Of a stretch of 64,000 nt of DNA, positions 1-64,000 are shown piece by piece. Position 1 is the stretch's first letter. Each line of letters opens with the position of its first letter. The notes under the pieces are model-generated. The model had not been told where the DNA came from. It saw nothing but the letters and a program-made list of their open reading frames with translations, and did no database searches. Source of the stretch: Pyrobaculum ferrireducens (GTDB taxonomy: Archaea > Thermoproteota > Thermoprotei > Thermoproteales > Thermoproteaceae); NCBI RefSeq assembly GCF_000234805.1, contig NC_016645.1, positions 1,216,391 to 1,280,390 on the forward strand, given 5' to 3'. Made by a program: the position numbers and the translations under genes.

Positions 1-840
1 GTATGCCGATCTGTTTAGCTCCAAAATTGCCTCTCTCACCTGTGAGAGGCGCACCGTGGCGTTGTAGCGCAGAAGCGCGATTCCGTCACCCTCCACCGCC
101 AGCGCCGTGTATATCTGGGGCTCGGGCTTCGGCGCCTTGTTAGCCCAGTGGCTTGTGGCGTTCAGCCACTGCAGAAGGGGGATGCCCTGCGCCGTCGTGT
201 AGGCGCCGGCGATGGTGGCGACGTATAGGAAGAGGCCGACTCCGAAAAGCAGAGCCCCCAGACCCCGCACGCGGGGTAGCAACATGAGGAGCATGCCGAG
301 GAAGAACAACGTCGGAACCCACGTCTTTGCTATTTCGCCGAGCCAGTGCAAGATGTGGTACGTCATCATGGCGCCGGTGGCTACGTTGTAGCCGGTGGCG
401 GCTACGTGGTATATTGCATCTGCTATTTCGTATATCCGCATGGCGGCGGCTGTTATGGCCACAGAGCCTCCTCCGGTGAGAGGCGCGAGGACAACCCCGA
501 GGACTATGGCGGCGAGGGCGGCGGTCATGGCAAAAGCCGCCCCCTCAATGGCATAGGCGAAGGTCAGTGCAGTACTGTAGGCCAGGTCGAAAGCCTCCTT
601 CATACGCTTTACGCTCTCCTTGAGGACATGCTCCACGTCGTAGTAGCCGTAGAGGTAAACCGGCGTCGGCGCGAAGGGAGCCACCAGCCTAAAGGCGAAG
701 TCCACCACAAAGGGCGTGAGCAGAACCAGCCCAAGGGCGAATATGGGGAAGTACCACTCCTCGTCTCCCTTAACGAACAAGAGGTATAGGGCGGAGAGGA
801 CTCCTGCGATAATTAGGGCCTCCGTCGTGGGTATGGCCAC
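1..840 (-). CDS. Polytopic membrane protein, C-terminus beyond the window
   Basis: The reading frame stays open for about 280 codons and runs off the left edge. It has hydrophobic segments near residues 8-24, 33-50, 100-125 and two close together around 175-215, followed by a soluble stretch, so it is an integral membrane protein. GTG at 840 is preferred because a TATA-like box (860-868, minus strand) lies about 26 bp upstream; an in-frame GTG at 846 is the alternative. The pattern of a helical hairpin, an Ala/Gly-rich amphipathic centre and a late helical hairpin recalls VirB6/CedA-type DNA-transfer channel proteins of Crenarchaea. That is only an impression, because no diagnostic motif is visible. 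Confidence 0.65.
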   Translation of the reverse strand, partial: MAIPTTEALIIAGVLSALYLLFVKGDEEWYFPIFALGLVLLTPFVVDFAFRLVAPFAPTPVYLYGYYDVEHVLKESVKRMKEAFDLAYSTALTFAYAIEGAAFAMTAALAAIVLGVVLAPLTGGGSVAITAAAMRIYEIADAIYHVAATGYNVATGAMMTYHILHWLGEIAKTWVPTLFFLGMLLMLLPRVRGLGALLFGVGLFLYVATIAGAYTTAQGIPLLQWLNATSHWANKAPKPEPQIYTALAVEGDGIALLRYNATVRLSQVREAILELNRSAY

Positions 841-1315
841 GGGCACTCCCCATGTTAAATATTTAAAGATTTTTGCATATAACCCATGGGTTTTATTATG
901 TCTATGTATAATTCCTCTTATTCAAACTAATATTTTGTATATGGCTTCGTGGCGTATCGACGGGGGGCTGTGTATTACATTTATAACGTTTGTTGAAAAA
1001 TTCTATATATCGAAAGAGGGGATTATATAGACTTTATTAAAAGTTTTAGTGAAGTCTCCCCCGATACATAAAGTATATATTGACGCAGTTTACACATGCC
1101 GGAGAGGCGGCGGGAAACACGCCGGATGTAAACAGCGCGCCGAAGTCTGTAAACTGGCTCTCGCACAACACCCATAACTCAAAAACGGTACCTCTACATA
1201 CGGAAAACATAAAAATATAACACTCCAGAAAACTCCCCTACAAAGATGTGTAGCGGCGTGTAGAAGGCGGCGGGGGCTGGGGAAAGCTATATAAACTTGT
1301 CCTTTTCCCCCTACC
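841..1315. other. AT-rich intergenic region with an inverted repeat
   Basis: No convincing gene is seen. The left part is unusually AT-rich for this genome. Imperfect inverted arms at 1088-1102 (GTTTACACATGCCGG) and 1122-1133 (CCGGATGTAAAC) could be an operator or hairpin. A TATA box near 1287-1296 (CTATATAAAC) serves the L40e gene, whose ATG follows about 25 nt later. Confidence 0.5.
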
Positions 1316-1477
1316 ATGCCTATTACCCTGGATCCCGAGAAGCTGGCCATAGTGATGAAGCACCGCTTCCAGTACAAAATCTGTAGAGAGTGCGGGGCGA
1401 GGAATCCTCCCGACGCGGAGAAGTGCCGCCGCTGCCGCTCCCGCAACCTGCGGCCAAAGAAGTTTAAGAAGAAGTAG
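1316..1477 (+). CDS. rpl40e: 50S ribosomal protein L40e
   Basis: This 53-residue, very basic protein has one four-cysteine zinc finger (CREC near residue 23 and CRRC near 37) and ends in a Lys/Arg tail (KKFKKK), the form of archaeal L40e in the large ribosomal subunit. The TATA box about 25 nt before the ATG indicates a leaderless mRNA. The stop codon abuts the end of the convergent HTH/Zn-ribbon gene. Confidence 0.93.
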
Positions 1478-1777
1478 CTATAGGGGCTCGACGTAGAACC
1501 TGGGGGGCTCTATCCTCTCGCTTTTGCAACGGGGGCACCTGCCCGGCTTCTTGAGCCTCTCTCTGTCTCTAAATTCGTATCCGCAGTTTCTGCAGATCGC
1601 CGGCACCACCTCCAGCCGATAGCCCAACCTCTTCAGCGTCTTTTTGACGTGCTCGAGTTCGTCGTAGAGCTCGCTGGGCTTCAGCTCTGTGTTGACTATG
1701 ATCTGAAGCTGGTTTACTGTCAGCGGCTCTCTGCTCTCGATGAGGGCCTTGATCAGCCTCTCCCTGACTGTTTCCAT
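1478..1777 (-). CDS. HTH plus zinc-ribbon predicted transcriptional regulator
   Basis: The 99-residue protein starts with a winged-helix-like region (about residues 1-55) and ends in a rubredoxin-type zinc ribbon: CRNCGY near residue 63 and CPRCKS near 81. This fusion matches the archaeal family of small regulators with an HTH fused to a Zn ribbon (COG3357-like). Its ATG overlaps the stop of the upstream gene by one base (TAATG), so the two are probably co-translated. The regulated target is unknown. Confidence 0.75.
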   Translation of the reverse strand: METVRERLIKALIESREPLTVNQLQIIVNTELKPSELYDELEHVKKTLKRLGYRLEVVPAICRNCGYEFRDRERLKKPGRCPRCKSERIEPPRFYVEPL

Positions 1778-2106
1778 TACTTTTCAATAACGGCGGACTG
1801 GAGCCAGAGGGCTTTATACACCCCGCCAGGCTTCAAGACGGCGAAGGTGAAGACGTGGGTGTTTCTGTCGCCCGCCCGCTGGGCCTCTATTCTTATGAAC
1901 CTAGCGTACTCCGGCTTCTCGGCCGGGTCGACGTTGGCGTCCAGTAGCTGGGTGGCTGTGGGGGCGTAGCCCGCGGCCTTGAGCTGGGCCTCTATACATT
2001 TTACAAGCTCCAGCGGAGAGGCGCCGGAGCACTGGGCCTTCTCTATTGCCTCCTTAACCCGTGCGTGTTCTACGCTGTAGTTCATGGACATCCCTAACTC
2101 ACCCAT
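1777..2106 (-). CDS. Conserved hypothetical protein, 109 aa
   Basis: I do not recognise this soluble protein. It starts at ATG 2106; a second in-frame ATG six codons later (2088) is possible. The N-terminal half is helical with two cysteines, and the C-terminal half looks like beta strands. It is translationally coupled to the HTH/Zn-ribbon gene through a TAATG overlap, so the pair probably works in one process. Confidence 0.6.
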   Translation of the reverse strand: MGELGMSMNYSVEHARVKEAIEKAQCSGASPLELVKCIEAQLKAAGYAPTATQLLDANVDPAEKPEYARFIRIEAQRAGDRNTHVFTFAVLKPGGVYKALWLQSAVIEK

Positions 2107-2202
2107 TTAAATAAATTGGGCTCAGCCGCTCAGCCCTCTTCACCGACTCAGGCCTTGTAAGCGTCGTCACCAATTCTTAAAAACTCCAGGCATTAAATAC
2201 TT

Positions 2203-4290
2203 ATGAAGTGGGTAGGGGTGGCGGTTATTGTCTTGGTTTTTCTTGTTGTTTTTCTTATGCCTCCCTCACTGCTGAGGTTTGCAGACCCTTTTCAAGGCCC
2301 TCTCAAGGCTGTGGCGCGTCCGGCGCCGCCGGCGCCTCTTGAGAACTACGCCTTGGTGATTAAAGCCGCCGACGAGAGGGAGGCCTTCTACAAGCTGGGC
2401 TACGCCCACGCCTACTACCGCTTCTTCCAGATGGACGTCATGAGGAGGGTGGCGGAGGGCCGGCTGTCGGAGCTGGTGGGAGGGGCGGCTCTTGACACCG
2501 ATATCTATTTCAGAACGAGGGGGTTGTACATGTCCGCTGAGAAGACGTGGGAGTACATCAAACAGAACTACCCTCAATACGCCGCGCTTGTGGAGGAGTA
2601 CGTCAGGGGGGTTAACGACTACCTAGCCGCGAATCCTCCGATTGTCGAGTACTTAATCCTGGGGAAGAGGCCCGAGCCGTGGAGGCCTGTTGATACCTTC
2701 GCAGTGAATAAGCTCATCGCGTGGTCTCTAAGCGGCGGCGAGGACGATCTACAGCTTAAAGTTCTGGTCGACGCCTTGGGGCCCCAGTTTTTGGATATAG
2801 CCCTCGCCAGGGAGTTGAACACGCCTATTCTGCCTCGCAAGGCGACGTTTTCCCCGGCTATTGAGCTGGGTAGCAACAATTGGATCATCTCGCCTAACTT
2901 AACCGCCACGGGCAGGCCGATATTGGCTAACGACCCCCACCTCTCGCTCACAGCCCCGCCTACATGGATTTTTCAACGGGTCGAGACGCCTGACTACACG
3001 GTGATGGGAGTCGCCTTCCCCGGGACGCCGGTTGTGGTGATTGGGACTAACGGCTACGTGGCGTGGGGCTTCACCAACACAGGAGTCGACGTGATTGATT
3101 ACTACTACTACGTGTGGAACGGCACCAAGTACCTCTACAAGGGCGCGTGGATCGAGGCCGACAAACGTGTGGAGAGGTTCAGGATATGCGACCTCGATAA
3201 CAGATGTGTCGAGAAGACTGTTGAGGTTTTGGAGACTGTGCACGGCCCCGTGATTGAGTTTAGGGGGCAGAGGTACGCCATGCGCTGGCTTGGCAACAAC
3301 GTGACTCTCGAGGCCCTTGCGCTTTACTACATGGATAGGGCTAGGAACCTCACCGAGTTTCTAAACGGGCTTAGGTACTTCGTGACGCCTAGCCAAAACA
3401 CAGTATACGCAGATAGATACGGCGTGGTTGCGTACTTCGCCAGCGGCTACTACCCCATTAGAGAAGGCGGCTACCTGCCCTTCAACGGGTCGAGGGGCGA
3501 GGGGGAGTGGACGGGGTATGTCTGGCTCCCCTCGGTCCTCAACTACGTAAACCCGCCCTACCTAGCCACTGCAAATAACAAGGTGGCAGACGCCAATATC
3601 TACCTACAGTGGAGGTGGGCAGACCGCTATAGGCACGACAGGATTATGGAGCTCATCGCCCAGAAGCTGGCCCGCGGTAAGATTACTGTGGAGGACGTGA
3701 TGGACATCCAGCGGGATGTTGTGGATATCTCGTGTAGAGATGTGAAGCAGTTGCTTGAGCTCTACGGAGGGGACAGCGGGAGGAGGCTTCTGGACGAGTT
3801 GAATAGGTGGAGTTGCGAGATGTCTCCAGGCTCCACAACGGCGTCTAGATACGCCGCGTTTCTATACAACCTGCAGAAACTCGCGTGGGAGAGGTTTAAC
3901 ATATCCATTACCTTCGTGCCTTTTGAGGTGACCGTGGCCTCCATCAAGAAGGGGCTTATTGACAGATCGGTTGTAGAGAAGGCGGCGGAGGAGGCGTTGA
4001 AGGTAAATGCCCCCTGGGGCTCGGTGCACAAGTACGCCATCTCCCATCTGCTGGGCTCCGCCTTTCCGGGGCTTAACTACAGGAGGGTGGAGGCGCCTGG
4101 CGACTGGTTCACGGTTAACGTGGCGCCTGGGTTCAACGTGGCTCACGGCCCAAGCGTTAGGTTTATAGTGGCTTTTGGCTCTGGGGTGTATATGATGTTG
4201 CCGGGGGGCCCGGACGGGGATCCCCTAAGCCCGCTTTACGACGCGATGTACATGCCGTGGGTTAGGGGGGAGTATGTCAAGGTGGGTTAG
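2203..4290 (+). CDS. Penicillin-acylase-family Ntn hydrolase, exported
   Basis: The 695-residue protein has an N-terminal membrane or signal segment (about residues 4-24) and the layout of the penicillin G acylase family of N-terminal-nucleophile amidohydrolases: an alpha chain, then a self-cleavage site and a beta chain. The conserved processing point is G223-S224-N225-N226-W227, so Ser224 should become the catalytic N-terminal serine, with 'NDPHLSL' downstream. The family hydrolyses amide bonds of acylated amines such as penicillins, N-acyl-homoserine lactones and cyclic lipopeptides; the substrate here is unknown. The protein probably acts outside the cytoplasm. A TATA-like TTCTTAAAAA lies about 25 nt before the ATG. 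The next gene overlaps its end by 17 bases. Confidence 0.9.
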   Translation: MKWVGVAVIVLVFLVVFLMPPSLLRFADPFQGPLKAVARPAPPAPLENYALVIKAADEREAFYKLGYAHAYYRFFQMDVMRRVAEGRLSELVGGAALDTDIYFRTRGLYMSAEKTWEYIKQNYPQYAALVEEYVRGVNDYLAANPPIVEYLILGKRPEPWRPVDTFAVNKLIAWSLSGGEDDLQLKVLVDALGPQFLDIALARELNTPILPRKATFSPAIELGSNNWIISPNLTATGRPILANDPHLSLTAPPTWIFQRVETPDYTVMGVAFPGTPVVVIGTNGYVAWGFTNTGVDVIDYYYYVWNGTKYLYKGAWIEADKRVERFRICDLDNRCVEKTVEVLETVHGPVIEFRGQRYAMRWLGNNVTLEALALYYMDRARNLTEFLNGLRYFVTPSQNTVYADRYGVVAYFASGYYPIREGGYLPFNGSRGEGEWTGYVWLPSVLNYVNPPYLATANNKVADANIYLQWRWADRYRHDRIMELIAQKLARGKITVEDVMDIQRDVVDISCRDVKQLLELYGGDSGRRLLDELNRWSCEMSPGSTTASRYAAFLYNLQKLAWERFNISITFVPFEVTVASIKKGLIDRSVVEKAAEEALKVNAPWGSVHKYAISHLLGSAFPGLNYRRVEAPGDWFTVNVAPGFNVAHGPSVRFIVAFGSGVYMMLPGGPDGDPLSPLYDAMYMPWVRGEYVKVG

Positions 4291-4606
4291 GTACATAGGT
4301 CTCCTAATTCCGTTGTTCGGCGCGGCGTCGCCTTGGCATGTGTTAAACGCGGCGTTGTTGCCCTTCGTAGGGGGCGTCGTCTACGGCTACTTCACAGAGA
4401 GGCGCCGCGGGGTTGTTCTAGCGCCGCTGGCCGCCCTCATCCCAATAGGTCTCGTGCTGGTCTACTACGCGGCTGTGGACGTGGCTAGGCTAACACGCTT
4501 CTTTTCAATATTCCCGCTCTTCGTTGGTTTGTGGGCCGTGTTTTGGCTATTGTTTTTCACGGCTGGGGCAGTGGCTGGGCACTTACTACGGCCTAGGAAT
4601 AGATAA
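4274..4606 (+). CDS. Small membrane protein, 110 aa
   Basis: Three to four hydrophobic helices (about residues 8-38, 45-68 and 75-105) and a basic C-terminus mark an integral membrane protein of unknown function. It begins inside the acylase gene, so it is likely cotranscribed with it and may assist or neighbour that exported enzyme in the membrane. The TATA box of the binding-protein gene lies just after its stop. Confidence 0.65.
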   Translation: MSRWVRYIGLLIPLFGAASPWHVLNAALLPFVGGVVYGYFTERRRGVVLAPLAALIPIGLVLVYYAAVDVARLTRFFSIFPLFVGLWAVFWLLFFTAGAVAGHLLRPRNR

Positions 4607-4628
4607 AAATACGCGAAAAGCAGAAATT

Positions 4629-5890
4629 ATGAACACCAAACTTTTGGCAGTAATAGCGGCAGTGGTGGTGTTGGCGGTAGTCGGGGCCTTGGTTGCGTTT
4701 CAAGCTCCGCCGCCCCAGCAGCAAACCTCCCCAGCGCCTACACAAACAACACCCCCCGCTACTACGACTAAGCAAGCGCCCAAGGGTGCTATATATGTTA
4801 TATACGATATAGGCGGAAGGGGGGGACCTCTCTTTTAACGACATGGCCTACCTCGGGGCGTCCAGAGCAGCCGAGACTTTTGGGCTTGGCTTGAAGGAGG
4901 TGCAGAGCAGAACTCAGGACGACTACGTGCCTAATCTACGCGCCGCCGCCAAATCCGGCGATGCCGCTATAATCGTCGCCGTGGGCTTCTTGATGACTGA
5001 CGCGGTGAAGTCGGTGTCGCAGGAGTTCCCCGACGCCAAATTTGCAATAATCGACGGCTACATACCGGACAGGCCCAACGTCATGTCTGTCTTGTACAGA
5101 GAAAACGAGGGCTCCGCCCTAGTGGGGGCCTTGGCCGCCCTCACAGCTTACTACTACAACTGTAGCAAGGTGGGTATTGTGCTGGGTATGGAGATACCGG
5201 TCCTCTGGAAGTTTGAAATCGGCTACGCCTACGGCGTTAGGTGGGCGGAGCGCTACATTAAGCAGAAGTTTGGAAAAGATGCCAAGTTCGACATTCTCTA
5301 CATATACACCGGCTCCTTCAACGACCCAGCTAAGGGCAAGCAGGCCGCCGAGGTGATGCTGGCCCAAGGCGTCTGCGTGATTTACCAAGCCGCCGGCGCC
5401 ACGGGGCTAGGCGTCTTTGAGGCGGTGGCCGAGGCTGGCAAGAAGGCTGGGAGGTCGATGGGGCCGCCGTTCGCCATCGGCGTCGACGCGGATCAGGACT
5501 ACCTGAAGCCCGGCTTTATACTGGCGTCGATGATGAAGCGCGTCGACGTGGGCGTCTACACAGCGGCGAAGATGGCCGTGGAGGGCGAGTTCAAGGGCGG
5601 CGTGTTGGAGCTGGGGCTTAAGGAGGGCGGCATCTCGGTGAGCACGCTCGACGACCTTAACCAGTTTATACAGATAGGCGTGAGGGCCGGGGCCGTCAAG
5701 CAGGCGGACGCCGATAAGATTATCGCCGCTGTGAGGGAGATGAGGTCTAAGATACCTACGTGGGTTTTGGGAAGCTGTGGATCAGCTAAAGCAAGACATC
5801 ATCAACGGCAAGGTCGCCGTGCCGCTTCCCACGACGCAGGACCAGGTGGCTCAGCTCAGGAAGGAGCTCGGCCTAGGCGCCGTCAGCTAA
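4629..5890 (+). pseudogene. BMP-family nucleoside/sugar ABC-transporter binding protein with two frameshifts
   Basis: The start encodes a signal or anchor segment and a Pro/Thr/Gln-rich linker, followed by a periplasmic-binding domain of the BMP (PnrA/TmpC-like) family with 'AFIDGYIPDRPNV'-type and 'GVDADQDY' motifs. Two single-base insertions break the frame. One extra G lies in the seven-G run 4819-4825, after which the expected 'GDLSFNDMAYLG' is read in another frame. One extra T lies in 5765-5768, after which 'WEAVDQLKQDI...' continues to the TAA at 5888-5890. Removing both bases gives one protein of about 419 residues whose stop overlaps the ATG of the ATPase gene (TAATG). Either these are assembly errors or the transporter is off in this clone. 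Confidence 0.85.
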
Positions 5891-7326
5891 TGAAGGCCTC
5901 TCTAAAGGAAATTCACAAGGTTTTTTCAGACGGCACCCACGCCCTTCGTGGGGTTTCTCTCGATATTTCGCCTGGCGAGGTGCTGGCCCTCCTGGGCGAG
6001 AACGGCGCGGGGAAGACCACTCTTATGAAAATACTGGCTGGCGTCTACCGCCCCACCTCGGGGGAGATATACATAGAGGGGAGGAGGGTGAGGTTTAGAA
6101 ACGCCAGGGATGCGCAGAGGGCTGGTATCGCCATGGTGCACCAGCACCTCTCCCTAATACCGGGCCTCACCGCTATTGAAAACATAGCGCTTGCCGAGGG
6201 CGCCGGTCTGAGGCCCATATCTGCAGAGGTTAGGCAGAGGGCTGTGAAGATCGCGGAGGAGCTGGGTTTCGACGTCGAGTGGGACAGGGATGTGGAGGAG
6301 CTGCCGCTGGGGGTTAGGCAGAGGGTTGAGATAGTGAAGGCCCTGTACTGGGGGGCCGACTTGTTGATACTTGACGAGCCCACCACCGTGCTGTCGCCTC
6401 CAGAGGTGAAGTCGCTCTTCCAAGTGGTGAGGAGGCTTAGGGAGCGGGGCAAGTCTGTGGTGTACATTACCCACAAAATCCCGGAGGTGCTTGAAATTGC
6501 GGATAGGGTGGTGGTGTTGAGGAGGGGGGTTAAGGCGGCGGAGTTTACGCCGCCCTACGACCCGAAGAGGCTTGTGGAGGCTATGGTGGGCGAGTTGAGG
6601 GTGGAGGCCGTCAGCCGCGTTGGGCGGCCGGGGGAGAGGCCCGTTCTAGAGGTCGCGGATCTGTGGGTGTACGAGGGCGGCAGGGCTGTGGTTCAGGGGG
6701 TGAACCTAGTGGTTAGGGAGAGGGAGATACTGGCCGTGGTGGGGGTGGAGGGCAACGGGCAGGAGCATTTGGTGGAGGCTATCGTAGGCGTGAGGAGGCA
6801 CAAGGGCGTTGTGAAGATCCACGGCGGCTACGCCTACATACCCGACGACAGGCAGAGGAAGGCCATGCTTCTCGAAAGGCCGCTGGTGGAGAACGCCGTG
6901 TTGGGGAGGGAGGGGGAGTTCGCGCGGCGCGGCTTAATCTCGTGGAGCGCGGCCAGCCGCTTCACCGCTAAGCTAATTGAGGAATTTGGAATCGTGGCGC
7001 CGGGCCCGTGGGCGGTGGCGAGGCACCTCTCAGGGGGCAACCAGCAGAAGCTGGTGGTGGGTAGGGAGCTGAGCAGAGGGGCTAGGCTCATCATAGCGCA
7101 CCAACCCACGAGGGGGCTCGACGTTGCGACCACCGAGTATGTCCAGCAGTTGCTAATCAAGGCGAGGAACGGGGGCGCCGGCGTTCTCCTTGTGACGAGC
7201 GATCTAGATGAGGCGTATAAGCTGGCCGACACCATAGCCGTGATGTACAGAGGCAAGGTGGTGGCCGTGGGGCCTGTGGACGAGATGACTGTCGAGGTGG
7301 TGGGCAGGAAGATGGCTGGGCTATGA
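5890..7326 (+). CDS. Nucleoside/sugar ABC transporter, duplicated ATP-binding protein
   Basis: The 478-residue protein has two ABC ATPase halves, as in the RbsA/NupO-like ATPases that partner BMP binding proteins. Half one is complete: Walker A GENGAGKTT (about 36-44), a degenerate signature LPLGVRQR and Walker B LLILDEPT. Half two has a decayed Walker A (GVEGNGQEH, lacking the Lys-Thr) but a good LSGGNQQ signature and an AHQPTRGLD Walker B, an asymmetry that is normal in this family. The start is placed at ATG 5890, overlapping the binding-protein stop. It overlaps the first permease by ATGA. Confidence 0.93.
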   Translation: MKASLKEIHKVFSDGTHALRGVSLDISPGEVLALLGENGAGKTTLMKILAGVYRPTSGEIYIEGRRVRFRNARDAQRAGIAMVHQHLSLIPGLTAIENIALAEGAGLRPISAEVRQRAVKIAEELGFDVEWDRDVEELPLGVRQRVEIVKALYWGADLLILDEPTTVLSPPEVKSLFQVVRRLRERGKSVVYITHKIPEVLEIADRVVVLRRGVKAAEFTPPYDPKRLVEAMVGELRVEAVSRVGRPGERPVLEVADLWVYEGGRAVVQGVNLVVREREILAVVGVEGNGQEHLVEAIVGVRRHKGVVKIHGGYAYIPDDRQRKAMLLERPLVENAVLGREGEFARRGLISWSAASRFTAKLIEEFGIVAPGPWAVARHLSGGNQQKLVVGRELSRGARLIIAHQPTRGLDVATTEYVQQLLIKARNGGAGVLLVTSDLDEAYKLADTIAVMYRGKVVAVGPVDEMTVEVVGRKMAGL

Positions 7327-8330
7327 AGATCCAGACGCTTTCCAGCCTCAACATTATCGCCGCGTTGGCACTGGCGTTTGTGATAGGCGCCGTGCTTATG
7401 TGGGTCTCGGGCTACGACCCGGCCTCCTCCTACTACTCCATGCTCGTCACCCCCTTCTCGGATAGGGTCTACCTCCTCTCAGCTCTTGCATTCTCGGCGC
7501 CCATAGTCCTCACAGGGCTGACCTTCGCCCTCGGGCTCAGGACGGGGCTCTTCAACATAGGGGCCGAGGGGCAGGTATACATGGGCGCCCTGGGGGCAGT
7601 GATCGCCGCTTACTTCGCGAGGAGCTTGGCGGCTCTGCCGCTTGCCCTCGCCATTGGCTTAGCCCTCGCCGTGTTGTGGTCGGCCGTGCCCGCCGTGTTG
7701 AAGATGTGGCGCGGCGTCAACGAGGTGGTGAGCACGATAATGATGAACTGGATCGCCTACTGGACCGTCATCATGGCGGTCTCGACAGCGTTCGCCAACC
7801 CCCTCCAGCCTGAGGAGTCTGTAAAGACGCCGGAGGTCGCGAGGCTCACCCCCTTGATTCCGGGCACCGACTTCACAGTGGCGGTGCCTGTGGCGTATAT
7901 AGTGGCCTTGCTAATGTACATATTTCTGAAGTACAGCGTGTGGGGGTACAGGATATCTGTCAGCGGGTTGAATCCAATCGCCGCAAGGTCGTACGGCATA
8001 AAACCAGAGCGGGCTGTGCTCGCCGCCTTCGCCCTGGGGGCGCTGACAGCCGGCCTAGCCGGCGTGTTGCAGGTGGTGGCGAGGCCGCCGTCCTACAGCT
8101 TAATGAGAAACCTCGCCAATGTATACGGCATAGGCTTCGACGGCATCACCGCAGCGATGCTGGGCAGGGGGCACCCTCTCGGCGTGGTGCTGGCCTCGAT
8201 ATTCCTCGGTGTTATGCAGGAGGGGGCGCGCCACATGCAGATTGAGGCGGGGACGCCTTTTGAGTTTGTGAGGGTGGTGCAAGGCCTCATCATACTGCTC
8301 CTCGCAGTGCAGATTTTGAGGAGGCCGTGA
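7323..8330 (+). CDS. Nucleoside/sugar ABC transporter permease 1
   Basis: The 335-residue hydrophobic protein has 8-10 transmembrane segments and the BPD_transp_2 hallmark around 'GLFNIGAEGQVYMGALGA' (about residues 79-96), typical of permeases paired with BMP-type binding proteins (NupP/YufP-like). The ATG overlaps the ATPase stop by four bases, and its own stop overlaps the second permease, so this is a compact coupled operon. The permeases should form a heterodimeric channel in the cytoplasmic membrane. Confidence 0.93.
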   Translation: MKIQTLSSLNIIAALALAFVIGAVLMWVSGYDPASSYYSMLVTPFSDRVYLLSALAFSAPIVLTGLTFALGLRTGLFNIGAEGQVYMGALGAVIAAYFARSLAALPLALAIGLALAVLWSAVPAVLKMWRGVNEVVSTIMMNWIAYWTVIMAVSTAFANPLQPEESVKTPEVARLTPLIPGTDFTVAVPVAYIVALLMYIFLKYSVWGYRISVSGLNPIAARSYGIKPERAVLAAFALGALTAGLAGVLQVVARPPSYSLMRNLANVYGIGFDGITAAMLGRGHPLGVVLASIFLGVMQEGARHMQIEAGTPFEFVRVVQGLIILLLAVQILRRP

Positions 8331-9217
8331 TCGACCTAATACTAATGCAAGCCCTCTTAGCCGCCGTGCCGATTCTCCTGGCGTCGCTGGGGGAGATCTT
8401 GATGGAGAGGAGCGGCGTCGTCAACATCGGGCTGGAGGGCCTTATGTTGCTAGGCGCCTTCTCAGGTCCGCTCTTCGTAGACTACCTACACTACAGACTT
8501 GGGGCACAGTTGCCAGATCCCCTCTGGCCGCTTGCGGCTTTCCTAGCCGCCGCGCTAGTCGGCATGGCGGTAGGCCTCGTGCACGGCTACATATCCACCT
8601 ACCTGGCCGGCGATCAGATAATCAGCGGGGTGGCCATAAACCTCTTCGCCGCAGGCGCCGTGGCTTACGGGATACAGGCCTACTGGGGCGTGGCCGGGTA
8701 TAAACAGGTGCCTGACTGGGCGAAGGCCGACCCCCTGGCGCTCGCCGCCTTCGCCCTGGTCCTCGCCGGCTTTATGTGGTATGTGCTGTTCAGGTCTAGG
8801 CTGGGGATCGTCATCAGGGCATGCGGCGAGGATCCAGAATCGGCGTTTAACGTAGGCGTAGACGTCAACAGAGTAAGGCTCCTAGCCACAGTCATAGGCT
8901 CCTCCCTCGCGGCGCTCGCGGGGGCGTATCTCAGCATTGCCTACCTCTCTGTAGTCACCAAGGAGATATCCGCCGGCAGGGGCTTCATCGCGCTGGCCAA
9001 CGTTGTTTTCGCCAACTGGAACCCAGCCCTCGCGGTGGCGGGCGCCTACATATTTGGCTTCTTTGACGCCCTCTCTTACTGGCTACAGACGGCGGGGGTC
9101 GCCAGGTACGAAATAACGAGGATGATACCATACATAGCCACCCTCCTCATAGTAGCCGGCGTAATTGGCCGCGCCAGGCCGCCGAGGGCGGTGGGGAAGC
9201 CGTTTAGGAGAGAATAA
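8327..9217 (+). CDS. Nucleoside/sugar ABC transporter permease 2
   Basis: This 296-residue second permease of the same family (NupQ/YufQ-like) contains 'RSGVVNIGLEGLMLLGAFSG' near residues 27-46 and about eight transmembrane helices. It starts with GTG overlapping the preceding stop (GTGA). It ends the four-gene importer operon, and a separate promoter then drives the Hsp20 gene. A uridine-phosphorylase-family gene 1 kb downstream on the other strand suggests that nucleosides are the cargo. Confidence 0.92.
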   Translation: MIDLILMQALLAAVPILLASLGEILMERSGVVNIGLEGLMLLGAFSGPLFVDYLHYRLGAQLPDPLWPLAAFLAAALVGMAVGLVHGYISTYLAGDQIISGVAINLFAAGAVAYGIQAYWGVAGYKQVPDWAKADPLALAAFALVLAGFMWYVLFRSRLGIVIRACGEDPESAFNVGVDVNRVRLLATVIGSSLAALAGAYLSIAYLSVVTKEISAGRGFIALANVVFANWNPALAVAGAYIFGFFDALSYWLQTAGVARYEITRMIPYIATLLIVAGVIGRARPPRAVGKPFRRE

Positions 9218-9243
9218 TTATAAAGTGGAGAGTTGGTATATCC

Positions 9244-9591
9244 ATGGAGGAGTTCAAAAAGGCAATGGAGGAGATTTCTAAATCTCTACAGAAAATGGTG
9301 GAGGAGCTCAAGGAGAAGAGGGACTACAGACTGGTGGAGGAGGGGGACGAGGTGAGAATTGAAATCGACATGCCGGGGCTGGAGCCCAGCGACATATCGC
9401 TCTCAGTGACTAAAGACGGCACAGCTCTGAGGGCGGAGGGCGCTAGGGGGGATAGGAAATACTCTAGGCACATCCGCCTCCCCGTGAAGATAGATCCCAG
9501 CTCAATCTCGGCGCTGTATAGAAACGGCGTCTTGACCATCACAGCCAGGAAGGTGAAAGAGGAGGAGATCAGGATACCAGTAAGGGGCTGA
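9244..9591 (+). CDS. hsp20: Small heat-shock protein, Hsp20/alpha-crystallin family
   Basis: The 115-residue chaperone has a short charged helical N-terminus (about 1-25), an alpha-crystallin domain (about 28-105) with the conserved NGVLTI strand, and the C-terminal I-x-I anchor (IRIPV) used for oligomer assembly. It would hold unfolding proteins in solution. A TATA box (about 9216-9224) sits 25 nt before the ATG, so it has its own leaderless promoter just after the transporter operon. Confidence 0.93.
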   Translation: MEEFKKAMEEISKSLQKMVEELKEKRDYRLVEEGDEVRIEIDMPGLEPSDISLSVTKDGTALRAEGARGDRKYSRHIRLPVKIDPSSISALYRNGVLTITARKVKEEEIRIPVRG

Positions 9592-9598
9592 TTTTTGC

Positions 9599-10027
9599 CT
9601 ACCCCCCAAGGAGTTTGTAAAGCGCCACTGCCAACTGTCCAGCGGAGCCGATGTCCTTCTCGACGGCGTGGCTTAAGACGGCGTTGGGCGGTAGCTCCCG
9701 GGGGGAGAAGACGAGGTCTGAGCCGTGTACCAGTAGCATCACCCTGCCGTCCGCCTTTTCGACCGGCTTGGTATCTCTGTCCGGCCTACCCAGGGCGTAG
9801 ATGACGTCAGGCCTCAGCACCTCCACAGCGTCTTTTACGTCGTTGAAAACCAGGACCTCGCCCCCCATCTTAAACGCCAGCTTGAAGAGGTCCCCAATCT
9901 GCTGAGCCGCCGCGCCGAAGACTTTAATAAGCGCAAACCGCCTAACTCCGAAGCCGTATGTGATCTTCGCCAGCTCAAGCATCTTGGGGACGGAGCTTAT
10001 GTTGTAAACCGCGACAACCAGCTCCAT
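9599..10027 (-). CDS. Conserved archaeal protein, possible SPOUT/RecB-like fold
   Basis: This 142-residue soluble alpha/beta protein has regularly spaced hydrophobic strands (VVAVYNI, RFALIKVFG, VLVFND, VIYALG, RVMLLVHGSDL). The 'LVHGSDLVFSP' segment and overall pattern resemble an archaeal family annotated as SpoU-like methylase or RecB-family nuclease (COG4080-like), but I see no catalytic residues that prove either activity. The TATA box (10046-10055) lies 25 nt upstream of the ATG. The gene converges with hsp20. Confidence 0.5.
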   Translation of the reverse strand: MELVVAVYNISSVPKMLELAKITYGFGVRRFALIKVFGAAAQQIGDLFKLAFKMGGEVLVFNDVKDAVEVLRPDVIYALGRPDRDTKPVEKADGRVMLLVHGSDLVFSPRELPPNAVLSHAVEKDIGSAGQLAVALYKLLGG

Positions 10028-10048
10028 GGCGGCTACGATGAGTCCAAT

Positions 10049-10285
10049 TTATAAATTAACCCTGGCCGCCACGCAGTTGCCTCCCTCACACTCAACGAAG
10101 AAGGGCGTCTTCACCAGCACGAGGAGGCCTTTTCTAAACTCCTCAAGAGGCTCCGGCAACACAACCGTCTTTCCGCACAGGTGGATCTCCCGCCCCTCGA
10201 TCCTAAACGTAAACACATCTGCGCAGGGCTCCAGCTCCATGTCTATAATAGCCACGTCACGGACGCGTACCACCTTGACTATCAT
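10049..10285 (-). CDS. Conserved hypothetical protein, 78 aa
   Basis: This small, mostly beta-strand protein has three cysteines near positions 21, 37 and 66 and I do not recognise it. It begins inside the 3' end of the nucleoside phosphorylase gene, so it is probably cotranscribed. ATG 10285 is chosen over an in-frame TTG three codons upstream. Confidence 0.55.
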   Translation of the reverse strand: MIVKVVRVRDVAIIDMELEPCADVFTFRIEGREIHLCGKTVVLPEPLEEFRKGLLVLVKTPFFVECEGGNCVAARVNL

Positions 10286-11042
10286 ACTCGGCAAGTATCC
10301 TCACCGCCTCGTTGGCCACCCTAATGGCGTCCTCCACGCCTACCTCGGGGGCGAACTCGTCTGTCTCGCGGTTGGCAATCGCCGCGTAGACGCCCCCCGC
10401 CCTGGCGCCGTAGATCGACGAGAGGGTAAAGATGGTGGCGGACTCCATCTCAAATGAAACCACCCCGAGGCTCCTCAAAGTGTCTATCAGCCCCCGGGCC
10501 CACGGCGGGAGGAACCCCCCGTGGCCCGGCCTCTCCTGGCCTACGTAGAACGAGTCAGTGGAGGCCACTATGCCGACGTGGTACCTAACCCCCAGCGCCT
10601 CCGCGGCGGTGACGAGGGCAGACACCACTCTCCAGTGGGCCACCGCCGGGTACTCCGGCGGGGCGTACCACCTAGAGGCGCCGTCCCACCTCACCGCCGC
10701 CACGCCTATTACAAGGTCGCCCAGCTTCACCTCCCGCCTCAGCGCCCCCGTGGTCCCCACTCTAATAAAGGTGTCCGCCCCGGCCTGGAGGAGCTCCTCA
10801 ACGGCGATGGCGGTGGAGCCCGAGCCGATGCCCGTAGACGTAGCCGCTATCTGGACGCCCTTGTACCTGCCGACCCACGTGACGAATTCCCGGTTCCTAG
10901 CCACCTCCCTAGCCCCCTCCCAGTGCCGCGCTATCAGCGGCACCCTCCCGGGGTCGCCGGGTAGCAACACGTAGCGCGGAACCTCCCCCGGCGCGACTAA
11001 GATGTGATACGCCTTGCCGCCGACAACCGGCCTCTGGGCCAT
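10257..11042 (-). CDS. Uridine phosphorylase / PNP-1 family nucleoside phosphorylase
   Basis: This 261-residue enzyme of the NP-I family cleaves nucleosides with phosphate to give base plus (deoxy)ribose-1-phosphate. Visible motifs are the phosphate-binding LLPGDPGRV (about 27-35), the substrate loop 'STGIGSGSTAIAVEEL', IRVGTTGAL, and FEMESATIF near residue 197, whose Glu-Met-Glu reads ribose hydroxyls; 'EMESAT' is the uridine phosphorylase version. The length is normal for the family. A leaderless promoter (11060-11069) is visible. Its position near a BMP-type importer fits nucleoside salvage. Confidence 0.9.
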   Translation of the reverse strand: MAQRPVVGGKAYHILVAPGEVPRYVLLPGDPGRVPLIARHWEGAREVARNREFVTWVGRYKGVQIAATSTGIGSGSTAIAVEELLQAGADTFIRVGTTGALRREVKLGDLVIGVAAVRWDGASRWYAPPEYPAVAHWRVVSALVTAAEALGVRYHVGIVASTDSFYVGQERPGHGGFLPPWARGLIDTLRSLGVVSFEMESATIFTLSSIYGARAGGVYAAIANRETDEFAPEVGVEDAIRVANEAVRILAEYDSQGGTRP

Positions 11043-11051
11043 GACAGTGGC

Positions 11052-11294
11052 TCAACCCGGTGTTTTAATACGTAGCGCCCTAACCAAGTTGATAAAAGAC
11101 AAGACACTCGACAACGCGTTTAATACCGTGAACACCGCGTCGCCCAGCACCGCGGCGTATATAGTCAAGGCCACGCTGCCGAAGAAGTACAACACAGTTA
11201 AGTCAAGCGGCGGAGGCGGCCCCCTCCTCGCTATGTTCACAGCCCAGGCGGCGGCTATCAGCAAGAGGCCTATGAGGCCGAGGACTTGGATCAT
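11052..11294 (-). CDS. Small three-helix membrane protein, 80 aa
   Basis: The protein is almost entirely hydrophobic: helices at about 3-22, 32-52 and 55-73 with a Pro-rich loop (PPPPLD) between the first two. The size and pattern are like single PQ-loop-type or CBU_0592-like units, but this is not certain. Its ATG overlaps the stop of the mevalonate kinase reading frame (ATGA), making it the last gene of that operon. Confidence 0.6.
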   Translation of the reverse strand: MIQVLGLIGLLLIAAAWAVNIARRGPPPPLDLTVLYFFGSVALTIYAAVLGDAVFTVLNALSSVLSFINLVRALRIKTPG

Positions 11295-12239
11295 ACAGCG
11301 GCGGCGCCTCCGCGGTAGATAGAAACTTTGTAGTAGGGGTGGCCCCAGGCGGTCAGCATCTTCTCCACCACCTCCCCCTCCCGGGGCAGTATCAACACAA
11401 CGCCGCCGCGGCCCGCGCCGCTTATCTTACCTCCGTAGATAAACGGCCTCAACTTCTCGAGGAGGTTCACCACTCTGCCGTCGACGACGCCCAAGGCGCC
11501 TAGTAGCCAGTTGTCTATCTCCATGAGCTCGCCGACGCACCCCCCAGTCTCCCCTCGCCAGACACCCCTCCGCCTCATCGACGACGCGTCCAATGGCGTC
11601 GATCACCGAAGCAGCAGAGCGCCGCCTCTCCAACAGCGACTTGACATCTCTGACGATCTCCCCCGTGGTGCCGAAGCGGGGAAGCACCACAACGTAGAAC
11701 GGGGGGAGGTCCACGTTCAGCCTCTCGACGCGGAAGGGGTTGGCCCATATCTTCAGCACCCCGCCGAGGGAAACCGTGGCAGTATCCATGGGGGAGGCTA
11801 TCCCCTGGACCTCGAGCTCCACCCTGTGCCCCAGCTTCGCCAGCTCCTCGGCGCCCGCCTCGGCGCCGGCGCAGTGGGAATACGCCTTCAACAGCCCCAC
11901 AGACACCGCGGCCGACGTGGCTGCCCCAACGCTGGGCGGCAAGTCGCTCCTTATCGAAAACCTAGCGGCCAGCCTCCCCCACCTCTCCTCTGCAATTCTA
12001 AGAGCTATCTCGACGTATGAGAGGAACTTCTCCACCCCCACAGCTTCCGCGCGCCCCTCTCCAGGCCGGTACCTCAACACGGCGGGAGGCCCCAGAGTCT
12101 CCACCACAAGATCGCCCCCCACCTTGCACTCGATGTAGACGCCTTTGTCTATGGTGGCTGATATGGCGGGCTTGCCGTAGACCACCGCGTGTTCTCCAAA
12201 CAGCTTTACAACACCTGGGGCGAAAATCCTAACAGACAC
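11291..12239 (-). pseudogene. mvk: Mevalonate kinase, single frameshift in a G run
   Basis: GHMP kinase of the archaeal isoprenoid (membrane lipid) pathway, phosphorylating mevalonate. Present are the N-terminal 'PGVVKLFGEHAVVYGKPA' motif, the ATP loop 'LPPSVGAATSAA' (about 99-110), the catalytic Asp in 'SPMDTATVSLGG' and, in another frame, 'GGKISGAGRGG' of motif 3. The two parts join if one base is removed from the six-base run at 11540-11545; the annotated frame otherwise ends in Arg-rich nonsense. The repaired protein has about 315 residues, normal for the family. Because the pathway is essential, sequencing error, frameshifting or slippage heterogeneity are all possible. Confidence 0.88.
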
Positions 12240-12260
12240 GGGACGAGGCGGCTGGGGGGT

Positions 12261-13295
12261 TTAAAAAAGCGACGCCAGCGACCCAGCTACCTCCTCCTCG
12301 CTGGGGCCCTCCTTCTTCTCCTCCACAGCCTCCTCCTTGGGGGCCTCCGCCTGTTGCGCGGCCTGCGGCTGGGCGGCTGGCTGAGGCGCCGCTACGGAGA
12401 TACCAAGCTCCGGGGCCCTACCGGCGACGGCCGCGGCTAAGGCGTTCGCCTCGGCAACAGCCCTGCTGAGCAACACAGGCAACGTCTCCCTTGTCACAAC
12501 ACCCAGCCTCGCCGCCAGCGCCACCGCCCTCATGTGGGCGGCCGGCAACACCACCTGCAACACCTCCCTCGTCGGGTACACCACGTTAAGCGCGAGGTTC
12601 CTCGCGTAGGTAGCCGCCGCCTCGAAGAGCTCTCTGTACTTCGCCACGTCTATAACCAGCTCGGAGATGTCCACGTACCTCTGCCCCCTCCAGATCACCC
12701 CCAGAAGCCTCAGCTGTTCAAAAATAGGCTCGATGCCCACTACTCTCAACACCTCGGCCATCTCCGGCGTTATCTCCTGGCCGGCCTTGGCCACCACGGT
12801 GTCCTTAGCTATCCAGATCTTGCCCTCCTGCACCCTGGTGGGGATCTTCAGCTTGCCGAATTTCGAAATAATGGGGCCGGGGGAGGCGTTGGTAGGCCCA
12901 GCCGGCACCACGATGTCAAAGGGAGCTTTGTCTCCCGGTTGCGCCGCCCTCCTCACGCTGTTCTCAGCCACGATTTTGATAACCTCCGCGGGATTCACCT
13001 CGGTAAAGAAGAACCCCACCTCGCCCCTCACCCTCTCCGCCACCTCCGCAGGCACGCCGCCGAAGACCTTGGCAAACGCTATCTTGAACAGGGTAGGCTT
13101 GATTACCTTCACAGCGCCGTAGGGCCTCAGCCTGTACCTATACTCATTCAAAACCCTCGACGAGAGACCGTGGAGATCAAAGAGGAACACGTACGGGTAT
13201 TTTCTCAACAGCTCAACAGCCTCGTTTACGATCCTAACCTTACTCTGCGGGTAGGGCCTCGACCTGGCGTACGCCCTCTTACCTATAGCCAGCAT
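12261..13295 (-). CDS. rpl10: Large-subunit ribosomal protein L10 (P0)
   Basis: The 344-residue P0-type protein is the base of the ribosomal stalk that recruits elongation factors. The N-terminal RNA-binding domain contains 'YPYVFLFDLHGLSS'. The C-terminus is an Ala/Pro/Gln-rich hinge followed by Glu/Lys-rich sequence ending 'GSLASLF', the factor-binding tail shared with L12. ATG 13295 is preferred over the TTG one codon earlier because the TATA box is centred about 13320. L12, which often follows L10 in other archaea, is not next; mevalonate kinase is. Confidence 0.95.
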   Translation of the reverse strand: MLAIGKRAYARSRPYPQSKVRIVNEAVELLRKYPYVFLFDLHGLSSRVLNEYRYRLRPYGAVKVIKPTLFKIAFAKVFGGVPAEVAERVRGEVGFFFTEVNPAEVIKIVAENSVRRAAQPGDKAPFDIVVPAGPTNASPGPIISKFGKLKIPTRVQEGKIWIAKDTVVAKAGQEITPEMAEVLRVVGIEPIFEQLRLLGVIWRGQRYVDISELVIDVAKYRELFEAAATYARNLALNVVYPTREVLQVVLPAAHMRAVALAARLGVVTRETLPVLLSRAVAEANALAAAVAGRAPELGISVAAPQPAAQPQAAQQAEAPKEEAVEEKKEGPSEEEVAGSLASLF

Positions 13296-13342
13296 CAAGT
13301 CGTGGAGTTTGTGAGTTATTTAAATTTGAGTGGAGGGGGTCC

Positions 13343-14011
13343 CTATTTGACTAAAGCCTCGGCGGCTCTTATCTTGACAGGCGGCCCCATCGTCTTTTTG
13401 ATATATATGTCGTCTAGGTACTGCCTCAGAGGGAACCTCCTATTCACTTCCTCAAGCACCGCCAGAGCGTTGTCTAGAATCTCCTTGGGGTCCTGGGCCT
13501 CTGACCCTATCCTCACCTTGATAACAGGCTCGTTTCTAAGCCTCACCCTAACTGCCCGCTTCAGCCTCTCCACAACTGCCTTGACCTCTACATTCGGCGG
13601 CACCACCTCCGGCATCTTGCCGCGGGGGCCGAAGATGGGGCCTACCACTCTGCCGAGAAGCGGCATTAAGTCGGGCGGCGCTATGAAGAAGTCGTACTGC
13701 TTCGCCAGCTTTCTAATAGCTCTCTTGTTTCCAGAGAGGCCCTCCACCTGGTCCCTGGTGATGACGGCGTCGACACCTGCGTTTCGGGCATTTACCTCAA
13801 ATGCGCCGTGGGCAAACGCTGCGATTTTATTAGGCTTAGGCGGGTGGGGAAGCTCGACAAGTAGGTTAATACGGTTCTCAGGCTTGCTCAGGTCCACCCC
13901 CCTCAAGACGACTATAAGCTCCACGCTCTGTTTAAAACGCCTCTGTCTGCCCCTCTTCAACGCCTCGGCGATCTTGGCCAGGAAAGCCTCTTTGTTTACT
14001 ACGGCACTCAT
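13343..14011 (-). CDS. rpl1: 50S ribosomal protein L1
   Basis: The 222-residue protein builds the L1 stalk near the E site and can autoregulate in archaea by binding its own mRNA. Family motifs include '[16 protein letters not shown]' (central hinge) and '[17 protein letters not shown]' near the C-terminus. ATG 14011 forms an ATGA overlap with the L11 stop and is preferred to the in-frame GTG at 14020. A promoter for L10 lies in the 47-nt gap that follows. Confidence 0.95.
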
Positions 14012-14511
14012 TGCCGCCACTGTTTCTCAAACTTATTTAAAATTTCGTCGTACTTACCCCCCTCCACGTCTTTCATCACCTCGTCGGCCCGCCTCCCGTC
14101 CACGCTTACGCCCATGGCCTTGCAGGTGCTGAGCAACTGCTTCACCGCCGATTTCAAGGACTTGGACTTAAGCTCGTCTTTCTTCAACAACGCTATCTCT
14201 ACCAGCTGCTCAAACGATATATCGCCAATAACCTCGCTTCTCGGGTCGTGGGCCCCGGTGTCCTTCCCAAAAAGCTTAAGAAACAAGTCGCCTATGGGGG
14301 GCAGGCTGACCTTAACCTCGTACCTAGCGGGCGAGGAAACCTCCACCTCCACCTTCTGCACTGGGTACTTCCCCACCTTTTTCAACTCCTCCTGCACTCT
14401 CTGCACGACGGCGTTGGGGTCGAGCCCCGCCTGCTTAAGGGCGTCTTGAAACTGGGGATTGACGGCCACCTTTCCGCCCTGCAGAGGCACAGCTATGACG
14501 CGCTTAGACAT
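14008..14511 (-). CDS. rpl11: 50S ribosomal protein L11
   Basis: This 167-residue rRNA-binding protein of the GTPase-associated centre has the N-terminal '[18 protein letters not shown]' region, the PPIGDLFLK segment, and the C-terminal '[24 protein letters not shown]' signature. It has its own TATA box (14531-14539), 25 nt before the ATG, and runs directly into L1 (ATGA overlap). Confidence 0.95.
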
Positions 14512-14555
14512 CGCCCCAGTAAAGGGCTTGATATAAAAGTTTTACCACTCCAAAC

Positions 14556-15014
14556 CTACTGGCCCTTCTTCACCAGCTTAACCTCGCTAATCTTCAAGTC
14601 GAGGGGCATTGGAAACGCGCTGTCTAGAAGCTCCACGCGGACAATGCCCTTCTCCTTATCTATAAAGGTAACCCTACCCCTGCTCCCCTTCAACACGTCG
14701 GCCGTTATCTCCACCTCGTCGTTGACATCTATCTCCACAGCCGGCTTGGCAGGCTTCAAGATCTTCATAACCTCATCCACGTTGGTGACCCCCCTCATCA
14801 CGCCCTTGACGTGCTTCACGCCGTACACCGCGCGGTTGACGGCTGGGAGGGACTCTCCCTCCATGAACAAGACCCCGAAGGACTCCGGAGGCACCACAAT
14901 TGAGTAGATGGGAATCTTAGCCGACTCGGCGCGCATCTTCAACACAATCACGACGTTGTACTCCTGCCGCGACACCACGCTCACTGTATACACAGGACAC
15001 CTCTCCTGTGCCAT
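14556..15014 (-). CDS. spt5: Transcription elongation factor Spt5 (NusG)
   Basis: The 152-residue protein has an NGN domain (about 8-90; 'ILKMRAESAKIPIYSIVVP') that clamps RNA polymerase and a KOW domain (about 95-145; 'GSRGRVTFIDKEKGIVRVELL'). This is the universally conserved elongation factor, here in its usual archaeal place between SecE and L11. Its ATG follows the SecE stop after one base. Confidence 0.94.
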   Translation of the reverse strand: MAQERCPVYTVSVVSRQEYNVVIVLKMRAESAKIPIYSIVVPPESFGVLFMEGESLPAVNRAVYGVKHVKGVMRGVTNVDEVMKILKPAKPAVEIDVNDEVEITADVLKGSRGRVTFIDKEKGIVRVELLDSAFPMPLDLKISEVKLVKKGQ

Positions 15015-15015
15015 A

Positions 15016-15315
15016 TCACCTCAGCTTAGCCATTAGGTATAGCAGAGCCGCCAAGATGACGCCTATAGATGTCAACGCCGCCACCGTCTCCTTCACGGGG
15101 TCGCCCAGGGTGGGGATCGTCGACCTCGCCACGGCGCTTTTGAGATACACCCCAGCTATGTGGAATACTATCTGGAACGCCCCGGCGATAAACGCCAGGA
15201 GTATTAAAAACCTCGCCGTGAGCTTAAACTCGTCGTCGTCAGGTCTGCTGGCTGTGGACACCACCCACTTGATGTCGCGCCAGAGGTTCTCCAGCTTTTC
15301 CTGTAGCGACGCCAC
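15016..15315 (-). CDS. secE: Preprotein translocase subunit SecE (Sec61 gamma)
   Basis: The 99-residue protein has an N-terminal amphipathic helix, two hydrophobic helices (about 34-56 and 74-95) and a linker 'TIPTLGDPVKETVAALTSIG', typical of SecE/Sec61-gamma next to spt5. Crenarchaeal SecE often has one membrane helix, so the second, preceding helix is worth noting. GTG 15315 lies 25 nt after a TATA box (15333-15341), and the gene heads the SecE-Spt5 unit. Confidence 0.8.
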   Translation of the reverse strand: MASLQEKLENLWRDIKWVVSTASRPDDDEFKLTARFLILLAFIAGAFQIVFHIAGVYLKSAVARSTIPTLGDPVKETVAALTSIGVILAALLYLMAKLR

Positions 15316-15344
15316 GCACCAATTCTAAAGCCTCTATAAAAGTT

Positions 15345-16262
15345 TTAGGCCACCAACTGCCCAATGTAATCCTGCTTAGAGAAGGGGACCAAATCCCTGT
15401 AGGTCTGGCCGACCCCCAGGAAGTAGACAGGCCTCTTCAAAGTGTAGAGAAACGTCAGTATGGAGCCCCCCTTGGGGTAGGCGTCCACCTTCGTGGCTAT
15501 CATGCCATCTATCTTTACATATTTAGAGTAGTACCTGGCAATTTCAAGGGCCTCGTTTCCCAACTGCGCGTCGAAGACAAAGACAGAGTAGTGCGGCTCG
15601 GCGACCCGCTGGATTTTGCTCAATTCCTGCATGAGGTTGGCGTCGGTGTGCATACGCCCCGCCGTGTCTATAAGCACGAAGTGAATCCCCCTAGACCTGG
15701 CGTGCTGGACCGCATCGAAGGCGACGGCGGCGGGATCCGCGCCGTAGGGCCCCCCGACGACCCTAAACCCCACGCGCCTGCCGTGTTCCTCCAACTGCTC
15801 CCTCGCCCCGGCCCTGAAGGTATCCGCAGCAGCCGCCACGACTTTGTAGCCCATTTCTTGCAGTTTGAAGGCGAGCTTCGCCAAGGTGGTGGTCTTCCCA
15901 TAGCCGTTTGGGCCGAGGAACATCACCACCACAGGCCTCGCGCCCTCCATCACCCTCCTGGCGTCTTGGTAGAAGTCCACGTCTGGGACGTCGCTCAACA
16001 CGCCGAGGAGGGCGTCGAAGACCGCCTTCTTCACCACCTTGTCCCTGTCGCCGAATCTCGGCACCCTCACCCCCACAAGCCTCTTCTTAAGCTCCTCCGA
16101 CACCGCGTCAGCCACCTCCACCGCCACGTCGCTCTCCACCAGGTCGATGTACAAGTCGTCGACAAGCCTCTCCACCTCCTTCGCGTCGAGGGCGTCCTCT
16201 TTAACTGTACTTACTACAGATTCGACAAATTTAGCAAAAGTCTTCTTAAGCCTGTCAAACAT
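15345..16262 (-). CDS. ftsY: Signal recognition particle receptor FtsY
   Basis: This 305-residue SRP GTPase has an N-terminal helical N domain (1-95) followed by the G domain with G1 LGPNGYGKTTTLAKLA (about 118-133), the SRP-specific DTFRAGAREQL, G3 DTAGR and G4 TKVDAYPKGG. With SRP it docks ribosomes making membrane or exported proteins on the Sec channel, and it sits upstream of secE. The acidic A domain of bacterial FtsY is absent, which is normal in archaea. The ATG overlaps the prefoldin stop by one base. Confidence 0.96.
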   Translation of the reverse strand: MFDRLKKTFAKFVESVVSTVKEDALDAKEVERLVDDLYIDLVESDVAVEVADAVSEELKKRLVGVRVPRFGDRDKVVKKAVFDALLGVLSDVPDVDFYQDARRVMEGARPVVVMFLGPNGYGKTTTLAKLAFKLQEMGYKVVAAAADTFRAGAREQLEEHGRRVGFRVVGGPYGADPAAVAFDAVQHARSRGIHFVLIDTAGRMHTDANLMQELSKIQRVAEPHYSVFVFDAQLGNEALEIARYYSKYVKIDGMIATKVDAYPKGGSILTFLYTLKRPVYFLGVGQTYRDLVPFSKQDYIGQLVA

Positions 16263-16660
16263 TACCTAATCCCGAGGCTCTCCAGCACCTGCCTAAGCTG
16301 GGCCGCCCTCGCCGCGAGCCTCTCGATATTCTCTTCAAGAGACGTCTTCAACCTAGAATACTCCTCAATCCTCTCGTTGAGAATCCTCTCGGCGTTGTCC
16401 AAATCGAGAAAGGCGTGGTACCTCGCGCCGAGGGGAGTCAACACCTCCCTCACCTCGAAGACACCCCTGGCGAACAGCCCGGCGCCGATGTGCACAAGCC
16501 TCTCCCCGTCCCCACTCTTCAAAAGCCTCACCCCGTCTAGAGCCGTAGTGAGCTCCTCAAGAAGCTCCAGCACAGTCGAGTGTTGCGCCTGGAGGCTGGC
16601 GAGGAGCTCCCCAACCACCTGGTACTCCTCCAGAAGCCTCTGGACATCCTGCCGAGACAT
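16262..16660 (-). CDS. pfdA: Prefoldin alpha subunit
   Basis: The 132-residue protein consists of two long coiled-coil helices (about 4-48 and 88-130) bridged by beta hairpins ('VHIGAGLFARGVFEVREVLTPLG'), the jellyfish-leg subunit of the hexameric archaeal chaperone that passes unfolded chains to the thermosome. It sits in the translation cluster with LX and FtsY on either side, two bases after the LX stop. Confidence 0.92.
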   Translation of the reverse strand: MSRQDVQRLLEEYQVVGELLASLQAQHSTVLELLEELTTALDGVRLLKSGDGERLVHIGAGLFARGVFEVREVLTPLGARYHAFLDLDNAERILNERIEEYSRLKTSLEENIERLAARAAQLRQVLESLGIR

Positions 16661-16662
16661 GT

Positions 16663-16899
16663 TTAGTACCTAATCACCTTGTCAATATTCATCAAGATCT
16701 TGACGTCCTCAGACCGCGCCTCCTCTGGGGAGATGACAGACACCTCCCTGATCCTAATCTGCGTCCTTGACAATTTGTGCCTGCTGCCTATCAGGGAGTA
16801 GGCCTTCTCCACGGCGTCGTACGGCTTCTCGCCGACAACCTCAAGTCTGAATTTCATACCGGTGGTGGCCTCCCCAACGACTCTGTAAATCTTGGGCAT
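16663..16899 (-). CDS. rplX: 50S ribosomal protein L18Ae (LX)
   Basis: This 78-residue LX protein is recognised by 'YRVVGEATTG...RLEVVGEKPYDAVEKAYSLIGSRHKLSRTQIRI' in the first two thirds. It binds the large subunit near 5S rRNA. In archaea it is commonly linked to prefoldin alpha and eIF6, exactly as here. Confidence 0.94.
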   Translation of the reverse strand: MPKIYRVVGEATTGMKFRLEVVGEKPYDAVEKAYSLIGSRHKLSRTQIRIREVSVISPEEARSEDVKILMNIDKVIRY

Positions 16900-16929
16900 A
16901 GCGGCGAGTCTATAGGCAACTTAAAAAGT

Positions 16930-17977
<1,048 letters not shown>

Positions 17978-18065
17978 AAGCAAATCTCGCCCCTTCTTAT
18001 TATACTTTTCTTCGTAACTTTTTCAAGCAAAGTAAAGAAGATAAACCCACTGCCCAAGATACAAT

Positions 18066-18830
18066 GTGATCGACCCGGAGAAGCTACACCAGCTAGTCCT
18101 GAGGTTCGCGGTGAGGGAGGAGGGGGGCGTGGTGTATAGGCGCTATAGGCGCTTCCGCGGAGATAGGTGGTACGGAGGCATCGCCACGGCAGACGTGGTG
18201 GGGTGCAACTTGAGGTGCGGGATGTGCTGGGCCTGGCGCAACACCTCATACGTCCTCGCGGCGGGGGATTGGATGGCCCCCTGGGACGTGGCCAGGCGGC
18301 TGGATAAAATCGCCAGAGACAGAGGCTACCGGCAGGTTAGGATATCCGGCGGGGAGCCCCTAATAGCGCCCAGACACCTCCTAGCCGTGGTCGACCACCT
18401 ACCCCACTACATCTTTGTCGTGGAGACAAACGGCATCTTGATAGACAGGCCAGTCGCCAGGGAGCTAGCCGCGAGGCCCAACGCCGTGGTGCGGGTCTCC
18501 ATAAAGGGGGCCACGCCGCGGGAATTTGCAAAAATTACAGCCTCGCCAGAGGCCTACTTCTACAAACAGCTTGAGGCCCTCCGCCACCTCGTGGAGAGCG
18601 GGATGTTGCCGTGTCGCGACGTGTACCCAGCCGCCATGCTGGGCTTCTCCACAGACGAATCTGCAAAAGAGCTGGAGAGAGCCCTGGCGGACATAGACCC
18701 CAGACTGCCTAGTTGCCTAGACGTGGAGTACGTCATCTTGTACCCCCACGTGGTGAAGCTAATGGCCGCCCGGGGGCTCACCCCCACCAGAGCCGTGACG
18801 CCCAGCGGAGTCCCCGCCTTCATGATATGA
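18066..18830 (+). CDS. Radical SAM protein
   Basis: The 254-residue enzyme has the 4Fe-4S/SAM motif CNLRCGMC (about residues 48-55), then 'VRISGGEPL' as the glycine-rich SAM-binding strand. The rest is a TIM-barrel-like series without an obvious second cluster. It resembles archaeal PflA-like radical SAM proteins; the substrate is unknown. It starts at GTG 18066, about 25 nt after a TATA-like GATAAACC, and overlaps the DNA glycosylase gene by ATGA. Confidence 0.88.
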   Translation: MIDPEKLHQLVLRFAVREEGGVVYRRYRRFRGDRWYGGIATADVVGCNLRCGMCWAWRNTSYVLAAGDWMAPWDVARRLDKIARDRGYRQVRISGGEPLIAPRHLLAVVDHLPHYIFVVETNGILIDRPVARELAARPNAVVRVSIKGATPREFAKITASPEAYFYKQLEALRHLVESGMLPCRDVYPAAMLGFSTDESAKELERALADIDPRLPSCLDVEYVILYPHVVKLMAARGLTPTRAVTPSGVPAFMI

Positions 18831-19567
18831 ACTGCCTCCAGCTCACCCTCTACCCAAGCCTAACCCTAACCCTCCTAGACGAGAACTATGTGAAGAAGTT
18901 CGGCGTGAAGAAGGGGACGCGGGCGTGGGAGGACCTGTATATATCTGGCCGGTGGTACAGCCCGTGGAGGTATATAAACGAGGCCGACGGCCCTCTCCGC
19001 GACGTGGTCCACAGGCTCGCCGAGAAATACGGCGACTGCGTCGGCATATCCATATCGCCAGGCGACGAAGATTTGATATTCGCCGCCGCCTTCCTCACCC
19101 AGAACACGAACTACCACACCAACGTCCTCAGGTGGACAAGACAGCTCTTCACAGCCACGGAGGACGTCGGAGAGATGGCCGAGATAGCCCCCACCGTGGC
19201 GAGGAGCTACCAGCTCCAGAGGCTACCCGCCGCCATACGGGACTACCTCGCCTCGGGGAGGCCCAGGGATAGGAGAGAGTTGCTGAGGATAAGGGGGGTG
19301 GGGCCGAAGGTGGCCGACCTGTACCTACTCTTCACAGGCGACACCACCTCAGCCCCCGTGGACAAGCACTACATGAGAATCGCGCCGAGGCTCGGCCTAG
19401 CCGGCGCCCCGCCCAGCCCCACGCACTGCAGGCGATACACATGCGGGGAGTGCCCCATCGCCCACAAATGCCTCAGAGGCCTCTCCCAGACAAAGCTGGG
19501 AAGGCTCGCCGGCTGGGTCCAAACACTGGCATATCTGGCGGACAAGGGGGCGCTGCCGGCGGTTTAA
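18827..19567 (+). CDS. HhH-GPD DNA glycosylase with Fe-S cluster
   Basis: The 246-residue base-excision enzyme has a helix-hairpin-helix 'RIRGVGPKVADLYLLF' (about 152-167), the catalytic aspartate in 'APVDKHYMR', and a C-terminal cluster-binding CX4CX2CX5C (C-RRYT-C-GE-C-PIAHK-C). This is endonuclease III-superfamily architecture, so it should remove damaged bases. The cluster spacing CX4C differs from the CX6C of typical Nth. The true start is ATG 18827, overlapping the radical SAM stop. Confidence 0.85.
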   Translation: MNCLQLTLYPSLTLTLLDENYVKKFGVKKGTRAWEDLYISGRWYSPWRYINEADGPLRDVVHRLAEKYGDCVGISISPGDEDLIFAAAFLTQNTNYHTNVLRWTRQLFTATEDVGEMAEIAPTVARSYQLQRLPAAIRDYLASGRPRDRRELLRIRGVGPKVADLYLLFTGDTTSAPVDKHYMRIAPRLGLAGAPPSPTHCRRYTCGECPIAHKCLRGLSQTKLGRLAGWVQTLAYLADKGALPAV

Positions 19568-19592
19568 TTTATAAACGGTTGAGAAGCCCACG

Positions 19593-20726
19593 GTGTATGG
19601 GGTGGAGGAGGAGTTTGTAGTAACGCCCTGGGAGGTCAGGGGCAGGGTTGACTACGACAAGCTCCTTAAACACTTCGGCGCCAAGCCCCTCACAAGCGGC
19701 GAGGTGGCTCTGCTGGAGAAGTACGCCGGGGAGGTGCACCCCCTAATCAGGCGGGGCTTCTTCTACGCCCACAGAGACTTCGACTTCATACTAAAGTGGC
19801 ACGGCGAGGGGAGGCCGTGGGCTCTCTACACCGGGCGGGGCCCCAGCGGCCCGGTGCACATCGGCCACATGGTGCCGTGGATACTGCTAAAGTGGTTCTC
19901 AGACAAGTTCAACCTAGAGGTCTACTTCCAGATGACAGACGACGAGAAGTTCTACGACGACCCCGAGATGAAGCTAGAGGAGGCCACCAACTGGGCATAC
20001 GAAAACGCCCTCGACGTAATAGCGCTGGGCTTCACCCCCGACAAGCTCCACCTAATAATAGACACAAAAGACATAGAGCCGCTGTACCCAATAGCGGTGC
20101 GCGTCGCGAAGAAGCTGACGTGGAGCACGGTGAAGGCCACCTTCGGCTTCACAGACTCCACCAACATAGGCCTCATATTCTACCCCTCTCTACAAATCGC
20201 CGTGGCCTTCCTCCCCACGGAGCTCAGAAGAGAGGCAACCCCCGTCCTCATACCCTGCGCAATCGACCAAGACCCCTACTTCAGACTCGCCCGCGACATC
20301 GCCGACACCCTCGGCTACCCCAAGCCCACCACCCTCTACTCCAAATTCATCATGGCCCTCACCGGGGAGAGCAAGATGTCAGCCTCCAACCCCGACTCGG
20401 CGATATACACCCTAGACGACGAGAAGGCCGTGAAGCGCAAAATCATGAACGCCTACACAGGCGGCCGCCCAACCGCCGAGGAGCAGCGGAAATACGGCGG
20501 AAACCCCGACATATGCCCAGTCTTCCACTACCACATGCTATTCGACCCAGACGACTCCTCCGTGGAGAAGATTAGACAAGACTGCAGAAGCGGCGCCCTC
20601 CTATGTGGCGAGTGCAAGCTGAAGCTCCACGAGAAGATAGCCAAATTCCTAAAAGAACACAGAGACAGGAGAGAGAAGGCCAGAGGGAAGGTAGACCAAT
20701 ACAGACTAAGCCAGAAAATCAGATAA
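19593..20726 (+). CDS. trpS: Tryptophanyl-tRNA synthetase
   Basis: The 377-residue class I synthetase carries the HIGH-type motif in 'GPVHIGHMVPW' (about 87-97), the 'QMTDDEKF' tryptophan-site region and the KMSAS loop (in 'ESKMSASNPDSAI', about 265-277). The archaeal/eukaryal N-terminal extension is present. It starts at GTG 19593, about 25 nt after a TATA box (AATTTATAAAC). Confidence 0.96.
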   Translation: MYGVEEEFVVTPWEVRGRVDYDKLLKHFGAKPLTSGEVALLEKYAGEVHPLIRRGFFYAHRDFDFILKWHGEGRPWALYTGRGPSGPVHIGHMVPWILLKWFSDKFNLEVYFQMTDDEKFYDDPEMKLEEATNWAYENALDVIALGFTPDKLHLIIDTKDIEPLYPIAVRVAKKLTWSTVKATFGFTDSTNIGLIFYPSLQIAVAFLPTELRREATPVLIPCAIDQDPYFRLARDIADTLGYPKPTTLYSKFIMALTGESKMSASNPDSAIYTLDDEKAVKRKIMNAYTGGRPTAEEQRKYGGNPDICPVFHYHMLFDPDDSSVEKIRQDCRSGALLCGECKLKLHEKIAKFLKEHRDRREKARGKVDQYRLSQKIR

Positions 20727-20776
20727 CCCAGCGACGCCAGACAAAACGCGGCGACAGCCGCGGCAAAAAACAGCGC

Positions 20777-21016
20777 CTAACTAACAATCTTCCCCACAGC
20801 GTAGGACCCCCCAACCTTCTCAATCTGGATCTTCACCCTCTGACCAGGTTCCGCGCCGGGCACAAACACCACAAACCCCTCAACCCTAGCCACGCCGTCG
20901 CCCCTCCTAGACCTCTCCACAATCTCAACCTCAACAACATCACCCTCCTTAACCGGTTTAGGCCCCGACGGGCCACGCCGCCCACGGGGCGGACCCCTTC
21001 TAGTTCCTCGTTCCAT
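20777..21016 (-). CDS. TRAM-domain RNA-binding protein
   Basis: The 79-residue protein has a basic Arg/Gly/Pro-rich N-terminus (1-20) and a complete TRAM beta-barrel ('VKEGDVVEVEIVERSRRGDGVARVEGFVVFVPGA'). In archaea, stand-alone TRAM proteins act as RNA chaperones, possibly cold-shock-like. ATG 21016 lies about 22 nt after a strong TATA box (minus strand, 21034-21042), which rules out longer upstream starts. Confidence 0.88.
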   Translation of the reverse strand: MERGTRRGPPRGRRGPSGPKPVKEGDVVEVEIVERSRRGDGVARVEGFVVFVPGAEPGQRVKIQIEKVGGSYAVGKIVS

Positions 21017-21112
21017 CTGCACCAATGAATATGGGTATATAAACCTTTGCATAAACAGAAACGTGGCGGAGGGCGGCCGGTCACAAATAAAAACAGCTGA
21101 AGGCCTTGAAAC

Positions 21113-22093
21113 GTGCTTACTGACTTCGAGGCGCTGAGGGCGTACCTCGAAGCCAGAAACACCGCGGTCTCCAGCATACGCGACGTCGTGGAGACCGCCC
21201 AGAAGATAATCAGCGGCGGGGAGCTCTCCGAGAGTGAGAAGAGAACCGCGGACTTGCTGTGGCACCTCGGACTAGTGTTAAAGACGCCGGGGGGCGCGCT
21301 GAGGCCCACGGCCCAGCTAAGAACGGTGGCCCGGGGAAGCCTTGATAGCTACAGCCTAATAGCCAGGAGGCTGGCTAGGTGGACTCCCATGAGGATACTG
21401 CTGAGATACCTAGCCGCCAAGGGAGGCGCCGCGGGGCTAGACGACGTTGCGGAGGAGCTCGGAGCCGAAATGAGAGGCGTGACCGGGAAATACCTCCCCG
21501 TCTTGAAGCTAGTCAACCCCAGGCTCAAAGCCCCAGTATCCAAGCCCTTCAACCCACACGTCGTTGAGGCTGTGCTCTTCAAGCTAGGGGCAGAGGTAGG
21601 CCTCCTCACCTACGACCGGGCACACAAGACGGCAAGCTTGACAGAGCTAGCGGAGGAGCACATGGAGCAACAAGACACGGAGGTCGTGAGAACGGCCCCA
21701 GGAAGCCCCATAGTGCTGGCCGCCGTGGCCGCCGCAGTAGCGTCTGCGAATAAGGTGCACATAATATCGCCCTGGGTCGACGACAAGGTGGCGCGGGCCC
21801 TAGACCCCTTGCTCCACGGGAGAAAGGCGGTCGTGATTAGCAGAGAGCCGCACGACGAGCCTCACAGACGCGGGCTGGAGATACTGTCAAAACACGGCGA
21901 GGCCCACTGCTACAGACACCTACACACAAAACTCGTAGTGGGGATATCCGCAGTAGTTACAAGCGCCAATTTAGTATACACAAGCATGCTACGCAACATA
22001 GAGACAGGCGTATACTACCGAGACGCCCCGCCAGCCCTAAGATTACACGCAGAAGAAATCCTGGCGTCGGCGAGAAGATGCAATCAAAGCTAG
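21113..22093 (+). CDS. PLD-like domain protein with helical N-terminus
   Basis: The C-terminal third of this 326-residue protein looks like one phospholipase D-type domain: 'HIISPWVDDKVARAL', then 'HLHTKLVVGISAVVTSANL', an HxK...SxN motif in which the usual Asp is Gly. The N-terminal part is helical and winged-helix-like (RILLRYLAAKGG...LDDVAEELG), which suggests nucleic-acid binding. It could be a nuclease or a helicase-associated PLD relative, with reduced or no catalysis given the D-to-G change. GTG 21113 follows a TATA box by about 25 nt. Confidence 0.7.
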   Translation: MLTDFEALRAYLEARNTAVSSIRDVVETAQKIISGGELSESEKRTADLLWHLGLVLKTPGGALRPTAQLRTVARGSLDSYSLIARRLARWTPMRILLRYLAAKGGAAGLDDVAEELGAEMRGVTGKYLPVLKLVNPRLKAPVSKPFNPHVVEAVLFKLGAEVGLLTYDRAHKTASLTELAEEHMEQQDTEVVRTAPGSPIVLAAVAAAVASANKVHIISPWVDDKVARALDPLLHGRKAVVISREPHDEPHRRGLEILSKHGEAHCYRHLHTKLVVGISAVVTSANLVYTSMLRNIETGVYYRDAPPALRLHAEEILASARRCNQS

Positions 22094-22115
22094 TCGCAAA
22101 CATCGGCTAGAAAAC

Positions 22116-22232
22116 TGGCGGGCCCGGTGGGATTCGAACCCACGACCTACGGGTTGCTCGGGCCAAGCCCGTTAAGAGCCTCGGCGGGCCCCGCCGGCCC
22201 ACCGCCGCTCTACCAGGCTGAGCTACGGGCCC
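22116..22232 (-). tRNA. tRNA-Lys(CTT) with two introns, CCA encoded
   Basis: The acceptor GGGCCCG/CGGGCCC, D arm GCTC/GAGC, T arm GTGGG-TTCGAAT-CCCAC and encoded CCA are all present. Removing a 22-nt intron between positions 30 and 31 and an 18-nt intron at or near canonical 37/38 gives an anticodon stem GCGGG/CCCGT and loop CTCTTAA (anticodon CTT); lengths add up exactly (77 + 40 = 117). Intron 1 shows a textbook bulge-helix-bulge: central helix CGGC/GCCG with three-base bulges. The TATA element lies in the sequence shared with the end of paREP2b. Confidence 0.95.
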
Positions 22233-22300
22233 CCTTTACAATTTTTTGTGTGTTTTTAAGTTTTTCTGCATTGGCCTAGGGCGGCGCACACTGGCTCTAG
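22219..22300. repeat. Direct repeat copy A: tRNA-Lys 5' end plus paREP2b 3' end
   Basis: From the first 13 bases of tRNA-Lys (GAGCTACGGGCCC on this strand), through a TTTTTAAGTTTTT promoter-like tract, into the last codons of paREP2b, this stretch is repeated with differences at 24460-24545. It marks the 3' boundary of the intact paREP2b gene. Confidence 0.75.
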
Positions 22301-24034
22301 GCGCATGAGGGCGTCTACCGCGCCGCTGGTGAGTTGTATCCGTCCTTTTTCTCTGATCCACTTGTCCACGCCGAGGGTCTTGAGCACAGCCGTCGTCCTC
22401 GCGTAGTCGGCTTCGCGTCCTCCTTCTGCGCTGGCGTGTATAACTACGTAGCCCATTATCTCGCCGCCGCTCTTTTTGTAGAACCTCGCCTCCTTCTCCA
22501 ATGTTACTTCGCTGTCTCCCTCAAATACCTTTGCCCTTATCTTGACGACTAGGTGTTCCCTCGTCTTGCCTTGCTTTACGCCGGCTTCCACCTCCTCGAC
22601 CCTTACTCTCACCCTCCTGCCCTCCACCTCTACCTCTTTCTCAATGGGCGGCTTCACTGTGCCCCACTGCTCCCCCTCTCTGAAGTACTCCTCCAGCCGC
22701 CGGCGCACCTCCTCTCCCCTCCTCTCTGCCTCTTTTAGGAGCATTTCTTTCAGCCGCTGGGCCTTCTCCCTCGCCCCTCCCTCACCGTGTAGGGCGAGCC
22801 AGCCGATATACCTAAGGCCGTGTGCTGTTATGCGGACGAAGCCCTCCTCGCCCTCCCTCGGCTCTCTGGCGGTGAAGTGTACTACACACCACACTCCTTC
22901 ACAGCTGTCCCTCATGCCAAGCCCCCGCAGAAGCTCCACAGCCTTGCTGAAGGACTGGGGGCTTTGGGGTCGATACACCACTTCCACAGCGCCGCTACCT
23001 GTCAGCCTTACGGAGAACCTAACCTCGCCCCACTCCGGCATGCCCCTTTCGAACTTCGCGGCTAGGCGTCTGTACGCCTCCTCTCCGAGGACGCCAGCCT
23101 CTCTGCACTTTTTGAGGAACTCCGCCACGGCTTTTCTAACCGCCTCGTGTACCGACTCGGCGGCGAGGGCGTTTGTCGAGACGTCTATATGCCACACGTC
23201 GCGGCCGCGGGACTTGTCGTAGTATTTATCCACCTCTGCCTTCACGCCTACTGCCCTTAGCAAGGCGGCCCTCCGCTCGGCCTCCTCACGGCGAGTTGTG
23301 TTGAATTCAAGCACTACAGCGTTGCCTTCACGCAGGCGTATTGAGTACTCAGCTGTATCTCCGCCGAGCCTCACCACAAGCCTGGCCCTCGGCCTCTTGC
23401 CCTCTGCGGTGAAGCCCTCTAGGCGGGCCTCCACACCCACGACCTCCAGGGCCCTCAAGTACTTAATCCTTATCTCGTCTGCGCCGCCGGCTAGCTCCAC
23501 GGCGTACAGCCAGAGAGAGGCGCTGGACAGAAACTCCCTAGCCTTATCCACGCCCCACGCCAGCTCGAACCATACCCTTTCGCCCCCGACCTTGGCGTAG
23601 ACCCTCTCCGGCGCGTGGCCGGCCGCCTTCAAGACGCCGAGGGCCAGCGCCGCCTTGTGTATGTGGGTTACTTTCTCAACTTCCCCCCTCTTTTTCTTCT
23701 TCTTTGCCGAGAATCTGCCCACCGTCAGCCGCACATCGCCAGCCAGCTCCACGCCGCTTTCCTCCCTCCTAACAGCCGTCTGTATACTCCCGTCTCCCAT
23801 CACCGCGGCGGTGAGGAAGTCGGCCACGGCCCTCTTGTCGCCCTCCGCCGCCCATAGATACGCCGACAGCCACGAGAGGAAGAACCGCGTCAGAGAAGCG
23901 TTTTCAAAAGCCATCTCCCGCGCCACCCCGGCCCAGTGCTCCCCCGGCTGTGTGTAGCGGTCGAGTGTCCCGCCGACTTCTTTCACAGCCTTCTCGTAAA
24001 CTCTCCTCAGTTCTTGCACCACCTCCTCAGCCAC
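22256..24034 (-). CDS. paREP2b-type Pyrobaculum repeat protein
   Basis: The 592-residue, Arg/Glu/Ala-rich protein is of the kind annotated in Pyrobaculum genomes as PaRep2b, a lineage-specific multicopy family. Visible features are 'VADFLTAAVMGDGS', which resembles the LAGLIDADG/paREP2 'GDG' segment, repeated VEARLEGF/VKAEVDKYY-like halves and long charged helices. Its biochemical role is unknown. The gene ends in the promoter region of tRNA-Lys, and a decayed relative of its 3' end lies at 24495-24800. It is full-length with normal codon use, so it may be a recently acting element. Confidence 0.8.
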   Translation of the reverse strand: MAEEVVQELRRVYEKAVKEVGGTLDRYTQPGEHWAGVAREMAFENASLTRFFLSWLSAYLWAAEGDKRAVADFLTAAVMGDGSIQTAVRREESGVELAGDVRLTVGRFSAKKKKKRGEVEKVTHIHKAALALGVLKAAGHAPERVYAKVGGERVWFELAWGVDKAREFLSSASLWLYAVELAGGADEIRIKYLRALEVVGVEARLEGFTAEGKRPRARLVVRLGGDTAEYSIRLREGNAVVLEFNTTRREEAERRAALLRAVGVKAEVDKYYDKSRGRDVWHIDVSTNALAAESVHEAVRKAVAEFLKKCREAGVLGEEAYRRLAAKFERGMPEWGEVRFSVRLTGSGAVEVVYRPQSPQSFSKAVELLRGLGMRDSCEGVWCVVHFTAREPREGEEGFVRITAHGLRYIGWLALHGEGGAREKAQRLKEMLLKEAERRGEEVRRRLEEYFREGEQWGTVKPPIEKEVEVEGRRVRVRVEEVEAGVKQGKTREHLVVKIRAKVFEGDSEVTLEKEARFYKKSGGEIMGYVVIHASAEGGREADYARTTAVLKTLGVDKWIREKGRIQLTSGAVDALMRLEPVCAALGQCRKT

Positions 24035-24459
24035 CCTCCGGGGATCTACTCAAGACCTCGGCGCCACAGCCTCTAGAGGCGTTTCTGGAACGGCTCTCCT
24101 TTATTGCGCCTAGGGGGTCTGCGTCTAGAGTGTATGATCTGCGGAGGCGCCGCCTCGTGTTTTGAGGCGATACACAGCGCGGCGGAGTGGGCCGTCGATA
24201 GGGGCTTTGCGGAGGACGCGGCGGAGCTGGCCAGCGGCTGGCTGGTGCCAACAAGCCAGCTCTAAAAGCCGCCGTCTTGATGTACAAAGCCGTGGTGGAG
24301 GGAGAGGGGAAGCTGGGGGTCAAGAAGAGAAGGGAAAGGAGAGTTAAACCCCCAGTGCATAAATATGTAGCGCCGCATGCGCCGAGAAACTAAATATCTC
24401 GACATAGATCGGGAACAACGTATCGAATCTGTGATGCGCATCAAAAAACCTACAGTTAA
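24035..24459. pseudogene. Degenerate coding remnants upstream of paREP2b
   Basis: No intact gene is present. On the plus strand, protein-like fragments appear in different frames: about 24131-24265 reads 'CFEAIHSAAEWAVDRGFAED' and about 24253-24391 reads 'ALKAAVLMYKAVVEGEGK'. Their helical, Ala/Glu-rich look recalls paREP1-type proteins. Stops and frame changes separate them, so this is probably a decayed member of a Pyrobaculum repeat family. Confidence 0.4.
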
Positions 24460-24545
24460 GAGCTACGGGCCCTTTACTAATATTGTGCGTATTTTTAAGT
24501 TTTTTGGCTTTGGCCCAGGTCGGCGTACGCAAGTCCCAGCATCGC
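24460..24545. repeat. Direct repeat copy B of tRNA-Lys 5' end / paREP2b 3' end
   Basis: This diverged second copy matches 22219-22300. It shares GAGCTACGGGCC, CTTTAC, a TTTTTAAGTTTTT tract and codons for a C-terminus like LGQxxKT on the minus strand (DLGQSQKT here, ALGQCRKT in the intact gene). No tRNA body follows it, so it is an orphan tRNA-end copy. Confidence 0.7.
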
Positions 24546-24800
24546 CGGAGTCCAAGTCGCCGCTGGCGAGTAGCATCTGCTCATGACCCCCCTCCGCCCC
24601 TTCCATTTCTCCATTCTCAAGATCTTTAGCGGGTTGGCCGTCCTCATGGAATCTGACTGGCTCCCAACCTGGCGTGGGCGTATGTCCACACTCGCCGTCT
24701 CTGGTTTTTCAAAACCAGAGGCCGCGGCGTTTCTGGCTTCTAGAGCCTCGAAACCGCTGGGCGTCTGCAGTTGTTCATCCCCGGCCACGGCATTCTTCAC
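24495..24800 (-). pseudogene. Remnant of a second paREP2b gene
   Basis: The minus-strand frame ends in a peptide very similar to the C-terminus of the intact paREP2b at 22256-24034, with the same spacing to the orphan tRNA-end copy. The rest of the frame is short and not clearly conserved, and no full-length gene can be rebuilt. It is interpreted as a decayed tandem copy. Confidence 0.5.
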
Positions 24801-24918
24801 ATCTCAGCATTGCCGGCCCCAATCACCGTATCTAAGTGGGGGAGGGGCTTAAATCTCTTCGCGCCAGGGTGAAGGAGTGGGGTATTGGAAGGGGTCCGCC
24901 CCGCGGGCGGCGTGGGTG

Positions 24919-25308
24919 CTATATCTCTTTCTCGCCGGTGTGTAGCCAGGTTAGCTTGGTGAGGTCGATTTCCTTGCCTTGTTTTAGGAGGGACGTCATG
25001 TTCCAGGTTATGACGCCTATGATTATGTGTTTGCATATCTTGCCTCCTATTGTGTTGCCTTCGCAGGTGCACTTCGCGCCGTAGTACCCCACGGCGGTGT
25101 AGTACCACACGTCTGGCTTCTTCTCGGAGCGCACGGCGAGTCTTATCCCCGCGATCTCCCCGCCGCGCTCGACTAGCTCCACGATGCGGACCTTGTCGGG
25201 GGTGGCGTAGAGGTAGAGGTCGAGCACTCTCTCAATCCTCACGCCCAGTGTCCTCGAGAGGGTTAGGAGGAAGGACCTGACCTTCTCCTCAATCTGTGGT
25301 TGCGGCAT
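24919..25308 (-). CDS. SWIM-type zinc-finger protein, 129 aa
   Basis: The C-terminal half contains C-T-C-(8)-C-K-H (in 'GAKCTCEGNTIGGKICKH', about 79-96), the CxCx(n)CxH pattern of SWIM zinc domains. These occur in Sws1-type recombination factors and transposase-related proteins and bind DNA or protein. The N-terminus is a helix-strand region without further motifs. The ATG lies 20 bases inside the 3' end of the phosphatase gene, so both are in one transcript. A role with the RecA-like ATPase nearby is conceivable, but this is inference. Confidence 0.7.
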   Translation of the reverse strand: MPQPQIEEKVRSFLLTLSRTLGVRIERVLDLYLYATPDKVRIVELVERGGEIAGIRLAVRSEKKPDVWYYTAVGYYGAKCTCEGNTIGGKICKHIIIGVITWNMTSLLKQGKEIDLTKLTWLHTGEKEI

Positions 25309-26044
25309 TTACGAAATCTACGTCGCCCGCCACTAGAGACACCTTGGAGTGCGGCTTGGTGTCGCCCATCACCACGTACCGGAAGCCGTCTACGTATTTG
25401 CCTATCGTCAATGCCCCCGCCACGTCGAGCAGTCTGAGCTTGCCCCGGAGGTCTAGGAAGCCGCGGGCTATGCCTTCCACCGTGTACGCCAGCTCGGCGG
25501 CGGAGCTGCCGAGGCTCCTCCCCCTGAGCCCCAGCCGCCTCACGACTTCGCAGGTCTTTGGGGGGAAGCTGTTGCTCACCGCTACGAATACTATATTGCT
25601 CCTCGGGGTCCTCCTCAACGGCTTTCCGTTTTTGCGGGCGCCGACGCCGGGGGCCGCCGTGTAGACGTCTCCCGTGGGGGGTATCGCCACGACGGCGTAT
25701 TCTAAATCGGCCAGGGTGCCCTCTCTATGTTTCCCTGCCGCGATAGATACGGCGAAGAAGGGCACGCCCACGGCGTAGTTCAGCGACCCGTCGAGTGGGT
25801 CTAGGACGAAGATGTAGCGCTCGTCTCCCCACCTGTAGATGCCGCCTTCCTCTGCGTATAGGACGCCGCCTTCTTTAAAGGCCTCTCTGAGCATTTTGTA
25901 TATGAGCGTCTCCGCGGCGATGTCCACCTCCCTGGTGACGTCGTCCTCTTTACGCGACACGACGTCTACGCCTCTGCCGGCTCTGAAGTACTCCATTAAA
26001 AAATGCGAGGCGCGGACCGCCACGGCCTCCAAGACGCCGAGCAC
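25289..26044 (-). CDS. Inositol monophosphatase-family sugar phosphatase (IMPase/FBPase IV)
   Basis: The 251-residue Mg-dependent phosphatase has the metal-binding motifs 'EEGGIYRWG' (Glu), 'FVLDPLDGSLNYAVGVPFFAVSIA' (DPxDGT/S; about 80-103) and the C-terminal 'LLDVAGALTIGKYV' (xDxAG). Archaeal members dephosphorylate inositol-1-phosphate and often fructose-1,6-bisphosphate. GTG 26044 follows a TATA box (TTTAAATA) by 25 nt. Confidence 0.92.
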   Translation of the reverse strand: MLGVLEAVAVRASHFLMEYFRAGRGVDVVSRKEDDVTREVDIAAETLIYKMLREAFKEGGVLYAEEGGIYRWGDERYIFVLDPLDGSLNYAVGVPFFAVSIAAGKHREGTLADLEYAVVAIPPTGDVYTAAPGVGARKNGKPLRRTPRSNIVFVAVSNSFPPKTCEVVRRLGLRGRSLGSSAAELAYTVEGIARGFLDLRGKLRLLDVAGALTIGKYVDGFRYVVMGDTKPHSKVSLVAGDVDFVNAATTD

Positions 26045-26167
26045 AGCCCAACAATCACTATTATTTAAATAATCTACCTACAGAACCGCTGGCGATTTAA
26101 GCCCCGGCTCCCCGGGCTACATGGACAAGGTGAAGAAGAGGTTTGTAATCGCGGCGGTGGGCGTTTT

Positions 26168-27190
26168 TTAAACTCTTATCTTCACGTCGAGGAAGTTCTC
26201 AGAAAGCCTAGCCCCCTCCGTCTCCAGCTCCAGGTCTAGGACGTAGTCCACGTACTTGGCGGCGCTCGCCACGGCCGTTATGTAGTCAACGACGTCGTTG
26301 CCCAGCACCCTCTCCAAGTCGCGGAGGCCGGACACGGCGAAGACCCAGGGCTTGAGGCGGCCCGTGTATATGTTGTACAGCACCTCCACAATATCCTTGA
26401 AGGTGGTGGCGATCCTCATCTTGTCCTCGTCTAGCTCGGCGGGGAGGGTGGTGGCGGGGAAGAGGGAGAGGTAAAACACGTCGCGCGCGGCGGCGATCTC
26501 CTCCAGCTTCTTGGCGAGGGCCTTCTTGTCCCTGCCGTACACCCCCACGATCTGCGACTTGTAGAGCTCCCCCAAGCCGAGGAGAGAGGCGTCCTCCTGC
26601 AGGGGTATCTTCGCCACCTGGGGCCTCCTGGGCGTGTAGACGTAGACGAGGCCCACCCCCTCTACGAAGTCGAAGAGGAGGCGCTCGCTGGGCGGGGCGA
26701 AGCGGGACTTCACCAGCTTTATATACCGCACCGTGTGGCCAACGGCGTTTTCCTTGTACCCAACCCTCACCAGATTGTCGGCAATGTAGAACACCTGCCG
26801 GTGGACCCCCTCCACCACGGCTATAATGGGCATGTCCTTGGCTAGCTGGTAGAGGAAGCCGTGGACGAGCTCTTCGAGCTTCTCCCCCCGCGGCGCTATT
26901 CCGTTTACTGAGTCCACCACCAGCGCCTCGTATTCGTGTATGTGGTCGGCCACGAACTTGGCTATGTTGCCTCTAAAGGCGCGGGGGAAGTCGAACACGT
27001 AGAACTTATCTGCCCTCGCCCCCACCCTCATAAAGACCTCCTTCAACACGCCCGGCGGCTCGTTGGTGCTGATCCACAGAACTCTGTTGGCGACCTTGTC
27101 GGCCAGCTTCGCCGCGACGCTTGTCTTGCCGCTGCCCGGCGGCCCGTAGACCACGGTAAAGCCCCTAGACGCTGGCAAAAGATCAGACAC
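26168..27190 (-). CDS. RecA/KaiC-like ATPase
   Basis: The protein has Walker A GPPGSGKTS (about 16-24 from this start), a hydrophobic Walker B strand 'EALVVDSVNGIAPRG' and the RecA-superfamily sensor region, then an extra C-terminal domain of about 150 residues not seen in RadA. It is probably an archaeal KaiC-like/RadB-like ATPase; a DNA or signalling role is not determined. GTG 27190 is preferred because the TATA box (27212-27221) is 26 nt upstream; TTG 27205 would give a five-residue extension. Confidence 0.75.
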   Translation of the reverse strand: MSDLLPASRGFTVVYGPPGSGKTSVAAKLADKVANRVLWISTNEPPGVLKEVFMRVGARADKFYVFDFPRAFRGNIAKFVADHIHEYEALVVDSVNGIAPRGEKLEELVHGFLYQLAKDMPIIAVVEGVHRQVFYIADNLVRVGYKENAVGHTVRYIKLVKSRFAPPSERLLFDFVEGVGLVYVYTPRRPQVAKIPLQEDASLLGLGELYKSQIVGVYGRDKKALAKKLEEIAAARDVFYLSLFPATTLPAELDEDKMRIATTFKDIVEVLYNIYTGRLKPWVFAVSGLRDLERVLGNDVVDYITAVASAAKYVDYVLDLELETEGARLSENFLDVKIRV

Positions 27191-27246
27191 GCCACATACT
27201 AACAACGAGTTTTAAAACTTGCCGCGCACCCTCCCGGCGAAGAGCC

Positions 27247-27858
27247 TCACGACGACCAGCCCCGCGAGGCCTCTCTATACGCAAGCATCTCTACAACATG
27301 CGCGGCGAAGAGAATAAGCAAGCCCAGAGGCGCCGTGACCACCGGGACGAGGAAGGCGACGCCCACCAGCGTGACCACATAAGCCGTGTGGAACCTCAAA
27401 ACCCCGGTATGTCTATACATGTGCTTGAGGTACAGCACATGCGTGGCTAGATACGCCAGCGCCAGGCCCCAGACAAGCCCCAATACGGCCAGCACAATAG
27501 CCAGAGCCGCATCCTGAGGGAGGTCCTGCAGTAGCGGCCTCTCCCTTCTCAGAAGCCCCAGCGCCAGAAGCGACAGCTCCACCACAAACAGAGCTGTGAG
27601 GAGCCGGGCCTGGACACCCGCCCACCTAACCCCCAGCCGGCTGAGCGCCATGAAGCCCCTATGGATTAGCAAGACGACGGCGAACCCCGCCGCCCCAAGG
27701 GGCAACGCCGCGAGGGCGAGGACGCCCAGGTAGGGAGACGCCGGGTTGCTAAACTCTACAAACACTGCAAACACAAGCAATACAATAGAGGCGGCGAGGA
27801 GCACCAAGCTGTATAGATACCCCCTGTACATGAGCCGGCAGGCAGACGCCAGATCCAT
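27247..27858 (-). CDS. Multi-pass membrane protein, 203 aa (DUF996-like)
   Basis: Six hydrophobic segments fill the protein, with positively charged loops (LIHRGFMALSRLGVRW, RRERPLL, YLKHMYRHTG). The layout resembles the archaeal DUF996 membrane family. ATG 27858 is supported by a TATA-like CTATTTTTAC 25 nt upstream; an upstream extension would run into tRNA-Val. Function unknown. Confidence 0.7.
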   Translation of the reverse strand: MDLASACRLMYRGYLYSLVLLAASIVLLVFAVFVEFSNPASPYLGVLALAALPLGAAGFAVVLLIHRGFMALSRLGVRWAGVQARLLTALFVVELSLLALGLLRRERPLLQDLPQDAALAIVLAVLGLVWGLALAYLATHVLYLKHMYRHTGVLRFHTAYVVTLVGVAFLVPVVTAPLGLLILFAAHVVEMLAYREASRGWSS

Positions 27859-27886
27859 AACAGAGGCGGCTTGGGGGTAAAAATAG

Positions 27887-27979
<93 letters not shown>

Positions 27980-28081
27980 GTTCCCCCTTACTCCACTATT
28001 TTTAAGTTTTTCCCTATGTGGTGGGTTGTCTGTCTCTTCGGCGCTACGGAGGATTTTTTAAACTGGATGTACGGCGTGTAC

Positions 28082-28243
28082 ATGGCGTCTGTGTTGGCGG
28101 TGCTGGGGGTTCACGCCAACGTGTTGAGGAGGTACGGCGTGTCTCCGGAGGAGGATGTTGAGGCCGCTGTTTCGAAGCTGGCGGCCGCGGCGCCTCACAT
28201 AGCCCACTTCTTGAGAGAGGTGAGCAGGTTCGGCGGGTTGTAG
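28082..28243 (+). CDS. Small hypothetical protein, 53 (or 75) aa
   Basis: The short helical protein has an acidic middle (SPEEDVEAAVSKL). ATG 28082 is 26 nt after a TATA-like TTTTTTAAAC and is preferred; an in-frame ATG at 28016 would give 75 residues but lies too close to the tRNA-Val promoter region. No family is recognised. Confidence 0.45.
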   Translation: MASVLAVLGVHANVLRRYGVSPEEDVEAAVSKLAAAAPHIAHFLREVSRFGGL

Positions 28244-28296
28244 CGCGTGTTTTTCCGGGGGTGAAGTTTTAAATGTCTCCGTGTTGTATATGACGG

Positions 28297-28347
28297 GTGA
28301 CGAGAGGCGGTGGGAGATTGGTGATCGGGGATTTGAACGCTGATATA
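28297..28347 (+). ncRNA. Candidate C/D box sRNA
   Basis: C box variant GTGACGA (28297-28303), C' box GTGATCG (28321-28327), exactly 12 nt, then D box CTGA (28340-28343). A TATA-like GTTTTAAAT lies about 27 nt before the C box. This geometry is that of archaeal 2'-O-methylation guides. The D' box is degenerate and the C box imperfect. The D box overlaps the TATA-like GATATATG of the next gene. Confidence 0.4.
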
Positions 28348-28363
28348 TGTTGTCTATTTCTAC

Positions 28364-29347
28364 GTGGATCTCGTTGTTAGAATTTCTCGGGGGAGGGCCT
28401 TGGAGCTCCGCGGGGGCGGCGTTAGGCTGGGGTCTAGCTTTGTGCCTGGTGAGGTTGAGGTGAGGTGGGACGGGGTATACGTCGGGGGTAGGCTTCTTGT
28501 CTTTAGGCGGGCTTTGAAGTGTCCCGTGAAAATCGGCGGTGCGTATCTCTGCGGGGAGCCGGCGGAGGTGCCCCGCTTCTTCTACAGGGAGGTGTTTACA
28601 GAGGGGCTTGGGGAGAGGTTGCGGCTGGCTGAGCTCTTCGCCACCGACAGGCTAAACGGGGGTGACTGCCTCGCTGAGTATCTCTACGCCTTGGCGAGGG
28701 GGGCGCCGTTCCTCTGGTCTATCTACAGGAGGGGGCCTGTGGAGAGGCCGCGGAGGTGTGGCGAGGTGCTGGGGGTGCTGGTGTCGCGGGGGCTTAGGGA
28801 GCGGGTGGCGTACGAGCCCCCCGCGCTGGGGCGGGCCGCGGGTGCTCTCCTGGGTCTGCTTCGTTTCTCGGAGGCGTTGGGGCTTGTGGAGAGGTCGTGG
28901 CTGGGGCTGGCGGTGGCTCTGAGGTACGGGATCTACGGCGCCCTGCGCTGGGACCTACCGCGGTCCCCCGACATGTGGTTGCTTCTCTTTGGGATATACG
29001 CGGCTCTTGACCCCGTCGTGGTGCCCGGCGGCGTGGCTCTGGATCTGGGTCTGCTGAGGGCGCTTCCCTACATAGTGGCGCGGGTCTTGGGGAGGTGGGT
29101 GGTTGCCTTCAACGTGGCGGGTCTCCGCATGGCGGCGGGGAATATCAACATGATGGTGGACGGCGGGCGGAAGAGGGCGCGGTACGCGTCGTGTGACGGG
29201 GATAGGTGCGTCGTGGGGGACCTCCACTTCAACATATGTGTGGAGCTGGAGTGCGGGGTGTTTAGGACTTGGGATTTTGAGTTTAAGGGGCCGGTTAAAT
29301 GCCGCGACCTCGCCCTCCCCTACGTGGCGGTGGAGCCTTGTAAATAG
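28364..29347 (+). CDS. Hypothetical protein, 327 aa
   Basis: I do not recognise this gene. It has an N-terminal beta-rich region (about 1-70; VRISRGRALELRGGGVRLG), a hydrophobic helical middle (about 155-240) and a cysteine-containing C-terminal beta region (CDGDRCVV, CVELECG, CRDLALP). GTG 28364 starts it. GC-rich third positions and length support a real gene. It lies alone between a C/D sRNA candidate and a phosphoribosyltransferase. Confidence 0.65.
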   Translation: MDLVVRISRGRALELRGGGVRLGSSFVPGEVEVRWDGVYVGGRLLVFRRALKCPVKIGGAYLCGEPAEVPRFFYREVFTEGLGERLRLAELFATDRLNGGDCLAEYLYALARGAPFLWSIYRRGPVERPRRCGEVLGVLVSRGLRERVAYEPPALGRAAGALLGLLRFSEALGLVERSWLGLAVALRYGIYGALRWDLPRSPDMWLLLFGIYAALDPVVVPGGVALDLGLLRALPYIVARVLGRWVVAFNVAGLRMAAGNINMMVDGGRKRARYASCDGDRCVVGDLHFNICVELECGVFRTWDFEFKGPVKCRDLALPYVAVEPCK

Positions 29348-29389
29348 TTTAAGTTAATGTATATAAACGCGGTGGTTTCATCCATCAAC

Positions 29390-30055
29390 GTGCCTAAGAT
29401 ACCTGTGAAGGTGGTGACCTTCGACGAGATTGTAGAGTGGAGCAGGCAGCTGGCGGCTAAGATAAGGGAGAGCGGGTGGCAACCCGACGTAATTGTGGCC
29501 ATCGCCAGGGGGGGCTTCGTCCCGGCGAGGCTTCTCTGCGACTGGCTGGGGGTTAGCGACTTGGTGAGCATCCAGGTGGTGCACTGGCCCTCCGCGGCGC
29601 AGGTGGCGGAGAAGGCGTATGTGAAGTACCCGGTCTCGGTGGATCTGCGGGGGAAGAGAGTGCTTATAGTAGACGACATAGTTGACACGGGGGACAGCGT
29701 AGAGCTCGCGAAGAGGAGCGTAGAGGAGTGTTGTAACCCTGCCGAGGTGAGGACAGCGGCTCTGCAGGTTATTACAAGCGTAGCCAAGATAATCCCCGAC
29801 TACTACGCCGTCGAGGTCAGGGAGTGGGTGTGGTTCGCCTATCAGTGGAACGCGGTGGAGGACGCCGCCGGCTTCATTATGAAGATTGTGAAGGAGACTG
29901 GGAGGGCTGAGTGGTGCCTCGACGAGTTGATACAGGCGCATATGGAGTGGTACGGTTGGGAGTATGTAGAGAAGAGGTTTGGCTATATACTGTACGCCCT
30001 GGATATGTTGAGCAGGAGGGGCCTGGTCAAGGTGGGCCGGTGCCGCTCCGCCTGA
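29390..30055 (+). CDS. Phosphoribosyltransferase-family protein with C-terminal extension
   Basis: The PRPP-binding motif VLIVDDIVDTGDSV (around residue 90) and the 'DVIVAIARGGFVPARLLCDWL' strand-loop identify a type I phosphoribosyltransferase, perhaps hypoxanthine/xanthine salvage. A further C-terminal region of about 70 residues is helical and Trp-rich (HMEWYGWEYVEKRFGY). The upstream ATG at 29357 overlaps a TATA box (GTATATAAAC, 29358-29367), so GTG 29390, 26 nt downstream, is the likely leaderless start. It overlaps convergently with moeA by 29 bases. Confidence 0.85.
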   Translation: MPKIPVKVVTFDEIVEWSRQLAAKIRESGWQPDVIVAIARGGFVPARLLCDWLGVSDLVSIQVVHWPSAAQVAEKAYVKYPVSVDLRGKRVLIVDDIVDTGDSVELAKRSVEECCNPAEVRTAALQVITSVAKIIPDYYAVEVREWVWFAYQWNAVEDAAGFIMKIVKETGRAEWCLDELIQAHMEWYGWEYVEKRFGYILYALDMLSRRGLVKVGRCRSA

Positions 30056-31262
30056 CGTCGCGGTAGAGGAGGACCGGCACCACGTCGCCCTTCTTCACCC
30101 CGCCCGGTGGGATGAGTGCAAGACCCCCGGCCTCCGGCTCGGTGAAGGAGTGGTGCTTAACCTTTATCGGCTTGGCGTAGAGCTCCCCCTCGCCCGGCTC
30201 TATCTTTACCCTCACCACCTGGGCCATCTCCCCATGGACGTCTTGGGTGACGGTGGCGTATACCCAGCCCAGCCCCGGGGGCCTCGTTACGTTGGCCATG
30301 TGGCGGAGGACTGGCTCCACTATTCTAATCACGCCGTGGAGGGCGCTGATTGGGTAGCCGGAGAGGCCGAAGACGGGCTTGCCGCCGACAACAGCCACGC
30401 TTGTGGGCCTGCCGGGCTTCATCCGGAAGCCCCTCAGCCCGCCGAAGCCCAGCTTGTAGAAGTGGTCTATCTCGCTGGGGCCGGCGCCCCCCGTTATTAT
30501 CACCGCGTCGTACTCGGCTAGGAACTTGTCAACGACGGCCCTCACCTCTTCGTGTCTGTCGCTGGCCACCACCTTCTCCCTCACCTCTACATACGGCATG
30601 TACGTCTGGATGTACCAGGCGACTAGGGAGGCCGTGGACTCAATGACTTTCCCCTTCATCACCAGCTCCGCGGCGGTGTCTGGGTCGATGGGCGGGACGA
30701 TGAGCTCATCCCCCGTCGCCACTATGCCCACCCGCACCTTTCTGTAGGCGTATATCGTAGTGATCCCGACGTCGAGCAGACCGACGACGTCGAAGGGCGT
30801 CACCACCGTGCCTTGGCTGAGCATGACGGTCCCTCTGCGGACGTACGATCCCGGAGGGTCTGCATTTGCGTATTTTTCATACCTCGCCTTGACCACCACG
30901 TACTCGCCATCTCGCTCCACCGCCTCCTCCGGCACCACGGCGTCTGCGCCGTCTGGAAGAAAGGCCCCCACGGTAACGTAGACAGCCTCCCCGCTTCCAA
31001 CGGCCAGATCTCCTCTGTACTGGCCCACCAGCACGGTGCCGATCACTCTAAATCTGCCGGGGGTGGCCTCCGAGTTCACGGCATAGCCGTCGTAGGCGGC
31101 CCGGGGCTTTGGGGGGTAGTCGTGGGGGGCTACGACATCCCTCGCGGCCACTCTCCCCGCCGCGTCCCAGGCGGCGACTTTCTCAACATCTGTAACTCTC
31201 TTGATTTGTGGGAGGATTTCCGCCACCCTCGCCACAGGGTTGAGCCCAGATAAGTACCTCAT
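30027..31262 (-). CDS. moeA: Molybdopterin molybdenumtransferase MoeA
   Basis: This 411-residue enzyme inserts Mo (or W in hyperthermophiles) into adenylated molybdopterin. The N-terminal 'KPRAAYDGYAV' (about 52-62), 'GAFLPDGADAVVPEE', the MPT-binding 'VGIVATGDELI' and 'VIITGGAGPSEIDH' motifs, and 'FGLSGYPISALHG' are all present. Length and domain order are normal. A TATA box (31283-31292) lies about 26 nt before the ATG. It supplies cofactor for tungsto- or molybdoenzymes not encoded in this window. Confidence 0.95.
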   Translation of the reverse strand: MRYLSGLNPVARVAEILPQIKRVTDVEKVAAWDAAGRVAARDVVAPHDYPPKPRAAYDGYAVNSEATPGRFRVIGTVLVGQYRGDLAVGSGEAVYVTVGAFLPDGADAVVPEEAVERDGEYVVVKARYEKYANADPPGSYVRRGTVMLSQGTVVTPFDVVGLLDVGITTIYAYRKVRVGIVATGDELIVPPIDPDTAAELVMKGKVIESTASLVAWYIQTYMPYVEVREKVVASDRHEEVRAVVDKFLAEYDAVIITGGAGPSEIDHFYKLGFGGLRGFRMKPGRPTSVAVVGGKPVFGLSGYPISALHGVIRIVEPVLRHMANVTRPPGLGWVYATVTQDVHGEMAQVVRVKIEPGEGELYAKPIKVKHHSFTEPEAGGLALIPPGGVKKGDVVPVLLYRDVRRSGTGPP

Positions 31263-31380
31263 GTAGAGTGGTCTGTGACCGGCTAATAAATATTAGCAGG
31301 GGCTCCTGCGCGATCTTTTTGGCGAGGCCGGGGCCGCCGGCTGGGGGAAGATTTTTAAAACGGCTTGTGGGGGTGTGTGG

Positions 31381-31430
31381 GTGATGCTGTCAGGGTTACG
31401 GCGAGTGGTGACCGGAGGCGCTACGGCTGA
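31381..31430 (+). ncRNA. Candidate C/D box sRNA
   Basis: C box GTGATGC (31381-31387), C' box GTGACCG (31408-31414), then exactly 12 nt to D box CTGA (31427-31430); a TATA-like ATTTTTAAAA lies at 31351-31360. The C-to-D spacing (39 nt) matches the clearer C/D sRNA at 45111. The D box runs straight into the TATA box of the Elf1 gene. The C box has one deviation and D' is not canonical. Confidence 0.42.
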
Positions 31431-31463
31431 TATTTTTATATAAGGGGGGTAGGGGTGGGTGTC

Positions 31464-31775
31464 ATGGGTAGGCGTAGGAGAAAGAGGAAAGTTTTACTTA
31501 GGCCGAAGAAGACCCTCCCGAAGATCTTTACCTGTCCCCACTGCGGGGCGCAGCTAGTCTCTGTCAAGAAGACGGAGAAGGGGTATCTGGTGATCTGCGG
31601 CAACTGTGGGCTGAGGCACGAGTTTGAGGAGAGGGCTGGGTGGATGCCGGTGGATTACTACAACGCCTTTGTTGACCTCTACCTAGAGGGGAGGATAGCC
31701 CCGCCGCAACAACAGGCGGGCCCCGCGGGGGAGGCGGCCGTGGAGGAGGCGGAGGAGGGCGATGAATCTCTATGA
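31464..31775 (+). CDS. elf1: Elf1-like transcription elongation factor
   Basis: The 103-residue protein has a basic N-terminus ([15 protein letters not shown]), one zinc ribbon (FTCPHCG near residue 23 and ICGNCG near 45) and the '[15 protein letters not shown]' helix diagnostic of Elf1, followed by an acidic tail. It should ride with RNA polymerase during elongation. ATG 31464 is 25 nt after the TATA box (TTTTTATATA). It overlaps the GGGP synthase gene by 14 bases. Confidence 0.88.
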
Positions 31776-32481
31776 GTACTTACTAGAGGGGGTTAAGCAT
31801 TTTACGTTGATTGACCCCGACAAGTCCGTCGACTATCTAAAAATCGCGAGGCACGCCCTGGAGGCGGGGACCGACGGGATACTTGTTGGCGGCTCGCTGG
31901 GGATTAAGGAGGAGCAGATGTCCCGGGTGGTTAGGGACATCAAGACTGTTGCGAACGTGCCCGTTGTGCTTTTTCCAGGCTCTTTGACGCAGCTCACCGA
32001 CGCGGCCGACGGGGTGCTGTTCCTAAGCGTATTGAACTCCCTCGACCCCTACTTCATCGTGGGGGCCCAGGTGCAGGCGGCGGTGTTGATAGCCAAGCAC
32101 TACCCCGGGCTTGAGGTCATCTCCACGGCGTATGTAATTGTGGGGGACGGCGGCGCGGCTGGCTTCGTCTCTATGAGCAAGCCGATTCCCTACACGAGGC
32201 CTGACATCGCCGCGGCGTACGCCCTAGCCGCGAATTACATTGGCTTCAAGGCTGTGTACCTCGAGGCCGGTAGCGGGGCGCCTCAGCCGGTGCCCCCCGA
32301 GATGGTGCGCGCCGCCAGGAGGGCCTTCCCGCGGGTTTTAATCGTGGGCGGGGGGATTAGGAGCGGCGAGGCGGCGAGGGCCATCGCCAGGGAGAGGCCC
32401 AACGTGGTGGTCACGGGGACTCTGGCGGAGGAGGCTCCCGAAAAGCTGGGCGATATAGTGAAAGCGGTTAAGAGGCCCTAG
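31762..32481 (+). CDS. Geranylgeranylglyceryl phosphate synthase
   Basis: The 239-residue TIM-barrel prenyltransferase of the PcrB/GGGPS family joins geranylgeranyl-PP to glycerol-1-phosphate, the first ether bond of archaeal lipids. '[10 protein letters not shown]' (about 13-22), '[12 protein letters not shown]', '[13 protein letters not shown]' (substrate Glu) and the phosphate-binding '[11 protein letters not shown]' are visible. It functionally complements the mevalonate pathway gene in this window. Its stop overlaps the convergent L39e stop. Confidence 0.95.
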
Positions 32482-32633
32482 GCCTTCAGCTTCGTCCTCC
32501 TCCAGTGCCTCCTGGCGGGGGATCTTGTCACTCTCCTCTTGGTCTTCGCCACGACCCACACTGGCGGGTTTCGGTTGGAGTTCAACGCGGCGGCGAGCCT
32601 CAGCTTCTTGCCGAGGGGCTTGTTCCTGGCCAT
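32478..32633 (-). CDS. rpl39e: 50S ribosomal protein L39e
   Basis: The protein has 51 residues: [20 protein letters not shown], then '[28 protein letters not shown]', the unmistakable L39e of the exit tunnel, rich in Arg and Lys. It lies downstream of PDCD5 and S19e on the same strand and is probably the last gene of that unit. Its stop codon overlaps that of the convergent GGGP synthase gene. Confidence 0.95.
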
Positions 32634-32670
32634 GCCACCGGCTTAAAATACTGCTTATAAATCTTGTGGC

Positions 32671-33003
32671 CTAAAGCTTGAAGCGGTACTCCCTCCGGGT
32701 TTGGCTGTATACGCTCTCCAAGATTTTTTTCAAAGTGGCGTCGTCTATGGGCACCTTCACCCTACCCGATGCGGCTAGGCTTATGAGCTGTTGCTCTAGG
32801 GCCTCCGCCAGCTCTGGCCTCACCACCTTGATGTTGTCAAGCCTCGCCAAGGCCTCCGGTGTCAAGATCTGCTTCAACGCGGCCCGCCTCTGCGCAGCCG
32901 CTATCTGGGCCTGCCGCTCCAGCTCGGCCTTTTTCTGGAGCTCCTCCAGTTTCCTCCTGCGGATCTCCTCAATCTCCCTGTCTTCGAAACCCTCTCCGTC
33001 CAT
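32671..33003 (-). CDS. PDCD5-family DNA-binding protein
   Basis: The 110-residue protein has a long charged N-terminal helix ([24 protein letters not shown]) and the compact three-helix core '[29 protein letters not shown]' of archaeal PDCD5/TFAR19 homologues, known as DNA-binding proteins of unclear role. Its first base overlaps the S19e stop, as commonly seen in archaeal S19e-PDCD5-L39e units. Confidence 0.93.
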
Positions 33004-33479
33004 TACTCCTTGGGCGGCGCTACGTACTTGGCGAGCTCCGGCCTAGCCTTCACCAAGTCCTTAGCTATCTTTGTGACTAGCCTGTCCACTAGAGAGCGGC
33101 CCTCCGGCGTCAAGACCCTCCCCTTCTTAGTCCTCGCCACGAGGCCTGCCTGCTCTAGTTGCTGTAGTATCTTTCTAATTACTGCGCCGCCTGCCTTTCT
33201 GGTCCTCTCCGGCCTGGTCTTGTCGCCGATTTTCGCCCTGTATCCATACGCAGTCCTCAAACTGCCCACCCCAACGGGCCCGTGTATGTATAGCTTCCTC
33301 ATGAGGGAGGCGGCTCTTACGTACCACCAGTCGGCGGACATGGGAGGCCTCTCCTTGTTGGCGCCGGTCTTGACGAAAGGCGCCCACACTGGCGGCTTCA
33401 CCTGCGGCACGTTTTCCTTTATGTACCTGGCTAATTCGCTTATCAACTGATCCGCTGGCACGTCCTTAACGGAGGGCAT
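33003..33479 (-). CDS. rps19e: 30S ribosomal protein S19e
   Basis: The 158-residue protein has the S19e signature '[35 protein letters not shown]' in its middle and a winged-helix C-terminus. ATG 33479 lies about 23 nt after the TATA box (TTTTATAT, 33498-33506); a longer in-frame start at 33494 would lie too close to that box. It heads the S19e-PDCD5-L39e operon. Confidence 0.95.
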
Positions 33480-33577
33480 AGGCGCCCTACACACCTCAAT
33501 ATAAAACCTTTACGCCCCCCCGCCCGGCGCGTTGGCGGGGGAATAATTTTATATACCCAACGACGGTGGGAGTCGTC

Positions 33578-33907
33578 ATGAGGTTTTGCCCCAACGACAG
33601 GAGTCTGCTAATCCCCGTGAGGAAGGGGGACAGGACTGTGCTGAGGTGTCCTAAGTGCGGCTACGAGGAGGACGCGTCTAACGCCCAGGGGCGCTACCAG
33701 AGCAAGACAGTTGTGGAGAATAGGAACACCGTCATCGTCTTGGCGGATAATGCGACCAACCTGCCTAGGGTTAAGACTAGGGGGTGTCCCAAGTGCGGCC
33801 ACGACGAGGCGTATTTCTGGGTTCAGCAGACGAGGGCGGCTGACGAGCCGCCTACCCGCTTCTATAAGTGTACTAAATGCGGCCACACCTGGCGTGAGTA
33901 CGAGTAA
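33578..33907 (+). CDS. tfs: Transcription factor S (TFS)
   Basis: The 109-residue cleavage-stimulating factor has an N-terminal RPB9-type Zn ribbon (CPND...CPKCGY) and a C-terminal TFIIS ribbon with the catalytic-loop region 'QQTRAADEPPTRFYKCTKCGHTWREY' containing the acidic Asp-Glu pair. It rescues stalled RNA polymerase. ATG 33578 is 25 nt after the TATA box (TTTTATATA); GTG 33566 is less likely. Confidence 0.94.
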   Translation: MRFCPNDRSLLIPVRKGDRTVLRCPKCGYEEDASNAQGRYQSKTVVENRNTVIVLADNATNLPRVKTRGCPKCGHDEAYFWVQQTRAADEPPTRFYKCTKCGHTWREYE

Positions 33908-33955
33908 TATCGGGCGTCTCGCTAAGTTTTTAAAAACTGGGCGGTAGATATGGAC

Positions 33956-34705
33956 ATGTCTAAGCCCGTCCTGACTTATATGGACGCCAAGGAGTTCGCG
34001 TACATAGTTGACTCTATAGCTGTGTTGGTGGAGGAGGCCAGCTTCGTGGTTAGGGGGGACGGCCTCTATCTCAGAGCTCTCGACGCCTCGAGGACCGCCA
34101 TGGTGGATTTAATCATGCCGAAGGAGGCTTTCGAAGAGTTTCCAGAGGTGGATGAGCTTAGGTTCGGCCTCAATTTAAAGGATCTCAAGAAGTTGCTTAG
34201 GAGGGTGAAGAAGGGAGATAAGATATCTATGGAGTTTGAGGAGGGGAGGCTGAGGATTAAGCTGGTCGGCAAGTCGGTGCGCTCCATCACCTTGCCCTCT
34301 ATCGAGGTGGTGGGGGAGGAGTTGCCCACGCCTAAGGTGGTGTACACCGCCATGGTTAAGACCGCCAGCGACATCTTGGCTTCGGCTATTAAAGACGCCG
34401 ACGCCGTGGCGGACGAGGTTAAGTTCGACGCCACTGAGGAGGCGTTTGTGATAAGCGCAACCAGCGACAAGGGGGAGGTGGAGGTGAGGCTGGAGAAGAA
34501 CAGCGAGTTGGTGTACGAATTCGACGTGAAGGAGCCGGCATCCGCCAGGTTCTCCCTGGAGTACCTAGTGGACATTGTGAGCAGGTCTTCGAAAATCAGC
34601 GACATAGTCACCGTGGAGCTCGCCACCGCCAAGCCGGTGCACCTCACCTTCGACATACCGGCTGGGGGGAGGATAGCCTACTTCGTCGCGCCGAGGGTGG
34701 AGTGA
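33956..34705 (+). CDS. pcn: DNA polymerase sliding clamp (PCNA)
   Basis: The protein of about 249 residues has the duplicated clamp fold: '[27 protein letters not shown]' in domain one, '[21 protein letters not shown]' in domain two and the C-terminal '[10 protein letters not shown]'. It encircles DNA and tethers polymerase, ligase and FEN1. ATG 33956 is chosen over 33950 from the TATA box at about 33927-33935. It overlaps the primase gene by four bases. Confidence 0.95.
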
Positions 34706-35640
34706 TTATCGAGGTATTTTTCCGCAACTTCTACCGAAACTACGCCAGGTTTGAAATCGACGCGGTGGAGAGGAGGGAATTCGCCTTTCAGCCGTTCGGC
34801 GGGGGCATGGTGAGGCACAAGTCCTTCAAGTCGCTGGAGGACTTGAGGAGGTTCGTGGTGGAGAAGACTCCGAGGCATATATACCACTCCGTGGCGTATT
34901 ACGAGAGGCCGGGCGAGGAGGATATGGAGGGGAAGGGCTGGCTGGGGGCGGACCTTGTCTTCGACATAGATGGGGACCACCTAGACACAGAGGCGTGCAG
35001 AGGAGCCACCCTGGTGACTCTCCAGTGCCTAGAGGACGCCAGGGAGGAGGCGAATAAGCTGGTGGACGTACTGAGGGAGGAGCTGGACCTAAAGCCCGCT
35101 AGGATAGTGTTTTCGGGGAACAGGGGCTTCCACATCCACGTCTCGGGCGAGGAGGTGCTTGGGCTTGGGGCTAGGGAGAGGAGGGAGTTGGTGAACTTCC
35201 TAAAGGCTGGGGGGTTCGACCCGTCGAGGTTTGAGGCTAGGCTCGGCAGGAGGAGGATTGTTCTCTACGAGGAGGTGCCCGTGGGGAGCCTCTTAAGGAT
35301 CCGGCAGGGGGTTGAGGACCCCAGGGCGCTTAGGGTTGAGATAGACGAGGTGGTGACGCAAGACGTCCACCGCCTCATCAGGGCGCCGGGGTCTATCAAC
35401 GGGAAGACGGGCCTCGCCGCCATCCCCCTCGCGTTGAGAGACTTGGAGAGGGGGGCGGAGGACATCGTCGAGAGGGCCGTGGCTTTTCGCAAGGGCCACC
35501 TGAGGTTTAGGTTTGAGAAGGACTTCCGCGGCGCTGTGTTGTTTGAAAAGGTGGAGGCGGGGGCTGGGGATTTCAAGGTGTTGCCGGCCTACGTGGCGAT
35601 ATATTTAGAACTCCAGGGATTTGGAAAGATACATGATTGA
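34702..35640 (+). CDS. priS: DNA primase small (catalytic) subunit PriS
   Basis: This 312-residue archaeo-eukaryotic primase has the catalytic acidic pair in '[11 protein letters not shown]' (about 94-104), the nucleotide-binding '[13 protein letters not shown]' (SGxxGxH motif) and '[23 protein letters not shown]'. It makes primers with PriL (not in this window). It starts at GTG 34702 overlapping the PCNA stop, so PCNA, PriS and GINS form one replication operon. Confidence 0.95.
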
Positions 35641-36115
35641 GAAGATCAGGCTGTGGCTCTCTGCGGAGCTTAACTCGCGTATACTTTCCGACCCGCCGTT
35701 CAGCTCATATGCAGAGGCCGCCGAGCAGTTTCTAAGAGAGTTGCAGAACGCCCCCCTCCCCCAGGGCGTGCTGGATCAGGTAAAGGAGCAGGTGTCGGCC
35801 GCCTTGCTCACAATTATGGAGCTGAGGTTGAGGAAGATCGTCTGGGAGCTGGGGCAGGCGAGGGTGCCGAGCAGAGTCACGGCAGAGGAGGACAGGCTCA
35901 TCAGGCCGCTTGTGAAAATTAGACAAGCCGGCCCCCAGAGGAAGAGGGCGCAGGAGTACGTGGTGGTGCAGTTTCTAGTGGATCACCCCACCATAGTGAC
36001 GGAGGACTTCGTCCAGGTGGGGCCGTTTACGCGGGGGGATCTGGCCAAGTTGCCTCTTAGAGACGCCAAGGACCTCGAAGAGCGTGGGGTGGCTAGGCGT
36101 TTTCTAGGCGCGTAA
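35633..36115 (+). CDS. GINS complex subunit (Gins15/51 type)
   Basis: The 160-residue protein has a helical A-domain (about 1-110) and a small beta-rich C-terminal B-domain ('[14 protein letters not shown]'-like strand, '[28 protein letters not shown]'). The latter is the typical GINS 'G-x-F/Y...D...LP...A..L...G' pattern. Placement after pcn and priS matches the archaeal Gins15/51 gene neighbourhood. It would join MCM and GAN/RecJ in the replicative helicase. ATG 35633 overlaps the priS stop. Confidence 0.85.
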
Positions 36116-36145
36116 AATTTAAATCACCACCAGTTGCCCAGGGCC

Positions 36146-36421
36146 ATGAAGTTTCCCAAGAGCGTCAATGTGTACTGCCCCCGTTGCAACGCCTACACTA
36201 AGCACAGTGTTTCCAACTACCACGCCGGCCAGAGGCGCAGTTCGGCTGAGGGCCAGAGGAGGTACGAGAGGAAGCTTAAGGGCTACGGCTCGACGCCGAA
36301 GCCGAAGCAGAAGCGCTTCGCCAAGATAAATAAGAAGGTGACGCTGGTCTTTACATGTAGCAAATGCGGCTACAAGCTGGTCAAGACCCTGGGCAGGATG
36401 AAGAAGGTGGAGCTGGTGTAG
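36146..36421 (+). CDS. rpl44e: 50S ribosomal protein L44e
   Basis: The 91-residue protein has a zinc ribbon made of CPRC near residue 11 and CSKC near 72, and the basic '[34 protein letters not shown]' middle of L44e. ATG 36146 is 25 nt after a TATA-like AAAATTTAAA; the upstream TTG start is unlikely. The S27e gene begins one base after its stop. Confidence 0.95.
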
Positions 36422-36422
36422 T

Positions 36423-36626
36423 ATGCCCGTCAGATTCAGCAGAGTCCTAATACCGCAACCCAAGTCCAAATTTATTAAGATTAGGTGTCCCGACTGCGGC
36501 AACGAGCAGATTACCTACAGCCACGCCGCCATGGTGGTGCGTTGCCTAGTCTGCGGAAGGGTGCTCGCGCAGCCCACGGGCGGTAAGGCGAGATTCGCCG
36601 GCCACATAGTCAAGATTCTAGAGTAG
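36423..36626 (+). CDS. rps27e: 30S ribosomal protein S27e
   Basis: The 67-residue zinc-finger protein has CPDCGN near 22 and CLVCGR near 41, flanked by '[17 protein letters not shown]' and ending 'GHIVKILE', the standard archaeal S27e. It is tightly linked after L44e, as is usual, with the eIF2-alpha promoter following its stop. Confidence 0.95.
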
Positions 36627-36660
36627 TAAAGGGATTTATAACCACCCCAACTCCCCTATT

Positions 36661-37458
36661 ATGCGCCTCGTCAAGAAGGAGTTTCCAGACGTAGGCGAGG
36701 TGGTGATAGGCACGGTGAAGAAAATTGCAGAACACGGCGCCTATGTATACCTCGACGAGTACGAGCTAGAAGCCTTCGCCCCTACCCAGGAGATTATCCA
36801 GTCCTGGTTCCACTCTATTAGGGACTATGTCAAGGAGGGCAACAAGACTGTGTTTAAGGTGATCAGCGTCAACCCCAAGATGAGGGTTGTCGAGGTGTCG
36901 CTGAAGCGCGTCCGCGTCGACGAGAAGGAGAAGAAGCTCCTCCTATACCGCCACCGGGTCAGGACGCTGAAGCTCTTGGAGATTGCCATGAAGAAGCTGG
37001 GCAAGACCCAGGAGGAGGCCCTTAAGACGATGTGGTACCTCGAGGAGCAGTTCGGCGACCCCTTCAAGGTGTTTGAGGAAGTCGTCAAGACGGGGCCCCA
37101 GGTGCTGGACGACTTGGAGCTCGACCCCAAGCTTAAGGAGGCCATTGTCGAGCTGGCGAGGCAGCAGATAGAGATACCCCCCACGAAGATTTCTGGAATA
37201 ATAAAGGCGGTGAGCGTCGAGGGAGACGGCGCCGAGAGGATAAAAGCCGCACTCGCCGAGCTAGCCAAGGCCATACAGGAGAAGTACCCGCAAATCTCGG
37301 CGAAGATATACGTGGTGGGGCCGCCCCGCTACAGAATCGACATCGTAGGACAGCAACCAAAACAGGTGGAGGCGGCGTTTACAGAAATCACAAATCTCCT
37401 ACAGACACTTCAAAAGAAGTACAAGGTGATAACCACCGTACAGCGCATCGAGCAATGA
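36661..37458 (+). CDS. eif2a: Translation initiation factor aIF2 alpha subunit
   Basis: The 265-residue protein has an S1/OB domain (about 10-85; 'GEVVIGTVKKIAEHGAYVYLDEY'), a helical domain (90-175) and an alpha/beta C-terminal domain that binds aIF2-gamma. Part of the ternary complex delivering Met-tRNAi. A TATA box (GATTTATAAC) lies 25 nt upstream, and the gene overlaps nop10 by ATGA, an arrangement conserved in archaea. Confidence 0.96.
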   Translation: MRLVKKEFPDVGEVVIGTVKKIAEHGAYVYLDEYELEAFAPTQEIIQSWFHSIRDYVKEGNKTVFKVISVNPKMRVVEVSLKRVRVDEKEKKLLLYRHRVRTLKLLEIAMKKLGKTQEEALKTMWYLEEQFGDPFKVFEEVVKTGPQVLDDLELDPKLKEAIVELARQQIEIPPTKISGIIKAVSVEGDGAERIKAALAELAKAIQEKYPQISAKIYVVGPPRYRIDIVGQQPKQVEAAFTEITNLLQTLQKKYKVITTVQRIEQ

Positions 37459-37673
37459 GGTCGTTGCTGAGGCGCTGCGCCAACTGCGGCGCCTACACCC
37501 TCTCCAAGGAGAGGTGCCCCCGGTGCGGAGGGCCCGTGAGGGTCCCCCACCCCCCTAAATACTCGCCAGAGGACAAGTATCAGAAGTATAGAATACTCCA
37601 GAAGCTGGCGACGGGGCAGCTCCCAGTGAGGGAGGACACCAGGGAAAAGATTTTGAAAGACCTCACGACGTGA
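37455..37673 (+). CDS. nop10: H/ACA RNP protein Nop10
   Basis: The 72-residue protein has an N-terminal zinc ribbon (CANCGAYTL, CPRCGGPV) and the helix 'PPKYSPEDKYQKYRILQKLATGQ' that binds Cbf5, diagnostic of Nop10. It works in rRNA pseudouridylation. Its stop overlaps the convergent end of aglB by a few bases. Confidence 0.93.
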   Translation: MRSLLRRCANCGAYTLSKERCPRCGGPVRVPHPPKYSPEDKYQKYRILQKLATGQLPVREDTREKILKDLTT

Positions 37674-40005
37674 CTTGATACACGACAACCCAGCCGTAGG
37701 GCTTAGATACGTACACAAGCCTCAGCGGCGCCGTGTGCGCCGTCACGAAGGGGATGTCTTCGGTCCTCCCGGTGAGTGGATCCACCACGACCTCCACACC
37801 TTTCTGAGTCCAGCCTTGTATGACGTAGGTAGCCACGCCCTGGAGCTTCTGCGGGACGTCCACTGGCAGATACACATTCCCGCCGGTTACTTTCAAAGCT
37901 CTGAAAGAGGTGAAGGTGTCGCCGCGCTCCACGCCCTCAAAAACCCAAGGCAGGTACTGGCTGGCGTTGCCGTAGATGGGGAACAGCCTCTCCTTCGAGA
38001 AGAGCATTGCGTAGAGCGTCCGGTTTAGATTTAGAGGCACGGGGAAGTAGTAGCCCCCAATTGTGAAGTAGGCGTATGAGCCAGGGGGCGGCCCTGGGTA
38101 CGACATAACTCTAGTATATATGAAGTCCTCGGCGCTCACGCCCGCGGGGACGCCGAGAACCGCCTCCGCCTCTTTCTTAACATTTTCAAGCGCGATGCGC
38201 GTCATCCAGTACGACTTCAGAAAGTCCCCACCGGCGGGGTTCTCGTGGATCAACACGGGCGCTTGGCCTATCTGCAGATTTATTGGGTAGATGGCAAATG
38301 GCATAATTGCGAGGATGTACTTGGTGCCGAATTCCCTGCTGAATATATTGGCGCCTATCTGCGGAGGCGCCATCATCCCGAGGCCGATCTTCCCAATCTG
38401 CGTGGCGTTTATAGTGGAGTTGTCCGCGAGGCTAGTCTTGTTCCCCACTACAGATATCCAGTAGCCGTAGTCCCACCACGAGGCCACCGGCTCGTAAGGC
38501 GGCAACCTCGTCTTTAGCCACATCAACGCGTCGAGAAAGTCGTCGCTGGGGTAGGGGGACGCCACTGCGGACATCACGATCTGGGTGGGTTGCGTCGCCA
38601 CGCTGGCGCCCGACACCAACACCATCACCATAGACACGACGGCGGCGAGGAGCATCAGCGGCCCCAGCCTCCTGCTATCTAGCAGCTTCACAACGCCAAG
38701 CGCCGCGGAGACCGTTGCCACCGGCGCCAGCAGGACTAGAAGACGGACCATCGTAGCAGCGGCGTATCCTGCCGTGGCTAGGTAAGTTAAGGCCAGCAGG
38801 CCGCCGGGGGTGAAGAGGTAGGGGACGGACACAATTATGAAGGGCAGTATTGGGCCGTATCTAATAAGTATTTGGTAGAACTGGGTTGTGCTGTGCTCCG
38901 CGACGCTGGCCACAATTGCCGATCTGCCGAAGGGCAGGAGTGTGGCTAGGAACTTGCCGCCGATCAGCCCCGCGGCTATTGCCCCCACGAAGACGCCTAT
39001 GCCCGCGAGGGTGACTGCGAGTATCAGCCAGATGTACCTCCTAAGGAGCTCCGTGGCGCGGGACACGCCGAGCCGCGTATCTAGGGCCCAGACAGCCGCC
39101 GCGGCGAGCAGGCCGAACGTGGGTAGTATGTTGAAGGCGCCGGTGAGGCTAGCTACGCCGTAGCGTGGGATCGTCGCCACGAGAAATGCGTAGACGACGT
39201 AGAACAGTAGGTAGGACAAGAAGAGGTTTCTCGTGCTGAAGGGTAGAGCCGGCGCCTGGGGCTGTGGTTGCTGCCTCTTTCGCCCCCTGGGTGCCTCCTC
39301 TCTCCTAGTGAAGGCTAGTTTAAGGAAGTAGTATGTCGGCAGAACCAGGGCGTAAAGGCCCGCCAGGTTCCAGATGTAGAAGTGGGCTCCCCAGGTCCAC
39401 GCGATGTACCCCAGCGCAACTCCGGCTAGGGCGCCCATCCACGGCCTTTTCAAGCCATCGATTAGGAAGGCGAGGCCTAGGGGTATGAGGAAGAGGCTTA
39501 TGGGCTCGTCGTCGAACCACGCGGCGACCCCCCTCTCGATGTAGGCCGGCATGAAGGCCACTAGGAGGGCCGTCACTAGCCCCACTCTGACGCCGCCGTT
39601 GGGGACGCCCAGCTCGCTCCCCACTCTGTACCCGAGGTAGAAGGCGGAGAAGACAGCCAGCGCGTTCATGATGGCGGGGGCGGCGATAACCGCGTGCCAC
39701 AGATCGACGCCGAAGGGCCTCAGGATTGAGTAGACGAAGAGGCCGTAGAAGGAGGTGCCGGGGAGGAGGACCTTCCCCCAGTCGATGCCGTAGGGGTACC
39801 AGAACTGGGTGAAGTGGGCCCCGGACCACCACCACCCCACTCCGTGTTCAAGAGTGTATCTGGCTAGGTAGTAGCGTATATACGGGTCAAACTCGTCCAG
39901 CCACCACCCCCAGAGGTACACCCTGTACATCCTCACGTAGAGAGCCATTGCGAATGTCGCAAGCAGAGCCGGTATGACCAGCAGTATCTTCTCTCTTCGA
40001 TCCAT
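37663..40005 (-). CDS. aglB: Oligosaccharyltransferase AglB (STT3)
   Basis: The 780-residue membrane enzyme transfers lipid-linked glycan to Asn of N-x-S/T sequons on exported proteins. The first loop has the catalytic acidic motif 'WWLDEFDPYIR' (Asp37/Asp40); about 13 transmembrane segments follow; the WWDYG motif lies near residue 510, with the soluble domain behind it. ATG 40005 is 25 nt after a TATA box (AGATATATAG); a longer start at 40095 is rejected. The many sequon-rich surface proteins at 48-63 kb are plausible substrates. Confidence 0.95.
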   Translation of the reverse strand: MDRREKILLVIPALLATFAMALYVRMYRVYLWGWWLDEFDPYIRYYLARYTLEHGVGWWWSGAHFTQFWYPYGIDWGKVLLPGTSFYGLFVYSILRPFGVDLWHAVIAAPAIMNALAVFSAFYLGYRVGSELGVPNGGVRVGLVTALLVAFMPAYIERGVAAWFDDEPISLFLIPLGLAFLIDGLKRPWMGALAGVALGYIAWTWGAHFYIWNLAGLYALVLPTYYFLKLAFTRREEAPRGRKRQQPQPQAPALPFSTRNLFLSYLLFYVVYAFLVATIPRYGVASLTGAFNILPTFGLLAAAAVWALDTRLGVSRATELLRRYIWLILAVTLAGIGVFVGAIAAGLIGGKFLATLLPFGRSAIVASVAEHSTTQFYQILIRYGPILPFIIVSVPYLFTPGGLLALTYLATAGYAAATMVRLLVLLAPVATVSAALGVVKLLDSRRLGPLMLLAAVVSMVMVLVSGASVATQPTQIVMSAVASPYPSDDFLDALMWLKTRLPPYEPVASWWDYGYWISVVGNKTSLADNSTINATQIGKIGLGMMAPPQIGANIFSREFGTKYILAIMPFAIYPINLQIGQAPVLIHENPAGGDFLKSYWMTRIALENVKKEAEAVLGVPAGVSAEDFIYTRVMSYPGPPPGSYAYFTIGGYYFPVPLNLNRTLYAMLFSKERLFPIYGNASQYLPWVFEGVERGDTFTSFRALKVTGGNVYLPVDVPQKLQGVATYVIQGWTQKGVEVVVDPLTGRTEDIPFVTAHTAPLRLVYVSKPYGWVVVYQVTS

Positions 40006-40057
40006 GAAGCGGCAGAGGGGGGCTCTATATATCTTTAACTCACTTACACAGGCGGCC

Positions 40058-40234
40058 CTACGCCCTCCTCCTAGCCCGCAGAAGCCCCACGGCAATTTTT
40101 ATAGGTCTCCTCTCAAGAGGAGACATGCACTTGGGGCATATGCCTCCCCACATCTTCAACACAGCCTCCACAGTCTTCGGCTCCTCGCCCCTGTAGAGGA
40201 CAAAGCCGCAAGAGTCGCACTTCACAACGTACAC
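40058..40234 (-). CDS. Small zinc-ribbon protein, 58 aa
   Basis: This short protein has two CxxC knuckles (KCDSCGFVLY near residue 6 and ICPKCMSPL near 32) and a basic C-terminal tail (LLRARRRA). GTG 40234 is about 26 nt after a TATA box (TTTTAATAA, 40258-40266, minus strand), supporting a leaderless gene. It resembles small archaeal Zn-ribbon proteins of unknown role and lies between aglB and a GC-rich spacer. Confidence 0.75.
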   Translation of the reverse strand: MYVVKCDSCGFVLYRGEEPKTVEAVLKMWGGICPKCMSPLERRPIKIAVGLLRARRRA

Positions 40235-40493
40235 CAACCCATACCCCGGCCCCGGTTATTAAAAGTTTGTGTATATTACCAGCATATAGATGCCCCCGCG
40301 CCACTGTCTCAAGGCGCCCCACGGAGCCCAGGCCGAAGCCGAGGCGCGCCCAGATAGCCGCCCGGAGGCGCCTCCGCCGCCCAGTCCCCCGCGCGAGGTT
40401 GCTGTCTTCAAATCGGGGGAGCGCCTAAACCATGCAGACGTCAGATGTCAATGGGGACAGACGCCTAAGGAGGACGGCGTTCCACAAGGAGAG
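40235..40493. other. GC-rich spacer with divergent promoter-like elements
   Basis: A minus-strand TATA box (40258-40266) serves the zinc-ribbon gene, and a plus-strand TATA-like GTATATTA (about 40270-40277) points right. About 200 nt of very GC-rich sequence with palindromes (for example CCGGAGGCGCCTCCG near 40363-40377) follow. It does not match tRNA, C/D sRNA or RNase P motifs that I can see. It could be a structured RNA. Confidence 0.35.
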
Positions 40494-41042
40494 TCAGGGG
40501 TGTTTGTTGCCGCATAGGGACGCCCTTACCCCGTCGTGGTAGGTGAAGGACAGGGCGTCTATCTCGTCTTCCTCCAGCTCTGGGTATTTGTCCCTTAGCC
40601 AACGCCTGGACCAGCTCGCCGAGAGCTCGTCGACGAGCCTCACCTCGCCGCAACCCAGGAGGGAAGTTGCCTTCTTCACGTCTACATACGGCGACGAGCC
40701 GATGTGGACCTCGACGCCGTCTATCCCCTTCAAGATCTTCTCCACGGCGCCCCAGTCCAGCACTGCGTGCAACAGGGGTGTCCCCCTCCACACGTAGGCC
40801 AGCCCGTTTTTAGAGGCGCCTAGGTCGACTCCCAGCTTCCCCCCGCCCAGCACCCGGGGTATGGAGGTGAAGAGCTCAGTGGCGACACACCGGTAGTCTC
40901 CGCAGTGCAGAACCACCTCCCCCCTCTCCCTGAACCCCGCGTCCACCACAGTGACGTCCCCCCTCTCAAACAAGCCTACTTCAAATGCAATTCTCCTAAC
41001 CACGTCGTAGATCCCCCTCCGCCCGATGTAGCCCAGCCTCAA
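40494..41042 (-). CDS. Conserved hypothetical protein, possible RNase H-like fold
   Basis: The middle of this 182-residue protein reads 'KLGVDLGASKNGLAYVWRGTPLLHAVLDWG', an acidic-strand motif like the first strands of RNase H/RuvC/YqgF folds, and acidic residues recur near the C-terminus (EEDEIDALSF). A nuclease role is possible but unproven. It starts at ATG 41042 and is divergent from the DHH gene. Confidence 0.6.
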   Translation of the reverse strand: MRLGYIGRRGIYDVVRRIAFEVGLFERGDVTVVDAGFRERGEVVLHCGDYRCVATELFTSIPRVLGGGKLGVDLGASKNGLAYVWRGTPLLHAVLDWGAVEKILKGIDGVEVHIGSSPYVDVKKATSLLGCGEVRLVDELSASWSRRWLRDKYPELEEDEIDALSFTYHDGVRASLCGNKHP

Positions 41043-41090
41043 CGTGTGTGGTAAAGTCTATAAATAAATAGTTGAAGACGCCACGTGAAG

Positions 41091-42038
41091 ATGCTGAGAG
41101 CTCTGCTGGCGAAGGCCGCGCGGCGCCCCCTGGCGCTGTGCGACGTAGGCGACGTCGACGGGCTGGCGTCGGCGGCGTTGTTCAAGAGGAGGTATCCAGA
41201 AGGCGTAGTGGTGCTGATGGCCCCAAGCGAAGTGAAGAAGTGGTGGGTCAAGGCCCTGACGTGGGACTTCGTCGCAGACCTGCCGTGCCCCGGCAGGGCC
41301 AGGGTGAGGGCCGACCACCACCTCACCAACAAGCCGTGCGCCGAGGTGGAGCACTACGACCCCGGCGCCCCCGCCGCGGCCCTCCTCGCCGCCAGGGCCC
41401 TCGGGCTCGACGGAGACGCGGTAGCCCGGGAGCTGGTCGAGGCCGCCGTGCAGACAGACACCGCCAACGTCACAGACAGGCGGGTGAGGTTGCTGGATCT
41501 CGCCGTGAGGTACGCGAGCGAGGCGGAGAAACACGCCGTAGTCGACATACTCGCCAAGAAGGGCCTCGCGGCTGTTGAGGAGGAGCCCTTGAAGAGCCTG
41601 GCGGAGAGAGGCCTCGAGAAGGACGACTTGATGCGCAGACTGGCGGAGGCGCTCCCCGGGGAGGAGAAGCTCTTCATATACTCGCCCAGGAGGCTCGGCA
41701 TCTCCTACCGCGCCTTGACAATAGAGCTGGAGAAGAAGGGGGCAAGGTTCGTCAACATACTGGTGAGGAGGGGGTGGAGGACCTACCGCCTGTACTGCGG
41801 CGCCCATAGAGACAGCGGATACAACTGCGCCGAGCTCGCCGCGAAGCTGGGAGGCGGCGGGCATAAATACGCCGCCGGGGCCGTGATAAAGGCCTCCATC
41901 TACGACCCGGCAAGGCCCATATACACACTAGCCGAGTTGGTGAAGCCGGAGGTGGTCTACGTCCTCGGGAGATGTGAAGGTTTAAAACTGCCTTGTAAAG
42001 AGGTGACGATGATGAGCAGAGGTTCACGTGAGGGGTGA
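41091..42038 (+). CDS. DHH-superfamily phosphoesterase
   Basis: The protein of about 315 residues has DHH-family metal motifs: 'LCDVGDVDGLASA' (DxDG, about 17-29), 'RADHHLTN' (DHH, about 74-81), an Asp motif 'QTDTANVTD', and the C-terminal DHHA1 substrate motif 'LGGGGHKYAAGA'. Relatives include RecJ, archaeal GAN and nanoRNase/cyclic-dinucleotide phosphodiesterases; the fold suggests ssDNA/oligonucleotide or nucleotide hydrolysis. ATG 41091 follows a TATA box (CTATAAATAA) by about 27 nt; GTG 41085 is also possible. Confidence 0.85.
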   Translation: MLRALLAKAARRPLALCDVGDVDGLASAALFKRRYPEGVVVLMAPSEVKKWWVKALTWDFVADLPCPGRARVRADHHLTNKPCAEVEHYDPGAPAAALLAARALGLDGDAVARELVEAAVQTDTANVTDRRVRLLDLAVRYASEAEKHAVVDILAKKGLAAVEEEPLKSLAERGLEKDDLMRRLAEALPGEEKLFIYSPRRLGISYRALTIELEKKGARFVNILVRRGWRTYRLYCGAHRDSGYNCAELAAKLGGGGHKYAAGAVIKASIYDPARPIYTLAELVKPEVVYVLGRCEGLKLPCKEVTMMSRGSREG

Positions 42039-42058
42039 GCGGCCTTCAGCGGCTCTGA
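42009..42058 (+). ncRNA. Candidate C/D box sRNA overlapping the DHH gene 3' end
   Basis: C box ATGATGA (42009-42015, perfect), 12-nt guide, D' variant GTGA (42028-42031), C' GTGAGCG (42035-42041), 13-nt guide, D box CTGA (42055-42058). It starts inside the last codons of the DHH gene and ends after its stop, a location known for Pyrobaculum C/D sRNAs. No separate promoter is seen. Confidence 0.4.
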
Positions 42059-42095
42059 AAGAGAAATCCATATATTACAGCCCTAAGTGTGGGAC

Positions 42096-43904
42096 GTGTG
42101 TGGCATATTTGGCGTAGTATTTGCAGAGAGGCCGGGGCGCCCCCTCGGCGAGATTCTGAGGAGGGGTCTCGAGAGGCTTGAGTACAGGGGGTACGACTCG
42201 GCTGGCGTCGCGGTGGTGGACAGGGGGCTTGTCGTGAGGAAAGACGCGGGGAAGGTGGCAGAGGTGGCGCGGCGCTACGGCTTCGACGCGTTGCAAGGCG
42301 TGGCGGGGCTGGCCCACACCAGGTGGGCGACTCACGGCAGGCCCGACCAGGTAAACGCCCACCCCCACGTAGACTGCGGCGGGGTGATAGCAGTCGTGCA
42401 CAACGGCATTATTGAAAACTATGCGGAGCTGAAGGAGGAGCTGGCTAAGAGGGGCCACGTCTTCCGCTCGGAGACGGATACGGAGGTCGTCGCCCACCTA
42501 GTGGAGGAGTACAAGAGACAGGGCCTCGACACCTTCTCAGCGTTTAGGAAGGCGGTATCTAGGATAAGGGGGGCCTACGCCATTGCGCTGATAGACGCGG
42601 AGAACCCCCAGGTGATATACTTCGCCAGGCACCTCTCGCCTCTTATCATCGGTGTGGGGGACGGCTTCAACATCGTGGCCAGCGACATCCCCACGGTCCT
42701 CGACCACACCAAGAGGATAATAGCCGTCCGCGACGGGGAGTACGGCTACATAACCCCCACCGAGGTGTATATAGAGGCCGACGGGGTGCCGCAGGACGCC
42801 GCGTCGCGGGTGGAGGAGATCCCGTGGAGCGCCGAGATGGCCACGAAGGGCGGCTACCCCCACTTCATGTTCAAGGAGATATACGAGCAGCCGGAGTCCC
42901 TCGCCTCGACCGCCGCCGGTCTAGAGCCGGCGCGGCTGGAGGCGGCGGCCAACGCCCTCCTGGCGGCTAGGAACGTCTACATAGTGGGGGCCGGCACCTC
43001 CTACCACGCCGGGCTCATCCTGGCCCACCTCCTCCCCCGCCTGAAGCTGACGCCTGTGCCCATCGTGGCGTCTGAATACGCCGCGTACGAGCCGCTTTTC
43101 GACAAAGACGACTTCGCCATCGCCGTGTCCCAGTCGGGGGAGACGATAGACACCATAAAGGCGGTGAGGGCTATGAGGGAGAGGGGGGTGAGGGTGGCGG
43201 CGGTTACCAACGTGGTTGGGAGTACCCTCTCTAGGGAAAGCGACTTGGTGATATACACGAGGGCGGGGCCTGAGATAGGTGTAGCGGCCACCAAGACCTT
43301 CACCACGCAGGTGCTGACCCTCTCCGCCCTGTACGTATCCGCCCTGAGGTTGCTGGGCTACGACGTGGCAGAACGCGAGAGGGAGCTGAAAGCCGCCCCC
43401 GATCTCGCCAGGCGGGTCGTGGAGAAGACCGCGGGCACCGCCAAGGATCTAGCCAGGAGGCTGAGGCAGAAGCCCAGTGCCTACTACCTAGGCCGGGGGG
43501 CCGCCCTGCCGGTGGCCATGGAGGGCGCCCTCAAGCTCAAGGAGGTGGCCTATATACACGCCGAGGCCTACCCCGCGGGCGAGTCCAAGCACGGCCCAAT
43601 CGCCCTAGTGGAGGAGGACTTCCCCGTGGTGTTCGTCTTCTCAGACCCAGCCACCCGGGAGAAGACACTGAGCAACGTCGCGGAGATGAAGGCGAGGGGC
43701 GCCTTCGCCATAGGCACAGTCCCCGCACGGAGCGACTACGCAAAGAAGCTGGACGTAGCCATAGAGGTGCCCGATGCCGGCGAGCTCACAGCCCCAATAG
43801 CCCACGTAATCCCCCTACAGATGCTCGCCTACTTCGCCGCCGTGGAGAGGGGCTACGACCCAGACAAGCCGAGAAACCTCGCCAAGACAGTAACAGTGGA
43901 GTGA
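42096..43904 (+). CDS. glmS: Glutamine-fructose-6-phosphate aminotransferase
   Basis: The enzyme of about 602 residues makes glucosamine-6-phosphate. The start GTG 42096 is followed directly by Cys (M-CGIFGVV), so Cys becomes the N-terminal nucleophile of the glutaminase domain (1-220); two SIS domains follow ('GAGTSYHAGL', 'AVSQSGETIDT' and 'GRGAALPVAMEGALKLKE', 'SKHGPIALVEE'). A TATA-like CCATATATTA lies about 26 nt upstream. An in-frame GTG at 42087 would bury the Cys and is rejected. The GlmU-like gene begins one base later. Confidence 0.95.
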   Translation: MCGIFGVVFAERPGRPLGEILRRGLERLEYRGYDSAGVAVVDRGLVVRKDAGKVAEVARRYGFDALQGVAGLAHTRWATHGRPDQVNAHPHVDCGGVIAVVHNGIIENYAELKEELAKRGHVFRSETDTEVVAHLVEEYKRQGLDTFSAFRKAVSRIRGAYAIALIDAENPQVIYFARHLSPLIIGVGDGFNIVASDIPTVLDHTKRIIAVRDGEYGYITPTEVYIEADGVPQDAASRVEEIPWSAEMATKGGYPHFMFKEIYEQPESLASTAAGLEPARLEAAANALLAARNVYIVGAGTSYHAGLILAHLLPRLKLTPVPIVASEYAAYEPLFDKDDFAIAVSQSGETIDTIKAVRAMRERGVRVAAVTNVVGSTLSRESDLVIYTRAGPEIGVAATKTFTTQVLTLSALYVSALRLLGYDVAERERELKAAPDLARRVVEKTAGTAKDLARRLRQKPSAYYLGRGAALPVAMEGALKLKEVAYIHAEAYPAGESKHGPIALVEEDFPVVFVFSDPATREKTLSNVAEMKARGAFAIGTVPARSDYAKKLDVAIEVPDAGELTAPIAHVIPLQMLAYFAAVERGYDPDKPRNLAKTVTVE

Positions 43905-43905
43905 C

Positions 43906-44997
43906 ATGAAAATCGCCCCAGTGGTCCTCGCGGGGGGGAAGCCAGGCGTCTTTGAAAAACTCACGGGGCCCCTCCCCAAGACCTACGTAAAGATAGGCGG
44001 GAGAAGGCTCTACCACTACGCCGCCGAGGCCCTGGCCTCTATCTTCGGCAAGGTGTACGTCGTCGCCCCGCACCCCGAGAAGCTCCCCTATACATACATC
44101 GAGGAGAGGGGCCAAGGCATCGAGCAGGCAATCGCCGCCGCGGAGTCCTACATAGGCGCCGAGAGCCACATACTCCTCGCCTACGGCGACGTCTACGTCG
44201 ACCCCGCGGCGTACAGAGCCCTGGTGGAGGGCGCAGCCTCGGCGGGGGCAGACGGCGCAGTGCTGGCGGTTCCGAGGAGGGCGACCAGGGGATACGGTGT
44301 CCTCGAGACGAGGCCCGGCGGGCTCCTGGCAAGGATAGGCGGCGAGGGCCAGTGGATATTCGGCGGCGCCGCCCTCCTCCCCCGCGCCTTGGCAAAAGCG
44401 GCGGCGCAACGCGGCCTCTACGAAGCAGTGAACGAAGCCGCCGGCTCCATGAAAATCGCCGTGGTGCCCTGGAGCGGCGTCTGGCAGGACGTAAACTACC
44501 CAGAAGATCTCGTACAGTTGCTCGAATACACAGCCCCCAGACACACCTACATAGCGAGAGGCGCCAAGGTGAGCCCCACAGCCGTCGTGGAGGGCCCCGT
44601 CGTCATAGAGGAGGGGGCCGAGATAGACCACTTCGCCGTGGTGAAAGGCCCCGCCTACATAGGCAGAGGAGCCTTCATAGGAGCCCACGCCCTAGTCCGC
44701 AACCACGCCGACGTGGAGGAGGGCGCCGTGGTGGGCAGTAGCTCAGAGGTAAGCCACAGCCTAATATGCGAAAAGGCCACCGTAGGAAGGGCCTCCTTCA
44801 TATCCTACAGCGTGGTGGGCCCCGACGCAGTCGTCGAGCCAAACGTAGTCACCATGTCAGTCCTGAGAGAAGGACGGGAGAGGCTAGAGCCAATAGAGGT
44901 AAGAGGCAGAACCTACTACAAACTCGGCGCCCTCATACCAAAAGCAAGCCGCGTCCAGTCAGGCACAGTCCTCCAGCCAGGCACAGGCTGGCACTAA
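43906..44997 (+). CDS. Bifunctional GlmU-like sugar-1-phosphate nucleotidylyltransferase/acetyltransferase
   Basis: The 363-residue protein has an N-terminal nucleotidyltransferase domain ('VVLAGGKPGVFEKLTGPLPKTYVKIGG', a diverged GxGxR-like motif; 'LLAYGDVYVD' metal Asp) and a C-terminal left-handed beta-helix of hexapeptide repeats (about 225-335). It probably completes UDP-GlcNAc synthesis after GlmS. The N-terminal loop lacks the usual G-x-G-T-R, so activity may be altered. It is one base from glmS, hence the same operon. Confidence 0.85.
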   Translation: MKIAPVVLAGGKPGVFEKLTGPLPKTYVKIGGRRLYHYAAEALASIFGKVYVVAPHPEKLPYTYIEERGQGIEQAIAAAESYIGAESHILLAYGDVYVDPAAYRALVEGAASAGADGAVLAVPRRATRGYGVLETRPGGLLARIGGEGQWIFGGAALLPRALAKAAAQRGLYEAVNEAAGSMKIAVVPWSGVWQDVNYPEDLVQLLEYTAPRHTYIARGAKVSPTAVVEGPVVIEEGAEIDHFAVVKGPAYIGRGAFIGAHALVRNHADVEEGAVVGSSSEVSHSLICEKATVGRASFISYSVVGPDAVVEPNVVTMSVLREGRERLEPIEVRGRTYYKLGALIPKASRVQSGTVLQPGTGWH

Positions 44998-45110
44998 ACC
45001 CAACAGCCCCCACCCACGGCGGCACTCCACCGCCGACCACGACAAGCCCCTCACACCTATTCAAAAAGACACGCAACTCAGACTCCACCTTCCACAGGAT
45101 ACAGAAAACA

Positions 45111-45178
45111 GCCGGGCGGTGATGACTGGCTCGGCCTCTGACCTCTGAAGATAGGGTGTTGAACTGAGCCCGCCCGGC
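45111..45178 (+). ncRNA. C/D box sRNA
   Basis: This is a near-perfect archaeal 2'-O-methylation guide: terminal stem GCCGGGCG/CGCCCGGC (8 bp), C box GTGATGA (45119-45125), 12-nt D' guide (45126-45137), D' CTGA (45138-45141), C' CTGAAGA (45145-45151), 12-nt D guide (45152-45163), D CTGA (45164-45167). Both guides have the standard length. Target nucleotides would pair five bases upstream of each D/D' box. It lies in a gene-free stretch. Confidence 0.85.
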
Positions 45179-45181
45179 CAT

Positions 45182-45526
45182 TCACACTATACACATCTAT
45201 TTATAAGTCTTACCGCTCAGCCCCCCACGGAGGCCAAGCCACCACCAGCACCAAACTCCAAGAACCCACGCAAATCGACCCCCAAACCCCCCATCGATGG
45301 AGGAAATCGACCGAGCCACCTACCGCCGATGCAAGCCCCCCTCAACTTTATACCGTCATAAAATCCAAGAGGGTAAGTGAACAGAACCCCTCGGCGGCGC
45401 CCCACGGCTAGGCGGATCCCCCCCCCACAGCAAACAGCGTCAAGAACACCACAGCAACCACACGGCGAAGCCACAAAACAGAAACTTGTAAACAACTAGA
45501 TCTCCACCTCAATGAAAGTAACTAAA
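45182..45526. other. Intergenic region with a nine-C tract
   Basis: I see no convincing gene. A minus-strand frame across 45217-45495 has Gly/Cys-rich, low-complexity translation and no promoter, so I do not call it. A run of nine C (45418-45426) is preceded by GGCGGAT; the same GGCGGAT plus poly-C occurs near 63907-63923. Confidence 0.5.
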
Positions 45527-45653
45527 TGGTGGGGCCGCCGGGATTTGAACCTTATCCCAAGCCCCCACGCGGGGGCTTGACGGGATCACCGGCGCACTGG
45601 CGAGCGGGGCTCGGCCCCAGGCCGGCATCCTAGCCAGGCTAGACTACGGCCCC
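45527..45653 (-). tRNA. tRNA-Pro(GGG) with two introns, one in the T arm
   Basis: The acceptor GGGGCCG/CGGCCCC, D arm GTCT/GGAT and encoded CCA are present. A 20-nt canonical intron (37/38) has a perfect bulge-helix-bulge (central helix CTGG/CCAG, bulges GGC and TGC) and fixes the loop as CTGGGGC, anticodon GGG. A second, 29-nt intron sits in the T stem between positions 51 and 52 (central helix ATCC/GGAT, bulges CGT and AAG, inner stem of 9 bp); splicing restores CCGGG-TTCAAAT-CCCGG. Lengths match exactly (75 + 49). Confidence 0.95.
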
Positions 45654-45755
45654 CCAGCGCCTGTGTATATGCCCCATGTTTATAAGTCTTTCGCCGTTGT
45701 GCCGGATCTCTGCGTGCTCAAAAAATTTAAAAACTAGATGCTATTCCCCGTACAG

Positions 45756-45874
45756 AGCCCGGTCGTCTAGCGGCCAAAGGACAACCCGGCTTGGGATGCG
45801 GGGCTCTGGACCCCGTGGCCCGTCGAGCCCCTTATGGGGCTCGGGCTAGGGTTCGAATCCCGGCCGGGCTACCA
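45756..45874 (+). tRNA. tRNA-Gln(CTG) with two introns, one in the T arm
   Basis: The acceptor AGCCCGG/CCGGGCT, D stem GTCT/GGAC, anticodon stem CGGGG/CCCCG with loop CTCTGGA (anticodon CTG) and encoded CCA are present. A 15-nt intron interrupts around position 25/26, and a 27-nt intron lies in the T stem at 51/52 (central helix GGCC/GGCT, bulges CGT and AGG, inner stem CGAGCCCC/GGGGCTCG). The T-arm intron resembles that of the neighbouring tRNA-Pro. Lengths match exactly (77 + 42). A TATA-like AAATTTAAAAA lies about 30 nt upstream. Confidence 0.94.
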
Positions 45875-46053
45875 CTTACTGTTTCTATCTGTGTGGAAAT
45901 GCCTCAAAGGCGCTATACGGCGCCCCACATCTAAAGCTCTTCCTTATTACTGCACTAGCATAGTGACGCGTAGCTGGCATGGCGCTGTTCTACACATATT
46001 TACGGGACGTGGCCCGCGCTTAACAGCTTATATATTGCGGCTCTGTTGTCTCT

Positions 46054-46524
46054 GTGGAGCTGGCGGTTCCTGGCTCTCTGTTGGCTGTCTTGGCGTATGT
46101 GGTTCACATCTTTGGCTTTGTGCTGGCGGTTGTGGGGTGGGCGCAACAGGGCGTCTATCTACTCGTCGTTTCCCATCTGCTTATGCTATTTGGGATGGGC
46201 ATGCTTTTTGTGGGGCTTTCGGGATATGGGAGGCTTGGCGCGGCGTTTGTACTGATGTCGAGTGTATTAAGCATCTACACGCGGTTTACTGTGTTTATAT
46301 TTATGTCGCCGGCTTCTTTCTACACGGTGCTGGCGCCCGCGGGGCTGTTACTACTGTGGGTTGAGGTGGCCAAGAGGAGGGGGGCGTTGGCCAAGTCTCT
46401 AAGTATTCTGCTCCTCGCCAGCTTCGTCTCGACTACCCTCTCCTTGGTGGGGTACGTACTTGGGGTGAGGATCGTGCCGGCGCTCCCCCTCGCGTATCTA
46501 CTCGAAGGCCCGTCGGCCAGGTAG
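46054..46524 (+). CDS. Four- to five-helix membrane protein, 156 aa
   Basis: Hydrophobic helices at about 8-28, 35-55, 62-82, 85-102 and 112-135 with a conserved-looking RFTVFIFMSPASFY segment. Family not recognised. The GTG at 46054 is about 25 nt after a TATA box (CTTATATATT), so the leaderless start is well supported. It stands alone between tRNA-Gln and the nitrilase gene. Confidence 0.7.
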   Translation: MELAVPGSLLAVLAYVVHIFGFVLAVVGWAQQGVYLLVVSHLLMLFGMGMLFVGLSGYGRLGAAFVLMSSVLSIYTRFTVFIFMSPASFYTVLAPAGLLLLWVEVAKRRGALAKSLSILLLASFVSTTLSLVGYVLGVRIVPALPLAYLLEGPSAR

Positions 46525-46750
46525 CTGTTGCACCGGCGCGGTAGCGCCGCACCGGCGCATCATCAGACCGCGCCCGGCGTCGGGGGGCTTTCCGCGGAGG
46601 GGGCCGCGTGGATTACCAACGCCGCCTCTTCGGCAGAGCGGTTTAGGGCGGTATCGCCTCCGTTGCCTCCACGGGTGTGGGGGGCTGGCCTATGCCGACG
46701 GTTGCGCGGATGTGGGGCTCTGGTTTTTATAGCGGTTTTTATCTGGGGCT

Positions 46751-47518
46751 GTGGAGGTGGCTGTGGCGCAGATGCCTAGGTTTTCGCGGGTGGAGGAGGG
46801 GGTGGCGTGGTTGCTGGGGCGGGTTCCGCGGGTGGATCTGCTGGTGCTTCCGGAGTACTGGCTTGGGGCTAGGGCTCTGGAGGAGGGGGAATTTGGGCGG
46901 GTGGTGTCGGGGCTGGTGGAGGTGGCGGGGGTGGTCGGGGGTGTGGTGGTGGGAGGCGGCCTCGCGGTGAGGCGGGGCGGCGCCGTGGTGAACGTCTGCC
47001 CCGTGGTGGGGAGGGACGGCTTGTTGACGTGGGGGGAGAAGATCTTCCCCTCGGCGGCTACGGGGGAGAGGGGCTGGGTTTCGCCGGGGAGGCGGCTGGC
47101 GCTGTTTAGGGCTGGGGGGTTTGTAGTTGGCTGTCTGGTGTGTGTAGATCTGCTTTATCCGGAGCTCGTGCGGAGGCTGGCCTCCGCCGGGGCTGAGGTG
47201 CTGGTTAACCCCGCCAGCATTTCCGCAGATCGCCGGGGGCTGTGGAGGGCTGTGGGCTTGGTGCGGGCGTTTGAAAACTCGGTGTACGTCGCGGCGGCGC
47301 TTGGGACTGGCTACCGCTACGCGGATGGGCGGCCGGCGGCTGGGGGGTCCTACGTGGCTTCTCCCAACGGCGGGTTGGTGGACTTCGGCGAGGAGGCGGG
47401 GGTCTACACGGCGCGGATCAGCCGCTCGGAGCTTGACTACGCCAGGTCAAGGCGGCGCTACCTTGAGGACGTGGCTAGGGGGGCGCCGGAGGTTGACTTA
47501 AATACCCACGGCCTATAG
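46751..47518 (+). CDS. Carbon-nitrogen hydrolase (nitrilase superfamily)
   Basis: This 255-residue amidase/nitrilase-fold enzyme has the catalytic Glu-Lys-Cys triad: Glu in 'LLVLPEYWLG' (about 43), Lys in 'TWGEKIFPSA' (about 97), Cys in 'GCLVCVDLLYPE' (about 131). It should hydrolyse a non-peptide C-N bond; the exact amide is unknown. GTG 46751 lies 25 nt after a TATA-like TTTTTATAGC. The TrmO gene starts five bases after the stop, with its own TATA box inside this gene's end. Confidence 0.9.
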   Translation: MEVAVAQMPRFSRVEEGVAWLLGRVPRVDLLVLPEYWLGARALEEGEFGRVVSGLVEVAGVVGGVVVGGGLAVRRGGAVVNVCPVVGRDGLLTWGEKIFPSAATGERGWVSPGRRLALFRAGGFVVGCLVCVDLLYPELVRRLASAGAEVLVNPASISADRRGLWRAVGLVRAFENSVYVAAALGTGYRYADGRPAAGGSYVASPNGGLVDFGEEAGVYTARISRSELDYARSRRRYLEDVARGAPEVDLNTHGL

Positions 47519-47523
47519 GCGAC

Positions 47524-48006
47524 GTGTCGTGCCCAATCTGCCTAAAGCCTGTGGGGGTCGTGGAGGTGGGCCTCCCGCGGCTGGGGCGGGTGGATAAGTA
47601 CGACTTCGTGTCTGTGATTCGGATTTTCGACGAATATGTAGAGGGGCTTGGGGGGCTGGAGGAGTACAGCCACGCATTCATAATATGGCTCTTCCACGAG
47701 ACACGGGGCGTCAAGCTGAAGCTGAGGCCCTGGGGCCGGGAAGACTTCCCAGAGGTGGGCATATTCGCCACGCGCTTTACCCAGAGGCCCAACCCCATCG
47801 CCCTCTCCATAGTCAAGATCGTGGAGGTGGACCCGCCGAGGCTCAGAGTCCTAGGCCTCGACGCGTGGAGCGGGAGCCCCGTGCTGGACATCAAGCCCTA
47901 CGACCACCTCGACGTCGTCAACGAGTTCAGAACCCCCGACTGGTTCGAGGAGTTTTTCAAAGAGACACGCGGCGGCCTCCCCCGCTGGCTAGGCCCAAGC
48001 CGCTAG
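47524..48006 (+). CDS. trmO: TrmO/TsaA-family tRNA m6t6A37 methyltransferase
   Basis: The 160-residue protein of the VirR/TsaA (UPF0066) family, whose characterised members N6-methylate t6A37 of tRNA-Thr with SAM. Motifs 'GGLEEYSHAFIIWLFH', 'GIFATRFTQRPNPIALSIVKI' and 'SGSPVLDIKPYDHLD' are textbook. GTG 47524 lies 26 nt after a TATA-like CTTAAATAC. It is the last conserved housekeeping gene before the variable locus. Confidence 0.93.
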   Translation: MSCPICLKPVGVVEVGLPRLGRVDKYDFVSVIRIFDEYVEGLGGLEEYSHAFIIWLFHETRGVKLKLRPWGREDFPEVGIFATRFTQRPNPIALSIVKIVEVDPPRLRVLGLDAWSGSPVLDIKPYDHLDVVNEFRTPDWFEEFFKETRGGLPRWLGPSR

Positions 48007-48286
48007 GGGCAACCGCGCACCCACCGCACACCCACGCCGCATTCACCCCCGGAGCTCACCCGTCTTTTAAAACAACAGGACTTCATGCGCCCACCTGCGA
48101 TGTTGGGGAGTCCGACGTCTTCTAGAGCTACGCACCTATGCTAGTATCGGCGTCGTGAATCGATCACGTCGATCTTAGTCGAGGTTGCGGCTGGGGTGCC
48201 GACGCCGCTAGATGAAATTATGTAAGAGAGCACCGCGCCGCGGATCTAGACGGGGTAGCACCTCCCGCCCCGTCCTATTTGTCGCG

Positions 48287-48362
48287 TTTTACGTTGTATC
48301 TCCGCCGCTGTGTGCGGATTTGGAGTATACAAAGCCTATATACCCCGGCACAGCGACGCGTC
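48287..48362 (+). promoter_or_regulatory. Shared promoter repeat, copy 1
   Basis: Starts TTTTACGTTGTATCTCCGCC, contains the perfect dyad TCCGC-N8-GCGGA (48301-48318), then GGAGTATRCAAAGC, TATA box CCTATATACC (about 48334-48343), and GGCACAGCG just before ATG 48363. Of the seven aligned copies this one and copy 7 have the intact dyad. It also forms an imperfect long-range inverted repeat: CGCCGCTGTGTGC upstream of the TATA box versus GGCACAGCG downstream. Confidence 0.9.
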
Positions 48363-49138
48363 ATGAAGGCTCCCAGGCCCAGGCTTGAGGCGGCTGTGTT
48401 GGTGGCCATTGTGCTGGTGGTTGCGTTAACACAAAGCGATTTATCTAAATATCAAGATCCGCTGTTTCCGGGGGTGAAGATGGCGAAGCCAGCCACATGC
48501 CGGTGATTTTCCAGGCTCCGTGTGATAAGGTGTTTACGCTGGGCTACGCTACGTGGCTGGGGTCCCGGGCGGCGTACGTCACTGTTTCCCACGGCTTAAA
48601 TAACGGCGACGGCGTATACCAGCCGTGCTACTACGACTGCGGCGGAGAGCCCACTGGCTATGTCGAAGAGATGGACAAAGAGCTGTATGCAGACGCCGCT
48701 GTGTTGAAAATTGAGCAACGGGGAACTCAAGCCTCACCGCACGTAGAAATATGCGGATTCAACCCAGCCCCACCTCTGTCGAATGGCTACTTCACAGACG
48801 CAGAGTTGCAGAACTTGCAGGGACAGACGGTGTGGTCTATGCACAGGATAGGGCACGTGACAGGTTGCAAGGGAGGCCAAGCTAGGATCTATTTCTACGA
48901 TCCCCAGTACTGTCTACTGTCTGTGTACTACGACCCCCAGTGGCAACCTGCTCAAGAGGGAGACAGCGGCTCTCCCCTCTTTCAGCTGAGATCAGACGCA
49001 ATTGACAGAAGTTGGCACGTTAAAGTTGCTGGTATTTTCGTTAGGTTGCGACCTGCTGACAATCCGCAGTTTATGGAGTTCATGGGGGTCGAGTGTGTGA
49101 ATAGATTCTACGGCTTGGGGTTTAGGTATGGCAACTAG
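48363..49138 (+). pseudogene. Secreted chymotrypsin-fold serine protease, frameshifted at a G run
   Basis: The signal or anchor segment (about 9-24) is in one frame and the protease domain in another; one extra G in the five-G run 48470-48474 joins them into about 258 residues, with a propeptide-like acidic stretch in between. In the joined numbering the triad is His77 (VTVSHG), Asp111 (YADAAVLKI) and Ser202 (EGDSGSPLF), and eight cysteines could form disulfides. S1-type proteases are rare in Crenarchaea. As written, the second frame could only start at ATG 48497 without a signal peptide. It is driven by promoter repeat 1 and overlaps the next gene. Confidence 0.75.
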
Positions 49139-50156
49139 GTTGCTAGTTCTCTTACTGCTGGCAGCCGCGGCTTTAATGGCCGTAGAGGTGTATCACGGCC
49201 AAGTTGTAAAGTTTGGCAACCTCACGGTGGTGTACTCAGTTTACGAAATCCCGGCGGTGAGAGTTGAGCTAAACGGATGTGTCTACTACGTAGTACGTGG
49301 CCACGACCCGAAGATTGTAGACATGTGGAGCCGTACGCAGAAAGATCTCGCCGAGTTTCACAACTTCACAGAGAGGTGGCAGAGGGAGTTTGAATTCAAG
49401 ACGTGGCCTCTTATAGCTGACGAGCTTAGATCTGCCAACTACAGCGGATACCTAGATTTCTACTACTGTTGCGGCCCTCTTGTAAACAAGTCTATCGCAG
49501 AGAGACTCTCAAAATCAAGCAGGTGGGTAAATAGGACGGTTTCGCTCGCCGACGCCGTGAATAAGACGCTTAGAGCCGCAGGTCTAGATGTTAGGGGCGT
49601 CTATATTAACGTGTGGCAGGGCTTCATAAGCGTGGAGGCCTTCACAGACCCCCGCAGAGGCCTCAGCCAATATGCCAAGGTGAAAGGCGATCTTGACAGT
49701 GTATTTAAAGCGTATAAAGACCTTAAACTGCTAGCGATTATAAACATAAAAGAGGCCCCGGCCTCGTCGCCCTACGTAGTCGGGCTCGACCTTGAGTCTG
49801 TCAAGGAGAAGCTAGCCGGGCTTAAAGAGGCTATATTCCAAGCGTATAGAGAAAGAGGAGTAGATGTGAATCCCATTGACGTCGTTACTGGCATAGGCGC
49901 CAGAGAGGGGCTCTACTTAGTACTAATAGCGCCGCCTAATGAAACAGATTTTCTAAAAGCGCTGACAGAGAAAAGCGCCAAGGGGCTGGGGGCGTGCCCC
50001 AACGGCTCCGTAGTAATCTTCTTCAAGACCGGCGCCCGCGAGCTCGTCGGCGTCAGCATCCCGTGGCACCTAGCGGCGCTGGAGGTCGCAACGATAGCGG
50101 CGGCCACCTCCGCCACCGTCTACGTCGTTAAGAAAAAGTTAACCAAACCGAAATAA
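49128..50156 (+). CDS. Surface protein with signal peptide and C-terminal anchor, 342 aa
   Basis: Signal peptide (about 4-18), a long extracellular part with many N-x-S/T sequons (NLT, NFT, NYS, NKS, NRT, NKT, NET, NGS), and a C-terminal membrane helix (about 315-335) followed by KKKLTKPK, a stop-transfer anchor. The extracellular part is alpha/beta with a Cys-Cys pair. The ATG overlaps the protease gene by 11 bases, so the two are probably co-expressed. It is similar in design to the protein at 57387-58454. Family unknown. Confidence 0.75.
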   Translation: MATRLLVLLLLAAAALMAVEVYHGQVVKFGNLTVVYSVYEIPAVRVELNGCVYYVVRGHDPKIVDMWSRTQKDLAEFHNFTERWQREFEFKTWPLIADELRSANYSGYLDFYYCCGPLVNKSIAERLSKSSRWVNRTVSLADAVNKTLRAAGLDVRGVYINVWQGFISVEAFTDPRRGLSQYAKVKGDLDSVFKAYKDLKLLAIINIKEAPASSPYVVGLDLESVKEKLAGLKEAIFQAYRERGVDVNPIDVVTGIGAREGLYLVLIAPPNETDFLKALTEKSAKGLGACPNGSVVIFFKTGARELVGVSIPWHLAALEVATIAAATSATVYVVKKKLTKPK

Positions 50157-50257
50157 GAGGTTTTCCCCGCCCACGTTTTCGCGGGGGCGTTAATCTCCCG
50201 GAGGTGCTTTGATACATGCTTCGTGCGTCTATCAAGACGCTCCAAACCCCATGGGAT

Positions 50258-50485
50258 TCATCTTGAAGCGCGGGGCACTAAGTCCACCAGCACGCCGCTT
50301 CTTGAATAGATAGCTTCCTCTAGCGTGAGGAGACGTGGCGGTTCTCTGGCGTTGGCGATGGTTAAGAGTTGGCGTCTCAAGTCTTGTGGTTGCTGTTTTA
50401 TACCTGGGTGCAGGATTTCGGCGGCCGTGACGTTTTTGACGAATATGGTCTCTCGTGCTGTCGCCGCGGTAGCTGTGTGAGGCGT
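50258..50485 (-). pseudogene. Fragment of an unrecognised gene
   Basis: A minus-strand frame of about 75 codons without a good start reads protein-like: TIFVKNVTAAEILHPG, then LRRQLLTIANAREPPRLLTLEEAIYS, ending in VDLVPRASR. It stops at 50258-50260. Upstream it is closed by a stop at 50486-50488. It looks like the C-terminal remnant of a soluble protein, stranded between two cassettes. Confidence 0.35.
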
Positions 50486-50517
50486 CTAGGCGTCTGCCGG
50501 CCCGTCAAGCCGCTTTG

Positions 50518-50593
50518 TTTTACGTTGTATCTACACCGCTATGTGTGGACTATGAGTATGCAAAGCATATAAGGCCCGGCACAGCGGCGCGTC
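50518..50593 (+). promoter_or_regulatory. Shared promoter repeat, copy 2
   Basis: TTTTACGTTGTATC start, dyad arms ACAC...GTGG (partly compensatory relative to copy 1), GAGTATGCAAAGC, TATA box GCATATAAGG, and GGCACAGCGGCG directly before ATG 50594. The distance from element start to the start codon equals that of copy 1. Confidence 0.9.
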
Positions 50594-52893
50594 ATGAAGG
50601 TTCCGAAGCCCCGAGCGATAGTGGGCGGGGCGTATCCAAAGCGCCTAGGTTCTTTAACCGGCGTGGCTCCAGAGCCCAGGTCTGCGGCGATTATAGTCGT
50701 GGTAGTGATGGTGTTGTTGCCGATGTTGGCATTATCTCAAGTTTTAGAAATTCCGGGACAGAAAGGACAAAAGCTGTTCGTGTACCTAGTTGAGTCAGAT
50801 ATACCGCTTGGAGATGAGGTCCCCCATATACCCGGCGCCAAGTGGGCTCTTGGCGAGCAGGCGCTGGTGGTGTTCGTGCCTAGGGACGTAGGGCGGGGCT
50901 TTGTACTATTTACAAACGAGACTGTGGACATACCGGCATACGACAGGAAATACTTCTTGCTAGCACTCCCCGCGGGGGCCAAGCCGGCGGGGGCCAGGGG
51001 CAACGCCACGTTGAAGACACCAGACGGGGAATTCCCCGTGGTGTTTAGAAAGCCAGATGGGGGGTTAATAGAGATTGTGGCGGGGAGCGTAGACGAGGCC
51101 TTCAAAATATTGAGGGAGTTGGGCTTTCAGCCGGAGTTCCGCGGACGGGCGAGACTTGAAAGAGGCGGCGGATCTAGGCCAGGTGACATACCAGCCGCGG
51201 CGGCCACCCCGCCCCCAGCACTGGCGCCTCGCTATACGTCTACGGCGGGGTGTACTTCAGACCGGTGAGAGTGAGCAGTAGCTATACGGAATACGTAGTG
51301 CCAGTACATGGGGAATCCGGCGCCAGCGCTTGTAGAAACGTGCCCGACGCGGCGTATATCGGCTACGACGCCGCCTCGCTATCACTAGGCGTGTTAATTA
51401 AAGGCGGCTCTGCAGACGGCGTGTTGACAGCTGATGTCTACCGCATAAACGCCGACGGCACATGCACGCTTCTCAAATCCAGCTCCTACACCTTGGCCAA
51501 CAGAGCCAGGATGTGGATTTCTGGTGTTAACCTAGACAGTAGCCGGGGTAGCGAGCTGGCGGTTAGACTCAGAGTTTATATAAACACGTACTCCGGCGCG
51601 CCGGCCGTTGGCATAAACGGCACTGTGCAGTACCTCCGATACTACTACCGTAACTACACACTGGCTGAGATGTTATACGCCACGGCCACAGACTACTATG
51701 GACGGCCGAGCGGATACTCGGTGGGTAGCTATATCGACAGGATTCTAATAGGGCCCTACGCAGCCTTCGACGGCCTAGTCGAGGGGACCTTCACTGGGGG
51801 CGTAGACCTGCAGTTGACCACAGACGCCGTGGGCGGTACATGTCCGGGACTTATGTGGGAGCTGTGGCTCAACGGCATGTGGTATGTGGCGGGGTCAACG
51901 GCATACGGCAGTTATAACAGTGGGACTAACGGATGTGTCTACGAAATAAACACGGGGACCTACAGCCTCGGCGCCTATCCCTACAGCTTTGCCAAATCCT
52001 TCGGCGGGGCGCTCTCCTGGCTTGTCAAAATAAAGTTCGACAACGGCGCTACTCCATACGTGAGGTCTATTTTCGTCAGAACCGCCGAGGTTTTCAGAGC
52101 GTGGCGCTGGGTAGAGCAGTGGAAGGATTTCCCAGACGCCATGGATAAGATATGGAGGAACCCCTACGCGGCCTCCGTCCTCGAAATATACGGCGCCCCT
52201 TCCGACCCCCAAGCCGGCCCATATGTATACCACGGGCTCGTACTCCTCAGAGTTAATGACATATACGACACGTACCAGCGAATAATGCTCCAAGTCGCAG
52301 GACGCTCTGTGTCTAGTAGTTATGTGGATTATATAAAGGGGTTTGAAGTGTACATGAGGCTGTCAATTCCAACGAAGACTAGCTCAGGTTCGGCCTCTCT
52401 GTACAAGGCCAACTACATAAAAGGGACATCTATTGCCGATGTCACAAAGCCTTGGCTTATAGACGTCGCTCAGAGAGTTCTCGATGCTATAAACTTCATC
52501 TTAATCTTCGTGCCAAGCAAACTGGCGTCTCTACTCGCCTTCCTAGCAGGCCAGGCACTGCAGACCGCGTCAGGTAGCTATAACGTGGACGTACTTGATA
52601 GCAATAACGTGAGAGTTTGGTGGATTGCGCCTTGGGCCGGATCGGAGTCGGATTCGCTATTATTTGCTATAAGTCTCCCCACGGCGGCGGCAGATCCTTA
52701 TGCGAACATGTCCATAGAGGTGAAAATCACCAAAGCCTGCTTAGAGCAGTACTGCATCAGCCCAGATCAGGGACTCAAAGGGTACATCCAGCCGACAAAT
52801 CCATTCATCTATTCTGCCTTAAGACACGCCGAGGTGAAAACGTGGATGTTTAGAGGATTAACAAGCGCCGGTATGAAATACGTACTTAAATGA
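50594..52893 (+). pseudogene. Large beta-rich secreted protein, frameshifted at C runs
   Basis: The first frame encodes an N-terminal region with a hydrophobic segment (about 32-48), a beta domain and a Gly/Arg linker, then runs into a premature stop at 51266-51268. The next frame continues as PAPSTGASLYVYGGVYF... for about 560 codons. Adding one C to the runs at 51207-51210 or 51212-51216 joins them to about 766 residues. The second part is Tyr/Ser/Gly-rich beta sequence with a hydrophobic stretch near its end (INFILIFVPSKLASLLAFLAG). The stop overlaps the next gene (ATGA). Function unknown. Confidence 0.7.
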
Positions 52894-53402
52894 CTCCTAA
52901 ATTAGTTCTCTTCTCTGCCCTAGTTTTTTATTCTTTATTATGGCTCATTTTACCTTGGTCTAGGGCTGTGGCGTTGTTTATTGCAGGTGCTGCGTTCCTC
53001 TGGATCCTCTTCTTCTCGTCGCTGGTTGTAAACATTAAGCGTAGAGAGATAGTTGCCGCAGTAGCTCTTTCGACACCCTTCGCCTTTGCGGCGCTGTCAA
53101 CCGAGGCCTTGATATGGTACGGGCTGGGTCCCCTGGCGGCTCTCATCTGGTTTATATATCTCGCAAGGGGGATCTACGGCAGTTGGCTTAAGGGAATTTT
53201 CTTCATACTTGGCGTGATATGGCTACACGGACTTCTACTCATCGCCATAGATGTAACAACAGGGGGAGTTTTAACAAAGGCCTACAGTGTCGGCCTCCAC
53301 CCATTTCAGAGGTGGAATGTTCCGGTTATTGCAGTGGCAGACACGTCGGCGTTGTACATAGCGGCTGAGGTATTGAAAAAATTATTAAAGCTCTGGCGAT
53401 AG
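52890..53402 (+). CDS. Polytopic membrane protein coupled to the secreted protein gene
   Basis: The 170-residue protein has about five hydrophobic helices (3-22, 26-48, 57-75, 80-95, 100-130). The ATG overlaps the stop of the preceding large secreted protein by four bases, which couples their translation. Such a pairing suggests a partner or immunity-like role, but that is inference only. No known family. Confidence 0.65.
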   Translation: MTPKLVLFSALVFYSLLWLILPWSRAVALFIAGAAFLWILFFSSLVVNIKRREIVAAVALSTPFAFAALSTEALIWYGLGPLAALIWFIYLARGIYGSWLKGIFFILGVIWLHGLLLIAIDVTTGGVLTKAYSVGLHPFQRWNVPVIAVADTSALYIAAEVLKKLLKLWR

Positions 53403-53565
53403 ACGAGGAAAGTCGATCCACTAAGGCCGACGGCCACCTAGGCGCCGATTTGACACTTATTTTAGAAACGCTAGGCTTACGCTTGCCCAAATCTCAGCAA
53501 ATTTGTGACATAGAATGTTGCGTGTTAAATATCACCGCGTCTACCACATCGTCCTGATGTCTGAG

Positions 53566-53639
53566 TTTACGTTGTATCTATACCGCTATGTGTGGACTAT
53601 GAGTACGCAAAGCACATAAAGCCCGGCACAGCGGCGGGC
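53566..53639 (+). promoter_or_regulatory. Shared promoter repeat, copy 3
   Basis: TTTACGTTGTATCTATACCGC, GAGTACGCAAAGC, TATA box CACATAAAG and GGCACAGCGGCGGGC, ending at GTG 53640. The start codon of the gene is placed by this alignment; in copies 3, 4 and 6 the element is followed by GTGGCT. Confidence 0.88.
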
Positions 53640-55184
53640 GTGGCTTCGAAGGTCTGGGTAATGAGGCTTGTGGTGTTGGCGGCTTTGGCGGCTGTTGCCT
53701 TTGTGGTGCTGGGCTCTCAGACGCCTAGCCCGGGGGTCACGCTGAGGTTTGAGCTCTACGAGGCCGGCGTAAAGAAGAGCGACCTCTTTACAAGGCCTGA
53801 CGTAGCCGCCGCGGTCTTCGTAAGAGCCGTCACGCCAGATGGGGAGGCTATAGTTTTCTCAGGGCCCACCAGGGGCTCTGTACACATACCAGCCGGCGCC
53901 CTCGCCGACGTGGCTAAGAACTGGACTGAATTACTGAGGGCTAGGGGGCACGACCCCGAGGACTTCTTCACCGCGCTTATAGTCAGCCTGGCGGTTGTAA
54001 ACAAAACCAGCGGAAAGCCTCTGTTCTACACCACCTACTTCCTAGACTACCCCCCAGCCAAGGTGGCGAGAGGAGACAGAGAGCTGATATACACGCTACA
54101 TGTGGCAAAGGGCAGGGGGGAGTGGAGGGCGCATGTGGCTAAGGTGGATAGAGAAGAGAAGCGAGGGCTGTTTGCAAGCTACGGCTCTGCGCCCCCCTCG
54201 ATGAAGCCGCCGTCTGTCGAGCCGCCGAAAGACACGTGGTGTGAAGTAGTAAATCCAGAACCCCCGGCGTTTATCTGCTGGTATAGAAAGGCTTGGGTGG
54301 GAGTTGGCAACTTAACCGCCGTGTTTCCCTCTACGTACTTCGCAGACTACAACGGCAGGCTGTATATGAAAGTGCCTGTTGTCATTGCGGTAAACAACTT
54401 TACATACAGCGGATCGGTGGGGCTGAGCATAATAGGCGGTATATTGACTACTTCGCAATTAGCCGTCGGCGTCTCTTTATCGGTTCCGGGCAACAGCAGA
54501 TCCTCAATTAGCTTAGCTAGCTGGAGCTGGGGAGGTAAGCAGTACTATTTAGCAGACGGGCTGTTCCTAGGTCCTACCAGCTCTGGCTGGATTTGGATAT
54601 TGGGGAGGCCCGTCTTCGTCTCGTACGACGTCTACTATGAGGGGCCCATAGGCAGAGAATATATACGAGAGGAGGACTACTTCTACATAGCCGATATCTA
54701 CATCAGCGGTAGCACAATTGTAAGTGGAAAAGATTTTGGCCTGCCCCAGGAAATTATTGACTTCTTCTACGGTGGGGTAGATAAGCAACGACTCTCCATT
54801 TCCAACACTGCGCTTTCAGACGGGGCTCTTCAGCCCGGCGAGACTATGTGGTTCCACGAGATATTCACCTGTGGGACTGGTTTTGAAGTGGATATCCCAG
54901 TGGGCGCCGTGGTGCTGGCGGTGTTGACCAGAACGCCGATTCCCATAACACTGCCTAAAGGCGTATTCCCCGGCATAGACATATCGCTGTCTATACAAGG
55001 CGCCATGATAGAAGTCGCAGGCTCGATAACCAACTACGGCGACTACCCCGGCGTCCCAACCGACTACAACGCCCCTGAGTACATATACGCCGCTGTGAGC
55101 AAGTATCAATACACCGCGACGGACCTGTGGGGCAACACCTGCCGCTATCAAGTGCCACCCGTCATATACATAGAGGCTAGATAA
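53640..55184 (+). CDS. Large secreted beta-rich protein, 514 aa
   Basis: The signal peptide (about 7-26; VMRLVVLAALAAVAFVVLG) is followed by an N-terminal beta domain, a Pro-rich linker (PPSMKPPSVEPPKDTW, about 190-205) and a C-terminal Tyr/Gly/Ser-rich beta domain with sequons and paired cysteines. There is no C-terminal anchor, so it is probably released or bound to the surface. GTG 53640 is fixed by the promoter repeat (TATA 26 nt upstream). Family unknown; the two-domain-plus-linker plan is like the proteins at 50594 and 61255. Confidence 0.78.
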   Translation: MASKVWVMRLVVLAALAAVAFVVLGSQTPSPGVTLRFELYEAGVKKSDLFTRPDVAAAVFVRAVTPDGEAIVFSGPTRGSVHIPAGALADVAKNWTELLRARGHDPEDFFTALIVSLAVVNKTSGKPLFYTTYFLDYPPAKVARGDRELIYTLHVAKGRGEWRAHVAKVDREEKRGLFASYGSAPPSMKPPSVEPPKDTWCEVVNPEPPAFICWYRKAWVGVGNLTAVFPSTYFADYNGRLYMKVPVVIAVNNFTYSGSVGLSIIGGILTTSQLAVGVSLSVPGNSRSSISLASWSWGGKQYYLADGLFLGPTSSGWIWILGRPVFVSYDVYYEGPIGREYIREEDYFYIADIYISGSTIVSGKDFGLPQEIIDFFYGGVDKQRLSISNTALSDGALQPGETMWFHEIFTCGTGFEVDIPVGAVVLAVLTRTPIPITLPKGVFPGIDISLSIQGAMIEVAGSITNYGDYPGVPTDYNAPEYIYAAVSKYQYTATDLWGNTCRYQVPPVIYIEAR

Positions 55185-55788
55185 ACCCCTACTTTTCTCC
55201 TTACTACCTATTCTCTACTGAGAAGGAGGAAGGGGCGGCGCCGGCGGTGGGTAGAGATGCGCAGGTTTCGGTCAAGGGGGAGGCGGAGCTTTATAAAAGG
55301 GGGGTGGAGGGTCAATACGCCAGTGCAGAGGGCGGAGGTGAGACGGAATAAACAAGTAGACAGTGCCGCCGAGTGTTTTTGGAAGTGGAGAATGGTGAGT
55401 ATGAAAAAACAGCTCTTGGAGTGTACTTCAGACACTTTAATGCATAGCCGAAGTTCCCTAACAAGCAATAAAACTGATTAAGCTACCGTGGCAGAATTAG
55501 CTTATGAATGCGCCGATGGCATGCATTGCGCCGAACGTTCGCAGAGACCTCTCGCTACGGAGCTCTGTGGATCGTGGAGGTCTGTTGTGAAGTGAATCTA
55601 TACGCAACGTGGCTACATGTCTAAATTCGGCGCTAGAGACGCCTAATCATGAGAAAATGACTGTGAATGACATACAGACGTGTGGCTGGTTAGGAGATAT
55701 CAGACATAGCCGGGGGAGATGTAATCTACTCTGAAGAGTTGCGTAAGCAAAACTCCGCCATATCTATTGCCGTATCCACTGCGCCATG
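55185..55788. other. Spacer between cassettes 3 and 4
   Basis: Mostly unexplained sequence. The only gene-like signal is a TATA box (TTTATAAAA, 55291-55299) followed at the right distance by a short fr ame (55323-55481). The part from 55482 to 55788 shows no gene, repeat or RNA motif that I can recognise. Confidence 0.4.
55323..55481 (+). CDS. Possible small protein, 52 aa
   Basis: GTG 55323 lies about 27 nt after a good TATA box (GCTTTATAAAAGG). The peptide is charged and Ser-rich (QRAEVRRNKQVDSAAE...) with two cysteines and no known family. It is kept only because of the promoter spacing; it may equally be a chance frame or a leader RNA. Confidence 0.25.
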   Translation: MQRAEVRRNKQVDSAAECFWKWRMVSMKKQLLECTSDTLMHSRSSLTSNKTD

Positions 55789-55863
55789 TTTTACGTTATA
55801 TCTCCGTCGTTACGTATTGACTTTGAGTACGTGGGGATTAAATGGCTTGGCACAACTGCGGGC
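55789..55863 (+). promoter_or_regulatory. Shared promoter repeat, copy 4 (most diverged)
   Basis: TTTTACGTTATATCTCCGTCG, GAGTACGTGGGGATTAAATGG and GGCACAACTGCGGGC before GTG 55864. The dyad and TATA region carry the most changes of the seven copies, which fits the decayed gene behind it. Confidence 0.8.
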
Positions 55864-56340
55864 GTGGCTCCAAAACCTAAAACCCAGACCAGCGGCGGTG
55901 AAAACGGTGTTTACCGAATTCAAATAGAGATCAGAATTTCCGACCACCTACGACGAGGTCGCTGACTTTGTTCATGCTGTTTGTCGCGCTTACTCTAGCC
56001 GGTACTGTGGTTAAGTTTCCAGAGGACTTCAGCCAAGCTGTAATGTTCCAAGGCAGTACTATTACCACCGCCTTTACGCCTCCCACCTGGCGGGCGAATT
56101 CAGATATATTAAGTAGCGATGTGACGGCAAAGCCGGCGGGGGGCGAGTGGCTTAATACGCCAACCATGTACACCCTGCCCCCAGCCACCTCAGCCACGGT
56201 TCTTAGAGTAGACGCAATATAGAGCGAGGCTTTGGGATTTGTTAACTTCGGCGTAATGCCGATGAGGTTTGTCAACATTTTGTCCGTTTCTGAATGCGCC
56301 TCGCACCTCAATTACCGGACAGACTGCCTGCAGGGGCGTA
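55864..56340 (+). pseudogene. Decayed secreted-protein gene of cassette 4
   Basis: From the aligned GTG 55864 a frame of about 34 codons (VAPKPKTQTSGG...) ends in TGA. A second plus-strand frame then supplies a signal-like stretch (SLTLFMLFVALTLAGTVVKF) and runs to TAG 56220-56222 and beyond. An antisense frame (55931-56311) is also open for 127 codons, so the coding strand is not certain. Best read as a broken cassette gene. Confidence 0.45.
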
Positions 56341-56446
56341 AAGCACCAGCACATTACACACCCCAGAGATAGACGACGCAAAGGTTGAGGCTAGACTTCT
56401 GCAAGAACTTAAAAAATACCCAGAGTGTAGAAAGGTCGGGGTATTT

Positions 56447-57085
56447 ATGCGAAAAGCGAAGCTGGAGAAGGCCAGGGCTTTTAGGAGCTGGTTTATGGGC
56501 AATGACTCGGCCCTAGGCGCTATGGATCTTAAAAAGATGCGTGACGCCGTGAAGAGCCCCGTGGGGGATCTCGACAACGAGACGTTGCGCCTAGCCGTGA
56601 GGAGGCTGGTGGAGGCTAGGTTGGGGAAGCCTCTAGAAAAGGCTTCTGACAAAGAGCTGGCTGATGTGCTTCCGTATTTTGTATGGGCGCCGGTGTTAAT
56701 GCCTGAGTCGGCCGCGGCTAGAGATGCGTACTTCGGAATTTCCGCCGTCCGCTTCGCCGCTATTAAAGGCTCGAATATGTCTATAGACGGCGTGCGGGAG
56801 GCGTTGCTAAACGCAGTTAAGATACTCAACTGCACGCCCTCTGTGATATACGTCGGCGAGATGGACCTCCCCCTCTTTACCTACGATGTGCTGATGTACG
56901 CCGACAATGTGTTGATGAACGCCGACCTGCCAGATAGGCGGGGGGAGCAGGACGCCGTGCCGGCTAACAACATAAACACCACATGGCTTCCCATAGCCAT
57001 AACTGTAGCCGCCGCTGTAATCTTGATGATAATAAAGAGGGCAACACCTGGCTCGGTTGGAGAGCCGCACAGCGCCGCCGCTTGA
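56447..57085 (+). CDS. C-terminally anchored protein, 212 aa, probably 5'-truncated
   Basis: An alpha-helical charged protein with a C-terminal membrane helix (about 180-198; WLPIAITVAAAVILMI) preceded by sequon NTT and followed by a short tail. There is no signal peptide at ATG 56447; the frame extends upstream without a start to 56344, so it is likely the 3' part of the decayed cassette 4 gene. The anchor design matches the proteins at 49128 and 57387. Confidence 0.5.
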   Translation: MRKAKLEKARAFRSWFMGNDSALGAMDLKKMRDAVKSPVGDLDNETLRLAVRRLVEARLGKPLEKASDKELADVLPYFVWAPVLMPESAAARDAYFGISAVRFAAIKGSNMSIDGVREALLNAVKILNCTPSVIYVGEMDLPLFTYDVLMYADNVLMNADLPDRRGEQDAVPANNINTTWLPIAITVAAAVILMIIKRATPGSVGEPHSAAA

Positions 57086-57310
57086 CGCGCACCCCCACTA
57101 CGTCATATAACTAAGCATATCTTTTTTCAATTCTACCGACAGCCGCAGTTTACGAAATTTAAGAGGGTTCGGCGAGAATCGCGGAGGCGCTTAACGGCGG
57201 CCCCGCCATTTTCAAATATCTGAAACCATGTCCTTAAGCCCTCGGGCGCCGCCGGCGAGTTTCTGCAGACGGCGCACCCGGCGTTCGAGATACACACCGC
57301 ACACTCCGTT

Positions 57311-57386
57311 TTTTACGTTGTACCTCCGCCGCTATCCGCAGACTATGAGTACATAAGGGATATATGTCCCGGCACAGCGGCGTTTC
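57311..57386 (+). promoter_or_regulatory. Shared promoter repeat, copy 5
   Basis: TTTTACGTTGTACCTCCGCCGC, GACTATGAGTACATAAGG, TATA box GGATATATGT and GGCACAGCGGCG before ATG 57387. The right arm of the dyad is altered (CCGCAGA), the rest well kept. Confidence 0.87.
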
Positions 57387-58454
57387 ATGAAGATCCATGA
57401 AGTCTTGAAAATGACGGCTTTAGCCGCCGTTGTGCTTTCCGCGGTTGCGCTGGGTTCCGTGTGGTATCAGGTGGACAACTACACCGTGTTCAACTTGACC
57501 GGGTTGATAGACAACTTCAAGCCTACCTACGTCTTCAAGCTGGGCAACTGCGACGCCTACGTCTACGTTGCTAGGTCTTTTAACGACTCCACTCCGATGC
57601 TTGCCTACGGTAGGCTCCAGGTTCCGCCCCCGAAGCCGGCCGCGGATGTCGACTTCAACAAGCTCCTCGACGCCCTCCTTAAGTTGCCAGGTGGCGACTT
57701 GGAAATAGAGGTGGTGATTTAGGACATCGTCGTCTCGGATCGCCTGCGTGTGGCCGTAAGCGCGTCTAACCGCACGGAGCTGGTTAGGAAAGTCGGCGAG
57801 AGGCTGGGAGTGGCTGTGTACGAGAGGGTAGAGGAGGCGAAGGAGACGCTGAAGGAGGCGGCTGGGCGCGGAGAGAGCGCAAAGGCGGCTTTTATAACCT
57901 CGGCGATGAGGAAGACGGGGGATGTGCTGGTCGCGGTGTATAGAGATAGGCCCTCCGTGGGGGTCTGGACGACGAATTTAACCGAGGCGCTTAAGGCACT
58001 GCGGCAGATGGAAGGGGAGGTTGGGAAAGGGATACCCGCATACATAACGGTAGGCTCCTACTGGCTAAGCGACGAGTTTAGAGAGGTTTTCCGCAACGCC
58101 GCGATGCGCTGGGAGGATGAGATGGGCACCCGCAGGAGGGTTGAAAGAGGGGTTGAGGGGCTAGTTCACATCTTCGAGCTATCCCGCCCCCTAGGCCCCG
58201 TGTACCTCGTGTTCCCATATGTCAACCGCACCCCGCCAGACGAGAAGACGGCCAAGATGCTTCTGAGGAGGTACGTGGAGCTAACCGGCTTCTGCCCGCA
58301 ACCGCTAATCGCAGAATTTTGGCCAAAAACCGGGATGGGCCTCCTCATCGGCGGGCACAACTACACAGCCGTAGCCACCGCCACAGCCGCCACCGCAATA
58401 GGCGCCGCGGCGGTCGCCTCGGCGGTGTTAAAGCTGAGGAGAAGAAGGCGATAA
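57387..58454 (+). pseudogene. Anchored surface protein interrupted by an in-frame TAG
   Basis: One frame of 356 codons with a single TAG at 57720-57722. Before it: signal segment (about 8-24), sequons and 'KLGNCDAYVYVARSF', which resembles 'ELNGCVYYVVRG' in the protein at 49128. After it: alpha/beta sequence with sequons and a C-terminal membrane helix ending in LRRRRR. The stop may be a nonsense mutation or the two halves may be separate genes (GTG 57750 could restart). It is driven by promoter repeat 5. Confidence 0.7.
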
Positions 58455-59006
58455 ATTCAACGGCATTTTTCCACAGTTTCTTGCGTCTCCCAACCAGCGC
58501 CCCCTTTAGACGGCTTCAGTAGATAGGCGAGGTCTATACAGCACGCCAGGTAGGTAGGCGGCAGACACGGTATGCAACACGACACTGCCGTCGAGGGAGG
58601 TCTGGACGATAATACCGCAGTAGGCGGCTGGACGCCCAGGCGGCTTAGAGAGGAGTAAAGCCCTGTCGGGGGAGGTACGTGGACCAAGTCTGATATCTCC
58701 GAGAGTCTTATTAACATCGCGAGCCCCCTACGTCCGCCAAGGCGGTGAGGACGTCGGCCCTAGGCTTAGAGGATATCAGGAGACATGCAACGGGGGATAA
58801 TCCCCGAAAGGCGCCAGGTGATAAGACTGTCATAACTTGCGAAGCGACGCTGACGGTAGGCGGCGGAAGACTTATGAAATAACGGCCGGGGGAGGCCCGC
58901 TTTATAATACGCTTGCTTGGGGGGACGTCCGCCACGACTCTGTAATCACGTAAAACTCGCTCTACCTGTCGGTTGCTACGCCGGCGCGCATTTTCCTCCG
59001 CTGTGA
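58455..59006. other. Spacer between cassettes 5 and 6
   Basis: About 550 bases with no supported gene; minus-strand frames at 58457-58717 and 58711-58935 lack promoters and have unlikely composition. GC content is lower than in the housekeeping part of the window. Nothing else recognised. Confidence 0.5.
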
Positions 59007-59080
59007 TTTACGTTGTATCTTCGCCGCTATGTGCGGATTAGGAGTATGCAAACTATATATAGTCCGGCACGACAGTGGAC
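59007..59080 (+). promoter_or_regulatory. Shared promoter repeat, copy 6
   Basis: TTTACGTTGTATCTTCGCCGC, dyad arms TTCGC...GCGGA, GGAGTATGCAAAC, TATA box CTATATATAG, CCGGCACGACAGTGGAC, ending at GTG 59081 (GTGGCT). TATA-to-start spacing is the same as in the other copies. Confidence 0.88.
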
Positions 59081-59569
59081 GTGGCTCTAAGACCACGGCC
59101 AGAGAATAACATTTCCAAGTGGACATCAAACTATACAACGCGATTGACTACACGAAGTGAAATAACTAAGTATCTCTTTTTCCATTTCATACATTTGGGT
59201 TTCTACCCGGTAGTGAGGGTCACTCACATTATGGCGTATTTATTGGCTTCTGTCTTTGGCGTGGCCCACCCGCTCTACAGCTATAGTGGAGCTTGGATAT
59301 ACGACGTCGCCATGTTTCTCCTAATGGCTACAGTTCTAGCTCTTGCGCTGGGTAGCGTTGGGGGTTTTAAAGAGGTTCTTGTCTATGGTCATAAATACGC
59401 AGTTATCTACTTCGCTCTGCTGTATTTTGAAGCCGTTAAAATGTCACTCTTGATACCCATAGCCGTACTATCATTAATACTCATCGACATAGCCTTCCAC
59501 TACTTGATATACATAAACACGTTGGTTATAGAGAAAATACGAAAGGGATCGAAAAGCGCTAGGTCGTGA
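59081..59569 (+). CDS. Polytopic membrane protein of cassette 6, 162 aa
   Basis: A hydrophilic N-terminus of about 45 residues is followed by four hydrophobic helices (about 48-65, 75-95, 105-125, 130-150) and a basic tail (IEKIRKGSKSARS). GTG 59081 is fixed by the promoter repeat. Its stop overlaps the next start (GTGA). No known family; it is less GC-rich at third positions than the housekeeping genes. Confidence 0.65.
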   Translation: MALRPRPENNISKWTSNYTTRLTTRSEITKYLFFHFIHLGFYPVVRVTHIMAYLLASVFGVAHPLYSYSGAWIYDVAMFLLMATVLALALGSVGGFKEVLVYGHKYAVIYFALLYFEAVKMSLLIPIAVLSLILIDIAFHYLIYINTLVIEKIRKGSKSARS

Positions 59570-59793
59570 AGCCGTTGGTGTGTCCACATATTTATGACTG
59601 GGGCGATGCTTCGCCGGGGGCTACGTGGGGTTCTATAAGCTGGGACTGGACGTGTGGCCTAGCCGTGTTAGCTAGGCCGAATGCGCGGTTCTGCCTCGGC
59701 GTGGTGGGGCTGGCCAGCTTCTGGAGATGCGGATTTGCATGCCTTTGGGTGGAGTACGATCAGCAACTGGTGGCTTTCTTCGTGGGGCCGTGA
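59566..59793 (+). CDS. Small Trp/Cys-rich protein linked by GTGA overlaps, 75 aa
   Basis: The frame starts in a GTGA overlap with the upstream stop and ends in a GTGA overlap with the downstream start, a strong sign of a real middle gene in an operon. The peptide is rich in Trp, Gly and Cys (DWGDASPGATWGSISWDW..., GLASFWRCGFACLW). No signal peptide is obvious. Unknown function. Confidence 0.5.
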   Translation: MKPLVCPHIYDWGDASPGATWGSISWDWTCGLAVLARPNARFCLGVVGLASFWRCGFACLWVEYDQQLVAFFVGP

Positions 59794-60581
59794 AGTTGTG
59801 GAAGTTCTATCTCTTAGCCGCCGTCGCGGTTGCCGTGGTGGCGGGCATCCCCGCCGCCATCTACGTCTTCCTAAAAGAGCCGCCGGGCGTAGCCACAACG
59901 GTAGACGTATTTACCTGCAACTTGGTCAACATGTCTGGTACACTGGTGCTAGACGGGGCGTGTAGTGGTAGGTATGTCCAGGTTTCTACCTTTGTCATAA
60001 ATTCGACTTATCTTAAATATGAAGTAGATAACCGACTGAAGCTGGAGACCTACGCTGAAGATCTGTGGAGAGGCATGACCACCGTCGGCGATGTGGTTGG
60101 CACCAAGACGAAGATCTTCAGAGTGGGGAATGAGACGTATAGAACGTCGCCTGAAAATTTAATACCGCCGCCCTTCCGCGCCGCTTTGGCTAGACTAGTC
60201 GAGAAACACCCATGGCTGGCCGAGAGCTACTTGGTAAATGGAGAGATTTTCCGCGGCTTAGTCTGGGACCCGATGGCTAACCAAAAGGTTGTGGGCTATG
60301 TCTTTACGACACTTCAGCCGATGTGTAGTAGAGGCTTCACGTCAGGCCCTGGCGGCGGCGTGATAAATAAATATGACGCATGTTGGTTTACAGCATTAAT
60401 TCTTGTAAACAAATCAAAGCTAGTAGTATTAGACGTAAGTGTTAAATTGACAAATATCGAGAATAGCTTAGAGACTAGCGATAAAGGCGGTGCCATTACT
60501 ATACGCGGCAGAGCAATAGGACTGTTAATGCAAGCAATACAAAACGCAACAAAACAACTAGAGGAAGTCATAACTAGATAG
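59790..60581 (+). CDS. Exported or N-terminally anchored protein, 263 aa
   Basis: Starts GTG 59790 (overlap with the preceding stop). A single N-terminal hydrophobic segment (about 5-28) precedes an extracellular domain with sequons (NMS, NST, NET, NKS, NAT) and cysteines. No C-terminal anchor. It is the third gene under promoter repeat 6. Unknown family. Confidence 0.7.
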   Translation: MKLWKFYLLAAVAVAVVAGIPAAIYVFLKEPPGVATTVDVFTCNLVNMSGTLVLDGACSGRYVQVSTFVINSTYLKYEVDNRLKLETYAEDLWRGMTTVGDVVGTKTKIFRVGNETYRTSPENLIPPPFRAALARLVEKHPWLAESYLVNGEIFRGLVWDPMANQKVVGYVFTTLQPMCSRGFTSGPGGGVINKYDACWFTALILVNKSKLVVLDVSVKLTNIENSLETSDKGGAITIRGRAIGLLMQAIQNATKQLEEVITR

Positions 60582-60639
60582 ATTTCTTATTTCTATATTT
60601 TGTTTTACTATTTTTAGCCGGCGTGAGAGCCGTCTAGGG

Positions 60640-61050
60640 TCTTCTCACAGCTCTTCAATCTGGAGGATCTGAACCCACGGCTACGGCCTACGCCGGCGGC
60701 TACGCGAGGTGGGCCGGGGATCTGCTCGTGGTGGAAGAGTCTTGAATTTGCATATAGCACGGCGCCGTCCGCCCTCAACACGCCGGACTGCTGTAGACGG
60801 AGAAGATCTATACACTGTCGGCGTAGCGGAGAACAGATCTGTCATCGTGCCGCTGGGCTTAAGGCAACTTCTTGCCGCCCCTGGCGTCTGTGCGGGCGCG
60901 TGTCGCGAGTGGCGTCACTACTGTAGCGCGGGTTGCCGCTACGGCGGGGAGGCGCAGAATGTTCTTCCACCGCTCGGTGTTGCGGCCGCCGCTGGAGCGG
61001 CCCTTGCGGCATTTTTAACTAGGAGGAGGGATCCTCGTCGCGATCTTTAA
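60640..61050 (+). pseudogene. Remnant of an anchored surface-protein gene
   Basis: Broken fragments in more than one frame: 'AYAGGYARWAGDLLVVEES' then stop, later 'GEDLYTVGVAENRSVIVPLGL', and finally a clear C-terminal membrane anchor (VLPPLGVAAAAGAALAAFLTRRR, ending 61048-61050). This is the same design as the anchored cassette proteins, now decayed, and it has no promoter repeat directly upstream. Confidence 0.5.
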
Positions 61051-61161
61051 ATTAGGTGTTTTATAGCGGTTCGTCACCAGCTCTACACGTAGTTTACCGC
61101 CAGCTTGTTACAACGCCGCGGCTGAGTCTCACCTCATCTCTAGCCTAGTTTCCCCCGCAGT

Positions 61162-61236
61162 TTTTGCGTTGTATCTCCGCCGCTGTGTGCGGACTTGGAG
61201 TATGCAAAGCCTATAAATCCCGGCGCAGCGGCGGGC
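61162..61236 (+). promoter_or_regulatory. Shared promoter repeat, copy 7
   Basis: TTTTGCGTTGTATCTCCGCC, perfect dyad TCCGC-N8-GCGGA, TTGGAGTATGCAAAGC, TATA box CCTATAAATCC, GGCGCAGCGGCGGGC. The codon at the aligned start position is ACG (61237), not GTG, so translation probably uses ATG 61255. Confidence 0.9.
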
Positions 61237-61254
61237 ACGGCTCAGAAACTCCAA

Positions 61255-61959
61255 ATGGTTAAGCTGGCGGCGCTCGCCGCATTGGCGGCCGCGGCGGTGG
61301 CCGCGGCTCTGAGCGCCGGCGCGTTTAAAGTGACGTTCACATATGATAACGGGGTTGTGAAGATGGTAGATCCCCAGGGCGGTGTGCACACAGTGGCGCT
61401 GAACCTGAAGGAGGGGGTTAAGAAGGTTGAGATAAGGCTGTTGCCAAACGGCTCCGCCGTGGTGCTAGAGGGTGGGAGGCCCATTGCTATAATTAAGGAA
61501 ACAGTCATGAGAGGGGGCGAGGCCAGGCGCGTCGAGTTCAAGTTGTTGCCCAACGGCACACTTCTGGTTATAGACGGCGGCAAGGTCTGGTCTAAGGGTA
61601 GAATCGAGAGGAGAGGCGGGGGAGAAGGCGCCAGCCAGGCCGGTGAGAAGCCGAGCCCAGACATAATAAAATCGCCACAGCCTATCTCCGGCTCGCTACC
61701 TCCCGGCACTGGAGATAGCTACGGGCCTTACACCGGGCTTATCAACATGGAGTTCAGCGTCTCGTGGAGCCCCACGGGCTATCTCTGCCTCGGGTATGTA
61801 GATTTGAAAACGGGAAGCGGACCCGGCATATGTAGCTACGGCCAGAGAGCCTCCGCCTCCTTCTCTCTAGATCCGTCTCAAAACATCATAGCCGTTGTGT
61901 ACAACCCCAACTCCTATTCAATAACTTATTCGGGCACGCTGACGCTATACTACCAATAA
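61255..61959 (+). CDS. Secreted beta-rich protein of cassette 7, 234 aa
   Basis: Signal peptide (about 3-22; LAALAALAAAAVAAALSAGA), a beta domain with two similar halves (VEIRLLPNGSAVVLEGG and VEFKLLPNGTLLVIDGG, an internal repeat), a Gly/Pro/Ser linker (about 120-155) and a C-terminal Tyr/Ser beta domain with two cysteines. No anchor. The plan resembles the larger proteins at 50594 and 53640. Unknown function. Confidence 0.72.
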   Translation: MVKLAALAALAAAAVAAALSAGAFKVTFTYDNGVVKMVDPQGGVHTVALNLKEGVKKVEIRLLPNGSAVVLEGGRPIAIIKETVMRGGEARRVEFKLLPNGTLLVIDGGKVWSKGRIERRGGGEGASQAGEKPSPDIIKSPQPISGSLPPGTGDSYGPYTGLINMEFSVSWSPTGYLCLGYVDLKTGSGPGICSYGQRASASFSLDPSQNIIAVVYNPNSYSITYSGTLTLYYQ

Positions 61960-62044
61960 TGCCCCTCCAAAACCCACTCTCTCAGTTGCATCTCGATTTG
62001 TTTTTCTGCTTAAAATGATATTAAGCAGAGCCTCTCTCCGCTCC

Positions 62045-62704
62045 ATGTCTCTGCTTTTCCGTCTGTGCAGGTGGGCTCCTCCCCTCCTCTACCTAACCCT
62101 GGTTCACGTGTGGCTGTTGCCGGTCCTGTTCCTCCTCTATGTTGGAGGCGCCGTGGGGGGCTTTGTCTTTCTAGCCACGGCGGCCTCGGCGGTGGCCGCC
62201 GCGGTTGTCGGCCTTCTCCCTGGGGGGAGGGGGGCCGGGGGGCTGGATCTGCTGGAGCTGTTCCACAGACGCGGGGGCGTCTGCGCCGCGGCTCCTGTTT
62301 TATACGTCGCGTCCTACGCGGCGCTTGCATTTGTCGCAACCACCTCGCTGTATCTCTACACAACCCCCCTCGTGGTGGTTGAGGTGGCTCCGGCGTCCGC
62401 CGCGGCCGGCGTAGGGGGACTTGGCAACCACACCGCGGCTCCCGTCGGCAACGTAACCGAGGTGGTGTTCCACGTAAGGGGCGTGGGGGGCGTCGCCTCG
62501 GGAGGGAAGTTTATAGTAGTTGTGAAGGGGGACGTCTTAGGGGGGTCGGCAGGCTGGGTTTTGTACACGGCCCTGTGGGCCGCTTCCTTCTACAGCGCCT
62601 TGGCGGCGGCGTTGGTCTTGGCGTGGAGGCTGGTGGCGCGCTCCGCCGAGTTGGCGAGGAGGGCCGAGGTGTTTTATGAAAAGGCGAGGGAGATTCTATC
62701 CTGA
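62045..62704 (+). CDS. Membrane protein with an extracellular loop, 219 aa
   Basis: About five hydrophobic helices; between the third and last pairs is a loop of about 70 residues with sequons (NHT, NVT), so it probably senses or binds outside. ATG 62045 is about 30 nt after a TATA-like CTTAAAAT; an ATG at 62015 overlaps that box. The winged-helix gene begins 29 bases before its stop. Confidence 0.65.
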   Translation: MSLLFRLCRWAPPLLYLTLVHVWLLPVLFLLYVGGAVGGFVFLATAASAVAAAVVGLLPGGRGAGGLDLLELFHRRGGVCAAAPVLYVASYAALAFVATTSLYLYTTPLVVVEVAPASAAAGVGGLGNHTAAPVGNVTEVVFHVRGVGGVASGGKFIVVVKGDVLGGSAGWVLYTALWAASFYSALAAALVLAWRLVARSAELARRAEVFYEKAREILS

Positions 62705-62951
62705 CCTCTACGTCGTGACGAAAATCCTGCTCCTACTCGCCGATGGACACAGCAGGAGAGAAGCGGCGTTGCTGTCCGGAGTGAGCTACAGCCGCTTTCA
62801 GCAATACGTGGAGTATCTAAAAGAGAGGGGGTTCGTAACGGGCGACGAGGAGCTGAGGCTGACGCCCAGGGGCGTAGAGGCGGCGGCGAGGCTCGCCGAA
62901 CTCATCAAGGAGCTGACAGGAGAGGAGCCGAGAAGCCTCAAGAGGAGGTAG
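62676..62951 (+). CDS. Small winged-helix DNA-binding protein, 91 aa
   Basis: The protein reads as a single wHTH: helices 'YVVTKILLLLADG', 'RREAALLSGVSYSRFQQYVEYLKERGFV' (recognition helix) and wing 'GDEELRLTPRGVEAAARL', followed by a charged tail. Likely a local transcription regulator or archaeal one-component protein. It overlaps the membrane protein gene upstream, so signal reception and DNA binding may be paired. A candidate to bind the promoter dyads in this locus. Confidence 0.8.
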   Translation: MKRRGRFYPDLYVVTKILLLLADGHSRREAALLSGVSYSRFQQYVEYLKERGFVTGDEELRLTPRGVEAAARLAELIKELTGEEPRSLKRR

Positions 62952-63170
62952 CGCGGGGCCCCCGACACACCCCACAAGGCGTAGAGAGGTCGCGACCCCG
63001 CGCCTCCGCCGGCCTGTATAGGTACGGCTCCGGGAGACGCGTATAGAAGGTATGATGAGTATTAAACCAGTGCACAGGTGTGTAGAGCTGGCGGCTGTCC
63101 CAGGTTCCAATCCGGCTTGGCCCTCCACCTTGCTTTGGCAACTCTTATATAGTCTCATAGAACTTGATGC

Positions 63171-63827
63171 GTGGCGTCGAAGCTCCCCATCCTAGGCGCG
63201 GCCGCCGTGGCGCTTGTCCTAGCGTTGCTGGTGGTGTTGCAACAGTCCATGTCGCCTCAGCCCTATGAGGTGAACTACAGCATTTCCTACATCTTCACGA
63301 CGCCTAGCGGGAGGCAAGCGCTGGATCTCGGCTGGATGGTGGTGGGGGTGGGTCCGCAGAACTACAGCGTGGCTGTGCTGAGGTTCGGCGGCGTCGAGAT
63401 ACAGCTATACGAAGCCTCGGAGGGCGGCAAAAGCTACGAGGCTATATGCGCCATGGGCAGATGCATAGCGAACCCCAGTCGGAGCGTCGAGCTACCGGTC
63501 GACTTTAAATCTGTACATATGTCAACTGCGGGCGTCTGCAGACACCTCGGCCGCGAGGGGGCTCTGGTGAGGGCCAGCGGGGTGCCCGAGCTGGGCCTCC
63601 TAGCCGAGGTGGCTAAGGCGCACGGCGTCTCTCTAAACGCGACGGCGGATGCGGAGGTGTGTGAAAGCAGGGGGGTGGTCCTCTGGCTGAGGGCCGGGTA
63701 CACCTTCCAGGTAGGAGGGCGGGACGTGAGGATTGAGATCGTGGTGAACGCCACGAGGCTGGGCCCCTACAACGCAACCCGCCACCACGAGGCGTTGCAG
63801 AAGGCGAAATCTGCACAGCAGAGATGA
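63171..63827 (+). CDS. Exported protein with N-terminal hydrophobic segment, 218 aa
   Basis: Begins GTG-GCG-TCG-AAG, like the GTG-GCT-TCG-AAG start of the cassette 3 gene, then a hydrophobic segment (about 5-24) and an extracellular domain with cysteines and sequons (NYS, NAT twice). TATA box CTTATATAG about 25 nt upstream, but not the shared repeat. A further member of the secreted-protein locus; family unknown. Confidence 0.72.
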   Translation: MASKLPILGAAAVALVLALLVVLQQSMSPQPYEVNYSISYIFTTPSGRQALDLGWMVVGVGPQNYSVAVLRFGGVEIQLYEASEGGKSYEAICAMGRCIANPSRSVELPVDFKSVHMSTAGVCRHLGREGALVRASGVPELGLLAEVAKAHGVSLNATADAEVCESRGVVLWLRAGYTFQVGGRDVRIEIVVNATRLGPYNATRHHEALQKAKSAQQR

Positions 63828-64000
63828 CGCCGCGGATTAGAGAAGCTACATAGAGACGCAATCAATTTAGGTGGTTGAGGAAACAGGCAAACAGGCTCCG
63901 CAACACGGCGGATCCCCCCCCCCAGACTGCGGTGCACCAGGCGTTCGTGACGCCGGTCCTCACGCAGAGCGACGGCTTGCCGGCCGCGGCGAGTTACGCG
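63828..64000. other. Window end with a ten-C tract
   Basis: No complete gene. A run of ten C (63914-63923) follows GGCGGAT. The last bases may belong to a gene continuing to the right, but the frame cannot be fixed across the tract. Confidence 0.4.

Follow-up and report, generated by a model that had tools for sequence, protein, structure and literature searches.

A single-base frame break in the mevalonate kinase gene of Pyrobaculum ferrireducens, probably a homopolymer miscount in the deposited sequence

The mevalonate kinase locus

The window, the whole stretch of 64,000 nucleotides of the P. ferrireducens genome that was analysed, carries on its minus strand a gene for mevalonate kinase (MVK) that runs from a GTG start at 12239 to a stop at 11291 and apparently occupies two reading frames (Table 1). 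A profile search with TIGR00549, the family of archaeal mevalonate kinases, finds both parts of the enzyme in this gene, in order and in two different frames. The plus strand around the point at which the match switches frame reads ACGCA-CCCCCC-AGTC, and the coding strand GAC TGG GGG GTG CGT; the residues through D-W-G lie in one frame, and C-V-G-E onward in another. The locus is a single MVK gene split at the six-G run, as the first-pass annotation had claimed. On one side the gene is presumably flanked by an ORF like that of ribosomal protein L10/P0, and on the other by a short ORF and one that we take to be nucleoside-phosphorylase-like, these names having been assigned by reading and not by a search.

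Homopolymers of this size are common in the window, which contains 330 G/C runs of at least five bases, eight of them within MVK, and 92 of at least six. A six-base run is by itself unremarkable; what goes beyond chance is that a conserved gene has lost its frame.

Table 1. Positions of the MVK gene, its parts and the other broken genes (window coordinates, except where a C1 position is given)
Feature	Position	Strand	Basis or remarks
Mevalonate kinase (MVK) gene, apparently in two frames	11291..12239	-	TIGR00549 positions 1-222 in one frame and 226-276 in another; one-frame 315-aa counterpart in strain 3827-6
ORF of 270 aa, N-terminal part (GHMP_kinases_N) followed by out-of-frame tail	11427..12239	-	TIGR00549 positions 1-222
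ORF of 100 aa in the other frame, C-terminal part (GHMP_kinases_C; contains GGKISGAGRGG)	11291..11593	-	TIGR00549 positions 226-276 and Pfam
Six-G run, site of the frame break (C6 on the plus strand)	11540..11545	-	Run of five Gs in strain 3827-6, the closest relative
PnrA-like (PF02608) substrate-binding protein gene, broken twice	4524-5887	+	One base longer than in strain 3827-6 at two places: G7 for G6 at 4825, T4 for T3 at 5768
NDP-forming acyl-CoA synthetase-like gene, broken	C1:1199156, 17.2 kb before the window		G run of 5 in strain 3827-6 and 4 here, inside the CoA-binding domain

MVK in related genomes

MVK is present in ten of eleven Pyrobaculum genomes, including that of P. ferrireducens, and hence in nine of the ten others; the sole genome without a match (G008) is 74% complete. 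All nine relatives that have the gene encode it in one frame, and their translations align without a break. In the nearest of them, strain 3827-6, which is 98% identical to the window over 3,693 bases with the extra G as the sole gap, the run consists of five Gs and D-W-G-C-V-G-E is read in frame, in agreement with the earlier proposal that the kinase is complete only if one base of the run is skipped. The other eight relatives have D-L or D-F at the site, encoded by codons that form no run of Gs. Outside the genus, MVK also lies in one frame in Thermoproteus sp. CP80 and at two further Thermoproteales loci. The genome of strain 3827-6 was read on an Illumina NovaSeq (PMC9872711).

The best family for the strain 3827-6 protein is TIGR00549, matched over positions 1-276 of 276 with a score of 161.6 bits against a cut-off of 163.05, and its best PDB matches are solved mevalonate kinases, the nearest chains being 8TEB, 6MDE, 4HAC, 1VIS and 1KKH. 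The resemblance to archaeal mevalonate kinases extends to both GHMP domains in order, with the strain 3827-6 protein aligning over its length; the placing of the two parts in two frames is the only difference of the window gene at the family level.

Requirement for the gene

A second MVK copy, previously noted as absent from the window, is lacking throughout the 2.47-Mb genome: searches of its one contig (2,467,972 bases) detected none. Four other GHMP_kinases_N matches are found, with best scores as galactokinase, shikimate kinase, homoserine kinase and pantoate kinase; the shikimate and homoserine kinase matches are above the model cut-offs, and those to galactokinase and pantoate kinase below. 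The galactokinase-like one of these, a 29% match at C1:2154846, was considered as a second MVK and rejected, because it scores best as a galactokinase, below the cut-off of that model; the adjoining ORF we take to be a galT-like uridylyltransferase. AcnX is present in the genome. In the modified mevalonate pathway, MVK supplies the mevalonate 5-phosphate that is then dehydrated, and the presence of AcnX therefore fits a pathway that needs the enzyme. This, together with the lack of a second MVK, makes a fixed null allele hard to believe.

Other single-base breaks in the assembly

The assembly was compared with that of strain 3827-6 over two blocks, A (164 kb taken, 104,810 bases aligned) and B (160 kb taken, 69,189 bases aligned), retaining alignment pieces of more than 1.5 kb and more than 94% identity, which amount to about 174 kb. 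Before counting, indels were dropped if their ORF had no clear third-position bias or if no 150-codon ORF was present; less certain breaks of P. ferrireducens genes at window positions 51211 and 61163 were dropped as well. In this aligned sequence, four single-base indels disrupt the frames of three conserved P. ferrireducens genes. Besides that in MVK, two further genes account for three such breaks, of which two are in G/C runs: one in a gene for an NDP-forming acyl-CoA synthetase-like protein, which carries CoA-binding and Succ_CoA_lig domains, and two in a gene for a PnrA-like substrate-binding protein (Table 1). Three of the four breaks thus fall in G/C runs of 4-7 bases (from strain 3827-6 to P. 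ferrireducens, 5 to 4, 6 to 7 and 5 to 6), while the fourth is the change from three to four Ts, which carries the PnrA-like frame into the next, ABC ATPase-like ORF. All four lie within approximately 29 kb of block A, and none is found in the 69 kb aligned in block B.

In strain 3827-6, no break stood up in the same 174 kb or so of alignment, with one of four candidates set aside and uncounted. Those at 614569 and 707391 (positions in the P. ferrireducens genome, as for the other two) fall in the first residues of the P. ferrireducens ORFs, in what we take to be spurious 5' extensions, the Radical_SAM domain lying after the latter, and that at 1256441 was rejected because it lies in one continuous match. 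The candidate left out of the count, at 1119198, gives two matches about 2.7 kb apart in strain 3827-6. The number of G/C runs changed by one base is 1 of 3648 for length 3, 4 of 1463 for length 4, 5 of 665 for length 5, 2 of 246 for length 6 and 3 of 27 for runs of at least 7.

The two genomes are rearranged relative to each other. Both synteny and identity drop beyond about 22 kb into the window (approximately 22000-64000), where the alignment is in shorter pieces with inversions and many indels. At C1:1200778, 15.6 kb before the window, a G run is 13 bases long as against 5 in strain 3827-6, and a neighbouring T run is longer by one; the ORF is in frame overall.

Interpretation of the frame break

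Three explanations for the frameshift had been put forward in the first-pass annotation, and of these an assembly error is favoured here. The extra G is probably a homopolymer miscount made in sequencing or assembly, in which case the strain would have an ordinary, intact MVK, the deposited sequence would give a short G run as one base longer than it is, and the additional base would be absent from the cells. In favour of this are the one-frame gene in all nine relatives that have it, with five Gs in strain 3827-6, the lack of a second MVK and the presence of AcnX. That other conserved genes of this assembly also carry single-base breaks, as opposed to none that stood up in strain 3827-6, fits such miscounts, and so does the rise of one-base changes with the length of G/C runs. 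One extra base in a short G run, accompanied by other single-base breaks in the same assembly, resembles homopolymer miscounts in genome assemblies generally, with the difference that the error here is deduced from comparison with a relative. As 454 pyrosequencing is prone to homopolymer miscounts, the argument would be stronger if, as we presume, the P. ferrireducens 1860 genome was read by this method. Three observations count against a miscount: the change from three to four Ts hardly involves a homopolymer; the error rate is uneven, given the clustering of the breaks in block A and their absence from block B; and run-length changes that grow with the length of the run are also expected from real slippage.

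The main rival is slippage affecting some of the cultured cells, under which the extra G would be real in those cells and captured by the assembly, while cells with five Gs sustain the population. That run-length changes increase with run length is compatible with this, as is the finding that MutS_V was matched in just two of the eleven genomes, yet NucS_C, a domain of another archaeal mismatch nuclease, scores over the cut-off in ten of the eleven, including that of P. ferrireducens. Strain 3827-6, moreover, has a similar repair set and no such breaks standing up in the same stretches, and an allele that inactivates the only MVK would not be expected to persist as the majority form. Known slippage systems likewise involve a single-base change in a short run, but no sign of a mixed population is seen here, and slippage in the culture is judged unlikely, though it retains a real share of the probability. 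The MutS_V-like matches comprise one in a relative (G006) and one in P. ferrireducens itself (C1:1542209), the latter weak (31.6 bits, with a cut-off of 30.2). The first Pyrobaculum genomes are described as lacking MutS and MutL, and mononucleotide frameshifts as prominent in S. acidocaldarius (PMC4471258).

The third of the original explanations, a frameshifting device, is not supported. Slippage on a G run is plausible, and with no second MVK in the genome, a six-G run that is real and fixed would imply production of the enzyme by +1 ribosomal frameshifting or by slippage of RNA polymerase on the run. However, the two-frame arrangement is absent from all nine relatives, eight of which have no G run at the codon pair and the closest of which has five Gs. 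The one 121-nt stretch of RNA folded around the site shows no unusual structure that could act as a stimulator (z = 0.17, with equal or better folding in 107 of 200 shuffled sequences), and two other genes are broken likewise in the same assembly. Conserved recoding is therefore rejected, and recoding or transcriptional slippage of any kind is very improbable; a form specific to this strain would need a newly arisen dependence of its only MVK on a slippery run, which is scarcely to be expected. There are 2 synonymous and 3 nonsynonymous codon changes in the 83 codons after the run, and 7 and 4 respectively in the 230 before it, numbers too small to reveal whether the C-terminal part is under selection. 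Titles and abstracts in the literature on Pyrobaculum frameshifts, mevalonate kinase, pyrosequencing and programmed frameshifting contained nothing on the MVK site. It is also barely credible that the break is real and that MVK works as two polypeptides, or that another kinase has taken over its role: translation of the C-terminal ORF could begin at a TTG codon at 11593, but no split MVK exists among the nine relatives, and the four remaining GHMP kinases have their best scores with families acting on different substrates.

Hence this is most likely an ordinary MVK whose deposited sequence is apparently wrong by one base, and no new biology. Were the six-G run real, an essential archaeal enzyme would depend either on recoding or on a population of mixed alleles. 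Several frames of conserved genes appear interrupted in this assembly, and claims about pseudogenes or pathways that are drawn from it need resequencing.

The genome is very probably that of P. ferrireducens 1860. The aldehyde dehydrogenase encoded at C1:960258 is identical at 491 of 491 residues to PDB entry 4H73, which is described as an enzyme of Pyrobaculum sp. 1860 (PMC5121451).
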